Assembly: GCF_030064675.1 (NCBI RefSeq)
Contig: NZ_CP116413.1
Coordinates: 3,008,001 to 3,072,000, forward strand
Reading direction: 5' to 3'
DNA: 64,000 nt
Source: Crossiella sp. CA-258035
Lineage (GTDB): Bacteria; Actinomycetota; Actinomycetes; Mycobacteriales; Pseudonocardiaceae
This document shows, piece after piece, positions 1 to 64,000 of the stretch. Both the position numbers and the translations under genes were made by a program. The notes below the pieces were generated by a model that ran no database searches, was not told the origin of the DNA, and saw nothing but the letters and a program-made list of their open reading frames with translations. Within the stretch, counting starts at the first letter, position 1, and each line of letters opens with the position of its first letter.

Positions 1-936
1 GAGCTGCCGGTCGGCGTGGTGGTCTTCGTCGAGGGGGAGGAGGAGTCCGGCTCCGCCTCGCTCGGCGACATCATCGCGGCGCACCTCGAGGAACCGCGCT
101 GCGAGGTGATCGTGATCGCCGACTCCGGCAACTGGGCGATCGGGCAGCCCGCGCTGACCACCTCGCTGCGCGGCATGGTCGACCTGTCCGCCGAGGTCCG
201 GGTGCTCAGGAGCGCGGTGCACAGCGGCATGTTCGGCGGCGCGGTGCCGGATGCGCTGATGGTGCTCGCCCGGCTGCTGTCGACGCTGCACAACGAGGAG
301 GGCGAGGTCGCGGTCGATGGCCTGACCGGACGTGCGGGGGCTGGCGTCGACTACCCCGAGGACCGGTTCCGGCAGGAGGCGGGCCTCCTCGACGGGGTCC
401 GGCTGATCGGCAGCGGCACGATCACCGACCGGATCTGGGCCAAGACGGCCATCTCGATCCTGGGCATCGACGCGCCCCGGACGTCCGAGGCGGCCTACGC
501 CCTCCAGCCCACCGCGAAAGCCAAGATCAGCGCACGGGTGGGGCCGGGCGAGGATGCCAGGTCGGTGTATGCGGCGATCCGCGCCCACCTGGAGGAACAC
601 GTGCCGTGGGGGGCACACGTCGAGGTCACGCTGGAGTCCTGCGGTCAGCCCTGCGTGATCGACGCGACCGGCCCGGTGTACACCGCCGCCCGGGCCGCCT
701 TCACCGCCGCCTGGGACGGCACCCCGCCGGTCGACATCGGTATCGGCGGCTCGATCCCGTTCATCGCCACCTTCCAGGAACTGTTCCCACAGGCGGCAAT
801 ACTCGTCACCGGTGTCGAAGATCCGCAGTCCGCGGCACACGGCCCAGACGAAAGCCTCCATCTGGGCGAGTTCCAGCGGGTGTGCGTAGCCGAGGCCCTG
901 CTGCTCAAGTACGTTGCCGAGGCGCTGAGCAGCTAG
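1..936 (+). CDS. M20-family metallopeptidase (dipeptidase), 3' part
   Basis: The reading frame is open from base 1, so the gene begins before the window and about 311 C-terminal residues are seen. The family is zinc-dependent exopeptidases and deacylases that act on dipeptides or N-acyl amino acids. The metal-binding core shows in EGEEESGSASL near the start, which carries the Glu-Glu pair expected for the general base and a metal ligand. A VHSGMFGG stretch marks entry into the dimerisation/lid domain, and a late GSIPF plus AAHGPDE segment carries the C-terminal metal-ligand histidine. Intact in what is visible. The substrate cannot be told from sequence. It ends 25 nt before the next gene. 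Confidence 0.85.
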   Translation, partial: ELPVGVVVFVEGEEESGSASLGDIIAAHLEEPRCEVIVIADSGNWAIGQPALTTSLRGMVDLSAEVRVLRSAVHSGMFGGAVPDALMVLARLLSTLHNEEGEVAVDGLTGRAGAGVDYPEDRFRQEAGLLDGVRLIGSGTITDRIWAKTAISILGIDAPRTSEAAYALQPTAKAKISARVGPGEDARSVYAAIRAHLEEHVPWGAHVEVTLESCGQPCVIDATGPVYTAARAAFTAAWDGTPPVDIGIGGSIPFIATFQELFPQAAILVTGVEDPQSAAHGPDESLHLGEFQRVCVAEALLLKYVAEALSS

Positions 937-961
937 GGAGGCCGTCATCAGTGGGCTGGAA

Positions 962-3484
962 GTGCTCGACCTCGGCAAGATCATCGCTGAGAAGGCGGTG
1001 ACCGCCTGGCTGCGCCGCCACCGGGCCCGCAGGCAGCGCAGCGCCACCCTCGCCGAGCTGGCCGCCGAGGAACTGGCCAGTCCCATCCAGCGCAACAAGC
1101 TGGAGCGGCTGCTCGGCAACGTCGGCGGCCAGGTCGCCGAACGCCTGGAACTGGTGCTGGAGACCCGGTTCAGGTCCCTGCCGGAGCACGAGGTCGCCGC
1201 CGCCCTCGCCGGTGCGGGCGACGCGCTGGCCGAGGTCGAGCTGAGCGACGAGCTGGTCTTCGCCACCGACGCCGACGGCGACAAGCTCGCCGCGCACGTC
1301 CGCTCGGTCTGCCCGCCACCGGCCGGCCTGGCCGAACCCGCGGGCCAGCTCTACGACATCGCGCTGGACCAGTCCTGCCGCTACCTGGCCCAGGTCATCC
1401 AGCACCTGCCCGCGCTGCCGCCGCGCGCGCTGGCCGAGACGCTGTCCCGGCTCACCGCGCAGACCGCCCAGCTGGACGAGCTGCTGGCCAGGGTGCCGCG
1501 CTCCACCCTGCACGCCCCGCGCGGCACCGGCCACGACGCCGAGTTCACCGCCGCCTACCTCCGGCACATCGAGTCCACATTGGACAGTGTGACGCTGCTC
1601 GGCCTGGCCGCCCACGAACAGCCGAAGCTGGCGCTGAGCACGGCCTACCTGAGCCTGAGCGTGGCCAGCGTGCTGGACCGGCACAGCCGAGCCACCCGCC
1701 GCCGCCCCGACCGGCACTGGTTCGCCGAGACCGGGGACAGCGGCACCAGCAGCGGCCGGGTGGAGGCCGCGCTCGGTGGCGCGGACCGCGCGTTCGTGCG
1801 CGGCGAGGCGGGTTCGGGCAAGACCACGCTGCTGCACTGGCTCGCGGTCACCGCGGCCCGCTCCGCCTTCACCGAGCAGCTCGCGGACTGGAACTCCTGC
1901 GTGCCCTTCGTGATCCGCCTGCGCGGCCACGCCACCGGCGAGCTGCCGCGCCCCGAGCAGTTCCTCCAGGACGCCTGGCCGGCGCGCTCGGCGGAGATGC
2001 CCGAGCTGTGGACGCACCGCCGCCTGGACGAGGGCAGCGCGCTGCTGCTGGTCGACGGGGTGGACGAGGTGCCGCCGAACCGCCGCCCGCAGGTGCACGC
2101 CTGGCTGTCCGAGCTGGCCCGCGAGTTCCCCAAGGCCCGCATGGTGGTCACCGCCCGCCCCGCCGCGGCCGAGGCGAAGTGGCTGGCCGCCGAGGGTTTC
2201 ACCGCGGTCACCCTGGAACCGATGAACCGGGAGGACATCACCCGGTTCGTGGCCCGCTGGCACGAGGCCGCCCAGCGCGCGCACAGCCTGCCCGGCGACC
2301 CGGCCGAACTGCCCGGTGCCCAGCGCCGCCTGCTCAACCAGCTCGCCAGCCGCCCGCACCTGCGGGTGCTGGCCGCGAACCCGTTGCTGTGCGCCATGTT
2401 GTGCGCGCTGAACCTGGACCAGGTCAGCGAACTGCCGCGGAACCGGATGGAGCTCTACCGCCGCGCGCTGGAGATGCTGCTGGAGACCAGGGACCTCAAA
2501 CGCGGCATCGCGGGTCTGCTGGACGTCAGCCGCAAGCGGGTCCTGTTGCGGGACATGGCCTGGCGGCTCACCGAGGCCAACCGGATCGAGCTGGACCGGG
2601 CCCGCGCCGAGGAGCACGTGGCCCGCAAGCTGCTGGCCATGCCCAACGTCACCGACCCGGCGGGAGAGATCCTGGACCACCTGCTGGAGCGCAGCGGGGT
2701 GCTGCGCGAACCGGTGCCCGGCAAGGTCGACTTCGTGCACCGCACCTTCCAGGAGTACCTGGCCGCCAGCGAGGCCACCGAGCAGGGCCGGATCGAGAAG
2801 CTGGTCTCCCAGGCGCACCTGGACGTCTGGTGGGAGACCATCGTGATGGCCTGCGGCCACGCCAAACGCACCCAGGCCGACACCCTGCTCACCGAGATCC
2901 TGGACCGCGCCGACACCGAACCCCGCCGCGCCCGCCACCTCCGCCTGCTCGCCGCGGCCTGCCTGGAAACGGTGGAGGAGCTGGATCCCGCGGTCCGCGC
3001 GCGGGTGGACACGCTGATCGAGACGCACCTGGTGCCGCCGCGCAGCGTCCGCGAGGCTGGTTCGCTGGCCGCGATCGGGCACCGGGTGCTGCGCTACTTC
3101 CCGTCTACTGTGGACGATCTGTCCGAGGCCTCGGCGGCGGCCACCGTGCGGGCGGCGGCGTTCACCGAGAACGAGGACGGGCTGCGGCTGCTGCGCGGGT
3201 ACGCGGCCGACCCGCGGCCCAGGGTGCAGGAGGAGCTGGCCGCGGCCTGGCGCTACTTCGAGCCCGCGCGGTATGCGGAGGAGGTGCTGGCCGGGGCTCC
3301 GTTGCGGGACGGGCACATCCGGGTCCGTGACGAACACCTGCTGCCCTACGTGGACCGGCTGACCAACCTGCGCAGCCTGGACCCGTCCTGTGGGCCGGCC
3401 GCCGGGCGTCCCTGGACGTCATCGCGGGCCTGCCGTGTCTCACCGCGGTCAGGCTCAACCTGCCGGCCGAGGCCGTCGAGCTGA
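962..3484 (+). CDS. NACHT-type STAND NTPase (N-terminal and NTPase part), frame lost near 3385
   Basis: Large signal-transduction ATPase of the STAND class; bacterial NACHT proteins are often antiphage sensors. Residues 1-110 are charged and helical, resembling the NACHT N-terminal helical domain (inference). Walker A is GEAGSGKTT at about residue 280 and Walker B LLLVDGVDEVP at about 360, followed by helical NACHT-associated segments and an HRTFQEYLAA motif typical of the NACHT C-terminal side. The GTG start at 962 lies about 20 nt after AGGGAGG, which is long, but no better in-frame start is visible. The last 30-odd residues after about 3385 look like out-of-frame translation; leucine-rich sequence resumes in the next frame (see the following entry). 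Confidence 0.8.
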   Translation: MLDLGKIIAEKAVTAWLRRHRARRQRSATLAELAAEELASPIQRNKLERLLGNVGGQVAERLELVLETRFRSLPEHEVAAALAGAGDALAEVELSDELVFATDADGDKLAAHVRSVCPPPAGLAEPAGQLYDIALDQSCRYLAQVIQHLPALPPRALAETLSRLTAQTAQLDELLARVPRSTLHAPRGTGHDAEFTAAYLRHIESTLDSVTLLGLAAHEQPKLALSTAYLSLSVASVLDRHSRATRRRPDRHWFAETGDSGTSSGRVEAALGGADRAFVRGEAGSGKTTLLHWLAVTAARSAFTEQLADWNSCVPFVIRLRGHATGELPRPEQFLQDAWPARSAEMPELWTHRRLDEGSALLLVDGVDEVPPNRRPQVHAWLSELAREFPKARMVVTARPAAAEAKWLAAEGFTAVTLEPMNREDITRFVARWHEAAQRAHSLPGDPAELPGAQRRLLNQLASRPHLRVLAANPLLCAMLCALNLDQVSELPRNRMELYRRALEMLLETRDLKRGIAGLLDVSRKRVLLRDMAWRLTEANRIELDRARAEEHVARKLLAMPNVTDPAGEILDHLLERSGVLREPVPGKVDFVHRTFQEYLAASEATEQGRIEKLVSQAHLDVWWETIVMACGHAKRTQADTLLTEILDRADTEPRRARHLRLLAAACLETVEELDPAVRARVDTLIETHLVPPRSVREAGSLAAIGHRVLRYFPSTVDDLSEASAAATVRAAAFTENEDGLRLLRGYAADPRPRVQEELAAAWRYFEPARYAEEVLAGAPLRDGHIRVRDEHLLPYVDRLTNLRSLDPSCGPAAGRPWTSSRACRVSPRSGSTCRPRPSS

Positions 3485-4059
3485 CACCCCTGCTCGAACA
3501 CCCGCTGCTGCACACGGTGGAGCTGTTCGCCGCCGCCGACTACCGCCGGACCGAGGTGCTGTGCCAGTTGCCCTGCCTGGCCGACTTGGCCCTGTTCAGC
3601 ACCGTGCGCATGCCAGACCTTGGTTTCGTTCGGGAGCTGCGCGGCCTGCAGACCCTGTCCCTGGACCACCTGGGACGGATCGAGGACTATTCCCCGCTGG
3701 ACGAGCTGATCTCGTTGTGGCGCTTGAACCTCTGGCGAGAGGCGACCCTGGACTCCACGTCCGAGCGGCCCTGGCCGAGCCTCCGGCAGTTGCTGCTGTC
3801 CAGGACCGGTGCCGAAGTGCTGCACCGGCTGCCGGATCTGACGCCCAACTTGCAGACACTGATCATCGACGAGTTCGCCCTCGAAAGCCTGGAAGTGCTG
3901 GCAGGGTTGCCGTTGCGGATTGTGGAGATCCGAGAACACCAGGCGCTGCTCGACCTGCGCGCGCTTGCCGGTCGGGAGCTCCGGTTGCGGTTGGATCCGG
4001 GCGGGGGCTACCTCGGCCTGGACGAGCTGGGACCTGGCGTGCGGATCAGCTACCTCTGA
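3391..4059 (+). pseudogene. Leucine-rich C-terminal portion of the NACHT protein, out of frame
   Basis: From about 3385 the frame that continues the protein is shifted by one base. It reads LWAGRRASLDVIAGLPCL and then leucine-rich segments such as LRGLQTLSLDHLG and LISLWRLNLW down to a stop at 4057-4059, where a strong hairpin follows. Restoring one base in the C run at 3382-3384 would join both halves into a protein of about 1030 residues. No credible ribosome binding site precedes an independent start. The break is either a sequencing error, a real inactivating mutation or, less likely, programmed frameshifting. Leucine-rich or repeat C-termini are the usual ligand-sensing part of NACHT proteins, so a real shift would remove the sensor. 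Confidence 0.7.
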
Positions 4060-4065
4060 GCTGTG

Positions 4066-4095
4066 TTGCCCGCTCTCCCCGTTGAGAGCGGGCAA
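4066..4095. terminator. Bidirectional hairpin terminator
   Basis: Perfect 12-bp arms TTGCCCGCTCTC and GAGAGCGGGCAA flank a 6-base loop. It sits 6 nt after the NACHT gene stop and 17 nt after the stop of the convergent FMN reductase gene, so it can serve both. Confidence 0.8.
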
Positions 4096-4112
4096 ACCCC
4101 CAGTTCACCAGC

Positions 4113-4664
4113 TCACACCGAGGCGAAGAAGACCTTCGCGTTGTTCATCGCCTCGGTGTCGGCCAGCACGTCGTCCGGCTTGCTCCCGTTCCCGGTCAGC
4201 GCCCCCGCGAACTCCATCTTCAAGTACGCCGCCGACCGCTTCAGCTGGTCGATCAGCGCGTCCGCCTGGTGCGGCTCCTCGCTCAGCGCGGTGATCACCC
4301 AGAGCCGTTTGCCAGCCATCCGGCCCTTGAAACCGAGCTCCTCGATGTCGAACCAGTCGCTCCAGTAGTCGAGGTAGCGCTTGGTCGGGGTGGACACCGA
4401 GTACCAGTAGGTGGGCGAGGCGATCACGATGTCGGTGGCGGCCAAAGTCGCGTCCAGCAGCTGGCGTTCGGTGCCGATCGGGGCGGGATGCAGACGATTG
4501 CCGGGCGCATGGCGGCGGTCCACGTACTCCGGAAGGGGCAGCGCGGCCAGGTTGAGCCACTGTTGCTCGACGTTCGTAGGGAGATTTTCCGCTGCGTTAC
4601 GTGCCAATGTCTCTGTGTTACCACCTTGGCGCGTGCTGCCGAGCAGGAACAGGAACGAGCGCAT
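4113..4664 (-). CDS. NAD(P)H-dependent FMN reductase / flavodoxin-like oxidoreductase
   Basis: 183-residue flavodoxin-fold protein of the NADPH-dependent FMN reductase family, which reduces flavins, quinones or azo compounds with NAD(P)H. The N-terminus MRSFLFLLGSTRQGGNTE carries the phosphate-binding loop (GSTRxGGNTE), and IVIASPTYWYSVS is the second FMN-contact segment. The start is set at 4664 because a GAAAGG-type ribosome binding site lies upstream; 14 further codons upstream would run into the operator. Transcribed divergently from a MarR gene with a palindrome between them, the usual layout for quinone- or oxidant-inducible reductases. The inducer is unknown. Confidence 0.85.
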   Translation of the reverse strand: MRSFLFLLGSTRQGGNTETLARNAAENLPTNVEQQWLNLAALPLPEYVDRRHAPGNRLHPAPIGTERQLLDATLAATDIVIASPTYWYSVSTPTKRYLDYWSDWFDIEELGFKGRMAGKRLWVITALSEEPHQADALIDQLKRSAAYLKMEFAGALTGNGSKPDDVLADTEAMNNAKVFFASV

Positions 4665-4692
4665 GAGAAGGGGGACCTTTCTAGGGGATAGA

Positions 4693-4710
4693 GTAGATGC
4701 ATGCACCTAC
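4693..4710. promoter_or_regulatory. Probable MarR operator palindrome
   Basis: GTAGATGCATGCACCTAC is an 18-bp palindrome with one mismatched pair, located between the divergent FMN reductase and MarR genes. A second small palindrome, TACATGTA, begins 2 bases before its right end. Size and position fit a MarR dimer site. Confidence 0.65.
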
Positions 4711-4768
4711 ATGTACTTCTGACGGGGATACTGGCACCGGAGGTAGGCTCCGGTCAAGGGGCGTGGTT

Positions 4769-5230
4769 GTGGGGTCAACAGTGACAGCGGAGAACACAGT
4801 GACCGCGCGGGACGCGGTGGACGAACCGGCCTGGCGCAGGGTGATCACCCTGCACGGGCGGATCGAGCAGGAGCTGGCCAAGGCCCTGCAACGGCGGTTC
4901 GGGCTCGGGCTGACCGAGTACCGGGCGCTGAGCAGGCTGGCCGAGGTGGACGGGTGCAGCCTGCGCATGCAGGTGCTCGCCGACGCCATCGGACTCAACC
5001 AGAGTTCGGTGTCCCGGCTGGTGGCGCGGCTGGAGGAGGCCGGGCTGACCGTGCGCGACCCCTGCGAGAACGACCGCAGGGGCGTGTACTCGATGCTCAC
5101 CCCCGAGGGCAGGCAGCGGCAGGCCCTGGCCGAACCGGTCTACCGGGAGACGCTCAGCGCCGCGCTGGACAAGGCTGCCAACGATCCCGACCTGGCCGAC
5201 GCGGTGGCCGCGCTGCGGGCGGCGAACTGA
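4769..5230 (+). CDS. MarR-family transcriptional regulator
   Basis: About 153-residue winged-helix regulator. The wHTH reads LGLTEYRALSRLAE, MQVLADAIGLNQSSVSRLVARLEEAGLTVR, then the wing ENDRRGVYSMLTPEGR, the canonical MarR recognition helix and beta-wing. The GTG at 4769 is preferred because AAGGGG lies 7 nt upstream. An upstream ATG at 4697 lies inside the operator and is rejected; GTG codons at 4763 and 4781 are alternatives. It probably represses itself and the divergent FMN reductase through the palindrome at 4693-4710. No conserved redox cysteine stands out beyond those at about residues 60 and 100, so the signal is unclear. Confidence 0.87.
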   Translation: MGSTVTAENTVTARDAVDEPAWRRVITLHGRIEQELAKALQRRFGLGLTEYRALSRLAEVDGCSLRMQVLADAIGLNQSSVSRLVARLEEAGLTVRDPCENDRRGVYSMLTPEGRQRQALAEPVYRETLSAALDKAANDPDLADAVAALRAAN

Positions 5231-5233
5231 GCG

Positions 5234-5809
5234 GTGGACGTGCGCTTGACGGCCGTGGTGCTCGCCGGGGGAAGGGCGAGCCGGATGCGCGGCGTGGACA
5301 AACCGGGGCTGCTGCTCGGCGGGCGCAGCCTGCTCGACCATGCGCTGGCCGCCGTCGCGGCGGCGGAGCGGGTGGTCGTGGTCGGTCCACAACGGACGGT
5401 CAGCCGTCCGGTGTCCTGGACACGTGAGGTACCAGTCGGATCGGGGCCGCTCGCGGCACTGGGGGCCGGACTGGCATCACTGTCCGAAGTAGACGGTCTG
5501 GTGGCGGTGCTGGCCGCCGACCAGCCGGGTGTCACCGCCGCCACGGTGTCTCGCCTGTGCTCTGCACTGTCCGATGTGGACGGTGTGGACGGCGCGGTGC
5601 TGGTGGCCGACGGGCGGCAGCAGTGGCTCACCGGGGTGTGGCGGCTGGCCGCGTTGCGCGCGGCGATGCCTGCCGAGCTGGCCGACGCGCCGCTGCGCGC
5701 GGTGTTCGGTGGTCTTGACGTCGTCGAGGTGCCCGCGGTGGTGCGGGAGGGGCGCGACGTGGACACGCCCGAGGACCTGGCCGCCTGGCGGGCGGGTCAT
5801 TCCGGCTGA
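5234..5809 (+). CDS. MobA-like nucleotidyltransferase (molybdenum cofactor guanylyltransferase type)
   Basis: 191 residues. The N-terminal signature VVLAGGRASRMRGVDKPGLL is the nucleotide-binding G-loop of the MobA/MocA family, and VLAADQPGV provides the metal-binding Asp found in these enzymes. Such enzymes transfer GMP or CMP to molybdopterin; no other molybdenum-cofactor gene is in the window, so the exact substrate is open. Begins with GTG 3 nt after the MarR stop, so the two are likely cotranscribed. Its last 13 bases overlap the 3' end of the convergent TetR gene. Confidence 0.8.
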   Translation: MDVRLTAVVLAGGRASRMRGVDKPGLLLGGRSLLDHALAAVAAAERVVVVGPQRTVSRPVSWTREVPVGSGPLAALGAGLASLSEVDGLVAVLAADQPGVTAATVSRLCSALSDVDGVDGAVLVADGRQQWLTGVWRLAALRAAMPAELADAPLRAVFGGLDVVEVPAVVREGRDVDTPEDLAAWRAGHSG

Positions 5810-6402
5810 GGCGGTGGCGCGCTGGCCAGCATGGCCCCGTAGGCGCGCTCGATCAGCTTCGAGGGATCGTAGGCCTGGCCCAGGCTCCAGGGCATCAGCA
5901 TGCTCAGCTGCAAGCCGCGCAGGAAGATCCCGATCATGTCCAGGGTCTCCCGGTCATCCGGCAACGACTGGAGCCGGTGGTTGATCCCCATCTGTTTGGT
6001 GACCAGCTCGTTGAGCTCGTGCAGAGTCGGCCGCAGGCCCGGTCGCCGGATCGCCTCCAGGTTCAGCTCCAGCATGGCCAGGTTGAAGATCCGGCCCTCC
6101 TCCTCCAGTCCGGTCAGCATCAGGCTGATCGCCTCGGAGGCCTCGATCGGCGTGGCCATCTTCTCCGGGAAGCCCTCGATGGTGCTGATGATCTCCCAGT
6201 GCCGCTCGGCCACCCGGTGCGCCACCGCCGACCACAGCGCGTCCCTGGTGCGGAAGTAGTTCGAGGTCGTGCCGGTGGGCACCCCGGCCTCCTTGTCCAC
6301 CGTCCGGTGGGTCAGGCCATGGCCGCCCTCGCGGGCCAGCACGTCGATCGCGGCGTCCGCGAGGTGCTTCTTGCGCTGCTCGTTCTGGGGTGGCACCCGC
6401 AC
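5797..6402 (-). CDS. TetR-family transcriptional regulator
   Basis: 201 residues. The N-terminal HTH covers residues about 10-55 (ADAAIDVLAREG, GLTHRTVDKEAGVPTGTTSNYF) with the TetR signature YFRTRDALW. The remaining helical part is a ligand/dimer domain. The start is GTG at 6402 (GTG 6396 is possible). A much longer open frame reaches upstream but reads through the divergent P450 in antisense and is not real. Divergent from the P450 gene, with an operator-like inverted repeat in the 84-bp gap; probably controls that P450 and itself. Confidence 0.87.
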   Translation of the reverse strand: MRVPPQNEQRKKHLADAAIDVLAREGGHGLTHRTVDKEAGVPTGTTSNYFRTRDALWSAVAHRVAERHWEIISTIEGFPEKMATPIEASEAISLMLTGLEEEGRIFNLAMLELNLEAIRRPGLRPTLHELNELVTKQMGINHRLQSLPDDRETLDMIGIFLRGLQLSMLMPWSLGQAYDPSKLIERAYGAMLASAPPPQPE

Positions 6403-6432
6403 AGTCTGCCCCACCCCGCGCACCGCCGACAG

Positions 6433-6468
6433 GTTCACTGCTATAGTAGTACTACGTTCGTAGTGAAC
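6433..6468. promoter_or_regulatory. Divergent operator/promoter between TetR and P450
   Basis: Outer arms GTTCACT (6433-6439) and AGTGAAC (6462-6468) enclose CTACGttCGTAG (6452-6463), GTAGTACTAC and a TATAGT -10-like hexamer (6442-6447). Overlap of the -10 with the palindrome fits repression by the adjacent TetR protein. Confidence 0.65.
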
Positions 6469-6486
6469 GAGCGCTGAGGAGGGGAA

Positions 6487-7716
6487 ATGTCGACCAAGCA
6501 GGACCAGACCGAGCACATCGCGGAGGCCCTCGCGGCCCTGGGGCCGGCGGTCGCGGAGATCACCGAGCCGCAGCCGCCCAAGCTGCTCTGGGAGCTCGGC
6601 GGCCGGCAGCACTGGGCGGTCAGCAGGCACGCCGACGCGGTCGCGGTGCTGGCCGCGCCGCAGACCACGGTGCGCATTCACCAGCCGGAGACCTCGGCGG
6701 AGGCGCCGGCGGGGGAGATCGGCGAGGCGCTGATGGCCATCGGCGCGTTGATCGGCGGCTCGATGCTGCACCTGGACCCGCCGGAGCACACCCGGCAGCG
6801 CAAGCTCGTGGTGCGCGCCTTCAGCGCCCGCCGGGTGGACGCGCTGCGGCCGCGGATCGAGCAGATCACCGCCGAGCTGCTGGACCGGCTGGCCGGGCGC
6901 ACCGAACCGGTCGAGCTGGTCGAGGAGTTCGCCTTCCAACTGCCCATCACGGTGATCTGCGAGCTGCTCGGCACGCCGGTGCAGGACCGCGCGCTGTTCC
7001 GGGACTGGTCGCACGCGATGACCGCGCTGTTCGCCGACCTGGCCCAGGCGCCGGTGCACATCCCGAAGCTGCTGGAGATGGGGGAGTACCTGCGCGAGTT
7101 GATGGTCCGCAAGCGCGGCGACGCGACGGCGGCGGACCTGCTCGGCGACCTGGCCGCGGTGGAGGTCGACGGCCAGGCGCTCACCGACGCGGAGATGGTC
7201 GCGATGGCCGCGCTGCTGATCTTCGCCGGGCACGAGACCACCACCCACCTCATCTCCCTCGGCATGCGCGCCCTGCTCACCCACCCCGACCAGCTCCAGC
7301 TGCTGCGCGAGCGGCCCGAGCTGCTCAACCCGGCCATGGACGAGCTGCTGCGCTTCGACGGCCCGATCAACCCCGGCCTCAACCGGGCGCTCACCGAGGA
7401 CCTGCGGCTGGGTGAGACGGTGATCCCGGCGGGCAGCGCGGTGTTCATCGCGGTGCCGGTGGCCAACCGGGACCCCGAACTGTTCGCCGAGCCGAACCGG
7501 CTGGACGTCACCAGGGACGCGGGCAAGCACCTCGGCTTCGGCCACGGCATCCACTTCTGCCTCGGCGCGCGGCTGGCCAGGCTGGAGGGCGAGGTGGCCA
7601 TCGGCACCTTGATCCGGCGGTTCCCGGAGATCAGGCTCGCGGTCCCTGCGGAGGAGCTCAAGCTGCGGGTCAGCGGCATGCGCGCCCTGGCCGGGCTGCC
7701 CGTGTACCTGAACTGA
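6487..7716 (+). CDS. Cytochrome P450 (first)
   Basis: 409-residue soluble bacterial class I P450. The I-helix oxygen-binding motif is FAGHETTTH at about residue 249. The K-helix ELLRF segment lies about 50 residues later, and the haem loop FGHGIHFCLGARLAR with the cysteine ligand is near residue 350. The ATG at 6487 follows GAGGAGGGG. No ferredoxin or ferredoxin reductase lies next to it, so electrons must come from elsewhere. Regulation is probably by the divergent TetR protein. The substrate cannot be assigned; no biosynthetic gene cluster surrounds it. Confidence 0.93.
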   Translation: MSTKQDQTEHIAEALAALGPAVAEITEPQPPKLLWELGGRQHWAVSRHADAVAVLAAPQTTVRIHQPETSAEAPAGEIGEALMAIGALIGGSMLHLDPPEHTRQRKLVVRAFSARRVDALRPRIEQITAELLDRLAGRTEPVELVEEFAFQLPITVICELLGTPVQDRALFRDWSHAMTALFADLAQAPVHIPKLLEMGEYLRELMVRKRGDATAADLLGDLAAVEVDGQALTDAEMVAMAALLIFAGHETTTHLISLGMRALLTHPDQLQLLRERPELLNPAMDELLRFDGPINPGLNRALTEDLRLGETVIPAGSAVFIAVPVANRDPELFAEPNRLDVTRDAGKHLGFGHGIHFCLGARLARLEGEVAIGTLIRRFPEIRLAVPAEELKLRVSGMRALAGLPVYLN

Positions 7717-7750
7717 TCTTCACAGGGGTCATACCCAACGCGGGGTTTGC

Positions 7751-7787
7751 TGTGTACCGGCACAAGTGGGGTATGTGCCGGTACACA
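7751..7787. promoter_or_regulatory. Paired operator sites / inverted repeat upstream of moxR
   Basis: A perfect 14-bp inverted repeat, TGTGTACCGGCACA and TGTGCCGGTACACA, is separated by 9 bases. Each arm also contains a near-palindromic 12-mer (TGTACCGGCACA at 7753-7764, TGTGCCGGTACA at 7774-7785). The two 12-mers are 21 bp apart centre to centre, two helical turns. No T-run follows, so it looks like a double operator rather than a terminator. It ends 25 bases before the moxR start. Confidence 0.6.
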
Positions 7788-7812
7788 GTTCTTCGTTCTA
7801 GGAGGTTCGCCA

Positions 7813-8895
7813 GTGACCGAGCCCGGGTACGCCGAGGGCGCGGCCGCGACCACGCCCGCGCGCGACGCACAGCTGCTCGAGCGCACCGTGTTCGAGGTCA
7901 AGCGCGTCATCGTCGGCCAGGACCGGTTGGTCGAGCGCATGCTGGTGGGCCTGCTGGCCAAGGGACACCTGCTGCTGGAGGGCGTGCCCGGCGTGGCCAA
8001 GACCCTCGCGGTGGAGACCTTCGCCAAGGTCGTCGGCGGCTCCTTCTCCCGCCTGCAGTTCACCCCCGACCTGGTGCCGGCCGACATCCTCGGCACCCGC
8101 ATCTACCGGCAGGGCACCGAGAGCTTCGACGTGGAGCTCGGCCCGGTGGTGGCCAACTTCGTGCTCGCCGACGAGATCAACCGCGCGCCCGCGAAGGTGC
8201 AGTCGGCGATGCTGGAGGTGATGGCCGAGCGGCACGTCTCCATCGGCGGCCAGACCTTCCCGATGCCCAGCCCGTTCCTGGTGCTGGCCACCCAGAACCC
8301 GATCGAGAACGAGGGCGTCTACCCGCTGCCGGAGGCGCAGCGCGACCGCTTCCTGTTCAAGATCATCGTCGAGTACCCGACCGCCGAGGAAGAGCGCGAG
8401 ATCGTCTACCGGATGGGTGTCACCCCGCCGGAGCCGTCCCAGGTGCTCAGCCCCGAGGAGCTGTCCCGGCTGCAGGGCGTGGCCAGCAAGGTCTTCGTGC
8501 ACCACGCGCTGGTCGACTACGTGGTCCGCCTGGTGCTGGCCACCCGCGCGCCGGCGGAGAACGGCCTGGGCGACGTGGCCGGCTGGATCGCCTACGGCGC
8601 CTCCCCGCGCGCCACCCTGGGCATCGTGGCCGGCGCCCGCGCGCTGGCCCTGGTCCGCGGCCGTGACTACGTGCTGCCGCAGGACGTGGTGGACGTGGTG
8701 CCGGACGTGCTGCGGCACCGCCTGGTGCTCTCCTACGACGCGCTGGCCGACGGCGTGCCCATGGACCACCTGGTCTCCAGGGTGTTGCAGACCGTGCCGC
8801 TGCCCCAGGTCTCCGCGCGCCCGCAGCTGCCGCAGCACGCGCCCGTGCCGCAGGCGCCCGTCGTCCCGCAGGCCGCGCCGGTCCAGCGCCCGTGA
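7813..8895 (+). CDS. MoxR-family AAA+ ATPase
   Basis: 360 residues. Walker A is GVPGVAKT at about residue 60 and Walker B is FVLADEINRAP at about 118. Sensor 1 is in LATQNPIENEG, and an arginine finger follows in PEAQRDRF. MoxR ATPases act as chaperones that mature metal- or VWA-containing partners. GTG 7813 follows GGAGG by 7 nt; an upstream in-frame start at 7747 lies inside the operator repeat and is rejected. First gene of a translationally coupled moxR-DUF58-VWA operon, the standard three-gene set. The last 30 residues are Pro/Gln/Ala-rich. Confidence 0.93.
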   Translation: MTEPGYAEGAAATTPARDAQLLERTVFEVKRVIVGQDRLVERMLVGLLAKGHLLLEGVPGVAKTLAVETFAKVVGGSFSRLQFTPDLVPADILGTRIYRQGTESFDVELGPVVANFVLADEINRAPAKVQSAMLEVMAERHVSIGGQTFPMPSPFLVLATQNPIENEGVYPLPEAQRDRFLFKIIVEYPTAEEEREIVYRMGVTPPEPSQVLSPEELSRLQGVASKVFVHHALVDYVVRLVLATRAPAENGLGDVAGWIAYGASPRATLGIVAGARALALVRGRDYVLPQDVVDVVPDVLRHRLVLSYDALADGVPMDHLVSRVLQTVPLPQVSARPQLPQHAPVPQAPVVPQAAPVQRP

Positions 8896-9866
8896 CCGGC
8901 ACGCCCAGCCCCGAGCACCCCGACGCCGGGCCGGTCCGCGCCACCCGGCCGTCCTGGGCCCCGCCAGCGCTGGACGAGGCGCGCCTGGACGTGGCGCTGC
9001 GCACCCTGGAGCTGACCGTCAAGCGCAGGCTGGACGGGCTGTTGCAGGGCAACCACCTCGGCCTGGTGCCCGGTCCCGGCACCGAGCCCGGCGAGGCGCG
9101 GCCGTACCAGCCGGGCGATGACGTGCGCCGGATGGACTGGGCGGTCACCGCGCGCACCACCGTGCCGCACATCAGGGAGACGGTGGCCGACCGCGAGCTG
9201 GAGACCTGGGTCGTGGTCGACCTCTCGCCCAGCCTGGACTTCGGCACCGCCGCCTGCGAGAAGCGGGAGCTGGCGGTGGCCGCGGTCTCCGCGGTGACCC
9301 ACCTGACCGGGGGCGGCGGCAACCGGATCGGCGCGATCGTCTCCACCGGCGAGCACACCGAACGCGTGCCCGCCCGCGGCGGCCTGGCGCACGGCAGCGG
9401 GCTGCTGCGCCGGATCGCGCAGACCAAACGCGCCCCCGACGGCACCCGCGGCGACCTGGCGCTGGCCCTGGAACAGCTGCGCCGCCCGCCCCGGCGGCGC
9501 GGCCTGGCCGTGGTGATCTCCGACTTCCTCGGCCCGCTGACCTGGGAGCGCCCGCTGCGCGCGCTCTCCGCCCGGCACGACCTGCTGGCCATCGAGGTGC
9601 TCGACCCGCGAGACGTGGAGCTGCCCGACGTGGGAACCGTCGTCCTGTCCGACCCGGAGACCGGCAAGCAGCGCGAGGTGCACACCACCCCGTTGCTGCG
9701 CAAGGAGTTCGGCGCCGCGGCCGCCGCGCACCGGGAGCAGGTGGCCACCGTGCTGCGGGGCGCCGGCGCCGGTCACCTGGTGCTGCGCACCGACTCCGAC
9801 TGGGTGGCCGACACGGTCCGTTTTGTGGTCGCCCGCAAGCGCCGCTGGTCGGGAGGGGTGGCCTGA
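8892..9866 (+). CDS. DUF58 domain protein
   Basis: 324 residues. The hallmark DUF58 segment GEARPYQPGDDVRRMDWAVTART is at about residues 67-90, followed by a von Willebrand-like fold beginning ETWVVVDLSPSLDFG. These proteins accompany MoxR and VWA proteins and are thought to be part of the same assembly or chaperone machine. GTG start overlaps the moxR stop by 4 bases (GTGA) and the stop overlaps the next ATG by one base, so all three are translationally coupled. Confidence 0.92.
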   Translation: MTGTPSPEHPDAGPVRATRPSWAPPALDEARLDVALRTLELTVKRRLDGLLQGNHLGLVPGPGTEPGEARPYQPGDDVRRMDWAVTARTTVPHIRETVADRELETWVVVDLSPSLDFGTAACEKRELAVAAVSAVTHLTGGGGNRIGAIVSTGEHTERVPARGGLAHGSGLLRRIAQTKRAPDGTRGDLALALEQLRRPPRRRGLAVVISDFLGPLTWERPLRALSARHDLLAIEVLDPRDVELPDVGTVVLSDPETGKQREVHTTPLLRKEFGAAAAAHREQVATVLRGAGAGHLVLRTDSDWVADTVRFVVARKRRWSGGVA

Positions 9867-10837
9867 TGTTCGGGCTCAGCCTGCGCGGGTTCACCGCGCC
9901 GTGGTGGTTCCTGCTCGCGATCGCGGTCGCCGTGCTGGTCGTGGTGTACCTGCTGGTGCAGCGCAGGCGGCGGCGCTACGTCATGCGCTTCACCAACCTG
10001 GAGCTGCTGGAGAAGGTCATCCCCAAGCGGCAGAACTGGGTCCGGCACGTGCCGCCCGCGCTGCTCGGGGTCGCGCTGCTGCTGCTCACCATCGCGCTGA
10101 CCGGGCCGACCTCCGAGCAGCGGGTGCCGCGCAACCGGGCCACCGTGATGCTGGTGATCGACGTGTCGCTGTCCATGCAGGCCACCGACATCACGCCGAC
10201 CCGGCTGGACGCGGCGAAGAAGTCCGCGAAGTCCTTCACCGACGGCCTGACCAAGGGCGTCAACCTGGGCCTGATCTCCTTCGCCGGTTCCGCGGTGGTG
10301 CTGGTCTCGCCCACGGTGGACCGCAAACCGGTGGCCGAGGCCATCGACACGCTCAAGCTCGGCCCGGCCACCGCCACCGGTGACGCGCTGAACGCGGCGA
10401 TGGCCACCATCGAGTCCTTCGGCAAGCTGCTCACCGGCGCCGACGGCCCGCCACCGGCGCGCATCGTGCTGATGACCGACGGCAAGAAGACGGTGGGCGC
10501 TGACCCGGTCGAGGTAGCGCAGCGGGCCGGGAAGGCCAAGATCCCGGTTTCCGCGATCGCCTTCGGCACCGACTACGGCACCATCGAGAGCGAAGGCCGC
10601 ACCACCCAGGTCCCGGCCGACGTGGAGACCATGAAGGAGATCGCCGAGGCCTCCGGCGGCGACTTCCACAAGGCGGACAGCGCCGAACAGCTGCAGAAGG
10701 TCTACGACACCCTGGGCGAGCAGATCGGCTACGAGACCAAGGAGAACGACGCCAGCCGACCCTGGCTGATGCTCGGCACCCTGGCATTGATCATCGCCGC
10801 GGGCACCTCGCTGCTGATCGGCCAGCGCCTGCCCTGA
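9866..10837 (+). CDS. VWA-domain membrane protein (BatA-like)
   Basis: 323 residues. Two hydrophobic segments lie at the N-terminus (about residues 10-32 and 58-80). A von Willebrand factor A domain follows with a canonical MIDAS DVSLSMQATD at about residue 100 and the conserved Thr in TGDAL. A C-terminal transmembrane helix is at about residues 298-318, leaving the VWA domain outside the membrane or in its shelter. Third gene of the moxR operon; likely the MIDAS-bearing client of the MoxR ATPase. Same order as Rv1479-Rv1481 in M. tuberculosis (established knowledge). Confidence 0.92.
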   Translation: MFGLSLRGFTAPWWFLLAIAVAVLVVVYLLVQRRRRRYVMRFTNLELLEKVIPKRQNWVRHVPPALLGVALLLLTIALTGPTSEQRVPRNRATVMLVIDVSLSMQATDITPTRLDAAKKSAKSFTDGLTKGVNLGLISFAGSAVVLVSPTVDRKPVAEAIDTLKLGPATATGDALNAAMATIESFGKLLTGADGPPPARIVLMTDGKKTVGADPVEVAQRAGKAKIPVSAIAFGTDYGTIESEGRTTQVPADVETMKEIAEASGGDFHKADSAEQLQKVYDTLGEQIGYETKENDASRPWLMLGTLALIIAAGTSLLIGQRLP

Positions 10838-10844
10838 ACCACCG

Positions 10845-10877
10845 CTCGCCACGGCCGGGCTACCCGGCCGTGGCGAG
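10845..10877. terminator. Bidirectional hairpin between moxR operon and P450
   Basis: Perfect 15-bp arms CTCGCCACGGCCGGG and CCCGGCCGTGGCGAG with a 3-base loop, placed between two convergent genes. No T-run on either side, as is common in GC-rich actinobacteria. Confidence 0.75.
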
Positions 10878-10883
10878 GTGGCC

Positions 10884-12089
10884 TCACCAGGCGATCGGCA
10901 TGGTCCGCGGTCCGCGCACGATCATCCGGTTCTTCCAGGTGATGTCCCCGGCCAGGTGCAGCCCCGGCAGCCGGGTCAGCAGCACCCGCAGCGCCTCCTG
11001 CAGCTCCATCCTGGCCAGCATTGCGCCGAGGCAGTGGTGCACGCCGTGCCCGAAGCCGAGGTGCTGGATGTTCGTCCTGGTCACGTCGAGCACGCCGGGC
11101 TCGGTGAACTTCAGCGCGTCCCGGTTGGCCGAGCCCACCGACACCAGCACCGGCTCACCCGCCTTGACCAGCACCTCGCCCACGTGCACGTCCTCGGTGG
11201 CGTAGCGCGGGAAGCTGGCGCCGACGCCCAGTGGCACGAACCGCAGCAGCTCCTCCACCGCGTTCGGGATCAGCTCCGGCTCGGCCTGGAGCTTCTTCAG
11301 CTGGTCCGGGTGCTCCAGCAGCATCCACAGGAAGTTCGGGATCTGGGTCGCGGTGGTCTCGTGTCCGGCGACCAGGATGCCCACGCACAGGTCGATGAGC
11401 TCCAGCTCGGTCAGCCGGTCGCCCACGTCGCGGGCCTCGATCAGCGCGGTCATCAGGTCGTCCCGCGGCTGCTCGCGGTGCTCGGCGATCAGCCCGGCCA
11501 TGTAGCCGCGCAGGTCCTCCTGGTTCTGCTCCATCTCCTGCGGGGTCAGCCCCGAGGTGGACAGCGCGGCGTCGCTCCACACCCGGAACTGCGGCCGGTC
11601 CTCCGGCGGCACGCCGAGCAGCTCGCAGATCACCACCACCGGGATGGGCAGCGCGTACTCCTCCACCAGGTCGGCCGGCGGGCCCTGCTCGATCAGCCCG
11701 GCCACCAGGTCCTCGGCCAGCTGGGCCACCCTGGGCCGCAGCGCCTCGACCCGGCGCATGGTGAAGCCCTTGGCGGCCAGGGTGCGCAGCCGGGTGTGGT
11801 CCGGCGGGTCCATGCCCAGGATGCCGCCGGGCCGGACCACGGGCACCGACCGGGGCGCGTCCCTGGTCTCGGCCATCGCGCGGCTGAACCGCTTGTCGCC
11901 CAGCACGAACCGGGCGTCGGCGTAGCGGGTGGCCAGCCAGGCGGGCTCGCCGTAGGGCAGTCGCACGCGCAGCATGCCGGGGGTGTTGCGGATCTGTTCG
12001 TAGAGGTCGGACAGGCCGAGGCCCTCGGCTTCGTTGAACGGGTACGGGATCGGGTCCAGATCCCTGGCGGCGGCAGGTGTGGTGGTCAT
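10884..12089 (-). CDS. Cytochrome P450 (second)
   Basis: 401 residues, distinct from the first P450. The I-helix is LVAGHETTATQ at about residue 243, the K-helix follows in ELLRFV, and the haem-binding loop is FGHGVHHCLGAMLARME at about 345. ATG 12089 follows GGGAG by 7-8 nt; an upstream 41-codon extension crosses the operator and is rejected. No redox partner or regulator gene is adjacent, yet a TetR-type palindrome lies just upstream, so the controlling repressor is probably encoded elsewhere. Part of the segment that separates moxR from fabG-inhA. Confidence 0.93.
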   Translation of the reverse strand: MTTTPAAARDLDPIPYPFNEAEGLGLSDLYEQIRNTPGMLRVRLPYGEPAWLATRYADARFVLGDKRFSRAMAETRDAPRSVPVVRPGGILGMDPPDHTRLRTLAAKGFTMRRVEALRPRVAQLAEDLVAGLIEQGPPADLVEEYALPIPVVVICELLGVPPEDRPQFRVWSDAALSTSGLTPQEMEQNQEDLRGYMAGLIAEHREQPRDDLMTALIEARDVGDRLTELELIDLCVGILVAGHETTATQIPNFLWMLLEHPDQLKKLQAEPELIPNAVEELLRFVPLGVGASFPRYATEDVHVGEVLVKAGEPVLVSVGSANRDALKFTEPGVLDVTRTNIQHLGFGHGVHHCLGAMLARMELQEALRVLLTRLPGLHLAGDITWKNRMIVRGPRTMPIAW

Positions 12090-12108
12090 GTGCGAGCTCC
12101 CGACGTGG

Positions 12109-12132
12109 CTTTGTAAGCACTCGCTTACAAAG
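12109..12132. promoter_or_regulatory. TetR-type operator upstream of P450
   Basis: CTTTGTAAGC and GCTTACAAAG form perfect 10-bp arms around ACTC, centred about 31 bp upstream of the P450 start. Typical of TetR/QacR-type operators. No regulator is encoded directly alongside. Confidence 0.65.
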
Positions 12133-12334
12133 TTAGGCCGGTGTGGGTGAACCGTCAATGCGCGATCGGGTGGAGTCGGTTCCCGCCACCTGGCTCTGGT
12201 GGCGGTGGGCACTAAGAGGCAGAATTTTTGCCCTATTCCCCCCGGTTTACGCCGAACGGGTGGGTGGCCAAGTGGTCTATACCGCTACTCTCGGTACTAG
12301 CCCGATGTGAGCCACGCCATGGGTAGGGGGCCCT

Positions 12335-13699
12335 ATGAGCGGCGAAGAGGATCGCGATCCGCCGATCCCATCCTCGACCTGGGACGAACCCGAGATGCGC
12401 ATGGCGCTGGTGCGCCGCGATATCTCCCGTGTTTACCAGCTGTTGCGCCGCCTCGGCATCACTCAGAAGCGTATTGCCGCCCGGACCGGACAGTCGCAGT
12501 CCGAGGTCTCCGAGATCACCAAGGGCCGTCAGGTGATGGCCTATGACGTGCTCGCCCGTATAGGTGAAGGGTTAGGCATTCCGCGTGGTTACATGGGGAT
12601 GGGTTACTCACCTGGAGTAGCCGTGGATGGGCCATCCGGCGGGAGGGAGGACGAGGACGTGCAACGCCGCAGGTTCCTCGCCGCCGCCGCGAGCGCTGTC
12701 GTCGGTGCGACGTTGGACTTCGGCTGGGGGCAGCTGGGGCCGTTGCGCGATGTGGCCAGCCCGACCCCCGTGCCGGGGCGGCTGGGACTGGAGGACGTAC
12801 GGCGGATCGAGGCTGCGACGGGGGCGTTGAAGGCCCTGGACTACCAGCAGGGCGGGGGGTCGGTCCGAGACGCGGCGATCGCGCATGTCTCCTGGTGCAG
12901 ACGATTGCTCTCCGCGGACTGCACCGAGGCCGTGCGCGAGCGGCTGCTCAGCGCGGTGGCCGGCGCGCACCGCTTCGCCGGCTGGACCTCCTTCGACGTC
13001 GGCCTGGCCGATGCCGCCCGCTACCACTACGTGCAGGCGGTCGAGCTGGCCAAACAGGCCGATGACCACGGGCTGATGTGCAGCGTGCTCTACGCCGCGG
13101 CCCGGATCGAGCTGCACAACGGCGCGGTCAACGACGCGCTGAAGCTGTTCCAGCTCGGCGAGATCCCGGCCGCGGACGCCGCCGACGCGCACGCCGGCGC
13201 GGTGCTCGCGGCCAACCAGGCCTGGGCCTACGGCCGCCTCAACCGGCCCGACCTGGCGGCCTCGGCGATGGCCCGCGCGCGCCGGGACTTCGCCCGCGCC
13301 CAGGAGTACGGCGAACCGGAACGACCCACCTGGGCCGCCTTCTTCACCGCCGCGGACCTGGCCGCCAGCGAGGGCATGATGCACCTGGAGATGCGCGACG
13401 GCGACCCGTTCCGGGCCATCCCGCTGTTCGAGCACTCCATCGGCCTGCGCACCGCGCTGACCGCGCGCAGCCAGACCTTCGAGCGGATCGCCCTGGCCAC
13501 CGGGTATCTGCGCGCGGGGGACCACCGGCTCGGCGTGCCCGCGGCGGTCGCCGCGGTCTCCGCCGCCGAACAGCTCCAGTCCCGCCGGGTGCTGGACCGG
13601 CTCACTCCGCTGAAGGAGGAGGCGGCCCGCCGCCGGGACCCGGACTGCCAGCAGTTGGTGCACGAGATCACCACGGTGCAGTCGCAGTACGCGGCCTAG
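12335..13699 (+). CDS. XRE-family regulator with helical (TPR-like) C-terminal domain
   Basis: 454 residues. The Cro/CI-type HTH is at about residues 35-85: RRLGITQKRIAARTGQSQSEVSEITKGR, then YDVLARIGEGLGIPRGYMG. An RRRFLAAAASA segment follows at about residue 108, then some 300 residues of alanine-rich helices resembling tetratricopeptide units. This architecture is common and multi-copy in actinomycetes; members have been linked to developmental or metabolic control, but the ligand is unknown. ATG 12335 follows GTAGGGGG. Its TAG stop shares the CTAG palindrome with the stop of the convergent TetR gene, so the two 3' ends overlap by 4 bases. Confidence 0.85.
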   Translation: MSGEEDRDPPIPSSTWDEPEMRMALVRRDISRVYQLLRRLGITQKRIAARTGQSQSEVSEITKGRQVMAYDVLARIGEGLGIPRGYMGMGYSPGVAVDGPSGGREDEDVQRRRFLAAAASAVVGATLDFGWGQLGPLRDVASPTPVPGRLGLEDVRRIEAATGALKALDYQQGGGSVRDAAIAHVSWCRRLLSADCTEAVRERLLSAVAGAHRFAGWTSFDVGLADAARYHYVQAVELAKQADDHGLMCSVLYAAARIELHNGAVNDALKLFQLGEIPAADAADAHAGAVLAANQAWAYGRLNRPDLAASAMARARRDFARAQEYGEPERPTWAAFFTAADLAASEGMMHLEMRDGDPFRAIPLFEHSIGLRTALTARSQTFERIALATGYLRAGDHRLGVPAAVAAVSAAEQLQSRRVLDRLTPLKEEAARRRDPDCQQLVHEITTVQSQYAA

Positions 13700-14385
13700 G
13701 GCGCGCCTGGCCCGGCCTCCCGCTGGGCCAGGACCCGCTCCAGTCCGGTGATCAGCAGGTCCAGCCCGAACTCGTACTGGGCGTCGCCGTTGCTGCGGTT
13801 GAGCTCCGGCACCAGGTCCACCAGGGTCGGATACCTGGCGCGGGACAACGAGTCCATCGTCTCGCGCAGCTGGCGGCGGCCCTCCCGGTCGGCCAGCTGG
13901 CGGCTCAGCTGCACCTCCCAGGCGGCCACCCCGAGCACGTGGTTGAACAGGGTCAGGTAGGCCCGCGCGGCGGCGTCGCGGTCGAACCCGGCCGCGCGCA
14001 GCATGCTGAGCAGCGCCTCCACCGCGTGCGGCACCTCGTGCCCGGCCAGCGGGCGCGCGGTGAACAGCTGGACCAGGCACGGGTGGGCCAGCATCATGCC
14101 GCGGATGCCCCGGCAGGTCAGCCGGACCCGCTCCTGCCAGGTGTCCCCGCCCAGCTGGATCGGGTTCAGGGCCATGGCGTGGTCGCGCACCGCGTCCAGC
14201 AGCTCGTCCCGGCCGCGGAAGTAGGTGTAGAGGGCCATCGGGCCGACGCCGAGCCGCTTGGCCAGTCCGCGCATGCCGAAGGAGTCGACGCCCTCGGCGT
14301 CCATCAGTTCCAGCGCGGTGCGCACGATCAGCTCGGGGTTGAGCGTGTTGCGGGGCGCTCTCTTGCGCTGGAGCTGTTCGGTCAT
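13696..14385 (-). CDS. TetR-family regulator of the downstream oxidoreductase pair
   Basis: 229 residues. The HTH LNPELIVRTALELMDAEGVDSFGMRGLAKRLGVGPMALYTYF at about residues 15-55 is followed by a TetR C-terminal domain of the tetracycline-repressor type. ATG 14385 follows AAGGAGGAGG closely. Divergent from the zinc-less oxidoreductase and SDR genes; the repeated TACTGTAC element in between is its probable operator. The effector is unknown but is likely a quinone, aldehyde or xenobiotic handled by those enzymes (inference). Confidence 0.87.
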   Translation of the reverse strand: MTEQLQRKRAPRNTLNPELIVRTALELMDAEGVDSFGMRGLAKRLGVGPMALYTYFRGRDELLDAVRDHAMALNPIQLGGDTWQERVRLTCRGIRGMMLAHPCLVQLFTARPLAGHEVPHAVEALLSMLRAAGFDRDAAARAYLTLFNHVLGVAAWEVQLSRQLADREGRRQLRETMDSLSRARYPTLVDLVPELNRSNGDAQYEFGLDLLITGLERVLAQREAGPGAP

Positions 14386-14397
14386 GGTTGCCTCCTC

Positions 14398-14427
14398 CTT
14401 ACTGTACAACGTACTGTACGGCGTAAG
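14398..14427. promoter_or_regulatory. Probable TetR operator
   Basis: Outer arms CTTAC and GTAAG enclose two direct TACTGTAC copies (14400-14407 and 14412-14419). It lies between the divergent TetR and oxidoreductase genes. Confidence 0.55.
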
Positions 14428-14465
14428 TTAGACGTCGGCACTGGGGCAGGCAGAGGGAGCGGCAC

Positions 14466-15422
14466 GTGCGCGCGGTACAGATCACCGAGTTCGGCGGACC
14501 CGAGGTCATGGCCCTGGCCGAGCTGCCGGACCCGGTCGCGGCGGAGGGGCAGGTGCTGGTCGAGGTCGACCGCGCAGGCGTCAACTACGGCGACACCCAC
14601 AACGTGGAGAACTCCTACCTGGCCCCGGCGAAGCTGCCGCTGATCCCCGGCGGCGAGGTCATCGGCCGCACCGCCGAGGGGCGCAGGGTGATCGCGCTGA
14701 TCGACTCCGGCGGCTACGCCAGCAAGGTCGTCGCCGCGCCGGAGCGCCTGTTCGCGGTGCCCGAGGACATCTCGCACGGCGACGCGCTGGCGCTGATCTG
14801 CCAGGGCACCACCGCCTGGCACATCCTCAGGACCTCGGCCCGGATCCAGCCCGGCGAGTCCGTGGTGGTGCACGCCGCCGCCGGTGGCGTCGGCTCCCTC
14901 GCGGTGCAGCTGGCCAAGGTCTTCGGCGCGGGCACCGTGATCGCCACCGCCTCCACCGAGGACAAGCGCAAGCTGGCTCTGGACCTCGGCGCGGACGCCG
15001 CGGTCGACGGCGACCCCGACGGCCTGGCCGAGCGGCTGCGGGAAGCCAACGGCGGCAAGCGGATCGACGTGGTCCTGGAGATGGTCGGCGGGCCGGTCTT
15101 CGACGCCTCGCTGAGCGTGCTGGCCCCATTCGGCCGGATCGTGGCCTACGGCAGCGCGGGCCGGGTGCAGCCCACCCCGGTGCTGCCGGCCAAGCTGATG
15201 CGCGGCTCGCTGTCCATCGTCGGCTTCTGGCTGATCGACTGCCTGCGGAACCCGGCCGAGCTGGTCCAGGCCCCCTTCGACGAGATGGTCGAGCTGGTGC
15301 GGGAGGGCAAGCTGCGCCCGCAGATCGGCGGCGAGTACCCGATGTCGGCCGCCCGCACCGCGCACGAGGACCTGCGCGCCCGCCGCACCGTCGGCAAGCT
15401 CGTGCTGGACCCGGCCCAGTGA
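14466..15422 (+). CDS. MDR-superfamily quinone oxidoreductase-like enzyme
   Basis: 318-residue medium-chain dehydrogenase/reductase. GroES-like N-terminal half (AGVNYGDTHNVENSY) and a Rossmann half with HAAAGGVGSLAVQLAK, the NADPH-binding AxxGGVG signature of quinone reductases. The catalytic-zinc cysteine and histidine of alcohol dehydrogenases are absent, so a quinone/enone reductase role is likely. GTG 14466. It overlaps the following SDR gene by 4 bases (GTGA). Divergent from its probable TetR repressor. Confidence 0.88.
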   Translation: MRAVQITEFGGPEVMALAELPDPVAAEGQVLVEVDRAGVNYGDTHNVENSYLAPAKLPLIPGGEVIGRTAEGRRVIALIDSGGYASKVVAAPERLFAVPEDISHGDALALICQGTTAWHILRTSARIQPGESVVVHAAAGGVGSLAVQLAKVFGAGTVIATASTEDKRKLALDLGADAAVDGDPDGLAERLREANGGKRIDVVLEMVGGPVFDASLSVLAPFGRIVAYGSAGRVQPTPVLPAKLMRGSLSIVGFWLIDCLRNPAELVQAPFDEMVELVREGKLRPQIGGEYPMSAARTAHEDLRARRTVGKLVLDPAQ

Positions 15423-16258
15423 CCGCGCTGCGCGATCTCACCGGCAAGGTCGCCGTCATCACCGGCGCGGCCGGTGGCATCGGCACCGCGCTGGCGCACA
15501 CCTTCGCCGCCCAGGGCGCGCGGCTGGTGCTGTCCGATGTGGACGGTGACGCGCTGGACGCGCTGGTGGAGTCCTTCGGGGACAAGGCCATCGGCGTCCG
15601 GGCCGACGTGGCCAAGGCCGAAGACCTGGAAGCCCTGGCCGAGCGGACCTACGCGGAGTTCGGCGCCGCGCACATCCTGTGCAACAACGCGGGCATCGGC
15701 ACCTCCAACCTGTTCTGGCGGATCAGCCTGGCGGAGTGGAAGCGCGCGATCGAGGTCAACCTGTGGGGCGTCATCCACGGGATGCACGCCTTCCTGCCCA
15801 GGATGATGCGCCAGGACCAGGGCCACATCGTCAACACCGCCTCCATGAGCGGCCTGCTGGCCGGCATGGGCACCAGCGCCTACGCCGCGACCAAGCACGC
15901 GGTGGTCGGCCTGACCGAGACGGTGCAGCACGAGCTGGTGCTCACCGGCTCGCCGCTGCGCACCTCGGTGCTGTGCCCGGCCTGGACCCGCTCCAACATC
16001 GCGGCCAGCACCCCGCCCGCGGCGGGGGAGGGGCCGGAGGCGGAGCTGATGGCCAAGTCCAGCGCGGCGATCAGCGCCGCGGTGCGCGCGGGCAAGCCCG
16101 CCGAGGAGGTCGCCGGGGCGGTGCTGGACGCGGTGCGGGAACAGCGGTTCTGGGTGCTCACCCATCCGGAGTTCTCGCCGGTGGTCACCGACCGGTTCGC
16201 CAGGGCGGTCACCGGCGCGGACCCGGTGGTGCCGCCGGTGATCCCCAAGCAGCGCTGA
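15419..16258 (+). CDS. SDR-family oxidoreductase
   Basis: 279 residues. Classical short-chain dehydrogenase: TGAAGGIGTALA cofactor motif at about residue 18, CNNAGIG at about 90, catalytic Ser in NTASMSGL and YAATK with the catalytic Tyr and Lys at about 160. Probably NADPH-dependent reduction or dehydrogenation of a carbonyl compound. GTGA overlap with the preceding quinone-reductase-like gene, so the two are made together and likely act on the same class of compound under TetR control. Convergent with the TAXI gene, one base apart. Confidence 0.9.
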   Translation: MTALRDLTGKVAVITGAAGGIGTALAHTFAAQGARLVLSDVDGDALDALVESFGDKAIGVRADVAKAEDLEALAERTYAEFGAAHILCNNAGIGTSNLFWRISLAEWKRAIEVNLWGVIHGMHAFLPRMMRQDQGHIVNTASMSGLLAGMGTSAYAATKHAVVGLTETVQHELVLTGSPLRTSVLCPAWTRSNIAASTPPAAGEGPEAELMAKSSAAISAAVRAGKPAEEVAGAVLDAVREQRFWVLTHPEFSPVVTDRFARAVTGADPVVPPVIPKQR

Positions 16259-16259
16259 C

Positions 16260-17195
16260 TCAGCCGTGCAGCTCGCGGTACACCGCCGCGGCCCCCGGGT
16301 GCAGGGGGATCGCGGCGGTGCTGATCAACGTCCGCTGGTCCAGGAACTGGATGCCCAGCGCCTCCTGCGGGATCAGCCGGTCCGCCCTGGTCAGCAGCAC
16401 CCTGGTCACCGCCGCCGCCACCTCGGCGGGCAGGTCTTCCCGGCACACCACCAGGTTCGCCACCCCGATGGTCGGCACCGCCCGTGGCGCGCGGTACACC
16501 CCGCTGGGCACCGACACCTGCTCGTACACCGGCCCGTGCGCCTCGCGCAGCGCGGGCAGCACGTCCTCCAGCGGGAGCAGGCGGATCGGGGTGCGGATGT
16601 CCAGCTGTTCCAAGGCCGGGGTGGGCACGCCGCCGGACCAGACCAGGGCGTCCACCGAGCCCTCGGCCAGTGCCGAGGCCGCCTCGGCCAGGCGCAGCTG
16701 CGGGCCGGGCGTGAGGTTCAGCCGGGCGGTGATCCGCTGGGCGAGCAGGGCCGCGCCGGAACCCGGTGCGCCCATCGCGATCCGGCGGCCCGCGAGGTCG
16801 GCCATCCGGCGGGCCGGGCTGGCGGCCGGGACCGCGACCTGGAGGTAGTTCTCATAGATCCGGCCCAGCGCGCGCAGTGACACCGGCTCGGTGAACGGGC
16901 TGGTGCCACTGGCGGCGGCCTCGCAGGCGTCGGCGTGCGCCAGCGCCAGGTCGACCTGCCGCGCGCCGAGCTGACGCAGGTTGTCCACGCTGGCCTGGGT
17001 CTGCGCCGGGGTGCAGCGCAGGTTCGGGGCCGCCGCGGAGACCTCGGCGGCCAGCCGGGTGGCGAAGGCCAGGTACGGGCCGCCGGGTTCGCCCGCGCCG
17101 ATGGACAGCGGCCGCGCCGGACCGGTGTAGTCGGCGGCGGTGCAGGCCGCGGCGGCCAGCGGGAGGAGCAGGAAGGCGCGGCGGGACAGGTTCAT
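16260..17195 (-). CDS. TAXI-family TRAP solute-binding protein
   Basis: 311 residues. The signal MNLSRRAFLLLPLAAAACTAAD has a twin-arginine-like start and a lipobox (AAAC), so it is probably a membrane-anchored lipoprotein. The TAXI signature runs from LSIGAGEPGGPYLAFATRLA through the QASVDNLRQL and VDLALAHADA segments. No TRAP membrane subunit is nearby. It overlaps the sensor kinase stop by 4 bases (ATGA), suggesting that it feeds a ligand signal to the kinase rather than a transporter (inference). Confidence 0.87.
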   Translation of the reverse strand: MNLSRRAFLLLPLAAAACTAADYTGPARPLSIGAGEPGGPYLAFATRLAAEVSAAAPNLRCTPAQTQASVDNLRQLGARQVDLALAHADACEAAASGTSPFTEPVSLRALGRIYENYLQVAVPAASPARRMADLAGRRIAMGAPGSGAALLAQRITARLNLTPGPQLRLAEAASALAEGSVDALVWSGGVPTPALEQLDIRTPIRLLPLEDVLPALREAHGPVYEQVSVPSGVYRAPRAVPTIGVANLVVCREDLPAEVAAAVTRVLLTRADRLIPQEALGIQFLDQRTLISTAAIPLHPGAAAVYRELHG

Positions 17196-18595
17196 CCGGC
17201 CGCCCTGGGGAGTCCGATGTGGACGGACAGACCGTGCGGCTCGGCCCGGTGCAGGCTCAGCTCGCCGCCGTGCGCGGTGAGCAGCTGTTCGGCGATGGCC
17301 AGGCCCAGCCCGCTGCCCCGGCTGCCGCGGTGCCCCTGGGACCGCCAGAACCGTTCGGTGGCCAGCGCCAGCTCCGCGGCGGAGAGGCCGGGTCCGGTGT
17401 CGGTGACGGTCAGCCGCAGCAGTTCGGGCTCGGTCAGCAGGCGCAGGGTGACCGTGGCGCCGGACCCGGCGTACTTGATCGCGTTGTCCAGCACCACGTC
17501 CAGGACCTGGGCCAGCTCCTCGGCCGGGAACGCGGCCAGCACCGGGGTGGCCGGGGCGGCGCCGACCCGCAGGGTGATCCCGGCCGCCTCGGCCGCGGCC
17601 GACCAGGCGTCCCTGCGGTCGGCCAGCACCAGCAGTGGCTCGCAGTCGGCCGCGGGCTCCTCGGGGGCAGCGGGGGCGCGCAGCTCGGCGGCCCGGTTCT
17701 CCGCGCTGGCCAGGGTGAGCAGCCCGTCCAGCAACGACTCCAGCCGGTCCACCTCGCCGAGCACCGACTGGTAGGAGCGCTGCGCGGGCTCGGCCACCGA
17801 GGGGCCGAGCGCGTCCACCCGCAGCCGCAGCGCGGTCATCGGGTTGCGCAGCTGGTGCGATGCCTCGGCGACCAGGCGGCGCTGCCGTTCGGCCGCGTCG
17901 GAGACCGCGTCCGACATCTGGTTGAACGCCGCGGCCACCGTGCGCAGCTCACTCGGCCCGTGCACCGCGACCTGGGCGTGCGGCTCCCCGGAGGCGACCG
18001 CGCGCACCCCGCGTTCCAGCTCCCGCAACGGCCGCAGCACCCAGCGGGAGACCCCCAGCGCCAGTGCGGCGCAGGCGATCGCGGCGGCCAGCGCGCCCAG
18101 CAGCACCACCACCCAGCGGCGCGCGATGTCACCCGCCGCCGCGGTCACCGAGGCACGCAGCACCACCGCGCCGGTGACCCGGATGCCGGTGCCGACCGGC
18201 CGGGCCAGCAGCACCGGCTCCGCCGACCACGGCGTCAGCGAGTCCACTGTGGACGCTCGCTCGTTGCGCAGCGCGCCGTCGACCAGGCGCACCACCGCCG
18301 GGTCGGCCGGGCGCAGGTCGCCGGTGGCCACCAGGGACTGCCGCCGGGTGTCCACCACCAGCACCGCCTCGCCGTAGAGCTCGCCGTAGCGGCGGACCTC
18401 CGCGGTCAGCGTGCCCAGGTCGGCGGTGGCGTTGGCGGTGTCGGCCAGCGCGGCGAAGCGGTCCAGGTCCGCGGTGCGGGAGAGCAGCAGCTGCTGGGTG
18501 CGTTCGGCCGCGGTGCTCATCAGCAGCGGCCAGGCGAAGGCGGCCACCGCGAGCACCGCGAAGGCCAGCAGCGCCGCCAGCAGCCGCCCGCGCAC
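17192..18595 (-). CDS. Two-component sensor histidine kinase (HisKA/HAMP)
   Basis: 467 residues. Transmembrane helix at about 7-27, about 120-residue extracellular sensor, second helix at about 150-172, HAMP linker, then HisKA with the phospho-acceptor in EASHQLRNPMTALR at about residue 250. The ATPase boxes are NAIKYAGSGATV (N box), DTGPGLS (G1) and GSGLGLAI (G2). GTG start shares one base with the response-regulator TAG stop. Cotranscribed with the cognate regulator upstream and the TAXI binding protein downstream. Confidence 0.92.
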   Translation of the reverse strand: MRGRLLAALLAFAVLAVAAFAWPLLMSTAAERTQQLLLSRTADLDRFAALADTANATADLGTLTAEVRRYGELYGEAVLVVDTRRQSLVATGDLRPADPAVVRLVDGALRNERASTVDSLTPWSAEPVLLARPVGTGIRVTGAVVLRASVTAAAGDIARRWVVVLLGALAAAIACAALALGVSRWVLRPLRELERGVRAVASGEPHAQVAVHGPSELRTVAAAFNQMSDAVSDAAERQRRLVAEASHQLRNPMTALRLRVDALGPSVAEPAQRSYQSVLGEVDRLESLLDGLLTLASAENRAAELRAPAAPEEPAADCEPLLVLADRRDAWSAAAEAAGITLRVGAAPATPVLAAFPAEELAQVLDVVLDNAIKYAGSGATVTLRLLTEPELLRLTVTDTGPGLSAAELALATERFWRSQGHRGSRGSGLGLAIAEQLLTAHGGELSLHRAEPHGLSVHIGLPRAAG

Positions 18596-19260
18596 TACAG
18601 CTCCAGCCGGTAGCCGAAGCCGCGGATGGTGCTGATCAGGTTGGGGCGGCCCAGCTTGGCCCGCAGCTGCGCGATGTGCACGTCCAGCGACCGGGAGATC
18701 GCCACGTACGCGTCCCCCCACAGCTCGTCCATCAGCTGCTGGCGGCTCACCGCCGCGCCCGCGCGGCGGGCCAGCGCGGCCAGCAGGTCGAACTCCTTGG
18801 CGGTCAACGAGACCAGGTCACCGCCCACCTCGACCCGGCGGCTGGCCAGGTCGATGCGTACATCGCCCGCGGTGATCTCCTCGGGCGGATCGGCCGCGCT
18901 GGCCCGGTGCGCGGCGCGGCGGGTGACCACGTCCATCCGGGCCAGCAGCTCGGCCAGCCGGACCGGTTTGACCAGGTAGTCGTCGGCCCCCAGGCGCAGT
19001 CCGCGCACCACGGAGCGTTCGTCGCCGCGGGCGGTCAGCACCATCACCGGCACCGAGGTGACCCGGCGCAGCTTGTGCAGCACCTCCAGGCCGTCGCCGT
19101 CGGGCAGGCCCAGGTCCAGCAGCACCAGGTCCGCCTCGCGGTGGCCGGTGAGGGCGTCCGCGCCGTGCCGGACCCGGCGCGGCTGGTGGCCGTGCGCGGT
19201 GAGGACTTCGACCAGGGCCTCGGCGACCCCGTCGTCGTCCTCCACCAGCAGCACCTTCAT
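18595..19260 (-). CDS. OmpR/PhoB-family response regulator
   Basis: 221 residues. The receiver domain has acidic pocket VEDDDG, phospho-acceptor Asp in LVLLDLGLPDGD at about residue 50, switch Thr in VLTARGD and Lys in YLVKPV. The C-terminal winged helix (LTAKEFDLLAALAR, ISRSLDVHIAQLRAKLGR, TIRGFGYRLEL) is of OmpR type. ATG 19260. It follows the DUF4333 gene by 10 nt in the same operon. Confidence 0.93.
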   Translation of the reverse strand: MKVLLVEDDDGVAEALVEVLTAHGHQPRRVRHGADALTGHREADLVLLDLGLPDGDGLEVLHKLRRVTSVPVMVLTARGDERSVVRGLRLGADDYLVKPVRLAELLARMDVVTRRAAHRASAADPPEEITAGDVRIDLASRRVEVGGDLVSLTAKEFDLLAALARRAGAAVSRQQLMDELWGDAYVAISRSLDVHIAQLRAKLGRPNLISTIRGFGYRLEL

Positions 19261-19270
19261 GCCGGGCAGC

Positions 19271-19792
19271 CTATTTGGGCTGGCCGACCTCGTACTCACC
19301 GGAGTCGTTGGTCACCTTCACCGGCACCTGCCGCTGCTTGCCGTCGATGCTGGCGGTGCAGGTGAAGGTGTTGCCCGCCTTGATCGCGGGCTGGTTCGGG
19401 CAGGTCACCCCGGTGACCTTGGCGATGCCGAAGTTCTCGGTCAGCACCTTCTGCACGCCCTGCTGGACCGCCTTGGTGTCGAGCACCTTGCTGGTGAACA
19501 CGCCCAGCACGGCCAGCACGCCGAAGACCACGCCGATCAGCACCAGGCCGACGATCCCGTACAGCAGCGGCTTCTTCATGCCACCGTCGGACTTCTTCTT
19601 CGGCTGCTGCGGCCCGCCGTAGGGCGCGGAGCCGTACGGAGCGCCGCCGGGACCACCAGGGCCTTGCGGCTGCTGGTAACCGGGCTGCGGGGCGGGCTGG
19701 CCGCCCCACTGCGGCTGCTGGGGCTGCTGGTACGGGTTCGGCTGCTGCGGCTGGCCCCACTGCGGCTGCTGCGGCTGGTACGGGTTGTTCAT
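19271..19792 (-). CDS. Membrane-anchored DUF4333 protein with Pro/Gln-rich head
   Basis: 173 residues. Residues 1-70 are low-complexity Pro-Gln-Gly repeats (QPQQPQWG and similar), then a KKK patch and one transmembrane helix at about 73-97. An extracytoplasmic domain of about 75 residues follows with two cysteines (VTCPNQPAIKAGNTFTCTA), the DUF4333 pattern. The two cysteines may form a disulfide. ATG 19792. It sits between the lipoprotein and the two-component genes in one operon, so it is likely part of an envelope module. Confidence 0.8.
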   Translation of the reverse strand: MNNPYQPQQPQWGQPQQPNPYQQPQQPQWGGQPAPQPGYQQPQGPGGPGGAPYGSAPYGGPQQPKKKSDGGMKKPLLYGIVGLVLIGVVFGVLAVLGVFTSKVLDTKAVQQGVQKVLTENFGIAKVTGVTCPNQPAIKAGNTFTCTASIDGKQRQVPVKVTNDSGEYEVGQPK

Positions 19793-19806
19793 CTCTGACC
19801 TCGGTT

Positions 19807-20727
19807 CTACAGCGCGGCGAGCCGGTTGAAGAAATCCTTGCGGGCGTTCACATCGGGCAGATCGGTGCGGTCCAGCGGCGAGGGCTCCGGCGGGAAGTCC
19901 TTCGCGGTGGCCTTGCCGAGGATCTCGTAGCCCACCTGGATCTCGATCTTCGGACCGCCCTTGTCCACGATCCCGTTGATCTCGATCTTCTTCAGCAGGC
20001 CCTGCGGGTCCAGCACCACCGTGGTGCGCAGGAAGGACTCCAGCATCGGCGGCGTCATCTGCTTCTTGTAGTCCTCCGGGAAGCTCAGCACCCGGTTGTC
20101 CACAAAGGCCTTCAGGGTGACCCCGGTGAGCAGCTCCGCGCTGCCGTCGGCCTGCTGCCGGTACTCCTTGACCAGCCCGGCCGGCGAGGACTTCTGGGTC
20201 GCCTTCATCGCGTCCTGCATGGCGCACACCGTCTGCACGCCGGTCAGCAGGCACACGTTGAAGCCGTCCTTGGGCGTGAAGGTCGGGAACCGCACCCACG
20301 GCGTGGTGGCCAGCGACCGGAACCGCTCACCCAGCAGCAGGTAGTCCCACTCCGAACCGCTCGGGTGGTACTGGTCCAGGTTGTCCTTCATCTCCTTGCT
20401 GGTGCGGGACTTGGTGAAGATCGCGGGCGGCTCCGGCTTGCCCTTGTCCGCCGCCTGGTAGCGGAAGACGTCGATCTCCTTGTCCGTCTTCTTCTCGTTG
20501 AACCGCCCGTGCCAGTACACAGTGGACTTCTCGTCCCTCGGCTTGACCAGCTCCTGGTCCAGCTTCTTGAACGCGCCGTCGAACTGACTGGCCATGTAGG
20601 CGCTCACCGCCTGCTGGTCGGCCAGCGCGAGACCGGGGGAGGCGCTGCTGCACCCGGACGCGGTCACCGCCAGCACCAGGGCACAGGCCACGCCGGTGGC
20701 CCGCCCGCTTCGCCGGTTCATCCTCAT
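19807..20727 (-). CDS. Secreted lipoprotein of unknown function
   Basis: About 306 residues. The signal peptide MNRRSGRATGVACALVLAVTASGC ends in a clear lipobox (TASG-C) near residue 26. The mature part has no recognised domain; it contains many Lys/Asp, repeated FPEDY and FPTFTPKDG segments and few cysteines. Start overlaps the protease stop by 4 bases (ATGA); a second ATG two codons in is an alternative. Translationally coupled to the protease, so it may be a cofactor, inhibitor or substrate of it (inference). Confidence 0.75.
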   Translation of the reverse strand: MRMNRRSGRATGVACALVLAVTASGCSSASPGLALADQQAVSAYMASQFDGAFKKLDQELVKPRDEKSTVYWHGRFNEKKTDKEIDVFRYQAADKGKPEPPAIFTKSRTSKEMKDNLDQYHPSGSEWDYLLLGERFRSLATTPWVRFPTFTPKDGFNVCLLTGVQTVCAMQDAMKATQKSSPAGLVKEYRQQADGSAELLTGVTLKAFVDNRVLSFPEDYKKQMTPPMLESFLRTTVVLDPQGLLKKIEINGIVDKGGPKIEIQVGYEILGKATAKDFPPEPSPLDRTDLPDVNARKDFFNRLAAL

Positions 20728-21776
20728 GCTCCCGAGTCCGCCTGCTTGTAGAGGTTGTGCGCCACCTGGCCGAGCACCGCGCCGGAGAGCGTCCTGGCGT
20801 TGCCCACCGAGGACACCGACACCACGATCCCCGCTCCGCGCCCCGGGTCGAACCGGGTGAACCACGGCCCGCCGGAACAGCCCGGCGTCATCACGCAGTT
20901 GATGGTGTAGTCGCCGAAGGGCCCCTTGACCCAGTTCGGCGAGGAGCAGTACCGCATCACCTTGCCGTCGAAGGGCGGCGCGGTCGGGTAGCCGATCGCG
21001 GTCAGCCCCTCGGCCATCACGCCGAAGGCCATGCCCTGCGCGCCCAGCGCGTCCTGGATCTTCTGCCCGTTCAGCGGCCGCATTCGCAGGAAGGCGATGT
21101 CGTAGGCCCAGCCCTCGCCGGAGGTGCCCCGGTCGGTGCTCTCCGCCTTGGTCATGAACTCGCGGGTGGTGTAGATCGACTCCGCCGCCCACTTGCCGTG
21201 CGGGGCCTGCCCGGCCCGGTCGCCCGGCACGAACATCACGTTGTCGGCCCACATCTTCTCGCCCTGGGTCTCCCAGATGCAGTGGCCGGCGGTGGCCACC
21301 AGGCTCTTCGACGGCGAGCTGACCACCGACGCGGAGCACACATACGGCTTTCCACCGAAGGTGTAGTACAACCGCCCGACCGTGGTCTCGCTCAGCCCGG
21401 CCCGCGACCACGCGTCACCGCGCGGATTGGTTCCGTTGGAGTCCGGTTTCACCTGACCGATGACCCCGTCGCTGGGCTGGACCACCACCTGGGCGCCCGG
21501 GTTCTCCTTCGGCACGTCGCTGCCGCCCTCGCTGGGCCCCGGCTGCTTGGGCCGGGCGTCCTTGAGCCGGTCGCTGTTCCAGTAGTCGTTGACCTGCTGC
21601 GGGGTCGAGGAGAAGGTCTTGCGCAGCTCCGAGGTCGGGCCGCCCTTGATCTCATCCGCGATGTTGCGGGTGGAGGGCCCAGCCTTCGGCTGCCCAGGTG
21701 AGACCTGGACGCAGGCGGTGAGCGCGGCGGCGGTGAACAACACCGCCACGACGGCACTCAGATGTCGCATCGTCAA
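20724..21776 (-). CDS. Secreted trypsin-like serine protease (S1 family)
   Basis: 350 residues. N-terminal signal with a lipobox-like LTAC at about residue 21. Catalytic triad: His in VATAGHCIW, Asp in WAYDIAFLRM, and Ser in MTPGCSGGPWF; CSSPNW and CVMTPGC cysteines may form a disulfide. A long propeptide-like linker (about residues 25-120) precedes the domain. First gene of a minus-strand operon of six: protease, lipoprotein, DUF4333, response regulator, kinase, TAXI protein. The layout suggests envelope or substrate sensing coupled to proteolysis. Confidence 0.88.
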   Translation of the reverse strand: MTMRHLSAVVAVLFTAAALTACVQVSPGQPKAGPSTRNIADEIKGGPTSELRKTFSSTPQQVNDYWNSDRLKDARPKQPGPSEGGSDVPKENPGAQVVVQPSDGVIGQVKPDSNGTNPRGDAWSRAGLSETTVGRLYYTFGGKPYVCSASVVSSPSKSLVATAGHCIWETQGEKMWADNVMFVPGDRAGQAPHGKWAAESIYTTREFMTKAESTDRGTSGEGWAYDIAFLRMRPLNGQKIQDALGAQGMAFGVMAEGLTAIGYPTAPPFDGKVMRYCSSPNWVKGPFGDYTINCVMTPGCSGGPWFTRFDPGRGAGIVVSVSSVGNARTLSGAVLGQVAHNLYKQADSGA

Positions 21777-21853
21777 TACCCCAGATGGCCGTGAAACGCG
21801 GATACCGCGGGCAGATTAGCCCGATCGGAGCCACCGCACCCGGGGAAGTGGCG

Positions 21854-21893
21854 AAAAGCCCGCCGGGTGGGCGACGAACGCCACCCGGCGGGC
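21854..21893 (-). terminator. Rho-independent terminator of the MHS transporter gene
   Basis: Perfect 13-bp arms (GCCCGCCGGGTGG and CCACCCGGCGGGC) with a 10-base loop, followed on the minus strand by TTTT. It lies 8 bases past the transporter stop. Confidence 0.85.
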
Positions 21894-21900
21894 CGGTTGG

Positions 21901-23253
21901 TCAGCGGAAGGAGCTCTCCTCCAGCGGCGAGGACTTCGAGGTCTCCCGCATGCTGCCGTAGACGACCAGCGAGACCAGCACGCAGCCGGCCACGTAGTAG
22001 AAGTACACCGACTCCATCCCGGCCTGCTTGAGCCAGAGCGCCACGAACTCCGAGGACCCGCCGAAGATGGCCACGGTCAGCGCGTACGGCAGGCCCACGC
22101 CCAGCGCGCGGATGTTGGTCGGGAACAGCTCGGCCTTCACGATCGCGTTGATCGAGGTGTAGCCGGTGACGATGACCAGCCCGGCCAGCATCAGGAAGAA
22201 CGCGCCCACCGGCGAGTTCGTGCCGGCCAGTGCGGTCAGCAGCGGGACCGTGCCCAGGGTGCCGCAGACGCCGAAGAACAGCAGCAGCGGCCGCCGCCCG
22301 ATCCGGTCGGAGAGCTTGCCGGCCAGCGGCTGGATCACCACGAAGACGACCAGGGCGAGGAAGTTGATCCAGGCCGCGTTCTGCTTGCTGATCCCGCTGG
22401 TGTTGACCATGAACTTCTGGAGGTAGGTGGTGTAGGTGTAGAAGGCCACCGTGCCGCCCAGGGTCAGGCCCACCACCAGCAGGCACTCCTTGGGGTGCTG
22501 GAGCAGGGCGCGCAGGGTGCCGCGCTGCGGGGCCTTGCCGTCCTCGGACTGGGCGACCTTCTTGAAGCTCTCCGACTCGTCCATGCTGCGCCGCAGCCAC
22601 ATCACCACGACCGCGCCGGCCGCGCCGATGACGAAGGCGATCCGCCAGCCCCAGGAGTGCATCTGCTCGTCGGTGAGCACCTGCTGCAGCACGATCTGCA
22701 CACCCAGCGCGAGCAGCTGGCCCGCGGTCAGCGTGACGTACTGGAAGCTGGAGTAGAAACCGCGCTTGCCGGGCGAGGCCACCTCGGAGAGGTAGGTCGC
22801 CGAGGTGGCGTACTCACCGCCCACCGACAGGCCCTGCAACAGCCGCGCGGCCACCAGCAGCGCGGGCGCGGCCAGGCCGATCGTGGTGTAGGACGGGGTG
22901 ATCGCGATGATCAGCGAGCCCACCGCCATCAGCGTCACCGACAGCGTCAGCGCGGCCCGGCGGCCGTACCGGTCGGCGTAGCGGCCCAGCATCCAGCCGC
23001 CCAGCGGGCGCATCAGGAAGCCGACCGCGAACACCGCCGCGGTGTTCAGCAGCTCGGCGGTGGGATCGTTCTTCGGGAAGAACGAGCTGGCGAAGTAGAT
23101 GCTGAACGCCGTGTAGGCGTACCAGTCGTACCACTCGATCAGGTTGCCGATGGAGCCGCGCAGCACGTTGGCCACGACCCGCCGCTCACCCTGCTTGTTT
23201 CCCTTGGGCGGTCCCCCGCCGTTGGGGACGTCCTCGCTGACGCCTACCGACAT
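21901..23253 (-). CDS. MFS transporter, metabolite:H+ symporter (MHS) type
   Basis: 450 residues with 12 predicted membrane helices. MHS signatures: IGNLIEWYDWYAYTAFSIYF in helix 1, FLMRPLGGWMLGRYADRYGRR across helix 2 and loop 2-3, and LLQGLSVGGEYATS. The family takes up organic acids, sugars, osmolytes or amino-acid derivatives with protons. ATG 23253 follows AAGGAGG. Divergent from asnB; a 19-bp inverted repeat is in between. The substrate cannot be assigned. Confidence 0.9.
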   Translation of the reverse strand: MSVGVSEDVPNGGGPPKGNKQGERRVVANVLRGSIGNLIEWYDWYAYTAFSIYFASSFFPKNDPTAELLNTAAVFAVGFLMRPLGGWMLGRYADRYGRRAALTLSVTLMAVGSLIIAITPSYTTIGLAAPALLVAARLLQGLSVGGEYATSATYLSEVASPGKRGFYSSFQYVTLTAGQLLALGVQIVLQQVLTDEQMHSWGWRIAFVIGAAGAVVVMWLRRSMDESESFKKVAQSEDGKAPQRGTLRALLQHPKECLLVVGLTLGGTVAFYTYTTYLQKFMVNTSGISKQNAAWINFLALVVFVVIQPLAGKLSDRIGRRPLLLFFGVCGTLGTVPLLTALAGTNSPVGAFFLMLAGLVIVTGYTSINAIVKAELFPTNIRALGVGLPYALTVAIFGGSSEFVALWLKQAGMESVYFYYVAGCVLVSLVVYGSMRETSKSSPLEESSFR

Positions 23254-23324
23254 GTGAGTCCTCCTTGAGACCCCTGTCACGGTGGGTGGCGGCACCGTGA
23301 TCGGCAAGCGGAGGCTGGCAGAAC

Positions 23325-23343
23325 TTACCTCTCCTTGAGGTAA
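23325..23343. promoter_or_regulatory. Operator-like inverted repeat between MHS transporter and asnB
   Basis: TTACCTC and GAGGTAA (7-bp perfect arms, 5-base spacer). It lies in the 167-bp divergent gap and could control either gene. Confidence 0.5.
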
Positions 23344-23420
23344 CCCGTTGGCGAACACCCGGCGCGCGCCCGGGATACTTCAACCACGGGCCCGACGACG
23401 ACTTCGAGGTGAGCAGCGAC

Positions 23421-25355
23421 GTGTGTGGAGTGCTGGGACTGATCTGCGCCACTCCCGCGGCGGCGGCGAACGCGCGCGGCGCGGTCGCGGCGGCCATGCG
23501 CTGCCAGCGGCACCGCGGTCCCGACGAGCACGACACCTGGCAGGGCGCCGAGGTCGTCTACGGCTTCAACCGGCTGGGCTTCATCGACCTGGAGCACTCG
23601 CACCAGCCGCTGGTCTGGGGCCCGCCGGAGAACCCCACCCGGTACACGCTGAACTTCAACGGCGAGATCTACAACTACCGCGAGCTGCGCCAGGAGCTGA
23701 CCGCCCGCTTCGGCACCCGCTTCAACACCCAGGGTGACGGCGAGTCCATCGTGGCCGGCTACCACCACCTCGGCCCGGCCATCCTGCCCAAGCTGCGCGG
23801 CATGTTCGCCTTCATGATCTGGGACAACCAGGAACGGATCGTCTTCGGCGCGCGCGACCAGTTCGGCATCAAGCCGCTCTACTACTCCGCCGGCCCCGGC
23901 GGCATCGCCTTCGCCAGTGAGAAGAAGAGCCTGCTGGAGCTCTCCGGCGTGCTCGGCGTGGCCGAGGAGCTCGACCGCACCGCGCTCCAGCACTACCTGG
24001 TGCTGCAGTACGTGCCCGAACCCGAGTCGCTGCACCTCGGCATCCGGCGGATCGAGTCCGGCACCGCCTTCCGGGTCCGCCCCGGCGGGCAGCTGGAGAC
24101 CGCCCGCTACTTCAACCCGACCTTCACCGCCCAGCCGGTGCGCGGCGAGGCCGAGGCCGAGGCGCTGTACCAGCGGATCGCCGACGTCATGCGCGACTCG
24201 GTGGGCAAGCACATGATCTCCGACCCCGAGGTCACCGTCGGCGCCTTCCTCTCCGGCGGCATCGACTCCACCGCCACCGCCACCCTGGCCAAGCAGTTCA
24301 ACCCCAACCTGATCGCCTTCACCGCCGGGTTCGAGCGGGAGGGCTACTCCGAGGTCGACGTGGCCGCCGAGACCGCGGCCGCGATCGGGGTCAAGCACGT
24401 GGTCCGCACCGTCTCGGCCAGGGAGATGATGCAGGCGATGCCGCTGATCATCTGGTACCTGGACGACCCGGTGGCCGACCCGGCGCTGGTGCCGCTGTGG
24501 TTCATCGCCCGCGAGGCCCGCAAACACGTCAAGGCGGTGCTCTCCGGCGAGGGCGCGGACGAGCTCTTCGGCGGCTACACCGTCTACGGCGAGCCGCTGT
24601 CGCTGGCCCCGTTCGAGAAGATGCCCGGCGGCGTGCGCAAGGTGCTGGGCAAGGTCTCCACCAAGATCCCCGAGGGCGTGCGCGGCAAGGACCTGCTCCG
24701 CCGCGGCTCGCTCACCCTGGAGGAGCGCTACTACGGCAACGCGCGCAACTTCCGGGACGCCCAGCTGCGCGCGGTGCTGCGGCACTACGACGAGCGGATC
24801 GGCTTCCAGGACGTCACCGCGCCCTGGTACGAGATCTCCCGCGGCTGGGACCCGGTGGCCCGGATGCAGCACATCGACCTCTACACCTGGCTGCGCGGCG
24901 ACATCCTGACCAAGGCCGACAAGGTCACCATGGCCAACTCCCTGGAACTGCGGGTGCCGTTCCTGGACATGGAGGTCTTCAAGGTCGCCTCCAGCATCCC
25001 GCTGGACCAGAAGCTGGCCGGCGGCACCACCAAGTACGCGCTGCGCCAGGCCCTGGCCAAGATCATCCCGCCGCACGTGCTCAACCGGCGCAAGCTCGGC
25101 TTCCCGGTGCCCATCCGGCACTGGCTCAAGGACGAGATGCACGACTGGGCCTGGGGCATCATCGCCGACTCCAAGACCGAGGACCTGCTGGACAAGAAGG
25201 CGGTGTTCCAACTGCTCGCCGAGCACAAGGCCGGGCAGCAGGACCGCAGCCGCCAGCTGTGGGCGGTGCTGATGTTCATGATCTGGCACGGCATCTTCAT
25301 CGAACACCGGATCAAGGTCGAGGTGCCGGAACCGGTCTACCCCGTCCGGCTGTGA
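23421..25355 (+). CDS. asnB: Asparagine synthetase B, glutamine-hydrolysing
   Basis: 644 residues. The class II glutaminase domain starts directly with the catalytic Cys: GTG at 23421 gives MCGVLGLI, which sets the start (a GTG four codons upstream would leave Cys internal). Glutamine-binding motif RHRGPDE is present, and LNFNGEIYN and the GARDQFGIKPLYY segment follow. The synthetase domain has SGGIDST, the PP-loop for ATP pyrophosphate, at about residue 280, and LSGEGADELFGGY downstream. It converts Asp, Gln and ATP to Asn, Glu, AMP and PPi. Of the type also found in secondary-metabolite clusters, but this context is housekeeping. Confidence 0.95.
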   Translation: MCGVLGLICATPAAAANARGAVAAAMRCQRHRGPDEHDTWQGAEVVYGFNRLGFIDLEHSHQPLVWGPPENPTRYTLNFNGEIYNYRELRQELTARFGTRFNTQGDGESIVAGYHHLGPAILPKLRGMFAFMIWDNQERIVFGARDQFGIKPLYYSAGPGGIAFASEKKSLLELSGVLGVAEELDRTALQHYLVLQYVPEPESLHLGIRRIESGTAFRVRPGGQLETARYFNPTFTAQPVRGEAEAEALYQRIADVMRDSVGKHMISDPEVTVGAFLSGGIDSTATATLAKQFNPNLIAFTAGFEREGYSEVDVAAETAAAIGVKHVVRTVSAREMMQAMPLIIWYLDDPVADPALVPLWFIAREARKHVKAVLSGEGADELFGGYTVYGEPLSLAPFEKMPGGVRKVLGKVSTKIPEGVRGKDLLRRGSLTLEERYYGNARNFRDAQLRAVLRHYDERIGFQDVTAPWYEISRGWDPVARMQHIDLYTWLRGDILTKADKVTMANSLELRVPFLDMEVFKVASSIPLDQKLAGGTTKYALRQALAKIIPPHVLNRRKLGFPVPIRHWLKDEMHDWAWGIIADSKTEDLLDKKAVFQLLAEHKAGQQDRSRQLWAVLMFMIWHGIFIEHRIKVEVPEPVYPVRL

Positions 25356-25683
25356 CCGAGCTCCGCACCGCCCGCCTCACCCCGCCCCCAGCCTCCTACC
25401 GGGTCGCGGCCGCCGCCGGACTGCGGCGCGCGCCCCACCTGGACACCGACGGCCCGGATGGTCCAGACCAGATTCACCAACTACCTACTTAAGTCACTTC
25501 CGCGAAACCACTCGACTGTGGCGAAATGGGTCCCGCAGTCGAGCTGAACCTGTTGCCACCGCCGCCCGGAAGTGGTTATTGGGCCACCCCTGCGCTTCGC
25601 CCTTCCGTGGTGTCCGGTGAAGTCCTGCTGCGAATTCGCGGGTCCCTGCCCGCGCATTTCCCTGTGCAGCGAGGAGCTCAGTG
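25356..25683. other. Intergenic region upstream of chitinase
   Basis: A 328-bp stretch with no convincing gene. A 46-codon frame begins with GTGA overlap at the asnB stop but has no ribosome binding site, contains the DasR-like site and is not called. The last 200 bases are less GC-rich and should hold the chitinase promoter. Confidence 0.6.
25459..25470. promoter_or_regulatory. DasR-responsive-element-like site
   Basis: TGGTCCAGACCA is a near-perfect palindrome. It matches the TGGTCTAGACCA/TGGTCCAGACC repeats known upstream of Streptomyces chitinase genes and bound by the GlcNAc-responsive GntR regulator DasR (established knowledge). It lies about 214 bp upstream of the chitinase start. Confidence 0.65.
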
Positions 25684-26388
25684 ATGAAACGTCGTCTGCT
25701 CGGAATGCTGGTCGCCCTGCTGGCCGCGGCCGGGTTCGCCGCCGTGGTGCCCGCCGCCGCGGCGCCGGCCGCATTCATGATCAGCGAAGGCCAGTTCAAC
25801 CAGATGTTCCCCAGCCGCAACGGCTTCTACAGCTACGCCGGCCTGCGCAACGCGGCCCAAACGTTCGGGGCCTTCGCCAACCAGGGCAGCGCCACCGTGC
25901 AGAAGCAGGAGCTGGCCGCCTTCCTGGCCAACGTCAGCCACGAGACCGGCGGCCTGCGCCACGTGGTGGAGCAGAACACCGCCAACTACCCGCACTACTG
26001 CGACCGCAGCCAGCCCTACGGCTGTCCCGCCGGGCAGGCCGCCTACTACGGCCGCGGCCCGATCCAGCTCAGCTGGAACTTCAACTACAAGGCCGCGGGC
26101 GACTACCTCCGGGTCAACCTGCTGGGCAACCCCTGGCTGGTGCAGAACGACGCGACCATCTCCTGGCGCACCGCGATCTGGTACTGGATGACCCAGAACG
26201 GCCCGGGCTCGATGACCCCGCACAACGCGATGGTGAACAGCCGCGGCTTCGGCGAGACCATCCGCAGCATCAACGGCTCGCTGGAATGCAATGGCAAGAA
26301 TCCGGCACAGGTGCAGAGCCGGGTCAGCAACTACCAGCGCTTCACCGGGATCATCGGTGTCGCGCCGGGCGGGAACTTGTACTGCTGA
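25684..26388 (+). CDS. Secreted GH19 chitinase, catalytic domain only
   Basis: 234 residues. Sec signal about 1-27 (MKRRLLGMLVALLAAAGFAAVVPAAAAP), then a compact GH19 domain. The catalytic Glu is in VSHETGGL at about residue 83; the VVEQNTANYPHYC region, YYGRGPIQLSWNFNY and the Asn/Ser-rich late segment are typical of actinobacterial ChiC-like enzymes. There is no chitin-binding module, unlike many relatives. ATG 25684 is favoured over GTG 25681 because GGAG is 7 nt upstream. A terminator follows. Likely GlcNAc/chitin-controlled through the dre-like site. Confidence 0.92.
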   Translation: MKRRLLGMLVALLAAAGFAAVVPAAAAPAAFMISEGQFNQMFPSRNGFYSYAGLRNAAQTFGAFANQGSATVQKQELAAFLANVSHETGGLRHVVEQNTANYPHYCDRSQPYGCPAGQAAYYGRGPIQLSWNFNYKAAGDYLRVNLLGNPWLVQNDATISWRTAIWYWMTQNGPGSMTPHNAMVNSRGFGETIRSINGSLECNGKNPAQVQSRVSNYQRFTGIIGVAPGGNLYC

Positions 26389-26406
26389 CCAATTCACTGC
26401 TCCATT

Positions 26407-26442
26407 CGGGGGTGTGACCGGAACAGGTCGCACCCCCGTTTT
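26407..26442 (+). terminator. Chitinase terminator
   Basis: 13-bp stem CGGGGGTGTGACC with GGTCGCACCCCCG (one G-U pair), 6-base loop, then TTTT. Confidence 0.88.
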
Positions 26443-26566
26443 CCCGGCTCCGCGTGACCCGTGCCGCCGGGCCGCGGGGTGCGAGGCGGCGAGGGGCCCG
26501 CCAGATCTGCCGGTTGCGCGTCTTCGATGCCTTTTCCGGCAGGTCCGGGGCGACCGACTAGCCTGA

Positions 26567-27304
<738 letters not shown>

Positions 27305-27364
27305 CCTGTTCTGCCAGGCTAGGGCCGTCGTCATCAACTTCAGTTCGACTCGGAGGAAGAGCAC

Positions 27365-28132
27365 GTGACCGGACTGCTCGAAGGCAAGCGGGTGCTGATC
27401 ACCGGAGTGATCACCGAGGCGTCCATCGCCTTCCACGCCGCAAGGATCGCGCAGGAGCAGGGGGCCGAGGTCGTGCTCACCGGCTTCGGGCGCCTCCGGC
27501 TGGTGGAGCGCATCGCGCAGCGGCTGCCCAAGCCCGCGCCGGTGATCGAACTGGACGTCACCAACCAGGAACACCTGGACGGCCTGGCCGACAAGATCCG
27601 CGAGCACGTGCCCGCGCTGGACGGCGTGCTGCACTCCATCGGCTACGCCCCGCCGTCCTGCCTCGGCGAGAACTACATGGACGTGCCGTGGGAGGACGTC
27701 TCGGTCGCCGTGCACACCTCGGCGTACTCGATGAAGGCGCTGGCCAAGGCGGTGCTGCCGCTGATGGGCCAGGGCGGCTCCATCGTCGGCATGGACTTCG
27801 ACGCCCGGGTCGCGTGGAGCAGCTACAACTGGATGGGCTTCGCCAAGGCCGCGCTGGAGAACTGCACCAAGTACCTGGCCAGGGAGCTCGGCAAGCAGGG
27901 CATCCGGGTCAACCTGGTCGCCGCCGGACCGCTGGAGACCATGGCCGCGCGGTCCATCCCGGGCTTCAGCGACTTCAACAACCTGTGGACCGAGCGCGCC
28001 CCGCTGGGCTGGGACACCTCGGACCGCACCCCGGCCGCCAAGGCCATCTGCGCGCTGCTGTCCGACTGGTTCCCGGCCACCACCGGCTCGATGGTGATGG
28101 TCGACGGCGGCATGCACGCCGTCGGTGACTGA
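27365..28132 (+). CDS. inhA: Enoyl-[ACP] reductase InhA/FabI
   Basis: 255 residues. FabI-class SDR: GVITEASIAFHAARIAQEQGA at the N-terminus (the atypical GxxxxxS nucleotide motif), HSIGYAP, and the active-site MDFDARVAWSSYNWMGFAKAAL with Tyr and Lys in the YxxxxxK spacing (Y-N-W-M-G-F-A-K). It performs the last reductive step of fatty-acid elongation, using NADH. GTG 27365 follows GGAGGAAG. Target of isoniazid and triclosan in relatives (established knowledge). Confidence 0.95.
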   Translation: MTGLLEGKRVLITGVITEASIAFHAARIAQEQGAEVVLTGFGRLRLVERIAQRLPKPAPVIELDVTNQEHLDGLADKIREHVPALDGVLHSIGYAPPSCLGENYMDVPWEDVSVAVHTSAYSMKALAKAVLPLMGQGGSIVGMDFDARVAWSSYNWMGFAKAALENCTKYLARELGKQGIRVNLVAAGPLETMAARSIPGFSDFNNLWTERAPLGWDTSDRTPAAKAICALLSDWFPATTGSMVMVDGGMHAVGD

Positions 28133-28199
28133 CTGACAACTGCCTGACAATCCCTGCCCCCGTCCGGTGCGCGAACCCGGGCGGGGGCAGGATTGTGCG

Positions 28200-29249
28200 G
28201 TGAGCTTCGACGCGTTGCTGTTCCTGTCCTTCGGCGGGCCGGAAGGACCCGAGGACGTCCGGCCGTTCCTGGAGAACGTCACCAGGGGACGCGGGGTCCC
28301 GCCCGAACGCCTGGACGAGGTCGCCCAGCACTACCTGCACTTCGGCGGCGTCTCGCCGATCAACCGGCTGAACCTGGCCATCATCGACGCGGTCCGCGCC
28401 GAGCTGGCCCGGCACGGCCTGGACCTGCCGGTCTACTTCGGCAACCGCAACTGGCATCCGATGGCGGAGGACACCGCCGCCAAGATGGTCGCCGACGGCA
28501 TCCGCTCGGCGCTGGTGTTCCCGACCAGCGCCTACGGCGGCTACTCGGCCTGCAGGCAGTACGACGAGGACATCCTGCGCACCCGCGCCGCCGTGGACGA
28601 CGCGCTGGAGCTGGTCAAACTCCGCCAGTTCTTCGACCACCCGCTGTTCGTCGCGGCCTTCGCCGACGCCGTCCGCGCCGCCACCGCCGAACTGCCCGCC
28701 GAGCACCGCGAGCAGGCCCGCCTGGTCTTCACCGCGCACTCGGTGCCGAACTCCGCCGACCAGGCCGCCGGTCCGCCGGAGGAAGGCGGCCAGCGCTACT
28801 CCCGGCAGGTCGCCGAGGCCGCCCGGCTGGTCGCCGCCGCGGTCGGGGTGACCGGGTACGACGTGGTCTGGCAGTCCCGCTCCGGCCCGCCCCAGGTGCC
28901 CTGGCTGGAGCCGGACATCGTCGACCACCTCGACACCCTGCACGAACAGGGCGTCCCCGCGGTCGTGGTGTGCCCGGTCGGCTTCGTCAGCGACCACCTG
29001 GAGGTCATCTGGGACCTCGACGCCGAGGCCAAGGACCGCGCCGCCGAGCTCGGCATGGCCTTCGCCCGCGCCGCCACCCCAGGCCCGGACCCCCGCTTCG
29101 CCGAACTCGTGGTGGAGCTCATCCGCGAGCACACCGACGGCGTCCCCGCGGGCAAGCTCTCGGACTTCCCAGCCGCGGGCTGCACCCGCAACGGAGCCCC
29201 CTGCGCGCCCCTGTGCTGCGAACCCCCGGCCCGCCGCCGCCCGGCCTGA
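28200..29249 (+). CDS. hemH: Coproporphyrin/protoporphyrin ferrochelatase
   Basis: 349 residues. [17 protein letters not shown] and [10 protein letters not shown] at the N-terminus, then a central [16 protein letters not shown] segment. The metal-inserting His is in [11 protein letters not shown] at about residue 180, and [20 protein letters not shown] lies late. Actinobacterial members insert iron into coproporphyrin III (established knowledge). The C-terminal four cysteines ([13 protein letters not shown]) may hold an iron-sulfur cluster, as in other actinobacterial ferrochelatases. GTG 28200 after GGGGGCAGG; an upstream 11-codon extension is not needed. Confidence 0.93.
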
Positions 29250-29254
29250 CCCAC

Positions 29255-29347
29255 ACCGGCCAACACACCGTCCCATTTCGGCCAACACGCCGACCCGCTT
29301 GTCCCAGCCCGGCGTGTTGGCCGAAGTCGTACGGGGTGTTGGCCGGT
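29255..29347. repeat. Nested inverted repeats (GGCCAACAC / GTGTTGGCC)
   Basis: Outer pair 29255-29271 and 29331-29347 (17 bp, one mismatch) and inner pair 29279-29292 and 29310-29323 (14 bp, perfect) share the core GGCCAACAC. Placed between convergent hemH and the next gene. It can fold into one long cruciform-like structure and may act as terminator or as an interspersed palindromic element. Confidence 0.75.
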
Positions 29348-30120
29348 TAGTGCCGTCCCGCCTGGTCGCTGAACAGGCGGATGGCCTCGGCGACCGCGGC
29401 GTAGCGGGCCGCGCGCACCGCGTCGGAGAGCGGGCGCAGCGCGGCCACCCTGGCCCTGGCGGCGGAGGCGGACACCGTGCCGCCGTCCGGGTCGCCCATG
29501 GCGGCTTGCACGATCGCGGCCACCTCCGCGGCCCGTTCCAGCACCCGCAGCGACCGGCCCGGCATGCCCTGCGGCCACGGGGTGCGGGGGCGGGCGCGCA
29601 GGGCCGCGTCGATCTCGGTGCGCACGCCGGGCCGGTGCCGGGCCACGTCCAGGGAGACCAGGGTGGCCGCGGCCCCGCGGACCGCCTCGGCCATCCGGTG
29701 CTCGGCCTCGCCGATCGGCACGTACTCCAGGTTCGGCGGCGCGGGCAGGGCGAACACCGACCAGCGCAGCACCCCCTCGGCCACCTCCGCCGGCACCAGG
29801 CCCATGGCGGCCGAGGGCAGCACCACCGCCTCCTCGGCGTGCAGCGCGGCCACCTGGAACGGGCCGGGCCCGCCGAGTCCGCGCACGTCGCCGGGCGCGG
29901 GCAGGACCAGCGCACCGGTGCGGGCCCCGGCCCGGCGCAGGCAGGCCAGCAGCAGGGCGGGGCCCACCGGGCGGTCGTCGGGCAACGGCAGGTCGAACCG
30001 TTCGGCGGCGTGTTCGTCCCCCGCGGTGACCTCCTGGAGCTCACCCCACGCCTGGAGGGCGTCGAGCACGTCATCGGAGGCCGCGGAACCGTTCAGCCAC
30101 GCGGAGGTCCAGACCGCCAT
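29347..30120 (-). CDS. Conserved hypothetical protein (Rv1486c position)
   Basis: 257 residues, acidic, alanine-rich, mixed alpha/beta, no signal or membrane helix. No catalytic motif is recognised. It occupies the place of Rv1486c, between hemH and the nfeD/SPFH pair in mycobacteria, which supports a real gene. ATG 30120 is used; a GTG at 30141 is possible and neither has an obvious ribosome binding site. Its stop lies inside the nested repeat element. Confidence 0.75.
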   Translation of the reverse strand: MAVWTSAWLNGSAASDDVLDALQAWGELQEVTAGDEHAAERFDLPLPDDRPVGPALLLACLRRAGARTGALVLPAPGDVRGLGGPGPFQVAALHAEEAVVLPSAAMGLVPAEVAEGVLRWSVFALPAPPNLEYVPIGEAEHRMAEAVRGAAATLVSLDVARHRPGVRTEIDAALRARPRTPWPQGMPGRSLRVLERAAEVAAIVQAAMGDPDGGTVSASAARARVAALRPLSDAVRAARYAAVAEAIRLFSDQAGRH

Positions 30121-30158
30121 GGTCGCGCTGGCACAAGGCACCGGACGAGGTTACTAGG

Positions 30159-30989
30159 GTGTGCCGGGTGCCTTCCTTCTCTGGTGATCCCTACGGACGT
30201 GATGTGCTCGCCGGCGGCCCCAAGCGGCGCGCCGTGCCCGAGGTGCCAGCCGAGCAGGACCTGGTCGTGGAGGACCCCGCCAGCGGGTTCTGCGGCGCGG
30301 TGCTGCGCGTCGAAGGCGGCAACGTGGTCCTGGAGGACCGGCACGGCAGGCAGCGGCTGTTCCCGCTGCGCCCGGCCGCCTTCCTGCTCGACGGCAAGCC
30401 GGTGACGCTGGTCAAACCCGCCGCCAAACCCGCCGGACCCGGCACCTCGGCCTCCGGTTCGGTCCGGGTCGACGGGCTGCGCGCCAAGACCGCGGCCGCC
30501 AGCCGGATCTGGGTGGAGGGCATCCACGACGCCGAGCTGGTGGAACGGGTCTGGGGCCACGACCTGCGGGTGGAGGGCGTGGTGGTCGAGCCGCTGGACG
30601 GCATCGACGCGCTGGCCGAGCGGATCGCGGAGTTCCAGCCCGGTCCGCGCAGGCGGCTCGGCGTGCTGGTGGACCACCTGGTCGAGGGCAGCAAGGAGTC
30701 CCGGATCGTGGCCGCCGCCGCGCACCCGGACGTGCTGGTCACCGGCCACCCGTACGTGGACATCTGGCAGGCGGTCAAACCCGCCTCGGCAGGCATCCGG
30801 CAGTGGCCGGTGGTGCCGCGCGGCCAGGACTGGAAGACCGGCGTGTGCGCCGAGCTGGGCTGGGGCGAGCCGCCCGCGGGCTGGCGGCGGGTGCTCTCCG
30901 GGGTGCGCGGGTTCCGGGACCTGGAGACGCCGTTGGTCGGAGCGGTGGAACGACTCATCGACTTCGTCACTGTCGGTCCACAGCACTGA
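30159..30989 (+). CDS. DUF3097 family protein
   Basis: 276 residues, cytosolic, actinobacteria-specific. Recognisable DUF3097 blocks include SRIWVEGIHDAELVERVWGHDLR and VVVEPLDGIDAL. RRLGVLVDHLVEGSKESR and HPYVDIWQAVKP follow. The first resembles a TOPRIM-like acidic core, a possible nucleic-acid role (inference). GTG 30159 has GAGG 8 nt upstream; GTG 30168 is an alternative. Divergent from the hypothetical gene just upstream. Confidence 0.85.
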   Translation: MCRVPSFSGDPYGRDVLAGGPKRRAVPEVPAEQDLVVEDPASGFCGAVLRVEGGNVVLEDRHGRQRLFPLRPAAFLLDGKPVTLVKPAAKPAGPGTSASGSVRVDGLRAKTAAASRIWVEGIHDAELVERVWGHDLRVEGVVVEPLDGIDALAERIAEFQPGPRRRLGVLVDHLVEGSKESRIVAAAAHPDVLVTGHPYVDIWQAVKPASAGIRQWPVVPRGQDWKTGVCAELGWGEPPAGWRRVLSGVRGFRDLETPLVGAVERLIDFVTVGPQH

Positions 30990-31080
30990 ACCCGGATCGG
31001 GTGATACCCGTCGCCCGGTAGATCACACGTCGGTCACGGCGGCTGGTCACGGTCGGCAACGGCATGGGCACTCTGACACG

Positions 31081-31518
31081 ATGGGCGTCATGGCGGCCCT
31101 GGTCTGGTTGGTAGCCGGAGTCCTGTTGCTGGCAGCGGAAATGCTCTCCGGTGACTTCGTGCTGCTCATGATCGGCGCGGCGGCCCTGGCCGCGGCAGGC
31201 TCGGCCGCGGTGATCGACGTGCTGTGGATCGACGTGGCCGTGTTCGCGGTGACCTCGGTGGTGCTGCTGGCCGCGGTGCGGCCCGCGCTGCGCCGCCGGA
31301 TGCTGGCCGGGGACCACGTCAAGACCAACGTCGAGGCGCTGGTCGGGGGCAAGGCCGTAGTACTGTCCACTGTGGACGCTCACAGTGGGCAGGTGAAGAT
31401 CGGCGGCGAGATCTGGTCGGCCCGCGCCTACGACGAGACGCAGGTGATCGAGGCCGGACGGGCCGTCACCGTCATGGATATCGCTGGAGCGACCGCGGTC
31501 GTGTGGGCGGAAGGCTGA
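31081..31518 (+). CDS. NfeD-like membrane protein
   Basis: 145 residues. Two hydrophobic spans cover about residues 5-50 and a third about 55-72; a short soluble OB-fold domain follows (VEALVGGKAVVLSTVD, GQVKIGGEIWSARAYDE). NfeD proteins pair with SPFH/stomatin proteins in membrane microdomains. The next gene, 4 nt later, is the SPFH partner, as in Rv1487-Rv1488. Confidence 0.9.
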   Translation: MGVMAALVWLVAGVLLLAAEMLSGDFVLLMIGAAALAAAGSAAVIDVLWIDVAVFAVTSVVLLAAVRPALRRRMLAGDHVKTNVEALVGGKAVVLSTVDAHSGQVKIGGEIWSARAYDETQVIEAGRAVTVMDIAGATAVVWAEG

Positions 31519-31522
31519 GGCG

Positions 31523-32791
31523 TTGGAGGCTGGGTTGGGCGCGGTCATTGTCGTCGCCGTCATAGTCCTGCTGGTGCTGGTGGCTGTCGTCAAGGCAGTG
31601 CTGGTGATCCCGCAGGCGCAGGCGGCGGTCATCGAGCGGCTGGGCCGCTTCCGCACGGTCGCGGCCCCAGGGCTGAACGTGCTGGTCCCGTTCCTGGACC
31701 GGGTGCGGGCCCGGATCGACCTGCGCGAGCAGGTGGTCTCCTTCCCGCCGCAGCCGGTGATCACCGAGGACAACCTCACGGTGTCCATCGACACGGTGGT
31801 CTACTTCCAGGTCACCGACCCGCGGGCGGCGGTCTACGAGATCTCCAACTACATCATCGGCGTCGAGCAGCTCACCACCACCACGCTGCGCAACGTGGTC
31901 GGCGGCATGAGCCTTGAGCAGACGCTGACCTCGCGTGACTCGATCAACGGCCAGCTGCGCGGCGTGCTCGACGAGGCCACCGGCCGCTGGGGCATCCGGG
32001 TCGCCCGCGTCGAGCTCAAGGCGATCGACCCGCCGCCCTCCATCCAGGACTCGATGGAGAAGCAGATGCGCGCCGACCGGGAGAAGCGCGCCATGATCCT
32101 CACCGCGGAAGGCCAGCGGGAGTCCTCGATCAAGACCGCGGAAGGCCAGAAGCAGGCCCAGATCCTGGCCGCCGAGGGCGCCAAGCAGGCCGCGATCCTC
32201 TCCGCCGAGGGCGAGCGGCAGAGCCGCATCCTCAAGGCCCAGGGCGAGCGGGCCGCGCGCTACCTGCAGGCCCAGGGCCAGGCCAAGGCGATCGAGAAGG
32301 TCTTCGCCGCGGTCAAGGCGGGCAGGCCCACGCCGGAACTGCTGGCCTACCAGTACCTGCAGACGCTGCCGCAGATGGCGCAGGGCGACTCCAACACGGT
32401 GTGGATGGTGCCCAGCCAGTTCGGCGACGCGCTGCAGGGCTTCGCGAAGATGTTCGGCAACAAGGGCGAGGACGGCGTCTTCCGCTACGAGGCCCCGCCG
32501 GCCGACACCGAGTCCAAGCCGGAGGAGGACGACGAGTCGATCGCCTCCTGGTTCGACACCGCGCCCGACCCGGAGATCGCCCGCGCGGTCAAGGAGGCCA
32601 CCGCGGTCGCGCAGAAGGACGTGCCGCCGCCCGGCCGCTCCTCGGTCCCGCCGCCGGTGCTGGCCCCGGTCGCCGAGCCCGAGCCCGTCCCATCGCCCGC
32701 GCCGGAACCTCCGGCCGCGCCCGCCGCACCGGCACCGGCCCCGGCTCCTCGGGGCGACTCGACCGAGCTGTCCGACGGCGAGACCAAGTAA
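31523..32791 (+). CDS. SPFH/Band 7 (stomatin-like) protein
   Basis: 422 residues. N-terminal membrane anchor about 5-27, SPFH domain (VIERLGRFRTVAAPGLNVLVPFLDRVRA to ATGRWGIRVARVELKAIDPP), then a long coiled coil with AEGQ/AEGE repeats (about 190-255). A proline-rich acidic tail ends the protein. Scaffold protein that oligomerises in membranes with the NfeD partner. Start is TTG at 31523 with GGAAGG 8 nt upstream; TTG 31535 is an alternative. A hairpin terminator follows. Confidence 0.92.
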   Translation: MEAGLGAVIVVAVIVLLVLVAVVKAVLVIPQAQAAVIERLGRFRTVAAPGLNVLVPFLDRVRARIDLREQVVSFPPQPVITEDNLTVSIDTVVYFQVTDPRAAVYEISNYIIGVEQLTTTTLRNVVGGMSLEQTLTSRDSINGQLRGVLDEATGRWGIRVARVELKAIDPPPSIQDSMEKQMRADREKRAMILTAEGQRESSIKTAEGQKQAQILAAEGAKQAAILSAEGERQSRILKAQGERAARYLQAQGQAKAIEKVFAAVKAGRPTPELLAYQYLQTLPQMAQGDSNTVWMVPSQFGDALQGFAKMFGNKGEDGVFRYEAPPADTESKPEEDDESIASWFDTAPDPEIARAVKEATAVAQKDVPPPGRSSVPPPVLAPVAEPEPVPSPAPEPPAAPAAPAPAPAPRGDSTELSDGETK

Positions 32792-33961
<1,170 letters not shown>

Positions 33962-34033
33962 CCGCAACCCGCTGGACCACCTGGTGGTATCCGCTGCGCT
34001 GAACGGGGTCAGCCCGCGCGCCGGTCTCGGTGC

Positions 34034-35086
34034 GTGCGGTTTCATCTGTTCGTGGCGGGCCGGGCAGGGGACGAGTTCCACGATGTCGCTGCTTTGCGCG
34101 GCGCACTGCACGGCTCGCTGTCCCCGCCCAGCCACCACGACGACACCGCGCACTGGCAACGGCTGCACCAGGTGGTCCAGTCCCTGCACGACCTCGTCTC
34201 CGACGGCCGCGCCCAGGAGGCCGTGCAGTTCGCCGAACAGGTCGTCGACGTGCTCGCCGGGGCCGCGCACCAGGTCACCGGCCAGTGGGACGAGCTGGCC
34301 GACCTGGCCCAGCGGGCGCTGGCCGCGCACGCCACCGCCTGCCGCCTGGTCCGCCCCGACCCCTACCGGCTGGCCGGTTGGCTGATCCGGCTCCAGCTCA
34401 CCCACCCCGATGGCCCCGAGGTCCGGCTCGCCGAGTACACCGAGGCCCTGGGCAGCGCCGGGCTCGCCTACTACCGGCAGGGCGCGGAGTCCGCCTGCCG
34501 CGGCCTGCCCACCATCCGCTTCGGCCAGCCCGGCCGCTACGACCGGCACCGCGCCGCGGTCACCAAGCTGGTGGAGGAGCTGGCCGCGCACACCGGCGAC
34601 CCCGACCTCACCGTGCAGATCCTGGCCACCGACCTGTCCACCGCCTGGCAGTACCTGCGCATCGCCTCCGTGCTGGAGGAAGCCGGCCGCAGCGAACAGG
34701 CCCTGGCCTGGGTGGAACGCGGCCTGGTCGCGGCCAAGGGCACCGGCGCGGTGCCCAGGCTGGTCGACCTCGCGGTGGACCAGTGCGTCCGGCTGGGCAG
34801 GCTGGACCGCGCGGTCGAACTGCGCCGCACCGCCTTCCGCGCCCGCCCCGGCCTGGACGCCTTCCTGCGCCTGCGCGCGGTCGCCGACCACGACAAGTCC
34901 TGGGAACGGGAACGCCAACGTGTGCTCAGATGGCTGCGCCAGCCCGGCGAGGACGAGCTGACCCGCAACACCGCGTTGGTGGAGATCCTGCTCTGGGAGG
35001 GCGACCGGGACGCCGCCCGCCGCGCCGCCGCCGAACGCGGCTGCGCTCCCGAGGTCCGTGCCCGGGTTGACCGTTTTGAGGACTAG
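34034..35086 (+). CDS. Alpha-helical hypothetical protein (TPR-like)
   Basis: 350 residues, almost all helix-forming with repeated Leu/Ala-rich pairs (LEEAGRSEQALAWVERGL, LGRLDRAVELRRTAFR), which look like tetratricopeptide or SWIM-associated helical repeats. No zinc-finger cysteines and no signal are present, so it may be the helical half of a SWIM zinc-finger protein that has lost its N-terminus (inference). The start is uncertain; GTG 34034 has no good ribosome binding site. Not assigned a function. Confidence 0.6.
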   Translation: MRFHLFVAGRAGDEFHDVAALRGALHGSLSPPSHHDDTAHWQRLHQVVQSLHDLVSDGRAQEAVQFAEQVVDVLAGAAHQVTGQWDELADLAQRALAAHATACRLVRPDPYRLAGWLIRLQLTHPDGPEVRLAEYTEALGSAGLAYYRQGAESACRGLPTIRFGQPGRYDRHRAAVTKLVEELAAHTGDPDLTVQILATDLSTAWQYLRIASVLEEAGRSEQALAWVERGLVAAKGTGAVPRLVDLAVDQCVRLGRLDRAVELRRTAFRARPGLDAFLRLRAVADHDKSWERERQRVLRWLRQPGEDELTRNTALVEILLWEGDRDAARRAAAERGCAPEVRARVDRFED

Positions 35087-35118
35087 ACACCTTTCGCAGG
35101 TTTCTTAGGATGTGCGGC

Positions 35119-35535
35119 ATGTCGACGCCGTTACCCCGCCGAACGGTCCTGTGCGGACTACTCGCCCTGGCCGGTTCCGCGGCCGCCTGCGGCGACGGCA
35201 AGCCCCCGCGCACCGGCGGCACCGGCACCGCCAAACCCGGCGCCGAGCTGGCCCGCCTGTCCGCGCTGCCCTCGGTCGGCGGCGCGCTGGTGGAGACCGA
35301 GGGCAACGGCATCCTGCTCATCGTGCGGGCCAAGGACGGCGCGGTGCGCGCCTTCGACCCGCGCTGCCCGCACAAGGGCAACCTGATCAGCCCACCGGTC
35401 GGCGGCGTGATCGACTGCCCGACCCACGGCAGCGCCTTCGACGGCGAGACCGGTGAACTCCGCAAGGGGCCGTCGAAAGCGGGGCTCACCCAGATCCCGG
35501 TGAAGGTCGACGGGGAGCGGATCATCCTGATCTAG
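35119..35535 (+). CDS. Rieske [2Fe-2S] lipoprotein
   Basis: 138 residues. N-terminus PRRTVLCGLLALAGSAAACG carries a Tat-like RR and a lipobox (AAAC). Rieske ligands: CPHKGN (Cys, His) and CPTHGS (Cys, His) in FDPRCPHKG..DCPTHGSAFDGETGELRKGP. Small secreted electron-transfer protein anchored outside the membrane; Tat export fits a folded cluster protein. No oxygenase or bc1 partner is nearby. ATG 35119, three codons after another ATG. Confidence 0.88.
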   Translation: MSTPLPRRTVLCGLLALAGSAAACGDGKPPRTGGTGTAKPGAELARLSALPSVGGALVETEGNGILLIVRAKDGAVRAFDPRCPHKGNLISPPVGGVIDCPTHGSAFDGETGELRKGPSKAGLTQIPVKVDGERIILI

Positions 35536-35913
35536 CCCGTGGAATGAGCCACTAGCCGCTGACCGCGCCAACCAGTCGCGGACCACGATCCGGGGGGATC
35601 CGTTGCCGAACGTGCCTGACGCCCGCAGACCCAGCCGTGCGGCGGGCAACGCACCTGGGCCGATGGCTCCTGCCCGGCGTGGCCGTAGTGGCGGACACGA
35701 TACTGAGCACAGCCGAGGCGCAGTGGCTGGCGGCCCGCTTCGACGCGACTCAGTGGGCTCGCGAACCCGCCGCCGACGATCCGCCGCTGCACATCAACAT
35801 CGACGCACGTGACAACTACGTGGCCAGACGAGTTGATGCCGAGGCATGTGCCGAAGCGCTCTCGAAGCCGTGGCGCGAGATGTCGGACCAGGCGGCCAGC
35901 AGCCCCCGTTGAT
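35536..35913. other. Non-coding or decayed stretch with a doubtful 91-codon frame
   Basis: A plus-strand frame at 35637-35912 gives 91 residues (with TILSTAEAQWLAARF and HINIDARDNYVARR). It has no recognised domain and no clear ribosome binding site, and its 3' end abuts the transposase remnant. It may be the head of a gene cut by an insertion. Nothing else convincing was seen. Confidence 0.35.
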
Positions 35914-36060
35914 CAGCAGAGCCGTTCGCGGATCGTCTCCCCTGAACGCGTGGACCACATCGCGCACGTAGTCGGAGCTGACCCCGAGCACCGAGGTGAC
36001 GTCCTGGACCGCCTGCCCCTGGCCGGTCAACTTTCCGGCACGAGCCGCTAGCCAGACCTG
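35914..36060 (-). pseudogene. IS630-family transposase remnant (HTH part)
   Basis: On the minus strand about 36 codons read LAARAGKLTGQGQ, then AVQDVTSVLGVSSDYVRDVVHAF. This matches the N-terminal helix-turn-helix of IS630 transposases (usual pattern VSEDYVRDVIHAFNERGF). Immediately after HAF the frame breaks; a GETIRERL piece in another frame recalls the next IS630 segment. No DDE domain or terminal inverted repeats remain, so the element is dead. Confidence 0.6.
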
Positions 36061-36097
36061 GCAATCCGGTGTCGGTGACTCGCCGTAGGCTTACCGC

Positions 36098-38113
36098 GTG
36101 CCCGATCCGTCCACCTACCGCCCAGCGCCAGGGACCATCCCGGACTCCTTCGGCGTGTACAAGTTCCGCGACGGCACCGGGCGGGTCATCTACGTCGGCA
36201 AGGCCAAGAGCCTGCGCAGTCGGCTCAACTCCTACTTCGCCGACCTCTCCGGGTTGCACCCGCGCACCCGGCAGATGGTCACCACCGCCGCCTCGGTGGA
36301 GTGGACCGTGGTGTCCTCCGAGGTGGAGGCGCTGCAGCTGGAGTACTCCTGGATCAAGGAGTTCGACCCCCGGTTCAACGTCCGCTACCGCGATGACAAG
36401 TCCTACCCGATGCTCGCGGTCACCGTCGGCGAGGAGTTCCCCCGGCTGCACGTCTACCGCGGCCCGCGGCGCAAGGGCGTGCGCTACTTCGGCCCGTACT
36501 CCCACGCCTGGGCGCTGCGCGAGACCATCGACCTGCTGCTGCGGGTCTTCCCCGCGCGCACCTGCACCGGCGGGCTGTTCAAGCGGCACAGCCAGATCGG
36601 CCGGCCCTGCCTGCTCGGCTACATCGACAAGTGCTCCGCGCCCTGCGTCGGCAAGGTCAGCGCCGAGGAGCACCGGGACATCGTCGAGGACTTCTGCGAC
36701 TTCTTCTCCGGCCGCACCGACACCATGATGCGCCGCCTGGAGAAACAGATGCAGGCCGCGGCCGAGGAGCTGGAGTTCGAGAAGGCCGCCCGGCTGCGCG
36801 ATGACCTGGACGCGTTGCGCCGGGCCATGGAGAAGCAGGCCGTGGTGCTCGGCGACGGCACCGACGCGGACGTGATCGCCTTCGCCCAGGACGAGCTGGC
36901 CGCCGCGGTGCAGGTCTTCCACGTGCGTGGCGGGCGGGTCCGCGGCCAGCGCGGCTGGGTGATCGACAAGGTCGAGGAGGTCGACACCCCCGGCCTGGTC
37001 GAGCAGTTCCTCACCCAGTTCTACGGCGAGCAGAACGAGCTCGGCGGACAGGCCGACGGCGGTGGGGGAGAGGCGGTGCCGCGCGAGGTGCTGGTGCCCG
37101 AGCTGCCGCCGGAGGCCGAGGCCGTCACCGAGTGGCTGTCCAAGCTGCGCGGCTCCCGGGTGCAGCTGCGGGTGCCGCAGCGCGGGGACAAGCGCGCGCT
37201 GGCCGAGACCGTGGCCCGCAACGCCGCCGAGGCGTTCACCCAGTTCAAGCTGCGCCGCTCCGGCGACCTCACCGCGCGATCCCTTGCCCTGCAAGAACTC
37301 CAGGACGCGCTGGCGCTGGACACCGCGCCGCTGCGGATCGAGTGCGTGGACGTCAGCCACATCCAGGGCACTGACGTGGTCGCCTCACTGGTGGTCTTCG
37401 AGGACGGGCTGCCGCGCAAGTCCGAGTTCCGGCACTTCGCCATCCGCGGCGAGGCCGGCACCGGTGACGTGGGCGGCGACGTCGGCTCCATCGCCGAGGT
37501 GGTGCGCCGCCGCTTCGCCCGGCACCGCGCCGACGTCGAGGAGATCGCCCGGACCGCCCCGGTCTCTGGCGAGGTCGAGGCGGCCGAAGCCGAGGCCAGG
37601 CCCGGCATCGACCCGGCCACCGGCCGCCCCAGGCGGTTCGCCTACCCGCCCAACCTGCTCGTCATCGACGGTGGCGCGCCCCAGGTCAACGCCGCCGCCG
37701 ACGTGCTCGCCGAGCTCGGTGTGCAGGACGTGGCGGTCATCGGCATCGCCAAGCGGCTGGAGGAGATCTGGCTGCCGGCCGACCCCGATCCGGTGATCCT
37801 GGCCCGCAACAGCGCGGCGATGTACCTGCTGCAGGAGGTTCGGGACAAGGCTCACGACTTCGCCATCCGCTACCACCGGCAGAAGCGGTCCAAGCGGATG
37901 ACCACCTCGGCGCTGGACGACGTGCCGGGCCTGGGCGAGTCCCGCAAGACCGCGCTGCTCAAGCACTTCGGCTCGGTGCGCAAGCTCCGCGCGGCCAGCG
38001 TCGAGCAGCTCACCGAGGTGCCCGGGGTCGGGCGGCAGACGGCACTGGCGGTGCTGGTGGCGTTGCAGAACAAGGACGACAAGCAAGTCCCGCGACAGCA
38101 GGAGGACGGGTGA
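36098..38113 (+). CDS. uvrC: Excinuclease ABC subunit C
   Basis: 671 residues. GIY-YIG nuclease at the N-terminus ([26 protein letters not shown], catalytic Arg and Glu within the first 90 residues), UVR helical hairpin ([24 protein letters not shown]) at about 215. The RNase H-like C-terminal nuclease follows ([38 protein letters not shown] with Asp ligands). Helix-hairpin-helix DNA-binding pairs close the protein ([21 protein letters not shown] and [19 protein letters not shown]). Makes both incisions in nucleotide excision repair. Heads the uvrC-rapZ-yvcK-whiA operon. Confidence 0.96.
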
Positions 38114-38988
38114 CCGAGGAGAAGTCCGGCGTCGAGGTGGCGGTGGTGACCGGCCTGTCCGGAGCCGGCCGCAGCACCGCCGCCAAGTGCCTGGAGGACC
38201 TGGGCTGGTTCGTGGTGGACAACCTGCCGCCCGAACTGGTCGCCACCATGGTCGAGCTGGGCGCGCAGGCCCAGGGCGTCATCTCCAGGGTCGCGGTGGT
38301 GATGGACGTGCGCAGCCGCGCCTTCACCGACGACCTGGCCGCGGTGATCAAGGACCTGGACGCGCGCGGCTACAAGCCCAAGGTGCTGTTCCTGGAGGCC
38401 ACCGACGCGGTGCTGATCCGCCGCTTCGAGCACGTCCGCCGCGGCCACCCGCTGCAGGGCGACGGGCGGCTGGCCGACGGCATCGCCAACGAGCGTAGGC
38501 TGCTGACTCCGTTGCGGGAGGAGGCCGACCTGGTGCTGGACACCTCCGCGCTGTCCGTGCACCAGCTGCGCGCCAAGATCGAGGACGCCTTCGGCAGCGA
38601 GACCTCGGCCAGCACCAGGGTCACCGTGCTCTCCTTCGGCTACAAGTACGGCCTGCCGATGGACGCCGACCTGGTGATGGACGTGCGGTTCCTGCCCAAC
38701 CCGTTCTGGATCCCGGAACTGCGCGACTTCACCGGCCTGGACGAGGCGGTGCGCAACTACGTGCTCTCCCAGGAGGGCGCGGAGGAGTTCCTGGAGCGCT
38801 ACCACGAGCTGCTGCGGCTCATCGGCGCCGGCTACCGACGCGAGGGCAAGCGGTACCTGACCCTGGCGATCGGCTGCACCGGTGGCAAGCACCGCAGTGT
38901 GGCGATCTCCGAACAGCTGGCCGGGCTGCTGGCCAAGGAGGACGGCATGGCGGTCAAGGTCGTGCACCGGGACCTGGGGCGGGAGTGA
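38110..38988 (+). CDS. rapZ: RapZ/YvcJ nucleotide-binding protein
   Basis: 292 residues. Walker [16 protein letters not shown] at the N-terminus, Walker B-like [10 protein letters not shown], and the conserved [16 protein letters not shown] and [13 protein letters not shown] blocks of the YvcJ/RapZ family. In E. coli RapZ governs sRNA GlmZ; in Gram-positives the partner is less clear. Overlaps uvrC and yvcK by 4 bases each (GTGA). Confidence 0.94.
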
Positions 38989-40022
38989 CGCCGGCACCCG
39001 ACGACGAGCCAGGCAGGCCGATCCGCGCCGTCGCGCTGGGCGGCGGCCACGGCCTGCAGGCCACGCTGTCCGCGCTGCGGCGGCTCACCGACGACGTCAC
39101 CGCCGTGGTCACGGTGGCCGACGACGGCGGCTCCTCGGGGCGGCTGCGCCGCGAGCTCGGGCTGCTGCCGCCGGGCGATCTGCGCAAGGCGCTGACCGCG
39201 TTGGCGGACCAGGACGAAGATCGTCTACTGTGGACGGACGTGTTCCAGCACCGCTTCGGCGGTTCGGGCGCGCTGGCCGGGCACGCGGTGGGCAACCTCG
39301 TGCTGGCCGGGCTCCTCGAGGTGCTCGGCGATCCGGTGGCGGTGCTGGACGAGGTGCGCAAACTGTTGGGAGTGCGTGGACGGGTGCTGCCGATGTGCCG
39401 GGTGCCACTGGACATCGAGGCCGACGTGGTCGGTCTCGACGAGGACCCCAGGTCGGTGCGCCGGATCCGCGGCCAGGTCGCGGTGGCCAGCACACCCGGC
39501 CGGGTGCAGCGGGTCCGCCTGCAGGGCGCGGCGCCCGGCGACGAGGCGCCCCGGGCCTGCGAGGAGGCGGTCGCGGCGGTCGAGGCCGCCGACGTCGTGC
39601 TGCTCGGCCCCGGCTCCTGGTTCACCAGCGTGCTGCCGCACCTGCTGGTCCCGGAGCTGCACGAGGCGCTGGTGCACACCAGGGCGCGCAAGGTGGTCGT
39701 GCTCAACCTGGTCCCGCAGCCGGGGGAGACCGAGGGCTTCTCCCCGGAACAGCACCTCCATGTGCTCGCCGAGCACGCGCCCAGGCTCAGGGTGGACGCG
39801 GTGGTGGCCGATACCGACTCGGTGTCCACCCCCGACCGCCTGCGCCGGGCCGCGGCCGCCCTCGGCGCGGTCACCACGCTGCGCAAGATCTGTCACCACG
39901 CCAGCCCGGACCGGCACGACCCGGCGGCGCTCGCGGTGAGTCTGCAGGAAGCACTAGCCGAGATCCCCGGTCCGGGCAGGCCGGCTCCCGGCGAAGAGAA
40001 GGAGGGCCGGCCATGGCGATGA
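38985..40022 (+). CDS. yvcK: YvcK/CuvA-family protein (gluconeogenesis factor)
   Basis: 345 residues. CofD-like fold: [16 protein letters not shown] at the N-terminus binds UDP-sugars in relatives. [61 protein letters not shown] and the late VVADTDSV-type segment follow. Needed for cell shape and growth on gluconeogenic carbon sources in Bacillus and mycobacteria (established knowledge). Overlaps rapZ by 4 bases and whiA by 10. Confidence 0.93.
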
Positions 40023-40993
40023 CCGCCTCGGTCAAGGACGAGCTGAGCCGTCTCACCGTCACCAAGACCTGCTGCCGCCGCGCCGAGGTGTCCTCGCTGC
40101 TGCGCTTCGCCGGCGGCCTGCACATCGTGGCAGGGCGCGTGGTGGTGGAGGCCGAGATCGACACCGGCTCGGCCGCGCGCAGGCTGCGCAAGGAGATCCA
40201 GGAGCTGTTCGGCCACATCAGCGACGTGCACGTGATCACCTCCGGCGGCCTGCGCAAGGGCACCCGGTACGTGGTCAGGGTGGTCAAGGACGGCGACGGG
40301 CTGGCCCGCCAGACCGGCCTGATCGACCCCAGGGGCCGCCCGGTGCGCGGCCTGCCCGCGCACGTGGTCAGCGGCGGCACCTGCGACTCCGAAGCCGCCT
40401 GGCGCGGCGCCTTCCTCGCGCACGGCTCACTCACCGAACCGGGCCGCTCCTCCGCCCTGGAGGTCACCTGCCCCGGCCCCGAGGCGGCCCTCGCGCTGGT
40501 CGGCGCGGCCCGCCGCCTGGGCATCCAGGCCAAGTCCCGTGAGGTCCGCGGCGCCGACCGGGTCGTGGTCCGCGACGGCGACGCCATCGGCGCGCTGCTG
40601 ACCAGGCTCGGCGCCCACTCCAGCGTGCTGGCCTGGGAAGAACGCCGGATGCGCCGCGAGGTGCGGGCCACCGCCAACCGCCTGGCCAACTTCGACGACG
40701 CCAACCTGCGCCGCTCCGCCCGCGCCGCGGTCGCCGCCGCCGCCAGGGTCGAACGAGCCCTGGACATCCTCGGCAACGAGGTCCCCGACCACCTGGTCGC
40801 CGCGGGCCAGCTCCGCCTGGCCCACCGGCAGGCCTCCCTGGAGGAGCTCGGTCAGCTGGCCGAACCGCCGATGACCAAGGACGCGGTGGCGGGCCGGATA
40901 AGGCGTCTGCTGGCCATGGCGGACAAGAAGGCCCGCGAGCTCGGCGTCGGCGACACCGAGAGCGCGGTCACCGCGGACATGCTGGACGCCTGA
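40013..40993 (+). CDS. whiA: Sporulation/cell-division regulator WhiA
   Basis: 326 residues. The N-terminal LAGLIDADG-like fold starts [25 protein letters not shown] with [12 protein letters not shown]; the centre has [24 protein letters not shown]. The C-terminal HTH has the WhiA signature [31 protein letters not shown] and the [12 protein letters not shown] end. ATG 40013 follows AAGGAGGG; an ATG two codons later is an alternative. In Streptomyces WhiA acts with WhiB on division genes. Last gene of the uvrC operon. Chromosomal neighbours would normally be gap-pgk-tpiA. Confidence 0.96.
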
Positions 40994-41113
40994 ACGGTCC
41001 GTTCGCTGTCCCCGCCCGGCATACCGAGCCCGCGGGTACCGCGAGCCAGGTCGGGAGGTTTGTTCAGGCAGGGGTAACCGCTCTGACCTGATAGGCCAGC
41101 TCGGGTAGCGGTG

Positions 41114-41150
41114 TGCTGGGCCCGGCCGGAAGTTGCGGCCGGGCCCAGCA
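41114..41150. terminator. Hairpin terminator between whiA and the peptide locus
   Basis: Perfect 15-bp arms (TGCTGGGCCCGGCCG and CGGCCGGGCCCAGCA), 7-base loop. On the plus strand it is followed by a pyrimidine-rich run ending CTCTTTTGTT, so it terminates whiA-side transcripts; it also lies 20 bases past the peptide stop on the other strand. Confidence 0.82.
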
Positions 41151-41169
41151 TCTTCCCCTCTTTTGTTGG

Positions 41170-41238
41170 CTAGGCGCGGTCGCCGGTTCCGCCGCCTCCG
41201 CCAACTTCGACGCAGGAGATGATCTGGGTGGTGGACAT
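41170..41238 (-). CDS. 22-residue peptide gene (putative signal peptide or RiPP precursor)
   Basis: A 22-codon frame begins ATG at 41238, preceded by AAAAAGGAGAAC, the strongest ribosome binding site in this neighbourhood at 7-8 nt spacing. It starts MSTTQIISC and its second half is glycine-rich (VGGGGGTG), ending in Asp-Arg-Ala. It lies 18 nt after the glycosyltransferase-like gene, on the same strand, and is followed by a strong hairpin. One Cys, two Ile, Thr/Ser-rich head, no secretory signal. Too short for standard gene finders. A modified peptide or a signal for the divergent TPR regulator is inferred; the protein family is not recognised. Confidence 0.6.
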   Translation of the reverse strand: MSTTQIISCVEVGGGGGTGDRA

Positions 41239-41256
41239 ATCGTGTTCTCCTTTTTC

Positions 41257-42414
41257 TCAGGTGTCGGCCACTGCTTGTCGGGCCGAGTCAGTGATCCGCA
41301 GCAGGCGGAGGCACCCCGCGCGTAGCAGGTCTGCGGACCTGCTCGGGGCGGAGGTGACAAGCTGGGCCACGGGGGAGCTGGGGCGAGCCGTCCAGTTGAT
41401 CTGAGTACCCAGCGGCACAGCCGGATCCAGGGGCGTGCCGTATCGGGCGACTGCCTCTCCCAGCGAGCAGGGCGCGGTGTTCGGCAGCGGGTTGGCCAAG
41501 TACACGGGTTTCCCGGCGGCCGCGGCGTACGCGGTGAGCAGGCCGTGATCGCCGATGACGTAGTCCGCCGCCGCAACCGGAACCTGCCACCCTTGCCCGA
41601 GGCGCAGGAACCGCACGTGGGACCGTGCCGCGGGCCCGGCCCAGGCAAGTACCTGGCGTCTGCCGTGCCGCACCCACACGTCCGGGTGCAGGTGGCATAT
41701 CAACCGGTCTCCCGATGCGGGCAAGTCGGTGGCGATTCGCCCGAGCAACGCTGGTGACCGGCCGAGCAGTGACTCTGGTCCTCGGGTCGACACCACGAGA
41801 CCCAATCGCTGGTCTTGCTGGACCCCGAGTCGGTCCCGATGAGCGTTCCGGTGGCTGAGGGCGTCGAGCAGGTGGTCGTACACGGGATCGCCCACGACGG
41901 TGGCGTGGCGCCCGATCTCCGGCGAGGTGGATTGAAGCGAGGCCACCGCGGTGCTGTGCGGCAGACCGATGACCATCGCATCGGGGTGCTCCACCCGTTG
42001 GCGGAACAGGCCGCTGAGGGAGGGCAGGCATCGCCGGCCGTTGTGGTCGACGACCTCGCCGTCGGTGGACACTTCGGGCAACAGCAGCAGCGCTCCCTGC
42101 AACCTGCCGACGCCGGTCGGACTGGCAGCAATCACCAGGTCGAACCGTTCGTGCGCCGCGCGTTCCCACGGGGTGATGAGTGCGTCAGCAGCGGTGAGGA
42201 AATCCGCAACCCGGTCATCCGACGGGCCCGGAGGCTGCGTGAACACGACCTGGACCCCGGGCACTCCCTCGACGGCGTTGGCGGCCGCGAGCATCCGTTC
42301 CCCTGCACCGACGCTGTGCACGACGACCAGTACCACCCGGCGCGTCCCACACGTCTGCACGCCGCTCGCGGTTGCCCACCACGGCGTCAGGTGACGTGGA
42401 TTCCGCAATCCCAT
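41257..42414 (-). CDS. GT-B glycosyltransferase-like / CDP-glycerol glycerophosphotransferase-like protein
   Basis: 385 residues, soluble. Motifs that recall the actinobacterial glycerophosphotransferase-like GT-B family: VVVHSVGAGERMLAAANAVE at the N-terminus, IGLPHSTAVASLQ at about residue 150, VVGDPVYDHLLDAL at about 175, LHPDVWVRHG at about 245 and YVIGDHGLLTAYAAAAGKPV at about 290. The donor and acceptor are unknown. ATG 42414 follows AGGAGGG. Together with the 22-codon gene 18 nt downstream it forms a two-gene operon, so it may glycosylate or otherwise modify the peptide, or an associated envelope polymer (inference). Divergent from a SARP-like regulator. Confidence 0.65.
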   Translation of the reverse strand: MGLRNPRHLTPWWATASGVQTCGTRRVVLVVVHSVGAGERMLAAANAVEGVPGVQVVFTQPPGPSDDRVADFLTAADALITPWERAAHERFDLVIAASPTGVGRLQGALLLLPEVSTDGEVVDHNGRRCLPSLSGLFRQRVEHPDAMVIGLPHSTAVASLQSTSPEIGRHATVVGDPVYDHLLDALSHRNAHRDRLGVQQDQRLGLVVSTRGPESLLGRSPALLGRIATDLPASGDRLICHLHPDVWVRHGRRQVLAWAGPAARSHVRFLRLGQGWQVPVAAADYVIGDHGLLTAYAAAAGKPVYLANPLPNTAPCSLGEAVARYGTPLDPAVPLGTQINWTARPSSPVAQLVTSAPSRSADLLRAGCLRLLRITDSARQAVADT

Positions 42415-42462
42415 GTCGCTTTCCCTCCTGGGGCTGGCTCGGATGAGAACAGCGTCGCAAGC

Positions 42463-42496
42463 AGGTGTTGGAGAAGGTGTTGGGAAAGTGTTGGGA
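42463..42496. promoter_or_regulatory. Three direct repeats, probable SARP binding site
   Basis: Three copies of (A/G)GTGTTGG start at 42464, 42476 and 42487, spaced 12 and 11 bp, each followed by G/A-rich bases. Direct heptamer repeats with about 11-bp period are the known binding pattern of SARP winged-helix regulators. Placed between the divergent GT/peptide operon and the SARP-like regulator gene. Confidence 0.65.
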
Positions 42497-42544
42497 GCCA
42501 GGGTGGGAATCCCAACGGGGCGTGGTCTGGTTCACTTGATTGCG

Positions 42545-45304
42545 ATGAGCGAACAGGCGATCGAACTGCAGGTGCTCGGTACCGTGCGACTCGTGGTGAA
42601 CGGCAAGCCGGTGCCGCTGGAGCCACGTCTGTCCACCGTCCTCGCGATTGCGGCGGTTCTGGATGGACAGGTTGACTCTGACGACTTGGCCGCACGGTTC
42701 GACGCGTCCAGGACGACCGTGCGCGGCTACGGGACGATGCTGCGGCGTCGCGCGGGATTCGACCTGGTGAAGAAGAATCAGAATTCCATTCTGCGACTTG
42801 CACTTGGCCGGGAACAGGTCGACCTCTGGCGCTTCAACGCGCTGGTGGCCGAAGCGAGAAGCACGTCAGCAGACCAGAAACTCCGGTTCCTCCTCGCGGC
42901 GACGGAGCTGTGGCAAGGTCCTCCATTGGCCGGCCTGGATCCGCGATTGGTGGAAAGAGAGATAGGGGGGCTGCGGGCCGCTGGACGCCGGGTGTTCCTG
43001 GATTTGATCAGGCTCTGCGCTGCGCAGAAAGGAGCGGAACCGGCCATCGTGCACGCGGAGCGCGCCAGCAAGCTGTTTGCGGACGATGACGAGACCCGGG
43101 AAGTACTGTGGGATCTGTGGTCCCAGTGCGGCCAGGCACAGGCGATCATGGACGACCTGCGTAAGGTGGAAGACGAGCGCAGGCAGTTGGGTTCGCCATT
43201 CACCGGGCTGCGGAGGAAGGCCAAGGCGTTCATCAGCCAGGCGCGGCGGGTGGCCAAGACGAGACCGGCAGGGCAGCCATACCAGCTGCCGCCCATCCGA
43301 GCGGACTTGCGTGGACGCGGTGCCGAACTCGCTGTGCTGGGCGAGTTGATCGTCCCCGACAGCGGAGTTCAGGTCGTCTCCATCAGCGGTCTAGGTGGTC
43401 TGGGCAAAACTGAACTGGCGGTGCAATGGGCGCACTCTGCGCTTGACCACTTTCCGGACGGGGTCCTTTTCGTGGACCTGCAGGGCTACTCCCCAGTCGG
43501 GCCGACAGAGCCGGCGGCCGTGCTGACCGGGTTCGTCAATGCTCTCGACCCAATGCGAACCAACTGGGGGCACGGTGATGTGCTGGCCGCGTACCGGACG
43601 TTGGTGAACACCCGCGCCGTGCTGGTCGTCATCGACAACGCCCGTGATCACCAGCATGCTGCGGACTTGGTGGCGGCGGGAGAGCGCAGCCGCACCGTCA
43701 TCACAACGCGGGCGGCCGTTACCGCTCCGGCCGTCGCGCGTGGTCGGACGTTGCCACTACGGCCGCTCACAGTTGATGCCTGCCTGGCCGTGCTGCGGGA
43801 TTCAGTCGGTGTAGCTTGGGCCCGGACCAACCCCTTCGCGGTCCGAAACTTGATGGCGGTTTGCGGGGGATTCCCGCTGGCAGTCAAGCTCGTCGCTGCA
43901 CAGGCGCACCTGAACAAGGACCCCACGTTCGAGCGGGTGTTGGCCAGACTGGGTTCGCCACATGCGTTGCTGGGTGCGAAACCCGACGGGGAGGCCAAGT
44001 TGCATGATTCACTGAAGTTTTCCTACGAGCTGCTCTCGCCCGAGGCAGCATGGGTGCTGCAAGTCATCGCGATCCATCCCGGTCCGACCATCGCCTGGGA
44101 TGTTGTCGGCTTCCTTTCCGGGCTCCCCGAGCACACGGCGGACGAAGCCATTGATGAACTCCAGCGTGGCAATCTGCTGGACTCGCTGCCGGACAACCGT
44201 TACCGCGTTCACGACTTCGTCCGGGCGTTCGCTTTGAAGCGCGCTACGGCGGAACGTGGAGACCTGGCCGTGGCCGAGGTGCGGAAGCGGCTGCTGGGGT
44301 GGTTGCTGGCGTCCGCGCAGCAATGCGATCGGGCGCTCCGTTCGGGCCGGGAACTCCCTGATGACCTCTGTGCCGATGAGGGCGCGCCGCTTCCCGAGCC
44401 GGCGGACGACGCCGAGGGGAGCCGTTGGTTCGAACGCGAGCACGCCACACTGCTCGCGGTGCTCGACTCCCCGGATTTCCAGACCTTCACAGCTTACCGG
44501 TGGCGGTTGCCACTCGCGTTGTGCTGTTACCACACCCGCAACGGTCCGTGGCTCACCGCGGAGCGCCTGCTGGCCTCGGCGTACGAGATCCCCAAAGATG
44601 AGCTGGACGAGCGGGAGCGAGTCCGTTACCAAGCCGTATGCCACCGGGTGCTGGGCAACATCCAGCGAAAACTCGGTAAGAGCGGTGCGGCAGAGCACAA
44701 CCTGACTACCTCGATCGCCCTCGCCAGCAGCATCGGCGATCCGCTGGAAGTGGCCAACGGGCACCAGCAGATGGGGGTCCTCCAGGAGGACAAGGGGCAG
44801 TGGGAGACGGCACGTCGGCACATGATGATCGCCGGAGACCTCTACGAGAATCTCAAGGACGAGCGCGGCCTGGCGGCCACCCTTCCCACCGAGATCCACT
44901 GCCACCTCCAACTGGGAGAACCGGAACGCGCGCTCGAGCGGGAGGAGTTCGCCGTTGCGGTGATGGCACGTGCCAGCACCCCGTACAACCAGGGTGCCCT
45001 GCATCGCGTCCTGATGAGCTGTTATCTGCGGGTGGAGCAGGACACCGAGGCCATCGCTCACGGCGAGGCGGCACGAGCCTGCTATGTCGAATCCAACTCG
45101 CCGGTCAACGAGGCGCGGGTGCTCAGCGGCCTGGCCCACGTGTATCGAGCGGCGGGGCGTATTGAGGAGGAAAGGGACGCACTGCTGAGCTGCTTGGCCA
45201 TCTACCGGCGACGAGGTTCCGCGAACGAGTTGAGTGCCGAGGACAGATCGATCCGCAAAGCTGTGGAGAACCGGCTCGTGGAACTGGCCGGAAGTGGTGG
45301 CTGA
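42545..45304 (+). CDS. SARP-like regulator with NB-ARC and TPR domains (AfsR type)
   Basis: 919 residues. An N-terminal winged helix (IELQVLGTVRLVVNGKPVPLEPRL) is followed by a bacterial-transcriptional-activation helical domain (about 90-240, QVDLWRFNALVAEARS, ELWQGPPLAGL). An NB-ARC ATPase has P-loop ISGLGGLGKTELAVQW at about 280 and Walker B VLVVIDNARDH at about 360. TPR repeats run from about 600 to the end. Such proteins combine DNA binding with ligand or peptide sensing. ATG 42545 chosen; the longer frame upstream runs through the repeats. Codon third positions look less GC-biased than neighbouring genes, hinting at acquisition. Convergent with the pPIWI-RE gene 6 bases away. Confidence 0.87.
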   Translation: MSEQAIELQVLGTVRLVVNGKPVPLEPRLSTVLAIAAVLDGQVDSDDLAARFDASRTTVRGYGTMLRRRAGFDLVKKNQNSILRLALGREQVDLWRFNALVAEARSTSADQKLRFLLAATELWQGPPLAGLDPRLVEREIGGLRAAGRRVFLDLIRLCAAQKGAEPAIVHAERASKLFADDDETREVLWDLWSQCGQAQAIMDDLRKVEDERRQLGSPFTGLRRKAKAFISQARRVAKTRPAGQPYQLPPIRADLRGRGAELAVLGELIVPDSGVQVVSISGLGGLGKTELAVQWAHSALDHFPDGVLFVDLQGYSPVGPTEPAAVLTGFVNALDPMRTNWGHGDVLAAYRTLVNTRAVLVVIDNARDHQHAADLVAAGERSRTVITTRAAVTAPAVARGRTLPLRPLTVDACLAVLRDSVGVAWARTNPFAVRNLMAVCGGFPLAVKLVAAQAHLNKDPTFERVLARLGSPHALLGAKPDGEAKLHDSLKFSYELLSPEAAWVLQVIAIHPGPTIAWDVVGFLSGLPEHTADEAIDELQRGNLLDSLPDNRYRVHDFVRAFALKRATAERGDLAVAEVRKRLLGWLLASAQQCDRALRSGRELPDDLCADEGAPLPEPADDAEGSRWFEREHATLLAVLDSPDFQTFTAYRWRLPLALCCYHTRNGPWLTAERLLASAYEIPKDELDERERVRYQAVCHRVLGNIQRKLGKSGAAEHNLTTSIALASSIGDPLEVANGHQQMGVLQEDKGQWETARRHMMIAGDLYENLKDERGLAATLPTEIHCHLQLGEPERALEREEFAVAVMARASTPYNQGALHRVLMSCYLRVEQDTEAIAHGEAARACYVESNSPVNEARVLSGLAHVYRAAGRIEEERDALLSCLAIYRRRGSANELSAEDRSIRKAVENRLVELAGSGG

Positions 45305-45310
45305 GGCGCT

Positions 45311-48187
45311 TCAACTCGTAGGGAACTCCGCCGCGAGGTCATTCGGTGAATCGGGGTCTGGCGCGTCCTCCTCGTCCGCCTTCCGCATCGGCAGGATGTA
45401 CTCCTGTGCTTTCCGGGCCAGGTGCAAGGGCAGCGGTCTGCGGAGCGCGTTGCGGTAGTCCGGAGCTTGGCGCAGCTGGTGGACGGCCATCGCCAGCGCG
45501 TGCGGATCGTCGCCCTCACTGGGGTGGCAGCTCAGTACCGCGATCTCTAGCAGGTCGGGGTTCCACGCCGGCTGGTCGACGTCGATGGTCCACTCACCCG
45601 CGCGCTCACCCCGGCGCAGCTGCCGCCGCTGCAGCTTGTGCGCCTCCACCGCAGAGTGCTGGGCGGTGGAGGCCTTCGGCGTGGTGCTGTAGAAGACCCT
45701 GTTGTCCTCCAGTCCGCTGACAGCCCACAGGTTGCTCGGCAGGCCGTTCACCCCGTCCTCGCTGGCAAGCCCCCACCACTGTGGTGTCTCCCGCTGGTCC
45801 CCGGTCCGTACCCGCACCAGCCGCAGCCAGGGATTCGGGCGGCCTGCGGGTGCCAGGCCGGTACGGATGAGGTCCCGTTCCACTTGACCGTCCTGCACCC
45901 ACGTCCACAGGAACCTGATGTTCTGCGCGTCGACCATGAGGACGGTGGGTCTCCCACGTACATGGTCTGAGGACAGCACTCGGTGCAGGAACTCCTCGGT
46001 CGCGGACCGTTGTTCATCCAAAGATCTCGACCAGTCGAACCACGGCGCGTCCTGTTCGCCCACGTCCGCCAGGTCGTGGTCGGAGATCGCCGCGAGGGCG
46101 GGTAGCCGGGTCAGGTAGCGCGGGTAGTCCGTCCACGTCCCCAGTCCGGCGAGCGCGTCAGCGTCCCAGCCGAGCACCGCGCCTGGCCCATCGAGTCCGG
46201 GACGCACCAGCACGGCAACCGGGAACTTCCCTTTGGCCGAGTGCGCGGTGCTGCCGCGGGCTTTCGTCGCCATCCAAATCGCGAGGTACTGGGTCTGTGC
46301 AGGCGCTCCGGCAGGGATGTCGGTGAGCGGGACAACCGTGGCGCCCAGTTGGCGGATCGCGTCGAGCCAGGAGGACTCGGCTGCCTCCGGCAGCGAGTTC
46401 ACTGCGCGGGTTGAGGAGGGCGAGACGATGAACTGCGTGACGGCTCCGCTGTCCGAGGAGCCCAACCGCAACGCGAACTTGGGGTCGTTCGGACCGCGGA
46501 ACGCGGTCCTTCCCGGGATCTCCACGATCGCGACCGACGGCACCGCCGCGTTCGCGCCATCCTTGGCCAGGAACTCGGCCATGTCCGCACGGCGCTTCCG
46601 GACAGCTCGGGCCGCCCGGTCGGCCCGGCCCGTGGCCGGCTCGAAGGCCACCCCCAGGCTGTCCGCCAATCCGTTGTCCATGCGCAGACAGTTGAGCGTC
46701 ACCACCAGCTCCGGTGACTGCCACCGAAGCACCACGGGGTGCCCGCGGCCGCTGCGGTCGTGGGCCTGCTGAGTTACCTGGCCCGCACCACCGTCCCCGG
46801 TCAAGCCGAGCACAGTGGCAAGCGCGGCCAGTACAGCGTCACGAGTGGGTTCGGAACGCCACAACAGCCGAGTGGTGAACTCCGGCGTGCCGGACCACTC
46901 CGCGTAGAGCGCGGCCAGCGACAGACGGCGGGCACGTTGCAATTCAGCCTTGGCCGCCGCGGTGCGTTCGCGGGATCCTCCCAAGCGGGCGTTGGCCGGT
47001 TTGGTGGCCAGGAGCGGGGACCTCCTGAGGTCGTCGACCCGGGCCAGTTCTGGCGCCAAGGCACGTTCGGCCCACTTGACCAAACGCGATCGTTCATGGG
47101 GCATGAATCCAGTGCCCACGCCGTGCTCACCCATGTGGGTGTTGTGCACGACCAGTGCGTCAACGCCTCGGTGACCCTCGAACCATCGTTGCGGTTCACT
47201 GAGCAGACTGGTGGGGTCGGGAAAGGGTCGGCTGTTCAGCGCAAGCCGCTCCATGAGCTGTGCCGGATCCCCGGCTCGCCACGCGTACCCGTCTCCGCGC
47301 CGTACTACGCGGGCAATGCTGTACCGGTCGCTGACGGGGACTCCGGGGAGCCATGGCGCTACTGGCCGCAGGTACACGGCGCTGCCACGCCGGAAACCCA
47401 GGCGCAGCAACCCGGTTGCCGGATCTGGATGCGTCGCCCACCGGCGTACCCCGAAACTCAGGTGCACTCTGGGCCGAGGATGGAACGGCACCGTCTGTAA
47501 CGTGATTGTGGCGGTCACCGAGAACCACCAGCGGCGGCCGTGTTTGTCATCGTGGGGGAGCGGCTGAGACATCACCTCTGCCCCCTGCTGGCGGGCTTGG
47601 CGTGCCACGGAGCGGAAATGCAGCTCGTGCTCACCCGAGCAGTAGGGTTCCAGGGCCTGGATGCGCCGGGCGAAGTGTTGGGTGGCCAACAGGTACTGCA
47701 CACCGCTCGGTTGCGCGGTACCGCCACCGCTGAGAGCGCATTGGAGCAGAGGTACGTCCTGTCGGCGCCAGACAGGCGCATGCTGCCGCAGTGCCTGGTG
47801 CACTTGGGCAACCGCATCCGCGTGATGCGGGTCTGGCTGCAGCTCGTCGATCCAGAATTCCAGAATTCGCAACAGGATCGGCACCGGCAGCGGTCCGCCA
47901 GGCGCGTCCACCGGGCAGTACAGCCATGCCCGAGAACCCTCCTGAGCCGCGACCGAGCGCGGCAGGACCCCGAGGCGCAGGTCCAGGGCCTGGAGCAAGT
48001 AGTCCAAGCGACGGGTTGGCGGCACCAGCACGCGGGCCCGGCCTTCTCTGGTGAGGTTGCAGAGCTCGAGCACTTGCTGGACCACGGGTTCCGGGAACTC
48101 CAACGTGTGGTAGCCGACGGTCAGCCCGCGGTAGTCCCCGGAAGGTTCGTACGCCGCCCGGCGTATCTCCGTGTAGCGCGGAGCCAC
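45311..48187 (-). CDS. pPIWI-RE family Argonaute-like protein
   Basis: 958 residues. The N-terminal two thirds match the X region plus MID-like part of pPIWI-RE proteins (ALVVHNTHMGEHGVGTG, RSEPTRDAVLAALATVLGL). The C-terminal third is an RNase H-fold PIWI-like domain (RPTVLMVDAQNIRFLW, VFYSTTPKAST). The family's signature Glu and Arg are seen as LLEIAVL at about residue 881 and AVHQLRQAP at about 906, followed by PLPLHLARKAQEYILP. The family was predicted by comparative genomics as an RNA- or DNA-guided anti-invader system (established knowledge). Last gene of the four-gene operon, 3 bases after the helicase; GTG 48187. Confidence 0.85.
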   Translation of the reverse strand: MAPRYTEIRRAAYEPSGDYRGLTVGYHTLEFPEPVVQQVLELCNLTREGRARVLVPPTRRLDYLLQALDLRLGVLPRSVAAQEGSRAWLYCPVDAPGGPLPVPILLRILEFWIDELQPDPHHADAVAQVHQALRQHAPVWRRQDVPLLQCALSGGGTAQPSGVQYLLATQHFARRIQALEPYCSGEHELHFRSVARQARQQGAEVMSQPLPHDDKHGRRWWFSVTATITLQTVPFHPRPRVHLSFGVRRWATHPDPATGLLRLGFRRGSAVYLRPVAPWLPGVPVSDRYSIARVVRRGDGYAWRAGDPAQLMERLALNSRPFPDPTSLLSEPQRWFEGHRGVDALVVHNTHMGEHGVGTGFMPHERSRLVKWAERALAPELARVDDLRRSPLLATKPANARLGGSRERTAAAKAELQRARRLSLAALYAEWSGTPEFTTRLLWRSEPTRDAVLAALATVLGLTGDGGAGQVTQQAHDRSGRGHPVVLRWQSPELVVTLNCLRMDNGLADSLGVAFEPATGRADRAARAVRKRRADMAEFLAKDGANAAVPSVAIVEIPGRTAFRGPNDPKFALRLGSSDSGAVTQFIVSPSSTRAVNSLPEAAESSWLDAIRQLGATVVPLTDIPAGAPAQTQYLAIWMATKARGSTAHSAKGKFPVAVLVRPGLDGPGAVLGWDADALAGLGTWTDYPRYLTRLPALAAISDHDLADVGEQDAPWFDWSRSLDEQRSATEEFLHRVLSSDHVRGRPTVLMVDAQNIRFLWTWVQDGQVERDLIRTGLAPAGRPNPWLRLVRVRTGDQRETPQWWGLASEDGVNGLPSNLWAVSGLEDNRVFYSTTPKASTAQHSAVEAHKLQRRQLRRGERAGEWTIDVDQPAWNPDLLEIAVLSCHPSEGDDPHALAMAVHQLRQAPDYRNALRRPLPLHLARKAQEYILPMRKADEEDAPDPDSPNDLAAEFPTS

Positions 48188-48190
48188 AGG

Positions 48191-51100
48191 TCACCCCTTC
48201 CCTGCTTCGGTGAAGTCGTGGTCCAGGTCGGCTTGGTCGAGCATGGCGCACAGCGCCCGGTAGACCGGCTCGTACAGCAGTCCCGCGAGGCGCAGGTCCG
48301 CCAAAGGGAGTTGCTCGTCGCCCGGTCCCGGGTCGAAGTAGGGGCGCAGCGCGTCCCGGATGGCGTGCAGCAAGCTGGTCCGGGCGGTGTCGCGTGGCGG
48401 GCGCTTCTTCCGGGCCCCGAGCGCCTGGGCTGCGGCTCGCCCGCGGGCGAACTGCGCGTCCACGAACACGACCCGGGCAGCGACCCCGCCGCGGACGAGC
48501 CGGCCGATCACTTGCCAGAGAACGACCAGCTGGTCCCACGCGAAGGACCGCCTCTCGTCCTCTTTCAGCGAGGCGTAGGCGTAACGGCGGGTCAGAAGAC
48601 GTCCCCACCGGCTTCGAGCCAGGTCGCGGAACTTCTGGGCCGCAGCGTCCAGCGAGTCGTATGTGGAGACCAGTTCGGCCAGTGACCCCGGCTCGGAGTC
48701 CTCCGGTTCACACAACCCACGGATGTATCGGCTTTCCCAGTCGTTGATCGCGAACACCGAGAGGCTCACGTCGGTGGGTACTGGGTGCGGCCTGGTGAGC
48801 AAGAGCGCCACGCCGATCGCCGCCTGGCTGTCCTCGTTCAGGATGTTGTGCCCGCGCTCGATGGCGAGCAGGGGCGCGACCAGGACCCGGGTCATGGCGT
48901 CGTCGGCGAGGTTCGCCACCTCGCCGCGGCGCAACGTCCCAGCTCGGCCTGGATCCTCAGTGCCGCCGTCGATCGCCTCGGCGAGATCAGCGTTGTCCGC
49001 CACGAGTGCTTTGACGTGATCACGCCACTCCGGCATGGCGTGCAACTGATCTGCCACGGCCTGGGCATCCTGGTAGTTGCCGACGAGAAGCAGCGCGCGG
49101 TGCCGCTTGGGATCCGCGACCGCCTGGATCTCTTCCTCCAGCGGCGGCATGCGGCTCGGCCCAGGCCTGCCGAGCTTGTTCACCAAGGCTCGCAGTACGG
49201 ATGGCCTGACCTTGCGGGGCTGTCCGGAAAGGCTGATGGGCTCGCCGTTGTCGTCGTGGAAGAACCGGGTGGTGAACACGGTTTCCCGCAACCGGTTCTC
49301 GGTATCGGCGGAGGGCTGAAGAACAGCGCCCACGGGGATGACGACGTGTGCTCTGCTGGACGTCCCGGCCCAGCTGGTGCCCGACAGCAACAGCACGTGC
49401 GGGCCACCGCGGCCGGTGATGGGGTCAGCTCCCAGGGAAGGTAGGGAGAACAGCAGTTCGCGGCCGACTCCGGTGCATCGGAAGAAGCGCAGCGTGCCTG
49501 TCACCCCGCCACCGGTGGAGTCCTGTTCGTCGACGATGTACTGGAACCCCAGGACGTTGCCCATCGGGGACTCGGGCACCAGTGGCATGTAGTCCAGTGG
49601 CGGCCTGCGGATCAGCTCGTTCTCCGTGATGTCCAGCCGCATCGCGTCCTCCACCTGCGGCCACAGGTAGGTCAGCCGGTCCAGTCGGTGGTGCAGCACG
49701 GACAGCAGCAGCGCGAACTCCAGCTTGCGCACCAAAGGATCGTCCTCGGCCGTGAGAACAGGTTGAGTGCTCTCCGGCAGGCCATGCTCCGTGTCCTTCC
49801 CGATCGCGCGCAGCTCGTCGAGCACCGCACACAGCCGACTCGCGGCGGCTTGCGGGTTCAGCGTGTGCAACAGGTCCTGTGCAGCCGCGGTCAAACGGTC
49901 GGCGGCGGTGTCGTAGGGACCGTTGTCACCCAACGGGTCGTCACGGAACTGGTCGAAGACCGCCTCAGCCTTGCCGCGGGGTGACTGGGCGCGATCCGTT
50001 GGAGCGGGTGGGGCATGATGAGCTGGAGTGGTCTTGCCGACCTTCGCCGAATCGTCCGCCGGGAACAGTTCGGAGAGGATCCCCCTTTGGAGAGTCCAGG
50101 AGTTGAAGTACTCGATCCCCACCCATTCGCGCAGGTCCTCATCCGCGATCAGCATCGAGTAGAGCAGGTTCGTGGCGCTGGTGACCACGGACAGAGCGAC
50201 TTCCCAGTTCCGGACGTTGCGGTTGGACAGCTGCAAGCGACCTTCCTGGGCGAGTTCGCGGATGTTGTGTGTGTGCAGCGCGTCCAGCCACGAGTGAGGG
50301 CCTCGCGAGACGAGCGTGGCCGTTGGTGCGAATATCCTGTCCAGGTTCATCATCACCCGGTCCGCTTCATCGATGACGATGATGTCGCTGCGCAGGCAGG
50401 CCAGTTCGAGTTGGTGTAGGCGTACACCACTGACTTCCGCGGGTACCGGGCTCATGACCAGCGATGCCATCGTGGCGATCCACACGTTCGCGCTGACCTG
50501 GAGCCGGGCGGTGCCGTGCCGCGGGCACTCGTGCCACAACGGACAGCCCCAGGGACGTGGACGGCGGCCGTCGGACTGGCCATCCTCTTCGTAGAGCCGT
50601 GCGCACGGTGCGTCGGCGAACCGGACCGGCCTTTCCGTGGCGCGAAGCGCGTCCAGCGGGCAGACGGTGCTCAGATCACCGAAGCCTTCTTCTTCGTGGT
50701 GCCCGGCCAGCAATAGGTGCCCGTTGGCGGCCAGCCTGCGGTGCAGGGCCTCAACATGCTGTTCGCGAGTTGACGACCCGATCACCGGCACCACCGGAGG
50801 CTTGCGGTCGGCGGTGCGGAATCCGCGGTCGTCCTGGAGGAACTCGCGCAGTTCTTTCGCCGTGCGCAGTTGCTCGGCCACGTCACCCACCACCAGAGTG
50901 ATCCGCAGTGGTTCGGGCCGACGTGTCGCCCATACCGCGAGCACCTTCATCAGGGTGCTCTTGCCCACTCCGACCACACCGACCGCGTGCAGGAGCCCGT
51001 CGAGCCGCAGCCGGTCGCCGTGGGTGAAGTCGTGGCCATGCGCGTCACGGACCAGCAACCGGGTAGACCGGATGCTGGTCTGCCAGTTGGTCCGCGCGTC

Positions 51101-51742
51101 TTCTTTCGTGGCCTGCCTGTCCATCCACGCGGCGACCTCTTCCAGTGCGGCCCAGGACACGTCGATGGGGGCGCCATTCGTGGTGGTGCGAGCTGTCAGG
51201 TTGTGTCGCCCCGACGCGCCTGGCCGAGTCGCGACGTCGTCCGGGATCTCGATCTCCACCCGCTCGTCGTGGTCGAAGTAGTAGAAACGGCCTGCGCCCG
51301 CGGGTGCGAGGTGCCGCTCGACGAAATCGGGCAGCGTTTCCAGAGCTCGGTCGTAGACGTCGAATCGCATGGTCAGCGTCGTCGTCCCGGTCCACTCGAA
51401 CAAGTCGAGACCTTTGGCGACCCGGAAGGCGCGGTGGCTGGCATCCACTGCCTGGTACTCCCGAAGCGCCTGGATCCAAGCTTCCCGCCGGCGCAGGGGC
51501 CACAAGCGGTGCCGGACGCAGGTGATCATCCACTCCTGCTCCGGCTTGGTGGCCAGGCCTGCGGCCTGTGCGAACGGATACCCGCCAAGCAACGCCCACA
51601 CCGAGGTTGGTGGTTGCCCCGCGTCGAGCCGGAGCAGCAGGGTCAGGCCCAGCTCGACCGGGCACAGCACCTCCAACGGCACGCCTAGCCTCGTGGTCTT
51701 GAGCTCTTTGGCGATGTCGGAGTACCACTTACCGCTACGCAT
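48191..51742 (-). CDS. DinG-like Fe-S superfamily 2 helicase of the pPIWI-RE system
   Basis: 1183 residues. The N-terminal 250 residues are specific to the partner helicase of pPIWI-RE. Walker A is VGVVGVGKSTLMK at about 257. Four cysteines at about 350-410 (CPLDALR, DAPCARL, WGCPLWHECPRH) resemble the XPD/DinG iron-sulfur cluster. Walker B is IIVIDEADRVM at about 456 and motif VI WQVIGRLVRGG at about 1077. Expected to unwind target or guide-bearing nucleic acid for the PIWI protein. ATG 51742 overlaps the preceding stop by 8 bases; GGGGAGCG precedes it. The 41 codons further upstream are a shadow of the previous gene. Confidence 0.85.
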   Translation of the reverse strand: MRSGKWYSDIAKELKTTRLGVPLEVLCPVELGLTLLLRLDAGQPPTSVWALLGGYPFAQAAGLATKPEQEWMITCVRHRLWPLRRREAWIQALREYQAVDASHRAFRVAKGLDLFEWTGTTTLTMRFDVYDRALETLPDFVERHLAPAGAGRFYYFDHDERVEIEIPDDVATRPGASGRHNLTARTTTNGAPIDVSWAALEEVAAWMDRQATKEDARTNWQTSIRSTRLLVRDAHGHDFTHGDRLRLDGLLHAVGVVGVGKSTLMKVLAVWATRRPEPLRITLVVGDVAEQLRTAKELREFLQDDRGFRTADRKPPVVPVIGSSTREQHVEALHRRLAANGHLLLAGHHEEEGFGDLSTVCPLDALRATERPVRFADAPCARLYEEDGQSDGRRPRPWGCPLWHECPRHGTARLQVSANVWIATMASLVMSPVPAEVSGVRLHQLELACLRSDIIVIDEADRVMMNLDRIFAPTATLVSRGPHSWLDALHTHNIRELAQEGRLQLSNRNVRNWEVALSVVTSATNLLYSMLIADEDLREWVGIEYFNSWTLQRGILSELFPADDSAKVGKTTPAHHAPPAPTDRAQSPRGKAEAVFDQFRDDPLGDNGPYDTAADRLTAAAQDLLHTLNPQAAASRLCAVLDELRAIGKDTEHGLPESTQPVLTAEDDPLVRKLEFALLLSVLHHRLDRLTYLWPQVEDAMRLDITENELIRRPPLDYMPLVPESPMGNVLGFQYIVDEQDSTGGGVTGTLRFFRCTGVGRELLFSLPSLGADPITGRGGPHVLLLSGTSWAGTSSRAHVVIPVGAVLQPSADTENRLRETVFTTRFFHDDNGEPISLSGQPRKVRPSVLRALVNKLGRPGPSRMPPLEEEIQAVADPKRHRALLLVGNYQDAQAVADQLHAMPEWRDHVKALVADNADLAEAIDGGTEDPGRAGTLRRGEVANLADDAMTRVLVAPLLAIERGHNILNEDSQAAIGVALLLTRPHPVPTDVSLSVFAINDWESRYIRGLCEPEDSEPGSLAELVSTYDSLDAAAQKFRDLARSRWGRLLTRRYAYASLKEDERRSFAWDQLVVLWQVIGRLVRGGVAARVVFVDAQFARGRAAAQALGARKKRPPRDTARTSLLHAIRDALRPYFDPGPGDEQLPLADLRLAGLLYEPVYRALCAMLDQADLDHDFTEAGKG

Positions 51743-52838
51743 GCTCGCTCCCCTCGCTGCGGCGGCGCACCATGGCCGTGAACCCCTCCTCGTCGCGCAC
51801 CTGCGGTTTCCCGTCCGCCATGGCGGCGTGCCGACGCACGATCTCCAGGTAGCCGGGATCGGCACGGGTTCGGTGCTGGGCGACGACCCAGGCCGCGGAG
51901 TCCGTGCCGTGCCGGTCCACCGCGGCCGCGATGGCCTTGCCGAGCAGGGCAGGGCTGTGCCAGTCGACGACCATCACGGTCCAGGTGTGTTCACCGGGTA
52001 CGTCCACCAACAGGTCGCCAGGCCCGTGGACCGGCCAGAGCCTGACACGGACCCCGGGCAGTTCCAGGCCGCTGGCGATGCGCTGTGCCGCTCGATCCGG
52101 CCCGGAGACGAACTGGCGGTGCCTTCTGCTGCCCTGGATCAGGATCTCGGCGTCCCAGTCCAGTGCCTTTCCAGGAGACACCGCCTGACCCGACCGGCAC
52201 TCCTCCCGCTCGCACCACCAGGATTGCTCGGCGGCCGGCCGCAGCGGTGTGCCGCAGTTCGCGCAGGGGTGGACCGCTCCGTCGAGCTGGTACTCGAGAC
52301 CGATCGGGCGGTAGAAGACGCCGAGGTACTCGTCCAGCGTGCCCAGGCTGTTGGTGAAACGCACCTCGTTCAACAGCTTGTTGGTGAGTACCGGGTGTGC
52401 TGCTAACACACCTCGCATCGTGCTGAACGCTGCCGCTTGGTTGCGTTCGGCAGCGAGCCCGGCCATCGCCGACATCTGGCGCGACGCCTCCCGAAACGGG
52501 TTGTCGGTTTCCGCGCAGAGTGCGACTTCATGGCAGAGGGCCGTCGGCACACCTGCGTCCTGGTCGATGAGGTACTCGTCCAGAGAGTAGACGTCGCAGG
52601 GCAGCCTCAATGGCCACTTTCCCAACGGGCGCTGGTATCCCCAGCGGACCAGCTCCGGCACGGATTTGGGGGGTGAGGCATGTCGGCGCAGGCAGTGCAG
52701 CGCGATCCGATCCAGCGCTCGTTGGACCACCGGCGGGTACGGCATCTGGAGTGTGGTGAGGTTCGCGATCTCGTCGATGGCCACCAGGGCGCTCGCCACC
52801 ACACCGAGCAGGCGCTCATCCTCGCTGTCATCGGCCAC
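51735..52838 (-). CDS. pPIWI-RE associated Y/REase-domain protein
   Basis: 367 residues. A helical N-terminal part (about 1-200), a four-cysteine zinc ribbon at about 200-225 (HPCANCGTPLRP, WWCEREECRS) and a C-terminal restriction-endonuclease-like fold (VRLWPVHGPGDLLVDVP, WTVMVVDWHSPALL). In relatives the last stretch carries a catalytic Asp and Lys, as I recall them; here the corresponding positions appear to be Met and Val, so the nuclease may be inactive. GTG 52838 has CAGGAG 10 nt upstream and overlaps the preceding gene by 11 bases. Third component of the conserved pPIWI-RE set. Confidence 0.72.
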   Translation of the reverse strand: MADDSEDERLLGVVASALVAIDEIANLTTLQMPYPPVVQRALDRIALHCLRRHASPPKSVPELVRWGYQRPLGKWPLRLPCDVYSLDEYLIDQDAGVPTALCHEVALCAETDNPFREASRQMSAMAGLAAERNQAAAFSTMRGVLAAHPVLTNKLLNEVRFTNSLGTLDEYLGVFYRPIGLEYQLDGAVHPCANCGTPLRPAAEQSWWCEREECRSGQAVSPGKALDWDAEILIQGSRRHRQFVSGPDRAAQRIASGLELPGVRVRLWPVHGPGDLLVDVPGEHTWTVMVVDWHSPALLGKAIAAAVDRHGTDSAAWVVAQHRTRADPGYLEIVRRHAAMADGKPQVRDEEGFTAMVRRRSEGSEHA

Positions 52839-54411
52839 TGAGCGGAACTCCTGCCTGCTCGGCCACGTGTCGTGAACCGGGTGGACACCACCGCCGGGCC
52901 TCGCAGCTCGCGCATTCCCGTCCAGGGGACGGTTCATAGGCGATGTCGGTCAGCATGGGGCGCACCAGCTCACCGATGACTTCGCGCGCCTCCGCCAGGA
53001 CGGCCGGGTTGCCCGGGTCCACCTGCTCCAGAGCACACCCATCTGAGCGCAACTGCTCCAACTCGACCCGGGATCGAGTGATGTCCCGCCCCAACGCACC
53101 GGATGCCAGCATCAAGACCGCCAATGCCAGCTGGGGCACTTCTCGGAGCAACGGGCGGTTGCGCGGCAGCCTGCGCCCTGCGGTCTTGGTCTCCCGCCAC
53201 ACCCAACCGCCAGAGCGCGGGTACAGGAAATCCGGAGCACCGACGAACACCACCCCCAGCCTCTCGTCGTGGACGACCACGAGGTTCCTGGGTTCGCCGC
53301 GGTACGCCTCGACGTCGGGGTACGGGCACAGCGTGGAGTGCTGGTCCAGCATGCGGACCGCTGTGTGACGGCTCGCTTCGGGCAGCGCGATCACTGCGTC
53401 ATCCAGTGGCTGGCCAGGCGCACACCGATGGAGCGGGGAACCACCTGAGTGACGATTCCGCAGGGTGGTGTCGACGGCCCGGCCCACCGCGATCGCCTGG
53501 TTCTCGGTCACTCCGACCTCACGGATGCGCAGTTGCCTCAGCAGGTGGTACCGCGCAGGGCAGGTGCGGTAGTACCGCAAATCGGTGACGGAAAGCGAGC
53601 GCAGGGATCCGCGGCTTGCGGGGACGTCTGGCAGCAGATCAGCGGCGGGAAGCGCGTCGCACCCCGCCACCAGCGAGCACTCTGCGCAACCGCCGCCTGC
53701 TCGCCGCTCACTGCCGTCGACGATCGCGATGAGCCGTGGCGCTACCTCCACCCGGGCGCGTTCGCGGACCTGCTCGACGGTCCACTCGAGAAGCTGTTCC
53801 GCGACCGGTGACATGGCGCCGAACATGACCACTCGCACCCGGTCGGGTGGCTCCGAACCGCCGAACGCGGCGACGTTGGCCGCCGCCGTGCAGACGTCTG
53901 GAGGGCGCTCCCTCGGGGTGGTGAAACCCAGTAGCCACATCTCCCGGACCGAGTCGTCCGCGGACTTGTACCGGCGCCCCCAGCAGGTCTGCTCATACCG
54001 TTGGACACCCCGGTGGTCCGGGGAATCGCGCCGGTGCCTGATTACCCAGGCGGACCGCACCGGGAGGGGGCACGGGGTATCAGCAGCAGACTGGTGAGCT
54101 CGCCAAGCAGCACGGTAGTTGCGGAATGCCTCGACCGACCACGAGACAAGCCCGTCGTGGGCGGGAGCCGCGTCAGAGCCGAACACCCCTCTCGTCCGCA
54201 CGAGTTCCTCGACGACCTCCCCTTCCGCACATCCGTCGAACTCAACCCGGTCGAGGGCGGACATGAGCGGGCCCAAGGTGAAATCACCCAGCGCGGAAGC
54301 AGCTCGGCGGCGACGTTGCCGCGGCGGGCGCACCTTTATCGCCAACGCCTGTGGGCAGGCCGAAGAACCGATGTCGGTCGCGCTGACGCGCACGATCTGT
54401 CCCTGACCCAT
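52828..54411 (-). CDS. PD-(D/E)XK nuclease of Cas4/RecB type
   Basis: 527 residues. PD-(D/E)XK core at about 400-425: Asp in VGAPDFLYPRSGG and Glu/Lys in VWRETKTAG, with a Gln-Leu helix (VPQLALAVLMLA) that matches motif 3 of RecB-type nucleases. Cysteines cluster at both ends: one in SSACPQAL at the N-terminus and CASCEARRWCPPG at the C-terminus, the arrangement of a Cas4-like Fe-S cluster; a CAECSLVAGC pair lies in the middle. First gene of the operon. Start at 54411 lacks a ribosome binding site, but TAGACA 7 bases upstream could be a -10 for a leaderless transcript. ATG 54456 is possible. Confidence 0.75.
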   Translation of the reverse strand: MGQGQIVRVSATDIGSSACPQALAIKVRPPRQRRRRAASALGDFTLGPLMSALDRVEFDGCAEGEVVEELVRTRGVFGSDAAPAHDGLVSWSVEAFRNYRAAWRAHQSAADTPCPLPVRSAWVIRHRRDSPDHRGVQRYEQTCWGRRYKSADDSVREMWLLGFTTPRERPPDVCTAAANVAAFGGSEPPDRVRVVMFGAMSPVAEQLLEWTVEQVRERARVEVAPRLIAIVDGSERRAGGGCAECSLVAGCDALPAADLLPDVPASRGSLRSLSVTDLRYYRTCPARYHLLRQLRIREVGVTENQAIAVGRAVDTTLRNRHSGGSPLHRCAPGQPLDDAVIALPEASRHTAVRMLDQHSTLCPYPDVEAYRGEPRNLVVVHDERLGVVFVGAPDFLYPRSGGWVWRETKTAGRRLPRNRPLLREVPQLALAVLMLASGALGRDITRSRVELEQLRSDGCALEQVDPGNPAVLAEAREVIGELVRPMLTDIAYEPSPGRECASCEARRWCPPGSRHVAEQAGVPLSGR

Positions 54412-54528
54412 TGTGTTGTCTAGACGGCTTGCACCCTTGCGCTCATCCGGCCTCATCGAAGGGGTTATCGCCGGAAACACCAAAACGCTACATGGGTCGC
54501 ACGATCCGGTCGGCTACGGTTCGCGTTC

Positions 54529-55719
54529 GTGACAAGTGCGGCAGGCAGACGGCGGGCACGATTGAATCCGGGCGTGCTCGTCGGGCAACGGTTCCAGGTA
54601 CGTGAGGAAGCGGGCGAGGGCGGTATGGGGGTCGCCTACAGAGCATGGGACCTGCAGTTGGAGAAGGAGGTGGTTGTCAAGCTCCCGCAATTGCCGGGGA
54701 CAGCTGATCTGGAGCCCGATGCTTACGACCGGACCATGAAGAGGTTCGCACGAGAGGCCCGGGTGCTGCGCCAACTTGAGCACCCGAAGATTCCGGCAGT
54801 GGTCGGCGAAGGTGAACACGGGTCGTTGCCCTACATCGCGATGACCTACATCCGAGGACACAAGCTGACTGCCTACCGCAGGAAGAACGTGCCCAGAAGG
54901 GCAGAGTTTGCTGCCATTGGCACCTCTGTCGGGACGGCCCTGGACGCCTGTCACCAGGAGCAGATTCTGCACCGTGACCTGAAACCCGACAACATCATGG
55001 TTGGTGAGAACGGCGCAGTATACGTGATCGATTTCGGGATTGCGCTGCCGCTGACGAAGGACGCGACAAGTTATACGAAGAACTTCGTGGGAACCGACGC
55101 TTACGCGGCACCAGAACGGTTCCGGAAGGGCGATCAAGTGCAGTCCGACCTGTACAGCCTTGGCTGTGTGTTCTACTTCCTGATCGTCGGCTGGCCGCCG
55201 TTCAACGAGGACAACGGGAAGTCGTTGGAGGAGCAGCACCGCGAAGACCCACCGATTCCGCCGTCGCGGTTCCGCCATCAGGTGCCCCGCGACCTGGAGG
55301 ACCTGACGCTTGCTCTGCTGGCGAAGAACGTCGACAGCAGACCGGGAATCGGCGAGGTGCTCGGGACCCTGAAGCAGTACCTCCCTGCCGAGGGAGGGCT
55401 GGAGCCCAACCCTGTCCTCATGCCGGATGTGACGCTCCCTTATCGCACACCGGACAAGGTCCGTCCGCCGGAAGCGCCCGCCAGGAGCCGGACTAGAGCC
55501 GCGAAGCCCTTCCGCGCCAGCTCGCGGCACGACTTCCTCACCGAGACCGACATCGACGCGACCATCCAGCGCGCACTCGCCGAGCACGACCGCGGCGACT
55601 CCCACGCCGCCGCACAAACCCTGACCGAGCTTCGCCACCACGCGATCGAGAGTTTCGGCGTCGACAACCCCAACCTGGAACCCATCGATGCGGCGCTGAA
55701 CGTGGTGGGCGACCACTGA
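54529..55719 (+). CDS. Soluble Ser/Thr protein kinase (Hanks type)
   Basis: 396 residues. A complete kinase: glycine loop EAGEGGMGVAYRA at about 28, VVKL Lys, HRDLKPDNIM catalytic loop at about 145, DFG in VIDFGIALPL, APE motif in AYAAPERFRKGD. No transmembrane helix, PASTA or sensor domain follows. Instead there is a basic Pro/Arg-rich linker (about 300-325) and a short helical end (about 340-396) with a TPR-like pair. Divergent from the pPIWI-RE operon with 117 bp between starts, so it may regulate or be part of the system (inference). GTG 54529 lacks a strong ribosome binding site. Confidence 0.9.
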   Translation: MTSAAGRRRARLNPGVLVGQRFQVREEAGEGGMGVAYRAWDLQLEKEVVVKLPQLPGTADLEPDAYDRTMKRFAREARVLRQLEHPKIPAVVGEGEHGSLPYIAMTYIRGHKLTAYRRKNVPRRAEFAAIGTSVGTALDACHQEQILHRDLKPDNIMVGENGAVYVIDFGIALPLTKDATSYTKNFVGTDAYAAPERFRKGDQVQSDLYSLGCVFYFLIVGWPPFNEDNGKSLEEQHREDPPIPPSRFRHQVPRDLEDLTLALLAKNVDSRPGIGEVLGTLKQYLPAEGGLEPNPVLMPDVTLPYRTPDKVRPPEAPARSRTRAAKPFRASSRHDFLTETDIDATIQRALAEHDRGDSHAAAQTLTELRHHAIESFGVDNPNLEPIDAALNVVGDH

Positions 55720-55904
55720 TCAGCGTCTGAGAAGCTGAGCATCGTGAGGTGCTAACCCGGTGCGGGTGTGGTCGGGCCAGCCCGCCTGAGCCGAAGCACC
55801 TCGCGACGCCCAGCTCCGCGACGGCCTCGGCAGGGAGCAGATCGAGCAGGCTGCGGATCGCCTCGGCCTCGGACCGAAAACGCACCCAGCGGGGCCGTCC
55901 TGGC

Positions 55905-56291
55905 CTAGGTCGCGGTCCCGAACCGGAGGAACCCCGCCACCCGCGGCGCCAGGGACAGCTCACCCTCGCCGATCCCGTCCCGCACACCGGCCAGCACGTC
56001 CGGCTCCGGCTCGCCGTAGACCTCGAAGCGGTCCACCCGGCAGTGCGCCATCACCTCCTGGATGTAGGGGTCGGCCAGCCGCCAGTGCGCCCGGACCGCC
56101 TCGGAGTCACCGAAGAGCTGGAAGCTGTGCGCGGTCATCCGTTCCTCGTCGATGAAGACCTCGACCATCAGCTGCGGCCCGTGCCGCCGGGCGAAGGCCA
56201 CCGCCTCGGCGATGGCGGCGCGGAACCCGGCCAGGTGGCCCTCGGTGATCCGCATGGTGTTGTGGAAGAGCAGGATGCCGTTGTCGTCCAT
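55905..56291 (-). CDS. Small hypothetical protein, possible dimeric alpha-beta barrel
   Basis: 128 residues, no signal. Pattern of alternating strands and helices (GILLFHNTMRITEGHLAGFRAAIAEAVAFAR, LMVEVFIDEERMTAHSFQLFGDSEAVRAHW) resembles the antibiotic-biosynthesis-monooxygenase (ABM) fold; catalytic residues cannot be assigned. ATG 56291. The 185 bases between it and the kinase contain only a possible remnant frame (SEAEAIRSLLDLLPAEAV on the minus strand). Convergent with the kinase gene and divergent from gap. Confidence 0.65.
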   Translation of the reverse strand: MDDNGILLFHNTMRITEGHLAGFRAAIAEAVAFARRHGPQLMVEVFIDEERMTAHSFQLFGDSEAVRAHWRLADPYIQEVMAHCRVDRFEVYGEPEPDVLAGVRDGIGEGELSLAPRVAGFLRFGTAT

Positions 56292-56416
56292 GGCTCCATG
56301 CTCGAACCTCCACCTCGCTGGAGGGCAAGCGCGGGGGCCTCTCGGTGACCTTGGTCTCTGTCTCGATCAAGCCAGTTCCCCGGGTGGCCGTGACCAGCGC
56401 GATTCCGGCCCGCTAG

Positions 56417-57490
<1,074 letters not shown>

Positions 57491-57503
57491 CGGAGAGAAA
57501 ACT

Positions 57504-58723
57504 GTGAAGACCCTGGCAGATCTTCTGGCCGAGGGTGTTGCGGGTCGGCGCGTCCTGGTGCGCGCCGACCTCAACGTTCCTCTGGACGGTTCCGTCATCA
57601 CCGACGACGGCCGGGTACGCGCCTCGCTGCCCACCATCAAGCAGCTCTCCGAGGCCGGCGCCCGGGTCGTGGTGATGGCCCACCTCGGCCGCCCCAAGGG
57701 CAAGCCGGACCCGCAGGTCTCCCTCGGCGTGGTCGCCGTCCGCCTCGGCGACCTGCTGGGCCGCGAGGTCCTCGGCATCACCGAGATCACCGGCCAGGCC
57801 GCGCAGGCCGCGGTGGACGGGCTCGCCGACGGCGACGTGGCGCTGCTGGAGAACGTGCGCTTCGACCCGCGCGAGACCAGCAAGGACGAGGCCGAGCGGA
57901 CCGGGTTCGCCCAGGAACTGGCCGCGCTGGCCGGTCCTGACGGCGCCTTCGTCTCCGACGGTTTCGGCGTGGTGCACCGCAAGCAGGCCTCGGTCTACGA
58001 CCTGGCCAAGCTGCTGCCGCACTACGCAGGTGGCCTGGTGCTGGCCGAGGTCGAGGTGCTGCGCAAGCTCACCGCGGACACCGCGCGCCCGTACGTGGTG
58101 GTGCTCGGCGGGTCCAAGGTCTCCGACAAGCTCGGCGTGATCGAGAACCTGCTGTCCAAGGTGGACCGCCTGCTCATCGGCGGCGGCATGGCCTACACCT
58201 TCCTCAAGGCCCAGGGCCACGAGGTCGGCAAGTCCCTGCTCCAGGAGGACCAGCTCGACACGGTGCGCGGCTTCCTGGCCGAGGCGGACAAGCGCGGCGT
58301 GGAGCTGGTGCTGCCGGTCGACGTCCGCACCGCCGAGCAGTTCCCCGACTTCGGCGCCGAGAGCCAGCCGGACCCGGTGGTCGTGCCGGCCGAGGGCATT
58401 CCGGCCGAGCGGATGGGCCTGGACATCGGCCCGGACACCGAGCGGCTGTTCGCGGACAAGCTCGCCGACGCCAAGACCGTGTTCTGGAACGGGCCGATGG
58501 GCGTGTTCGAGGTCGCGGAGTTCGCCGGCGGCACCCGCGCCGTGGCGCAGGCCCTGGTCGACTCCTCGGCCTTCACCGTGGTCGGCGGCGGCGACTCCGC
58601 GGCCGCGGTGCGCCTGCTCGGCCTGCCCGAGGACGGTTTCTCGCACATCTCCACCGGTGGTGGAGCCTCTCTGGAGTTCCTTGAGGGCAAGGAACTCCCC
58701 GGCGTTACCGTCCTGGAGGACTG

Positions 58724-58724
<1 letters not shown>
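57504..58724 (+). CDS. pgk: Phosphoglycerate kinase
   Basis: 406 residues. [13 protein letters not shown] at the N-terminus, MAHLGRPKG, the ENVRFDPRE segment, NGPMGVFE and the nucleotide loop GGGDSAAAV near the end. Transfers phosphate from 1,3-bisphosphoglycerate to ADP. Starts 13 bases after the gap stop and overlaps tpiA by one base (TGATG). Confidence 0.97.
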
Positions 58725-59509
<785 letters not shown>

Positions 59510-59521
59510 GGCCGCGATCTG

Positions 59522-59551
59522 GCCATTACGTAGTGCAATCGCCATTACGTA
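59522..59551. repeat. Two direct GCCATTACGTA repeats upstream of secG
   Basis: GCCATTACGTA at 59522-59532 and 59541-59551, 19 bp apart, each followed by a GCAAT half-site. The same core recurs as ACCATTACGT at the window's end. A regulatory role is possible. Confidence 0.4.
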
Positions 59552-59632
59552 CGGCAATGATCCGGAGGGCGGTCCAAGTCGGCCGCTCTTACCGGTACTC
59601 TGTGACGTCTACCGCGGTACGGCGAGGATGAG

Positions 59633-59881
59633 ATGAAGCTGACTCTTCAGATTGTGTTGATCGTGTCCAGCGTGGTGCTGGTGCTCCTGGTGCTGCTGCA
59701 CCGCGGCCGTGGCGGCGGGCTTTCCTCGCTGTTCGGTGGCGGCATGCAGTCGAGCCTGTCCGGCTCAAGCGTGGTGGAGAAGAACCTGGACCGGCTCACG
59801 CTGTTCTTCGGCGCGATCTGGTTGATCTCCATCATCGGTGTCGGCCTGTTGATGAAGCTCGCGCCAGCGGCGGCAGGCTGA
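59633..59881 (+). CDS. secG: Preprotein translocase subunit SecG
   Basis: 82 residues with two transmembrane helices (about 4-24 and 55-76) and the GLSSLFGGG loop between them. Stabilises the SecYEG translocon. Position after tpiA is the same as in mycobacteria. Confidence 0.93.
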   Translation: MKLTLQIVLIVSSVVLVLLVLLHRGRGGGLSSLFGGGMQSSLSGSSVVEKNLDRLTLFFGAIWLISIIGVGLLMKLAPAAAG

Positions 59882-59886
59882 GGGAA

Positions 59887-59935
59887 CCGGATCCGGCCGT
59901 CGACCGTTCCCACTGTTGACAGTCCGGATCCGGAC
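59887..59935. repeat. Two CCGGATCCGG palindromes between secG and rbpA
   Basis: CCGGATCCGG at 59887-59896 and inside the perfect 14-bp palindrome GTCCGGATCCGGAC at 59922-59935. GGGAAC and GTTCCC copies flank the first. They could be operators or a terminator/promoter for rbpA. Confidence 0.4.
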
Positions 59936-59991
59936 TTGACAAGTGAACACAGGCACCAGGGGCAAATACATGACGGGGGAAGTGAGGGTCG

Positions 59992-60336
59992 ATGGCTGGC
60001 GGTAACGCGATCCGCGGCACCCGAGTCGGTGCTGGCCCGATGGGCGAGTCCGAACGAGGGGAGTCGGCGCCGAGGCAACGGGTGGCCTACTTCTGTGCCA
60101 ACGGGCACGAGGTCCGGCCATCGTTCGCCTTGGAGGCCGAGGTACCGGAGAGCTGGGACTGCCCGCGCTGCGGGCTCCCGGCAGGCCGCAACGAGCAGGC
60201 GCCCCCGGCCGCGCCACGCAACGAGCCCTACAAGACTCACCTGGCCTACGTGAAGGAGCGCCGCTCCGACGCCGACGGCCAGGCGATCCTGGAGGAGGCG
60301 CTGGCCCGCCTGCGGGCCCAGCGCGGCGAGGGCTAG
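59992..60336 (+). CDS. rbpA: RNA polymerase-binding protein RbpA
   Basis: 114 residues. Core RVAYFCANGHEVRPSFALEAEVPESWDCPRCGLPAG with Cys/His zinc-type ligands, then a basic sigma-interaction tail (THLAYVKERRSDADGQAILEEALARLRAQRG). Actinobacteria-specific activator that stabilises the open complex with the principal sigma factor. ATG 59992 follows GGGGGAAG. Confidence 0.96.
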   Translation: MAGGNAIRGTRVGAGPMGESERGESAPRQRVAYFCANGHEVRPSFALEAEVPESWDCPRCGLPAGRNEQAPPAAPRNEPYKTHLAYVKERRSDADGQAILEEALARLRAQRGEG

Positions 60337-60780
60337 CCGGCGGGTGCAGCCTTGCGGGTCGGGTAGGTGTCGCAGTCCGGCGCGCGTTGCAGCAGTGAGC
60401 GGGACGGCCGTGGGGGCATGGCCGGGTACTGATAAGTAGCAGGGGTCAGAACAACGACAGGCCCGGGGGCGGGTACGCCTCCGGGCCTTCTGCTGTCCCA
60501 GCCCCGCCAGCCAGCCCTCGGCCTCGCCAGCCAGCCCGTCAGCCTCACCACGGCATCCCCCTCAAGACGACCGGTCATATTCAGCAGCCTCGGCCACCCC
60601 AACTAGATGACCGGTCGTCTTAAATCGCCCGTCAATGTGACCGGTCGTCTCGGGTCGCCATCCAATGTGACCGGTCGTCTTAAAGGCGGCACCGGCACCG
60701 CGACCGCCCCGATGGTCGTTGTGGGTGGACTACCTCGATCACCCTCATCCACCCCGCCCACTCTCGGTAGCGTCCACCCC
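60337..60780. other. Intergenic region with 30-bp repeats
   Basis: 444 bp without a gene between rbpA and cutA. The first 225 bases show nothing beyond scattered GC-rich sequence; the second half holds the TGACCGGTCGTCT repeats listed separately. Confidence 0.6.
60564..60680. repeat. TGACCGGTCGTCT repeat cluster
   Basis: Three direct copies at 60608, 60638 and 60668 with an exact 30-bp period and one inverted copy at 60564-60577 (AAGACGACCGGTCA). Each has the 8-bp palindrome GACCGGTC at its core. Could be an operator array controlling cutA or a small repetitive element. Confidence 0.7.
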
Positions 60781-61095
60781 ATGGCCGAACACCTGATCGT
60801 CACCACCACCGTCAACACCCCCGAGGCCGCGCACGCGCTCGCTGCCGCCGCCGTGGAGGCGCGCCTGGCCGCCTGCGTCCAGATCGTGCCGGTGACCAGT
60901 GTCTACCGCTGGGACGGAGCGACCCAGACCGAAGGGGAGTGGCGGGTGGAGTGCAAGACCGTGGCGGAGCGGGTGGAGGGGTTGCTGGCGCAGTTGCGGG
61001 GTTCGCACAGCTATGACGTGCCGGAGTTGATCGTGACGCCGGTGGTCGGTGGCGGGGCGGACTACCTGGACTGGGTGGCGGCCGAGACCCGGTAG
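60781..61095 (+). CDS. cutA: CutA-family divalent cation tolerance protein
   Basis: 104 residues, PII-like trimeric fold: LIVTTTVNTPEAAHALAAAAVEARLAACVQIVPVTSVYRWDGATQTEGEWRVECKT and SYDVPELIVTPVVGG are diagnostic. ATG 60781 is the family start; an in-frame extension of 58 codons runs through the 30-bp repeats and is rejected. Its last 34 bases overlap the convergent hydrolase gene. Confidence 0.93.
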   Translation: MAEHLIVTTTVNTPEAAHALAAAAVEARLAACVQIVPVTSVYRWDGATQTEGEWRVECKTVAERVEGLLAQLRGSHSYDVPELIVTPVVGGGADYLDWVAAETR

Positions 61096-61943
61096 CCGGC
61101 GGTGAACCGGGTGATCGCGCCGTAGCAGCGTTCCGGTTCCTCCAGGTGGCCGAAGTGGCCGCTGTGTGCCAGCACCACCAGGCGGGACTCGGGGATGCCC
61201 TCGGCGAGCTCGGCGGCCCAGCGCGGGCCGCAGATGAAGTCGTGCCTGCCGACCAGCACCAGGGTGGGGGTGCGGATGGCGGTCAGGTCGTCGCGGATGT
61301 CCCACTGCTCCTGGACGCGGTTGGGGTCGTGGGTGGCGCCCAGGGTGTCGAGCCAGCCGGAGAGGTCCGTGGCGGCGTAGTCGGCGAAGTACAGCGGCAG
61401 GATCGTGGCCAGGTAGGCCAGCATCGAGGCGTCGTCCTCGATCTTGGTCTGGCCGATGGCCTCGGCGGCGCGGCGGACGTACCGGCTCTCCGGGTGGGCG
61501 TCCAGGCGGGCCTGGACGCCCGCGGCCAGCTCGGCGTCGAAGTCCGGGGTGTTCATGGTCGGCGCGCCGTCGTAGACGATCAGGCCGGCCAGGCGGTCGG
61601 GGTGGTCCAGGGCGAACTGGAGGCCGACGAAGGCGCCGTGGGAGTGGCCGAGGAAGAAGACCTCGGGGCCGTCCAGGTGGTCCAGGACGCCGTCGACGAA
61701 CTCGGCGTAGCGGCGCATCGTGTACTGGCCGTCAGGCAGCCTGCCGCTCTGGCCGGTGCCAACCGGTTCGAGGTAGACCATGGTCAGCTGGCGTTCCAGC
61801 TCCGGCATCCGCAGGTACTCCCAGTGGATGCCGGGACCGCCGGAGTGGACGAGGCAGACCGGCCCCGCGCCCGCCACGTGGTAGCGCTGGCGGATGCCGC
61901 CGATCTCGATGGTGTGCGTTCCGGGGGACAGGACGTCGGTCAT
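61062..61943 (-). CDS. Alpha/beta hydrolase (proline iminopeptidase-like)
   Basis: 293 residues. Oxyanion segment LVHSGGPGIHWEYLRMPELERQL, nucleophile elbow GHSHGAFVGLQF with Ser at about 100, Asp and His in the last third (LVGRHDFICGP, LAHSGHFGHLEEPE). Overall similar to proline iminopeptidases and related esterases; substrate unknown. ATG 61943. The C-terminus is antiparallel to the end of cutA for 34 bases. Confidence 0.87.
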   Translation of the reverse strand: MTDVLSPGTHTIEIGGIRQRYHVAGAGPVCLVHSGGPGIHWEYLRMPELERQLTMVYLEPVGTGQSGRLPDGQYTMRRYAEFVDGVLDHLDGPEVFFLGHSHGAFVGLQFALDHPDRLAGLIVYDGAPTMNTPDFDAELAAGVQARLDAHPESRYVRRAAEAIGQTKIEDDASMLAYLATILPLYFADYAATDLSGWLDTLGATHDPNRVQEQWDIRDDLTAIRTPTLVLVGRHDFICGPRWAAELAEGIPESRLVVLAHSGHFGHLEEPERCYGAITRFTAGYRVSAATQSR

Positions 61944-62027
61944 GCGCTCAGCATGAGCCGGTCCGGTGCCCCCGGAACGTGCCAGTCAGGGCTTGTCACC
62001 GCGAGACAGGGAACCTTGCCCCCGGTG

Positions 62028-63617
62028 TCATTGGGCTGACAGGTGGAGTTCCGCCGGGCTGGGTTCGCGGGGCCGGGGGTGGCGCAGCATCGCCAGGTGC
62101 TCGGCTGAGGTCAGCGCGGGCGGTCCGGCGGCGGGGGCGTGCGTGGTCCGCCGGGCCGGGGCCGGTGGCGGGGCTGGGTCGGGCGCCGGCGGGGGAGCCG
62201 ACGACGCGGAGTGCTTGGCCGCGATCGGCAGCGGCGCGGTGGTGTGGGCCGCGGTCGCCGGGGCCGGATGGGCCGAGACCGCGCGTACCGCAGCCGCATG
62301 GGCCGGGACTGAGCGGGCAGGGGACGGATCGGCCGGGACTGAGCTGGCCGGGACCGAGTGGGCCGTAGCGGAATGCGCCGGAACCGAATGCGCCGGGACC
62401 GAGTAGTGGGCCGGGGCCGGCGGGATCGGTGCCGCGTGCGCCGGGGGGATCGGCGTGGCTGGGGCGGGGGCGGCCAGGTTCTCCGGGGTGAGCGGGAAGC
62501 TGGCGCGGACCACGTAGCCGCCGTCCTCGGTCGGCTGCGCGGTGAGCGTGCCGCCGAGCATGGCCGCCCGCTCGCGCAGGCCCATCAGGCCGTGGCCGCC
62601 GGGGGGCAGCGGCGCGAGGCCGTCCTGGGCGCGGGGGCAGGCGTTGCGGATCTCCACGTGCAGGCTGCCCGAGGCCAGGCCCAGGTGCACCGTGACCGGG
62701 GCGCCGGAGGCGTGTTTGCCGATGTTGGTCAGGGCTTCCTGCACCGTCCGGTACACCGCGCAGCCCAGCTGCGGGGACACCGGGCCGGGCATCGGGCCCA
62801 TGGTCAGCGTGGCCGGCAGGCCGCAGTCGGCGACCAGCTGGGGCACGTCCTCCAGGGTCGGCTGCACGGCTTCGCAGTCCAGGGTGGAGGAGCGCAGCAG
62901 GCCGACCAGGTTGCGCAGCTCTTCCAGGGTGCGGTTGGACAGCTTGCGGATGGTCTGCGCGATCTCCTTGGAGTCCGCGTCCTCGGCCACCATCTGCAGC
63001 GCGCCTGCCTGGATCGCGATCAGCGTGACCTGGTGGGACACCACGTCGTGCATCTCGCGGGCCAGCCGGGTCCGCTCCTCGGCGCGCACCGCGTGGTCGT
63101 GCAGCCGCTGCTGCTTCTCCCGGCCCGCGGCCAGCTCGGTCAGCTTGCCGGTCAGCTCGCACCGCGCCCGCACCAGCAGGCCGACGGTGACCGGGGTGCC
63201 GGCCAGTAGCGCGGCGTACAGGGCGCGCAGGAGCGCCTCGTGCGGGGCTACGTCGGGGAAGACCTGCATCGGGCCCAGGGTGAGGCAGCCACCGAAGACC
63301 AGCAGCGCGCCCGCGATGGTCTGCCAGTCCAGCTTGCGCGACCTGGCCACCGTGTACAGCGCGACCACCGCGGCCAGCACGGTGAAGCCCACCACGAGGC
63401 CGGGAATGGTCAGCACCAGCGCGGCGCGCGGGAACTCCCTGCGGAACAGCAGCGCCAGGCAGGCCAGCGCGGGCAGCAGGAACGTGTAGTGCGTCGAGGG
63501 CGCCGTGTTCACCACGACGTCCAGACCCGCCAGGGTGAGCAACCCCAGGTCGGTCAGCGTGCGCCGCAGGCAGCGCAGTCCGTCCGGCCCGCGGTCGCCG
63601 CGGGTTTCCGTGCTCAC
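62028..63617 (-). CDS. NarL-type sensor histidine kinase with low-complexity tail
   Basis: 529 residues. Four to five N-terminal membrane helices (about 20-150). A HisKA_3 domain has the phospho-acceptor in LAREMHDVVSHQVTLIA at about 205. The ATPase is of the HATPase_c type (VQEALTNIGKHASGAPVTV N box, GGHGLMGLRERAAMLGGTL G box). The last 150 residues are Ala/Pro/His/Ser-rich with repeated SVPAH-like units, unusual for the family. GTG 63617 follows AGGA; a TTG at 63659 has no spacing. No response regulator is within the window; a partner may lie past 64000. Confidence 0.87.
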   Translation of the reverse strand: MSTETRGDRGPDGLRCLRRTLTDLGLLTLAGLDVVVNTAPSTHYTFLLPALACLALLFRREFPRAALVLTIPGLVVGFTVLAAVVALYTVARSRKLDWQTIAGALLVFGGCLTLGPMQVFPDVAPHEALLRALYAALLAGTPVTVGLLVRARCELTGKLTELAAGREKQQRLHDHAVRAEERTRLAREMHDVVSHQVTLIAIQAGALQMVAEDADSKEIAQTIRKLSNRTLEELRNLVGLLRSSTLDCEAVQPTLEDVPQLVADCGLPATLTMGPMPGPVSPQLGCAVYRTVQEALTNIGKHASGAPVTVHLGLASGSLHVEIRNACPRAQDGLAPLPPGGHGLMGLRERAAMLGGTLTAQPTEDGGYVVRASFPLTPENLAAPAPATPIPPAHAAPIPPAPAHYSVPAHSVPAHSATAHSVPASSVPADPSPARSVPAHAAAVRAVSAHPAPATAAHTTAPLPIAAKHSASSAPPPAPDPAPPPAPARRTTHAPAAGPPALTSAEHLAMLRHPRPREPSPAELHLSAQ

Positions 63618-63745
63618 GTTTGTCCTGGGGGCGGCCTGACGCAGGCCGGGCCCGGACAACCTCTTCGTGACCAGAGCAGCACCTCCGAGTCACCCGTCCG
63701 ATCGACCCCACCGTACGGCAGCTTGCTGCCAAAAAACAGAGCCAG

Positions 63746-63973
63746 TTGACAAGTCTGTCCAGCTTGTCATGATCTGCGGGCAGCTGACTCGGCAGACAGC
63801 CTGGGGACTTGTCAAAGTTTGTCAGATTGACCAAGTCATGCGTGACTACGCAGCGTGTTCCCTGTTCGGCTGCTCGACCGGCTCGTTGCTCCGAACGTGG
63901 GCGTGTCATCAGTTTGACAACTTTGAACCAGTTGTCCGGCCATCGAACGGTCCAGTAACCCCCGCTGTTGACC
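63746..63973. repeat. Cluster of TTGACAA/TTGTCAA motifs
   Basis: At least eight copies of TTGAC(A/C)A or its complement lie in 228 bases, including perfect inverted pairs TGACAAG-N9-CTTGTCA (63747-63769) and GACAAC-N10-GTTGTC (63915-63936). They lie upstream of the kinase gene on its strand. Likely multiple binding sites for a response regulator; some may be -35 elements. No gene was seen in 63660-64000. Confidence 0.55.
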
Positions 63974-64000
63974 GGGCAAATGGTACAGACCATTACGTCC

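Follow-up and report, generated by a model that had tools for sequence, protein, structure and literature searches.

We show that a 22-codon gene from Crossiella sp. CA-258035 lies in a clade-specific variant of the actinomycete pPIWI-RE island, right after a gene for a GT-B-type glycosyltransferase-like protein (GT), and that its product is one of a conserved family of peptides in which head and tail vary around a [GS]T[GA]D(x)R core behind glycines. Within the 64,000-nucleotide stretch analyzed here (hereafter the window), the module comprises eight genes and spans positions 41170-55719. A kinase gene is followed by the divergent genes for a PD-(D/E)XK nuclease, an REase, a DinG helicase and a pPIWI-RE protein, then by a SARP-NB-ARC-TPR regulator gene and, divergent from it, the GT and peptide genes. 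We consider it almost certain that the peptide is part of the pPIWI-RE island. An initial annotation of this DNA had read peptide, enzyme and receptor as a self-contained three-gene module. The features it described are confirmed and its interpretation is partly supported, as these genes adjoin a five-gene pPIWI-RE island at 15 of the 16 loci at which the peptide occurs.

The peptide gene (41170..41238, minus strand) is an ATG frame, MSTTQIISCVEVGGGGGTGDRA, with the core behind the glycines. As first described, it begins 18 nt after the GT-like gene; this spacer (41239..41256, minus strand) holds the Shine-Dalgarno sequence AAGGAG at 41252..41247. The strong hairpin reported to follow the gene is also present, as a G+C-rich element with a 15-bp stem and a 7-nt loop (41114..41150, minus strand). 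The 161-nt hairpin region folds with -71.1 kcal/mol and a z-score of -4.05, and none of 200 shuffles is equally stable. At 13 of the 16 clade loci the hairpin after the peptide exceeds six GT control windows in strength.

A conserved short frame beside homologues of the GT-like gene, which the initial annotation had itself named as the test of its proposal, does exist within one GT clade. GTs were chosen by score, using a search profile built from four orthologues with a cut-off of E <= 1e-70, and the peptide was sought afterwards. The profile finds 29 places in 27 of 390 genomes of the family and 2 places in 394 genomes of the class; these 31 places are a lower bound, because the best few candidates per genome were scored. 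Inspection downstream of the GT at all 31 places, window included, reveals an equivalent short frame at 16 (again counting the window), each starting with ATG, encoding 21-37 aa and containing [GS]T[GA]D(x)R. At these loci the ATG lies 14-44 nt past the GT stop and is preceded by a purine-rich site. One of the 16 lies outside the family, in genome G643, and no second member was found among the 35 genomes of the family to which G643 belongs.

The notion that all GT relatives carry the peptide is rejected. No such frame follows the GT at the other 15 of the 31 places (E <= 1e-70), and a separate scan of named genomes finds the peptide behind 3 of 52 GT relatives (G021, G350 and G190), all of them clade members, and no motif peptide behind the remaining 49. 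The GT score is no clean separator of the two groups, since a GT without the peptide reaches 267 bits (L164) and one with it 262 bits (L151).

Alignment of the 16 peptides reveals that M1, T18 and D20 (window numbering) are invariant and that the glycine pair, the Gly/Ala position and the arginine are nearly so; in every peptide the arginine follows the core aspartate directly or one residue later. Examples are the peptides of Kutzneria viridogrisea (MPVIQTFPRSGGGGGTGDRAQSRESG, ending ...GGGTGDRAQSRESG), Amycolatopsis pretoriensis (MSLIRRLVNRAREGGGTGDRVRLGQVAESNPAPAAIC), Actinokineospora inagensis (MKSGSTNNCDGGGNGGGGTGDRVGRNGAR) and genome G321 (MSNTNPSLVRLDGNGGTADSR). The G373 peptide has DGT where the remaining peptides have GGT or GST. 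Heads and tails vary in sequence and length. Of the two traits first pointed out in the window peptide, a glycine-rich second half and a single cysteine, the glycine-rich part is conserved and the cysteine drifts. The MSTTQIISC head, also put forward as conserved, drifts freely; what is kept is the [GS]T[GA]D(x)R core after the glycines.

Frames of this kind often arise by chance in G+C-rich genomes, which could suggest a chance frame, or a conserved DNA or RNA element in place of a peptide. A DNA pattern for GGGGTGDR has matches in 43 of 297 genomes of the family; the reversed-pattern control, which ignores codon bias, is low. Among 30 pattern loci examined, three were judged short peptide frames (the window, G021 and an orphan in G243) and the remainder chance frames; at least two further pattern matches beyond these 30 loci (G190:C10 and G213:C1) are clade peptides. 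Against chance stand the position, the ATG, the purine-rich upstream site and the core, which recur in 16 of 16 loci, and the Gly, Thr, Asp and Arg codons of the core, which differ synonymously between genomes. Taken with these observations, a chance frame or nucleic acid element is hardly credible. The orphan peptide of G243, MKSSSTSRHGYDDEVNSAVSTGSGGNGGGGTGDRSF (L062:9092-9202), is close to that of A. inagensis. The surrounding 18 kb yielded no clade GT, SARP or pPIWI-RE gene, and we read this peptide gene as a relic or an orphan copy.

The GT gene (41257..42414, minus strand) encodes 385 aa. In Pfam the protein has just a sub-cut-off match to Glyco_transf_4 (15.1 of 28.5 bits). An AlphaFold model computed with 36 sequences (pLDDT 89.2, pTM 0.87) nonetheless bears out the original description of a GT-like enzyme: its Foldseek matches include MshA, UDP-GlcNAc 2-epimerases and TagF (best E 1.8e-11), which we take to be GT-B enzymes, and likeness to these proteins points to a predicted GT-B fold. 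The best TM values among the 50 matches listed are 0.57/0.60 (8sxy_A). When the 16 peptide-linked GTs are placed in a tree with 30 further GTs, they group in a single clade with support of 100/100. A plasmid search with the GT returned 7 records, every one below 60% identity.

The HP motif of GT-B enzymes has an active-site role. His 243 of the corresponding HLHP motif (window numbering) is kept in 13 of the 16 GTs and replaced by Asp in three, so activity may not extend to all members of the clade. The three Asp-243 proteins (L172-L174; G350, which is A. pretoriensis, and the genomes G206 and G373), at whose loci the peptide is retained, are possibly a pseudoenzyme branch, judging from this substitution.

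A distant actinomycete GT family, about 30-40% identical to the window GT, likewise sits beside NB-ARC/TPR genes. At 58 of 67 distant GT loci (L063-L080 and L084-L132, some being the same place counted twice) a neighbor matches a SARP model with at least 60 bits. Several of these GTs lie between two SARP-model (NB-ARC) genes. These loci lack the pPIWI-RE core, with no PIWI, DinG, REase or PD-(D/E)XK gene at any of the 67; the motif peptide is absent from the 49 relatives mentioned above. An ORF of at least 80 aa starts within 20 nt of the GT stop in 33 of 52 GT relatives, a small ORF often overlapping the GT, and in some other relatives the GT reading frame extends to about 490-570 aa as a longer fused frame; a further part at that place is thus usual for the GT family.

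These observations bear on a reading that makes the peptide a structural subunit or an inhibitor of the GT-like protein, the latter, possibly a pseudoenzyme, being the real sensor or effector. The co-occurrence of GT and peptide at 16 of 16 loci, the extra part usual behind GTs of the family and the loss of the HP-motif histidine in 3 of 16 would all agree with it. In 13 distant members, however, the small ORF bears no visible similarity to the peptide, and G175-D176, D284, D289 and the H250-G251 region are each kept in 15 or 16 of the 16 GTs, which together make a subunit or inhibitor very unlikely. A related proposal, which sees in the peptide a shortened version of the ORF (about 95-155 aa) behind distant GTs, was rejected, as there was no similarity in the 13 aligned.

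The remainder of the module matches established protein families. The pPIWI-RE gene (45311..48187, minus strand) encodes X, MID and RNaseH domains (Pfam E 3.9e-112, 1.2e-28 and 4.5e-78; PADLOC PprPIWI E 5.2e-245). Upstream of it on the same strand are genes for a DinG-type helicase with pPIWI_RE_Z (48191..51742, longest frame to 51865; PF18155 E 5.2e-48, PprDinG E 3e-240), a pPIWI_RE_Y and REase protein (51735..52838, longest frame to 52937; PF18156 and PF18154 E 1.1e-46 and 8.7e-26, PprRE E 2e-68) and a PD-(D/E)XK nuclease (52828..54264, longest frame to 54483; Pfam E 1.6e-24, PprPDDEXK E 5.5e-119). REase, DinG and pPIWI-RE follow one another with an 8-nt overlap and then a 3-nt gap. Divergent from this nuclease operon is a Ser/Thr protein kinase gene (54574..55719, plus strand, longest frame from 54529; Pfam Pkinase E 9.4e-42, PADLOC PD-T4-6 E 7.9e-67). 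The X/MID/RNaseH protein, the REase with Y and the DinG helicase with Z identify the locus as a pPIWI-RE island.

To place the peptide in its wider context, 16-20 kb were compared around each of the other 15 peptide loci. Counting the window, a GT divergent from a long SARP that adjoins the five-gene pPIWI-RE block is found at 15 of the 16 loci. The pPIWI-RE gene stands tail to tail with the SARP gene in 11 of these 15 (window included), and in the other four (L179-L182) the five-gene block is inverted so that the kinase adjoins the SARP. The sixteenth locus, that of A. inagensis (G190), has the GT, the peptide, a shortened SARP and the kinase with no adjoining nuclease block; on its opposite side, at a distance of about 8 kb, there is a complete pPIWI-RE island that has its own small SARP (L171, L232). 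Beyond the eight genes no window neighbor is common to the loci, and no conserved transporter or peptidase was found; the comparison was made with the window genes, and a gene shared by the other loci and absent here would escape it.

pPIWI-RE itself (PF13032) is present in 77 of 390 genomes of the family. In addition to the peptide loci, we examined 40 loci around pPIWI-RE matches, a subset of all matches in which L232 represents G190. Some of the 40 are cut by contig ends, in about ten the island genes are represented by remote relatives only, and one has no DinG match. A long SARP of the window kind is found in 2 of the 40 (L214, and a degraded one in L224); 12, G190 among them, carry a small SARP (161-325 aa), 16 have a match to the kinase model and 27 a PD-(D/E)XK match. 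L221, with a weak SARP-model match of 54 bits, was not counted as a long SARP, and L213 is uninformative on this point because its contig ends where the SARP would follow. In the 39 loci other than G190 there is no clade GT and no motif peptide, and 11 of the 39 carry the small SARP without NB-ARC-TPR. From these counts, the GT-peptide pair accompanies the long regulator, the form with NB-ARC-TPR, though not without exception: the L214 island (G207) has a strong long SARP and neither GT nor peptide, so the long SARP can do without them. A distant GT lies near the pPIWI-RE island at L251, without a motif peptide, and was taken as unrelated. A second island form is the one with the small SARP (L217, L220, L223, L225, L232, L233, L244, L246 and L248-L251), whose gene is arranged tail to tail with that of a kinase in 10 of these 12 loci.

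The gene divergent from the GT (42545..45304, plus strand) encodes a 919-aa AfsR-like SARP-NB-ARC-TPR regulator, in keeping with the DNA-binding NB-ARC/TPR protein of SARP kind first noted there. On its own the window protein matches NB-ARC (E 7e-10) and TPR_12 (E 6.1e-8) in Pfam and neither BTAD nor Trans_reg_C. Among 15 orthologues, NB-ARC and TPR_12 are matched by all, BTAD by 8 and Trans_reg_C by 5. A profile of the window protein and 14 orthologues, compared with the PDB, matches AfsR over positions 6-648 and EmbR over 4-234; its NB-ARC part matches Apaf-1 and plant NLRs, and the region of about 697-905 matches the TPRs of LGN/PINS. LGN/PINS TPRs bind peptides. The long architecture of OmpR-type DNA-binding domain plus BTAD, NB-ARC and TPR is therefore found at the level of the orthologue set. 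Long SARPs do not always come with GT and peptide, an expectation that L214 and 17 further long SARP loci lead us to reject: within 1.5 kb of these 17 (L264-L280, from 19 further long SARPs) there is no GT or motif peptide.

Three direct repeats in the promoter region between the SARP and GT genes, GGTGTTGG, GGTGTTGG and AGTGTTGG (42464..42494, plus strand; starts 42464, 42476 and 42487), form a putative SARP operator. Its Kutzneria counterpart contains CCCCACG three times, exactly 11 bp apart. Triple repeats with a period of 11 or 12 bp occur in this promoter at 15 of 15 loci and are matched by 0-3 of 100 shuffles, and the same kind of repeat occurs in the kinase/nuclease-operon promoter at 1 of 14 loci. 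These figures come from mononucleotide shuffles, 100 per region, over four periods without correction; G190 was left out, as was one over-long stretch for the kinase/nuclease region. SARPs are described as binding direct repeats spaced by 11 or 22 bp, and the SARP domain of AfsR as being restrained by the NOD and TPR domains of the protein until ATP binding relieves the restraint (PMC10936776, available text).

Kinase, SARP-NOD-TPR activator and a small gene behind SARP-type repeats are also the kinds of parts that make up the AfsK-AfsR-AfsS cascade of Streptomyces, in which AfsK phosphorylates AfsR and AfsR activates the adjacent small gene afsS (PMC10936776, as far as available). By analogy, the peptide could be a tiny SARP-activated protein that regulates unmodified, with the GT making something else or being a passenger of the operon. 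Unlike that cascade, however, the window includes a GT, which accompanies the peptide at 16 of 16 GT-clade loci, and is linked to nuclease genes, and its SARP scores 187.7 bits against a cut-off of 1430 for the AfsR equivalog (NF053617). AfsS is about 63 aa long, and the peptide family, at 21-37 aa, is shorter. An AfsS-like role for an unmodified peptide is, in our estimate, unlikely.

Our preferred reading gives the GT a part in the process. An infection cue would activate the AfsR-like STAND regulator, perhaps tuned by the island kinase, and the activated SARP would bind the direct repeats between its own gene and the GT and turn on GT and peptide. The GT would then move a sugar or a similar group onto the peptide, for which the invariant threonine would be the likeliest acceptor, and the peptide would remain intracellular, acting as a signal or a regulatory ligand. 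We infer this location because the genes shared by the loci include neither an exporter nor a peptidase. The target of the peptide would most plausibly be the SARP-NB-ARC-TPR protein, giving a feed-forward loop, or else the nuclease complex, and its action would set the activity of the pPIWI-RE machinery; the peptide may in this way help to switch or signal the defence.

The steps of this proposal differ in strength. For the chain as far as a signal or regulator that acts inside the cell and comes from a GT-peptide operon under SARP control we see an even chance, and that the GT acts on the peptide is a matter on which we are equally divided. The peptide as ligand of the NB-ARC-TPR protein is a tentative suggestion that we hold with some doubt. 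The most far-reaching version, which we put forward as improbable, is that a GT-modified, ribosomally made peptide serves as a dedicated intracellular alarm signal, produced when the NLR-like SARP-NB-ARC-TPR sensor fires; its Thr-Gly-Asp-Arg core would bind this sensor, or the nuclease complex, and thereby license the Argonaute-like pPIWI-RE nuclease. Such an alarm peptide, if real, would do for this system what nucleotide second messengers do in other phage defences.

A short precursor that adjoins a modifying-type enzyme is also what would be expected if the GT glycosylated a RiPP-like precursor to yield a toxic or secreted glycopeptide acting in abortive infection or as an antimicrobial, and the SARP does match TPR proteins of RiPP systems, those of cyclophanes (HaaT, 145.9 of 1125 bits) and FxSxx (41.4 of 300), far under the cut-offs. 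None of the 16 peptides, though, falls into a Pfam or NCBIfam family or matches a known RiPP precursor family; beyond the eight genes no window neighbor is shared; and, around the short core that is kept, both ends of the peptide differ in sequence and in length. We rate a RiPP-like effector as quite unlikely. RNPP-type receptors, which are small HTH-TPR proteins, resemble the regulator of our preferred reading in that a TPR repeat protein with a DNA-binding domain stands beside a short peptide gene. Unlike that type, the window regulator has a STAND ATPase core. No secretion-type precursor is evident, and no importer is among the window genes shared by the loci.

The paper on the three-gene pPIWI-RE island is that of Burroughs, Ando and Aravind from 2013. 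The available text proposes that these islands act on R-loops of invading DNA, and its section on gene contexts names standalone and three-gene arrangements and no control genes (PMC3702460); the words 'TPR' and 'peptide' have no occurrence in the main text. REase, DinG-type helicase and pPIWI-RE in strict order with overlapping or close ends are common to that island and the window. Compared with the island as described in that section, the window adds the PD-(D/E)XK nuclease, the kinase, the SARP-NB-ARC-TPR regulator, the GT and the peptide. All four PADLOC Ppr models (PprPIWI, PprDinG, PprRE and PprPDDEXK) match the window, with E from 2e-68 to 5.2e-245, whereas the GT matches no PADLOC family, the SARP only a generic TPR model and the kinase PD-T4-6 models. 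The role of the island in defence is a prediction, drawn from the published proposal and the family names; one pPIWI-RE protein is linked to DNA replication in the portion available of a further paper (PMC10991935), a caution that its functions may reach beyond defence.

The literature searched contains no paper that we could find on the combination of pPIWI-RE core, SARP, GT and peptide, and no mention of GGGGTGDR or PprPIWI. In our judgement the three-gene core and the PADLOC models are already known, and the peptide family and its gene combination are new. The window variant brings a whole control layer: besides a kinase and an enzyme, it contains an NLR-like regulator, for which there is a likely operator, and the peptide, some 20 residues long. 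How pPIWI-RE islands are switched on becomes directly testable, and the peptide joins the list of possible defence signals.

Finally, the eight genes are contained in an accessory block (40992..55906) located between whiA and a gene for 128 aa next to GAPDH. The conspecific genome G111 lacks these 14.9 kb as a unit: 14,915 bp in the window correspond to about 90 bp there, and the flanks are 97.9% and 98.9% identical. Two genomes from other species of the genus (G002 and G003) have different genes at the same site, and a third such species (G001) is cut by its contig end at this point. The interval from whiA to GAPDH (40993-56438 of the window; L257, L259 and L260) is an insertion hotspot.
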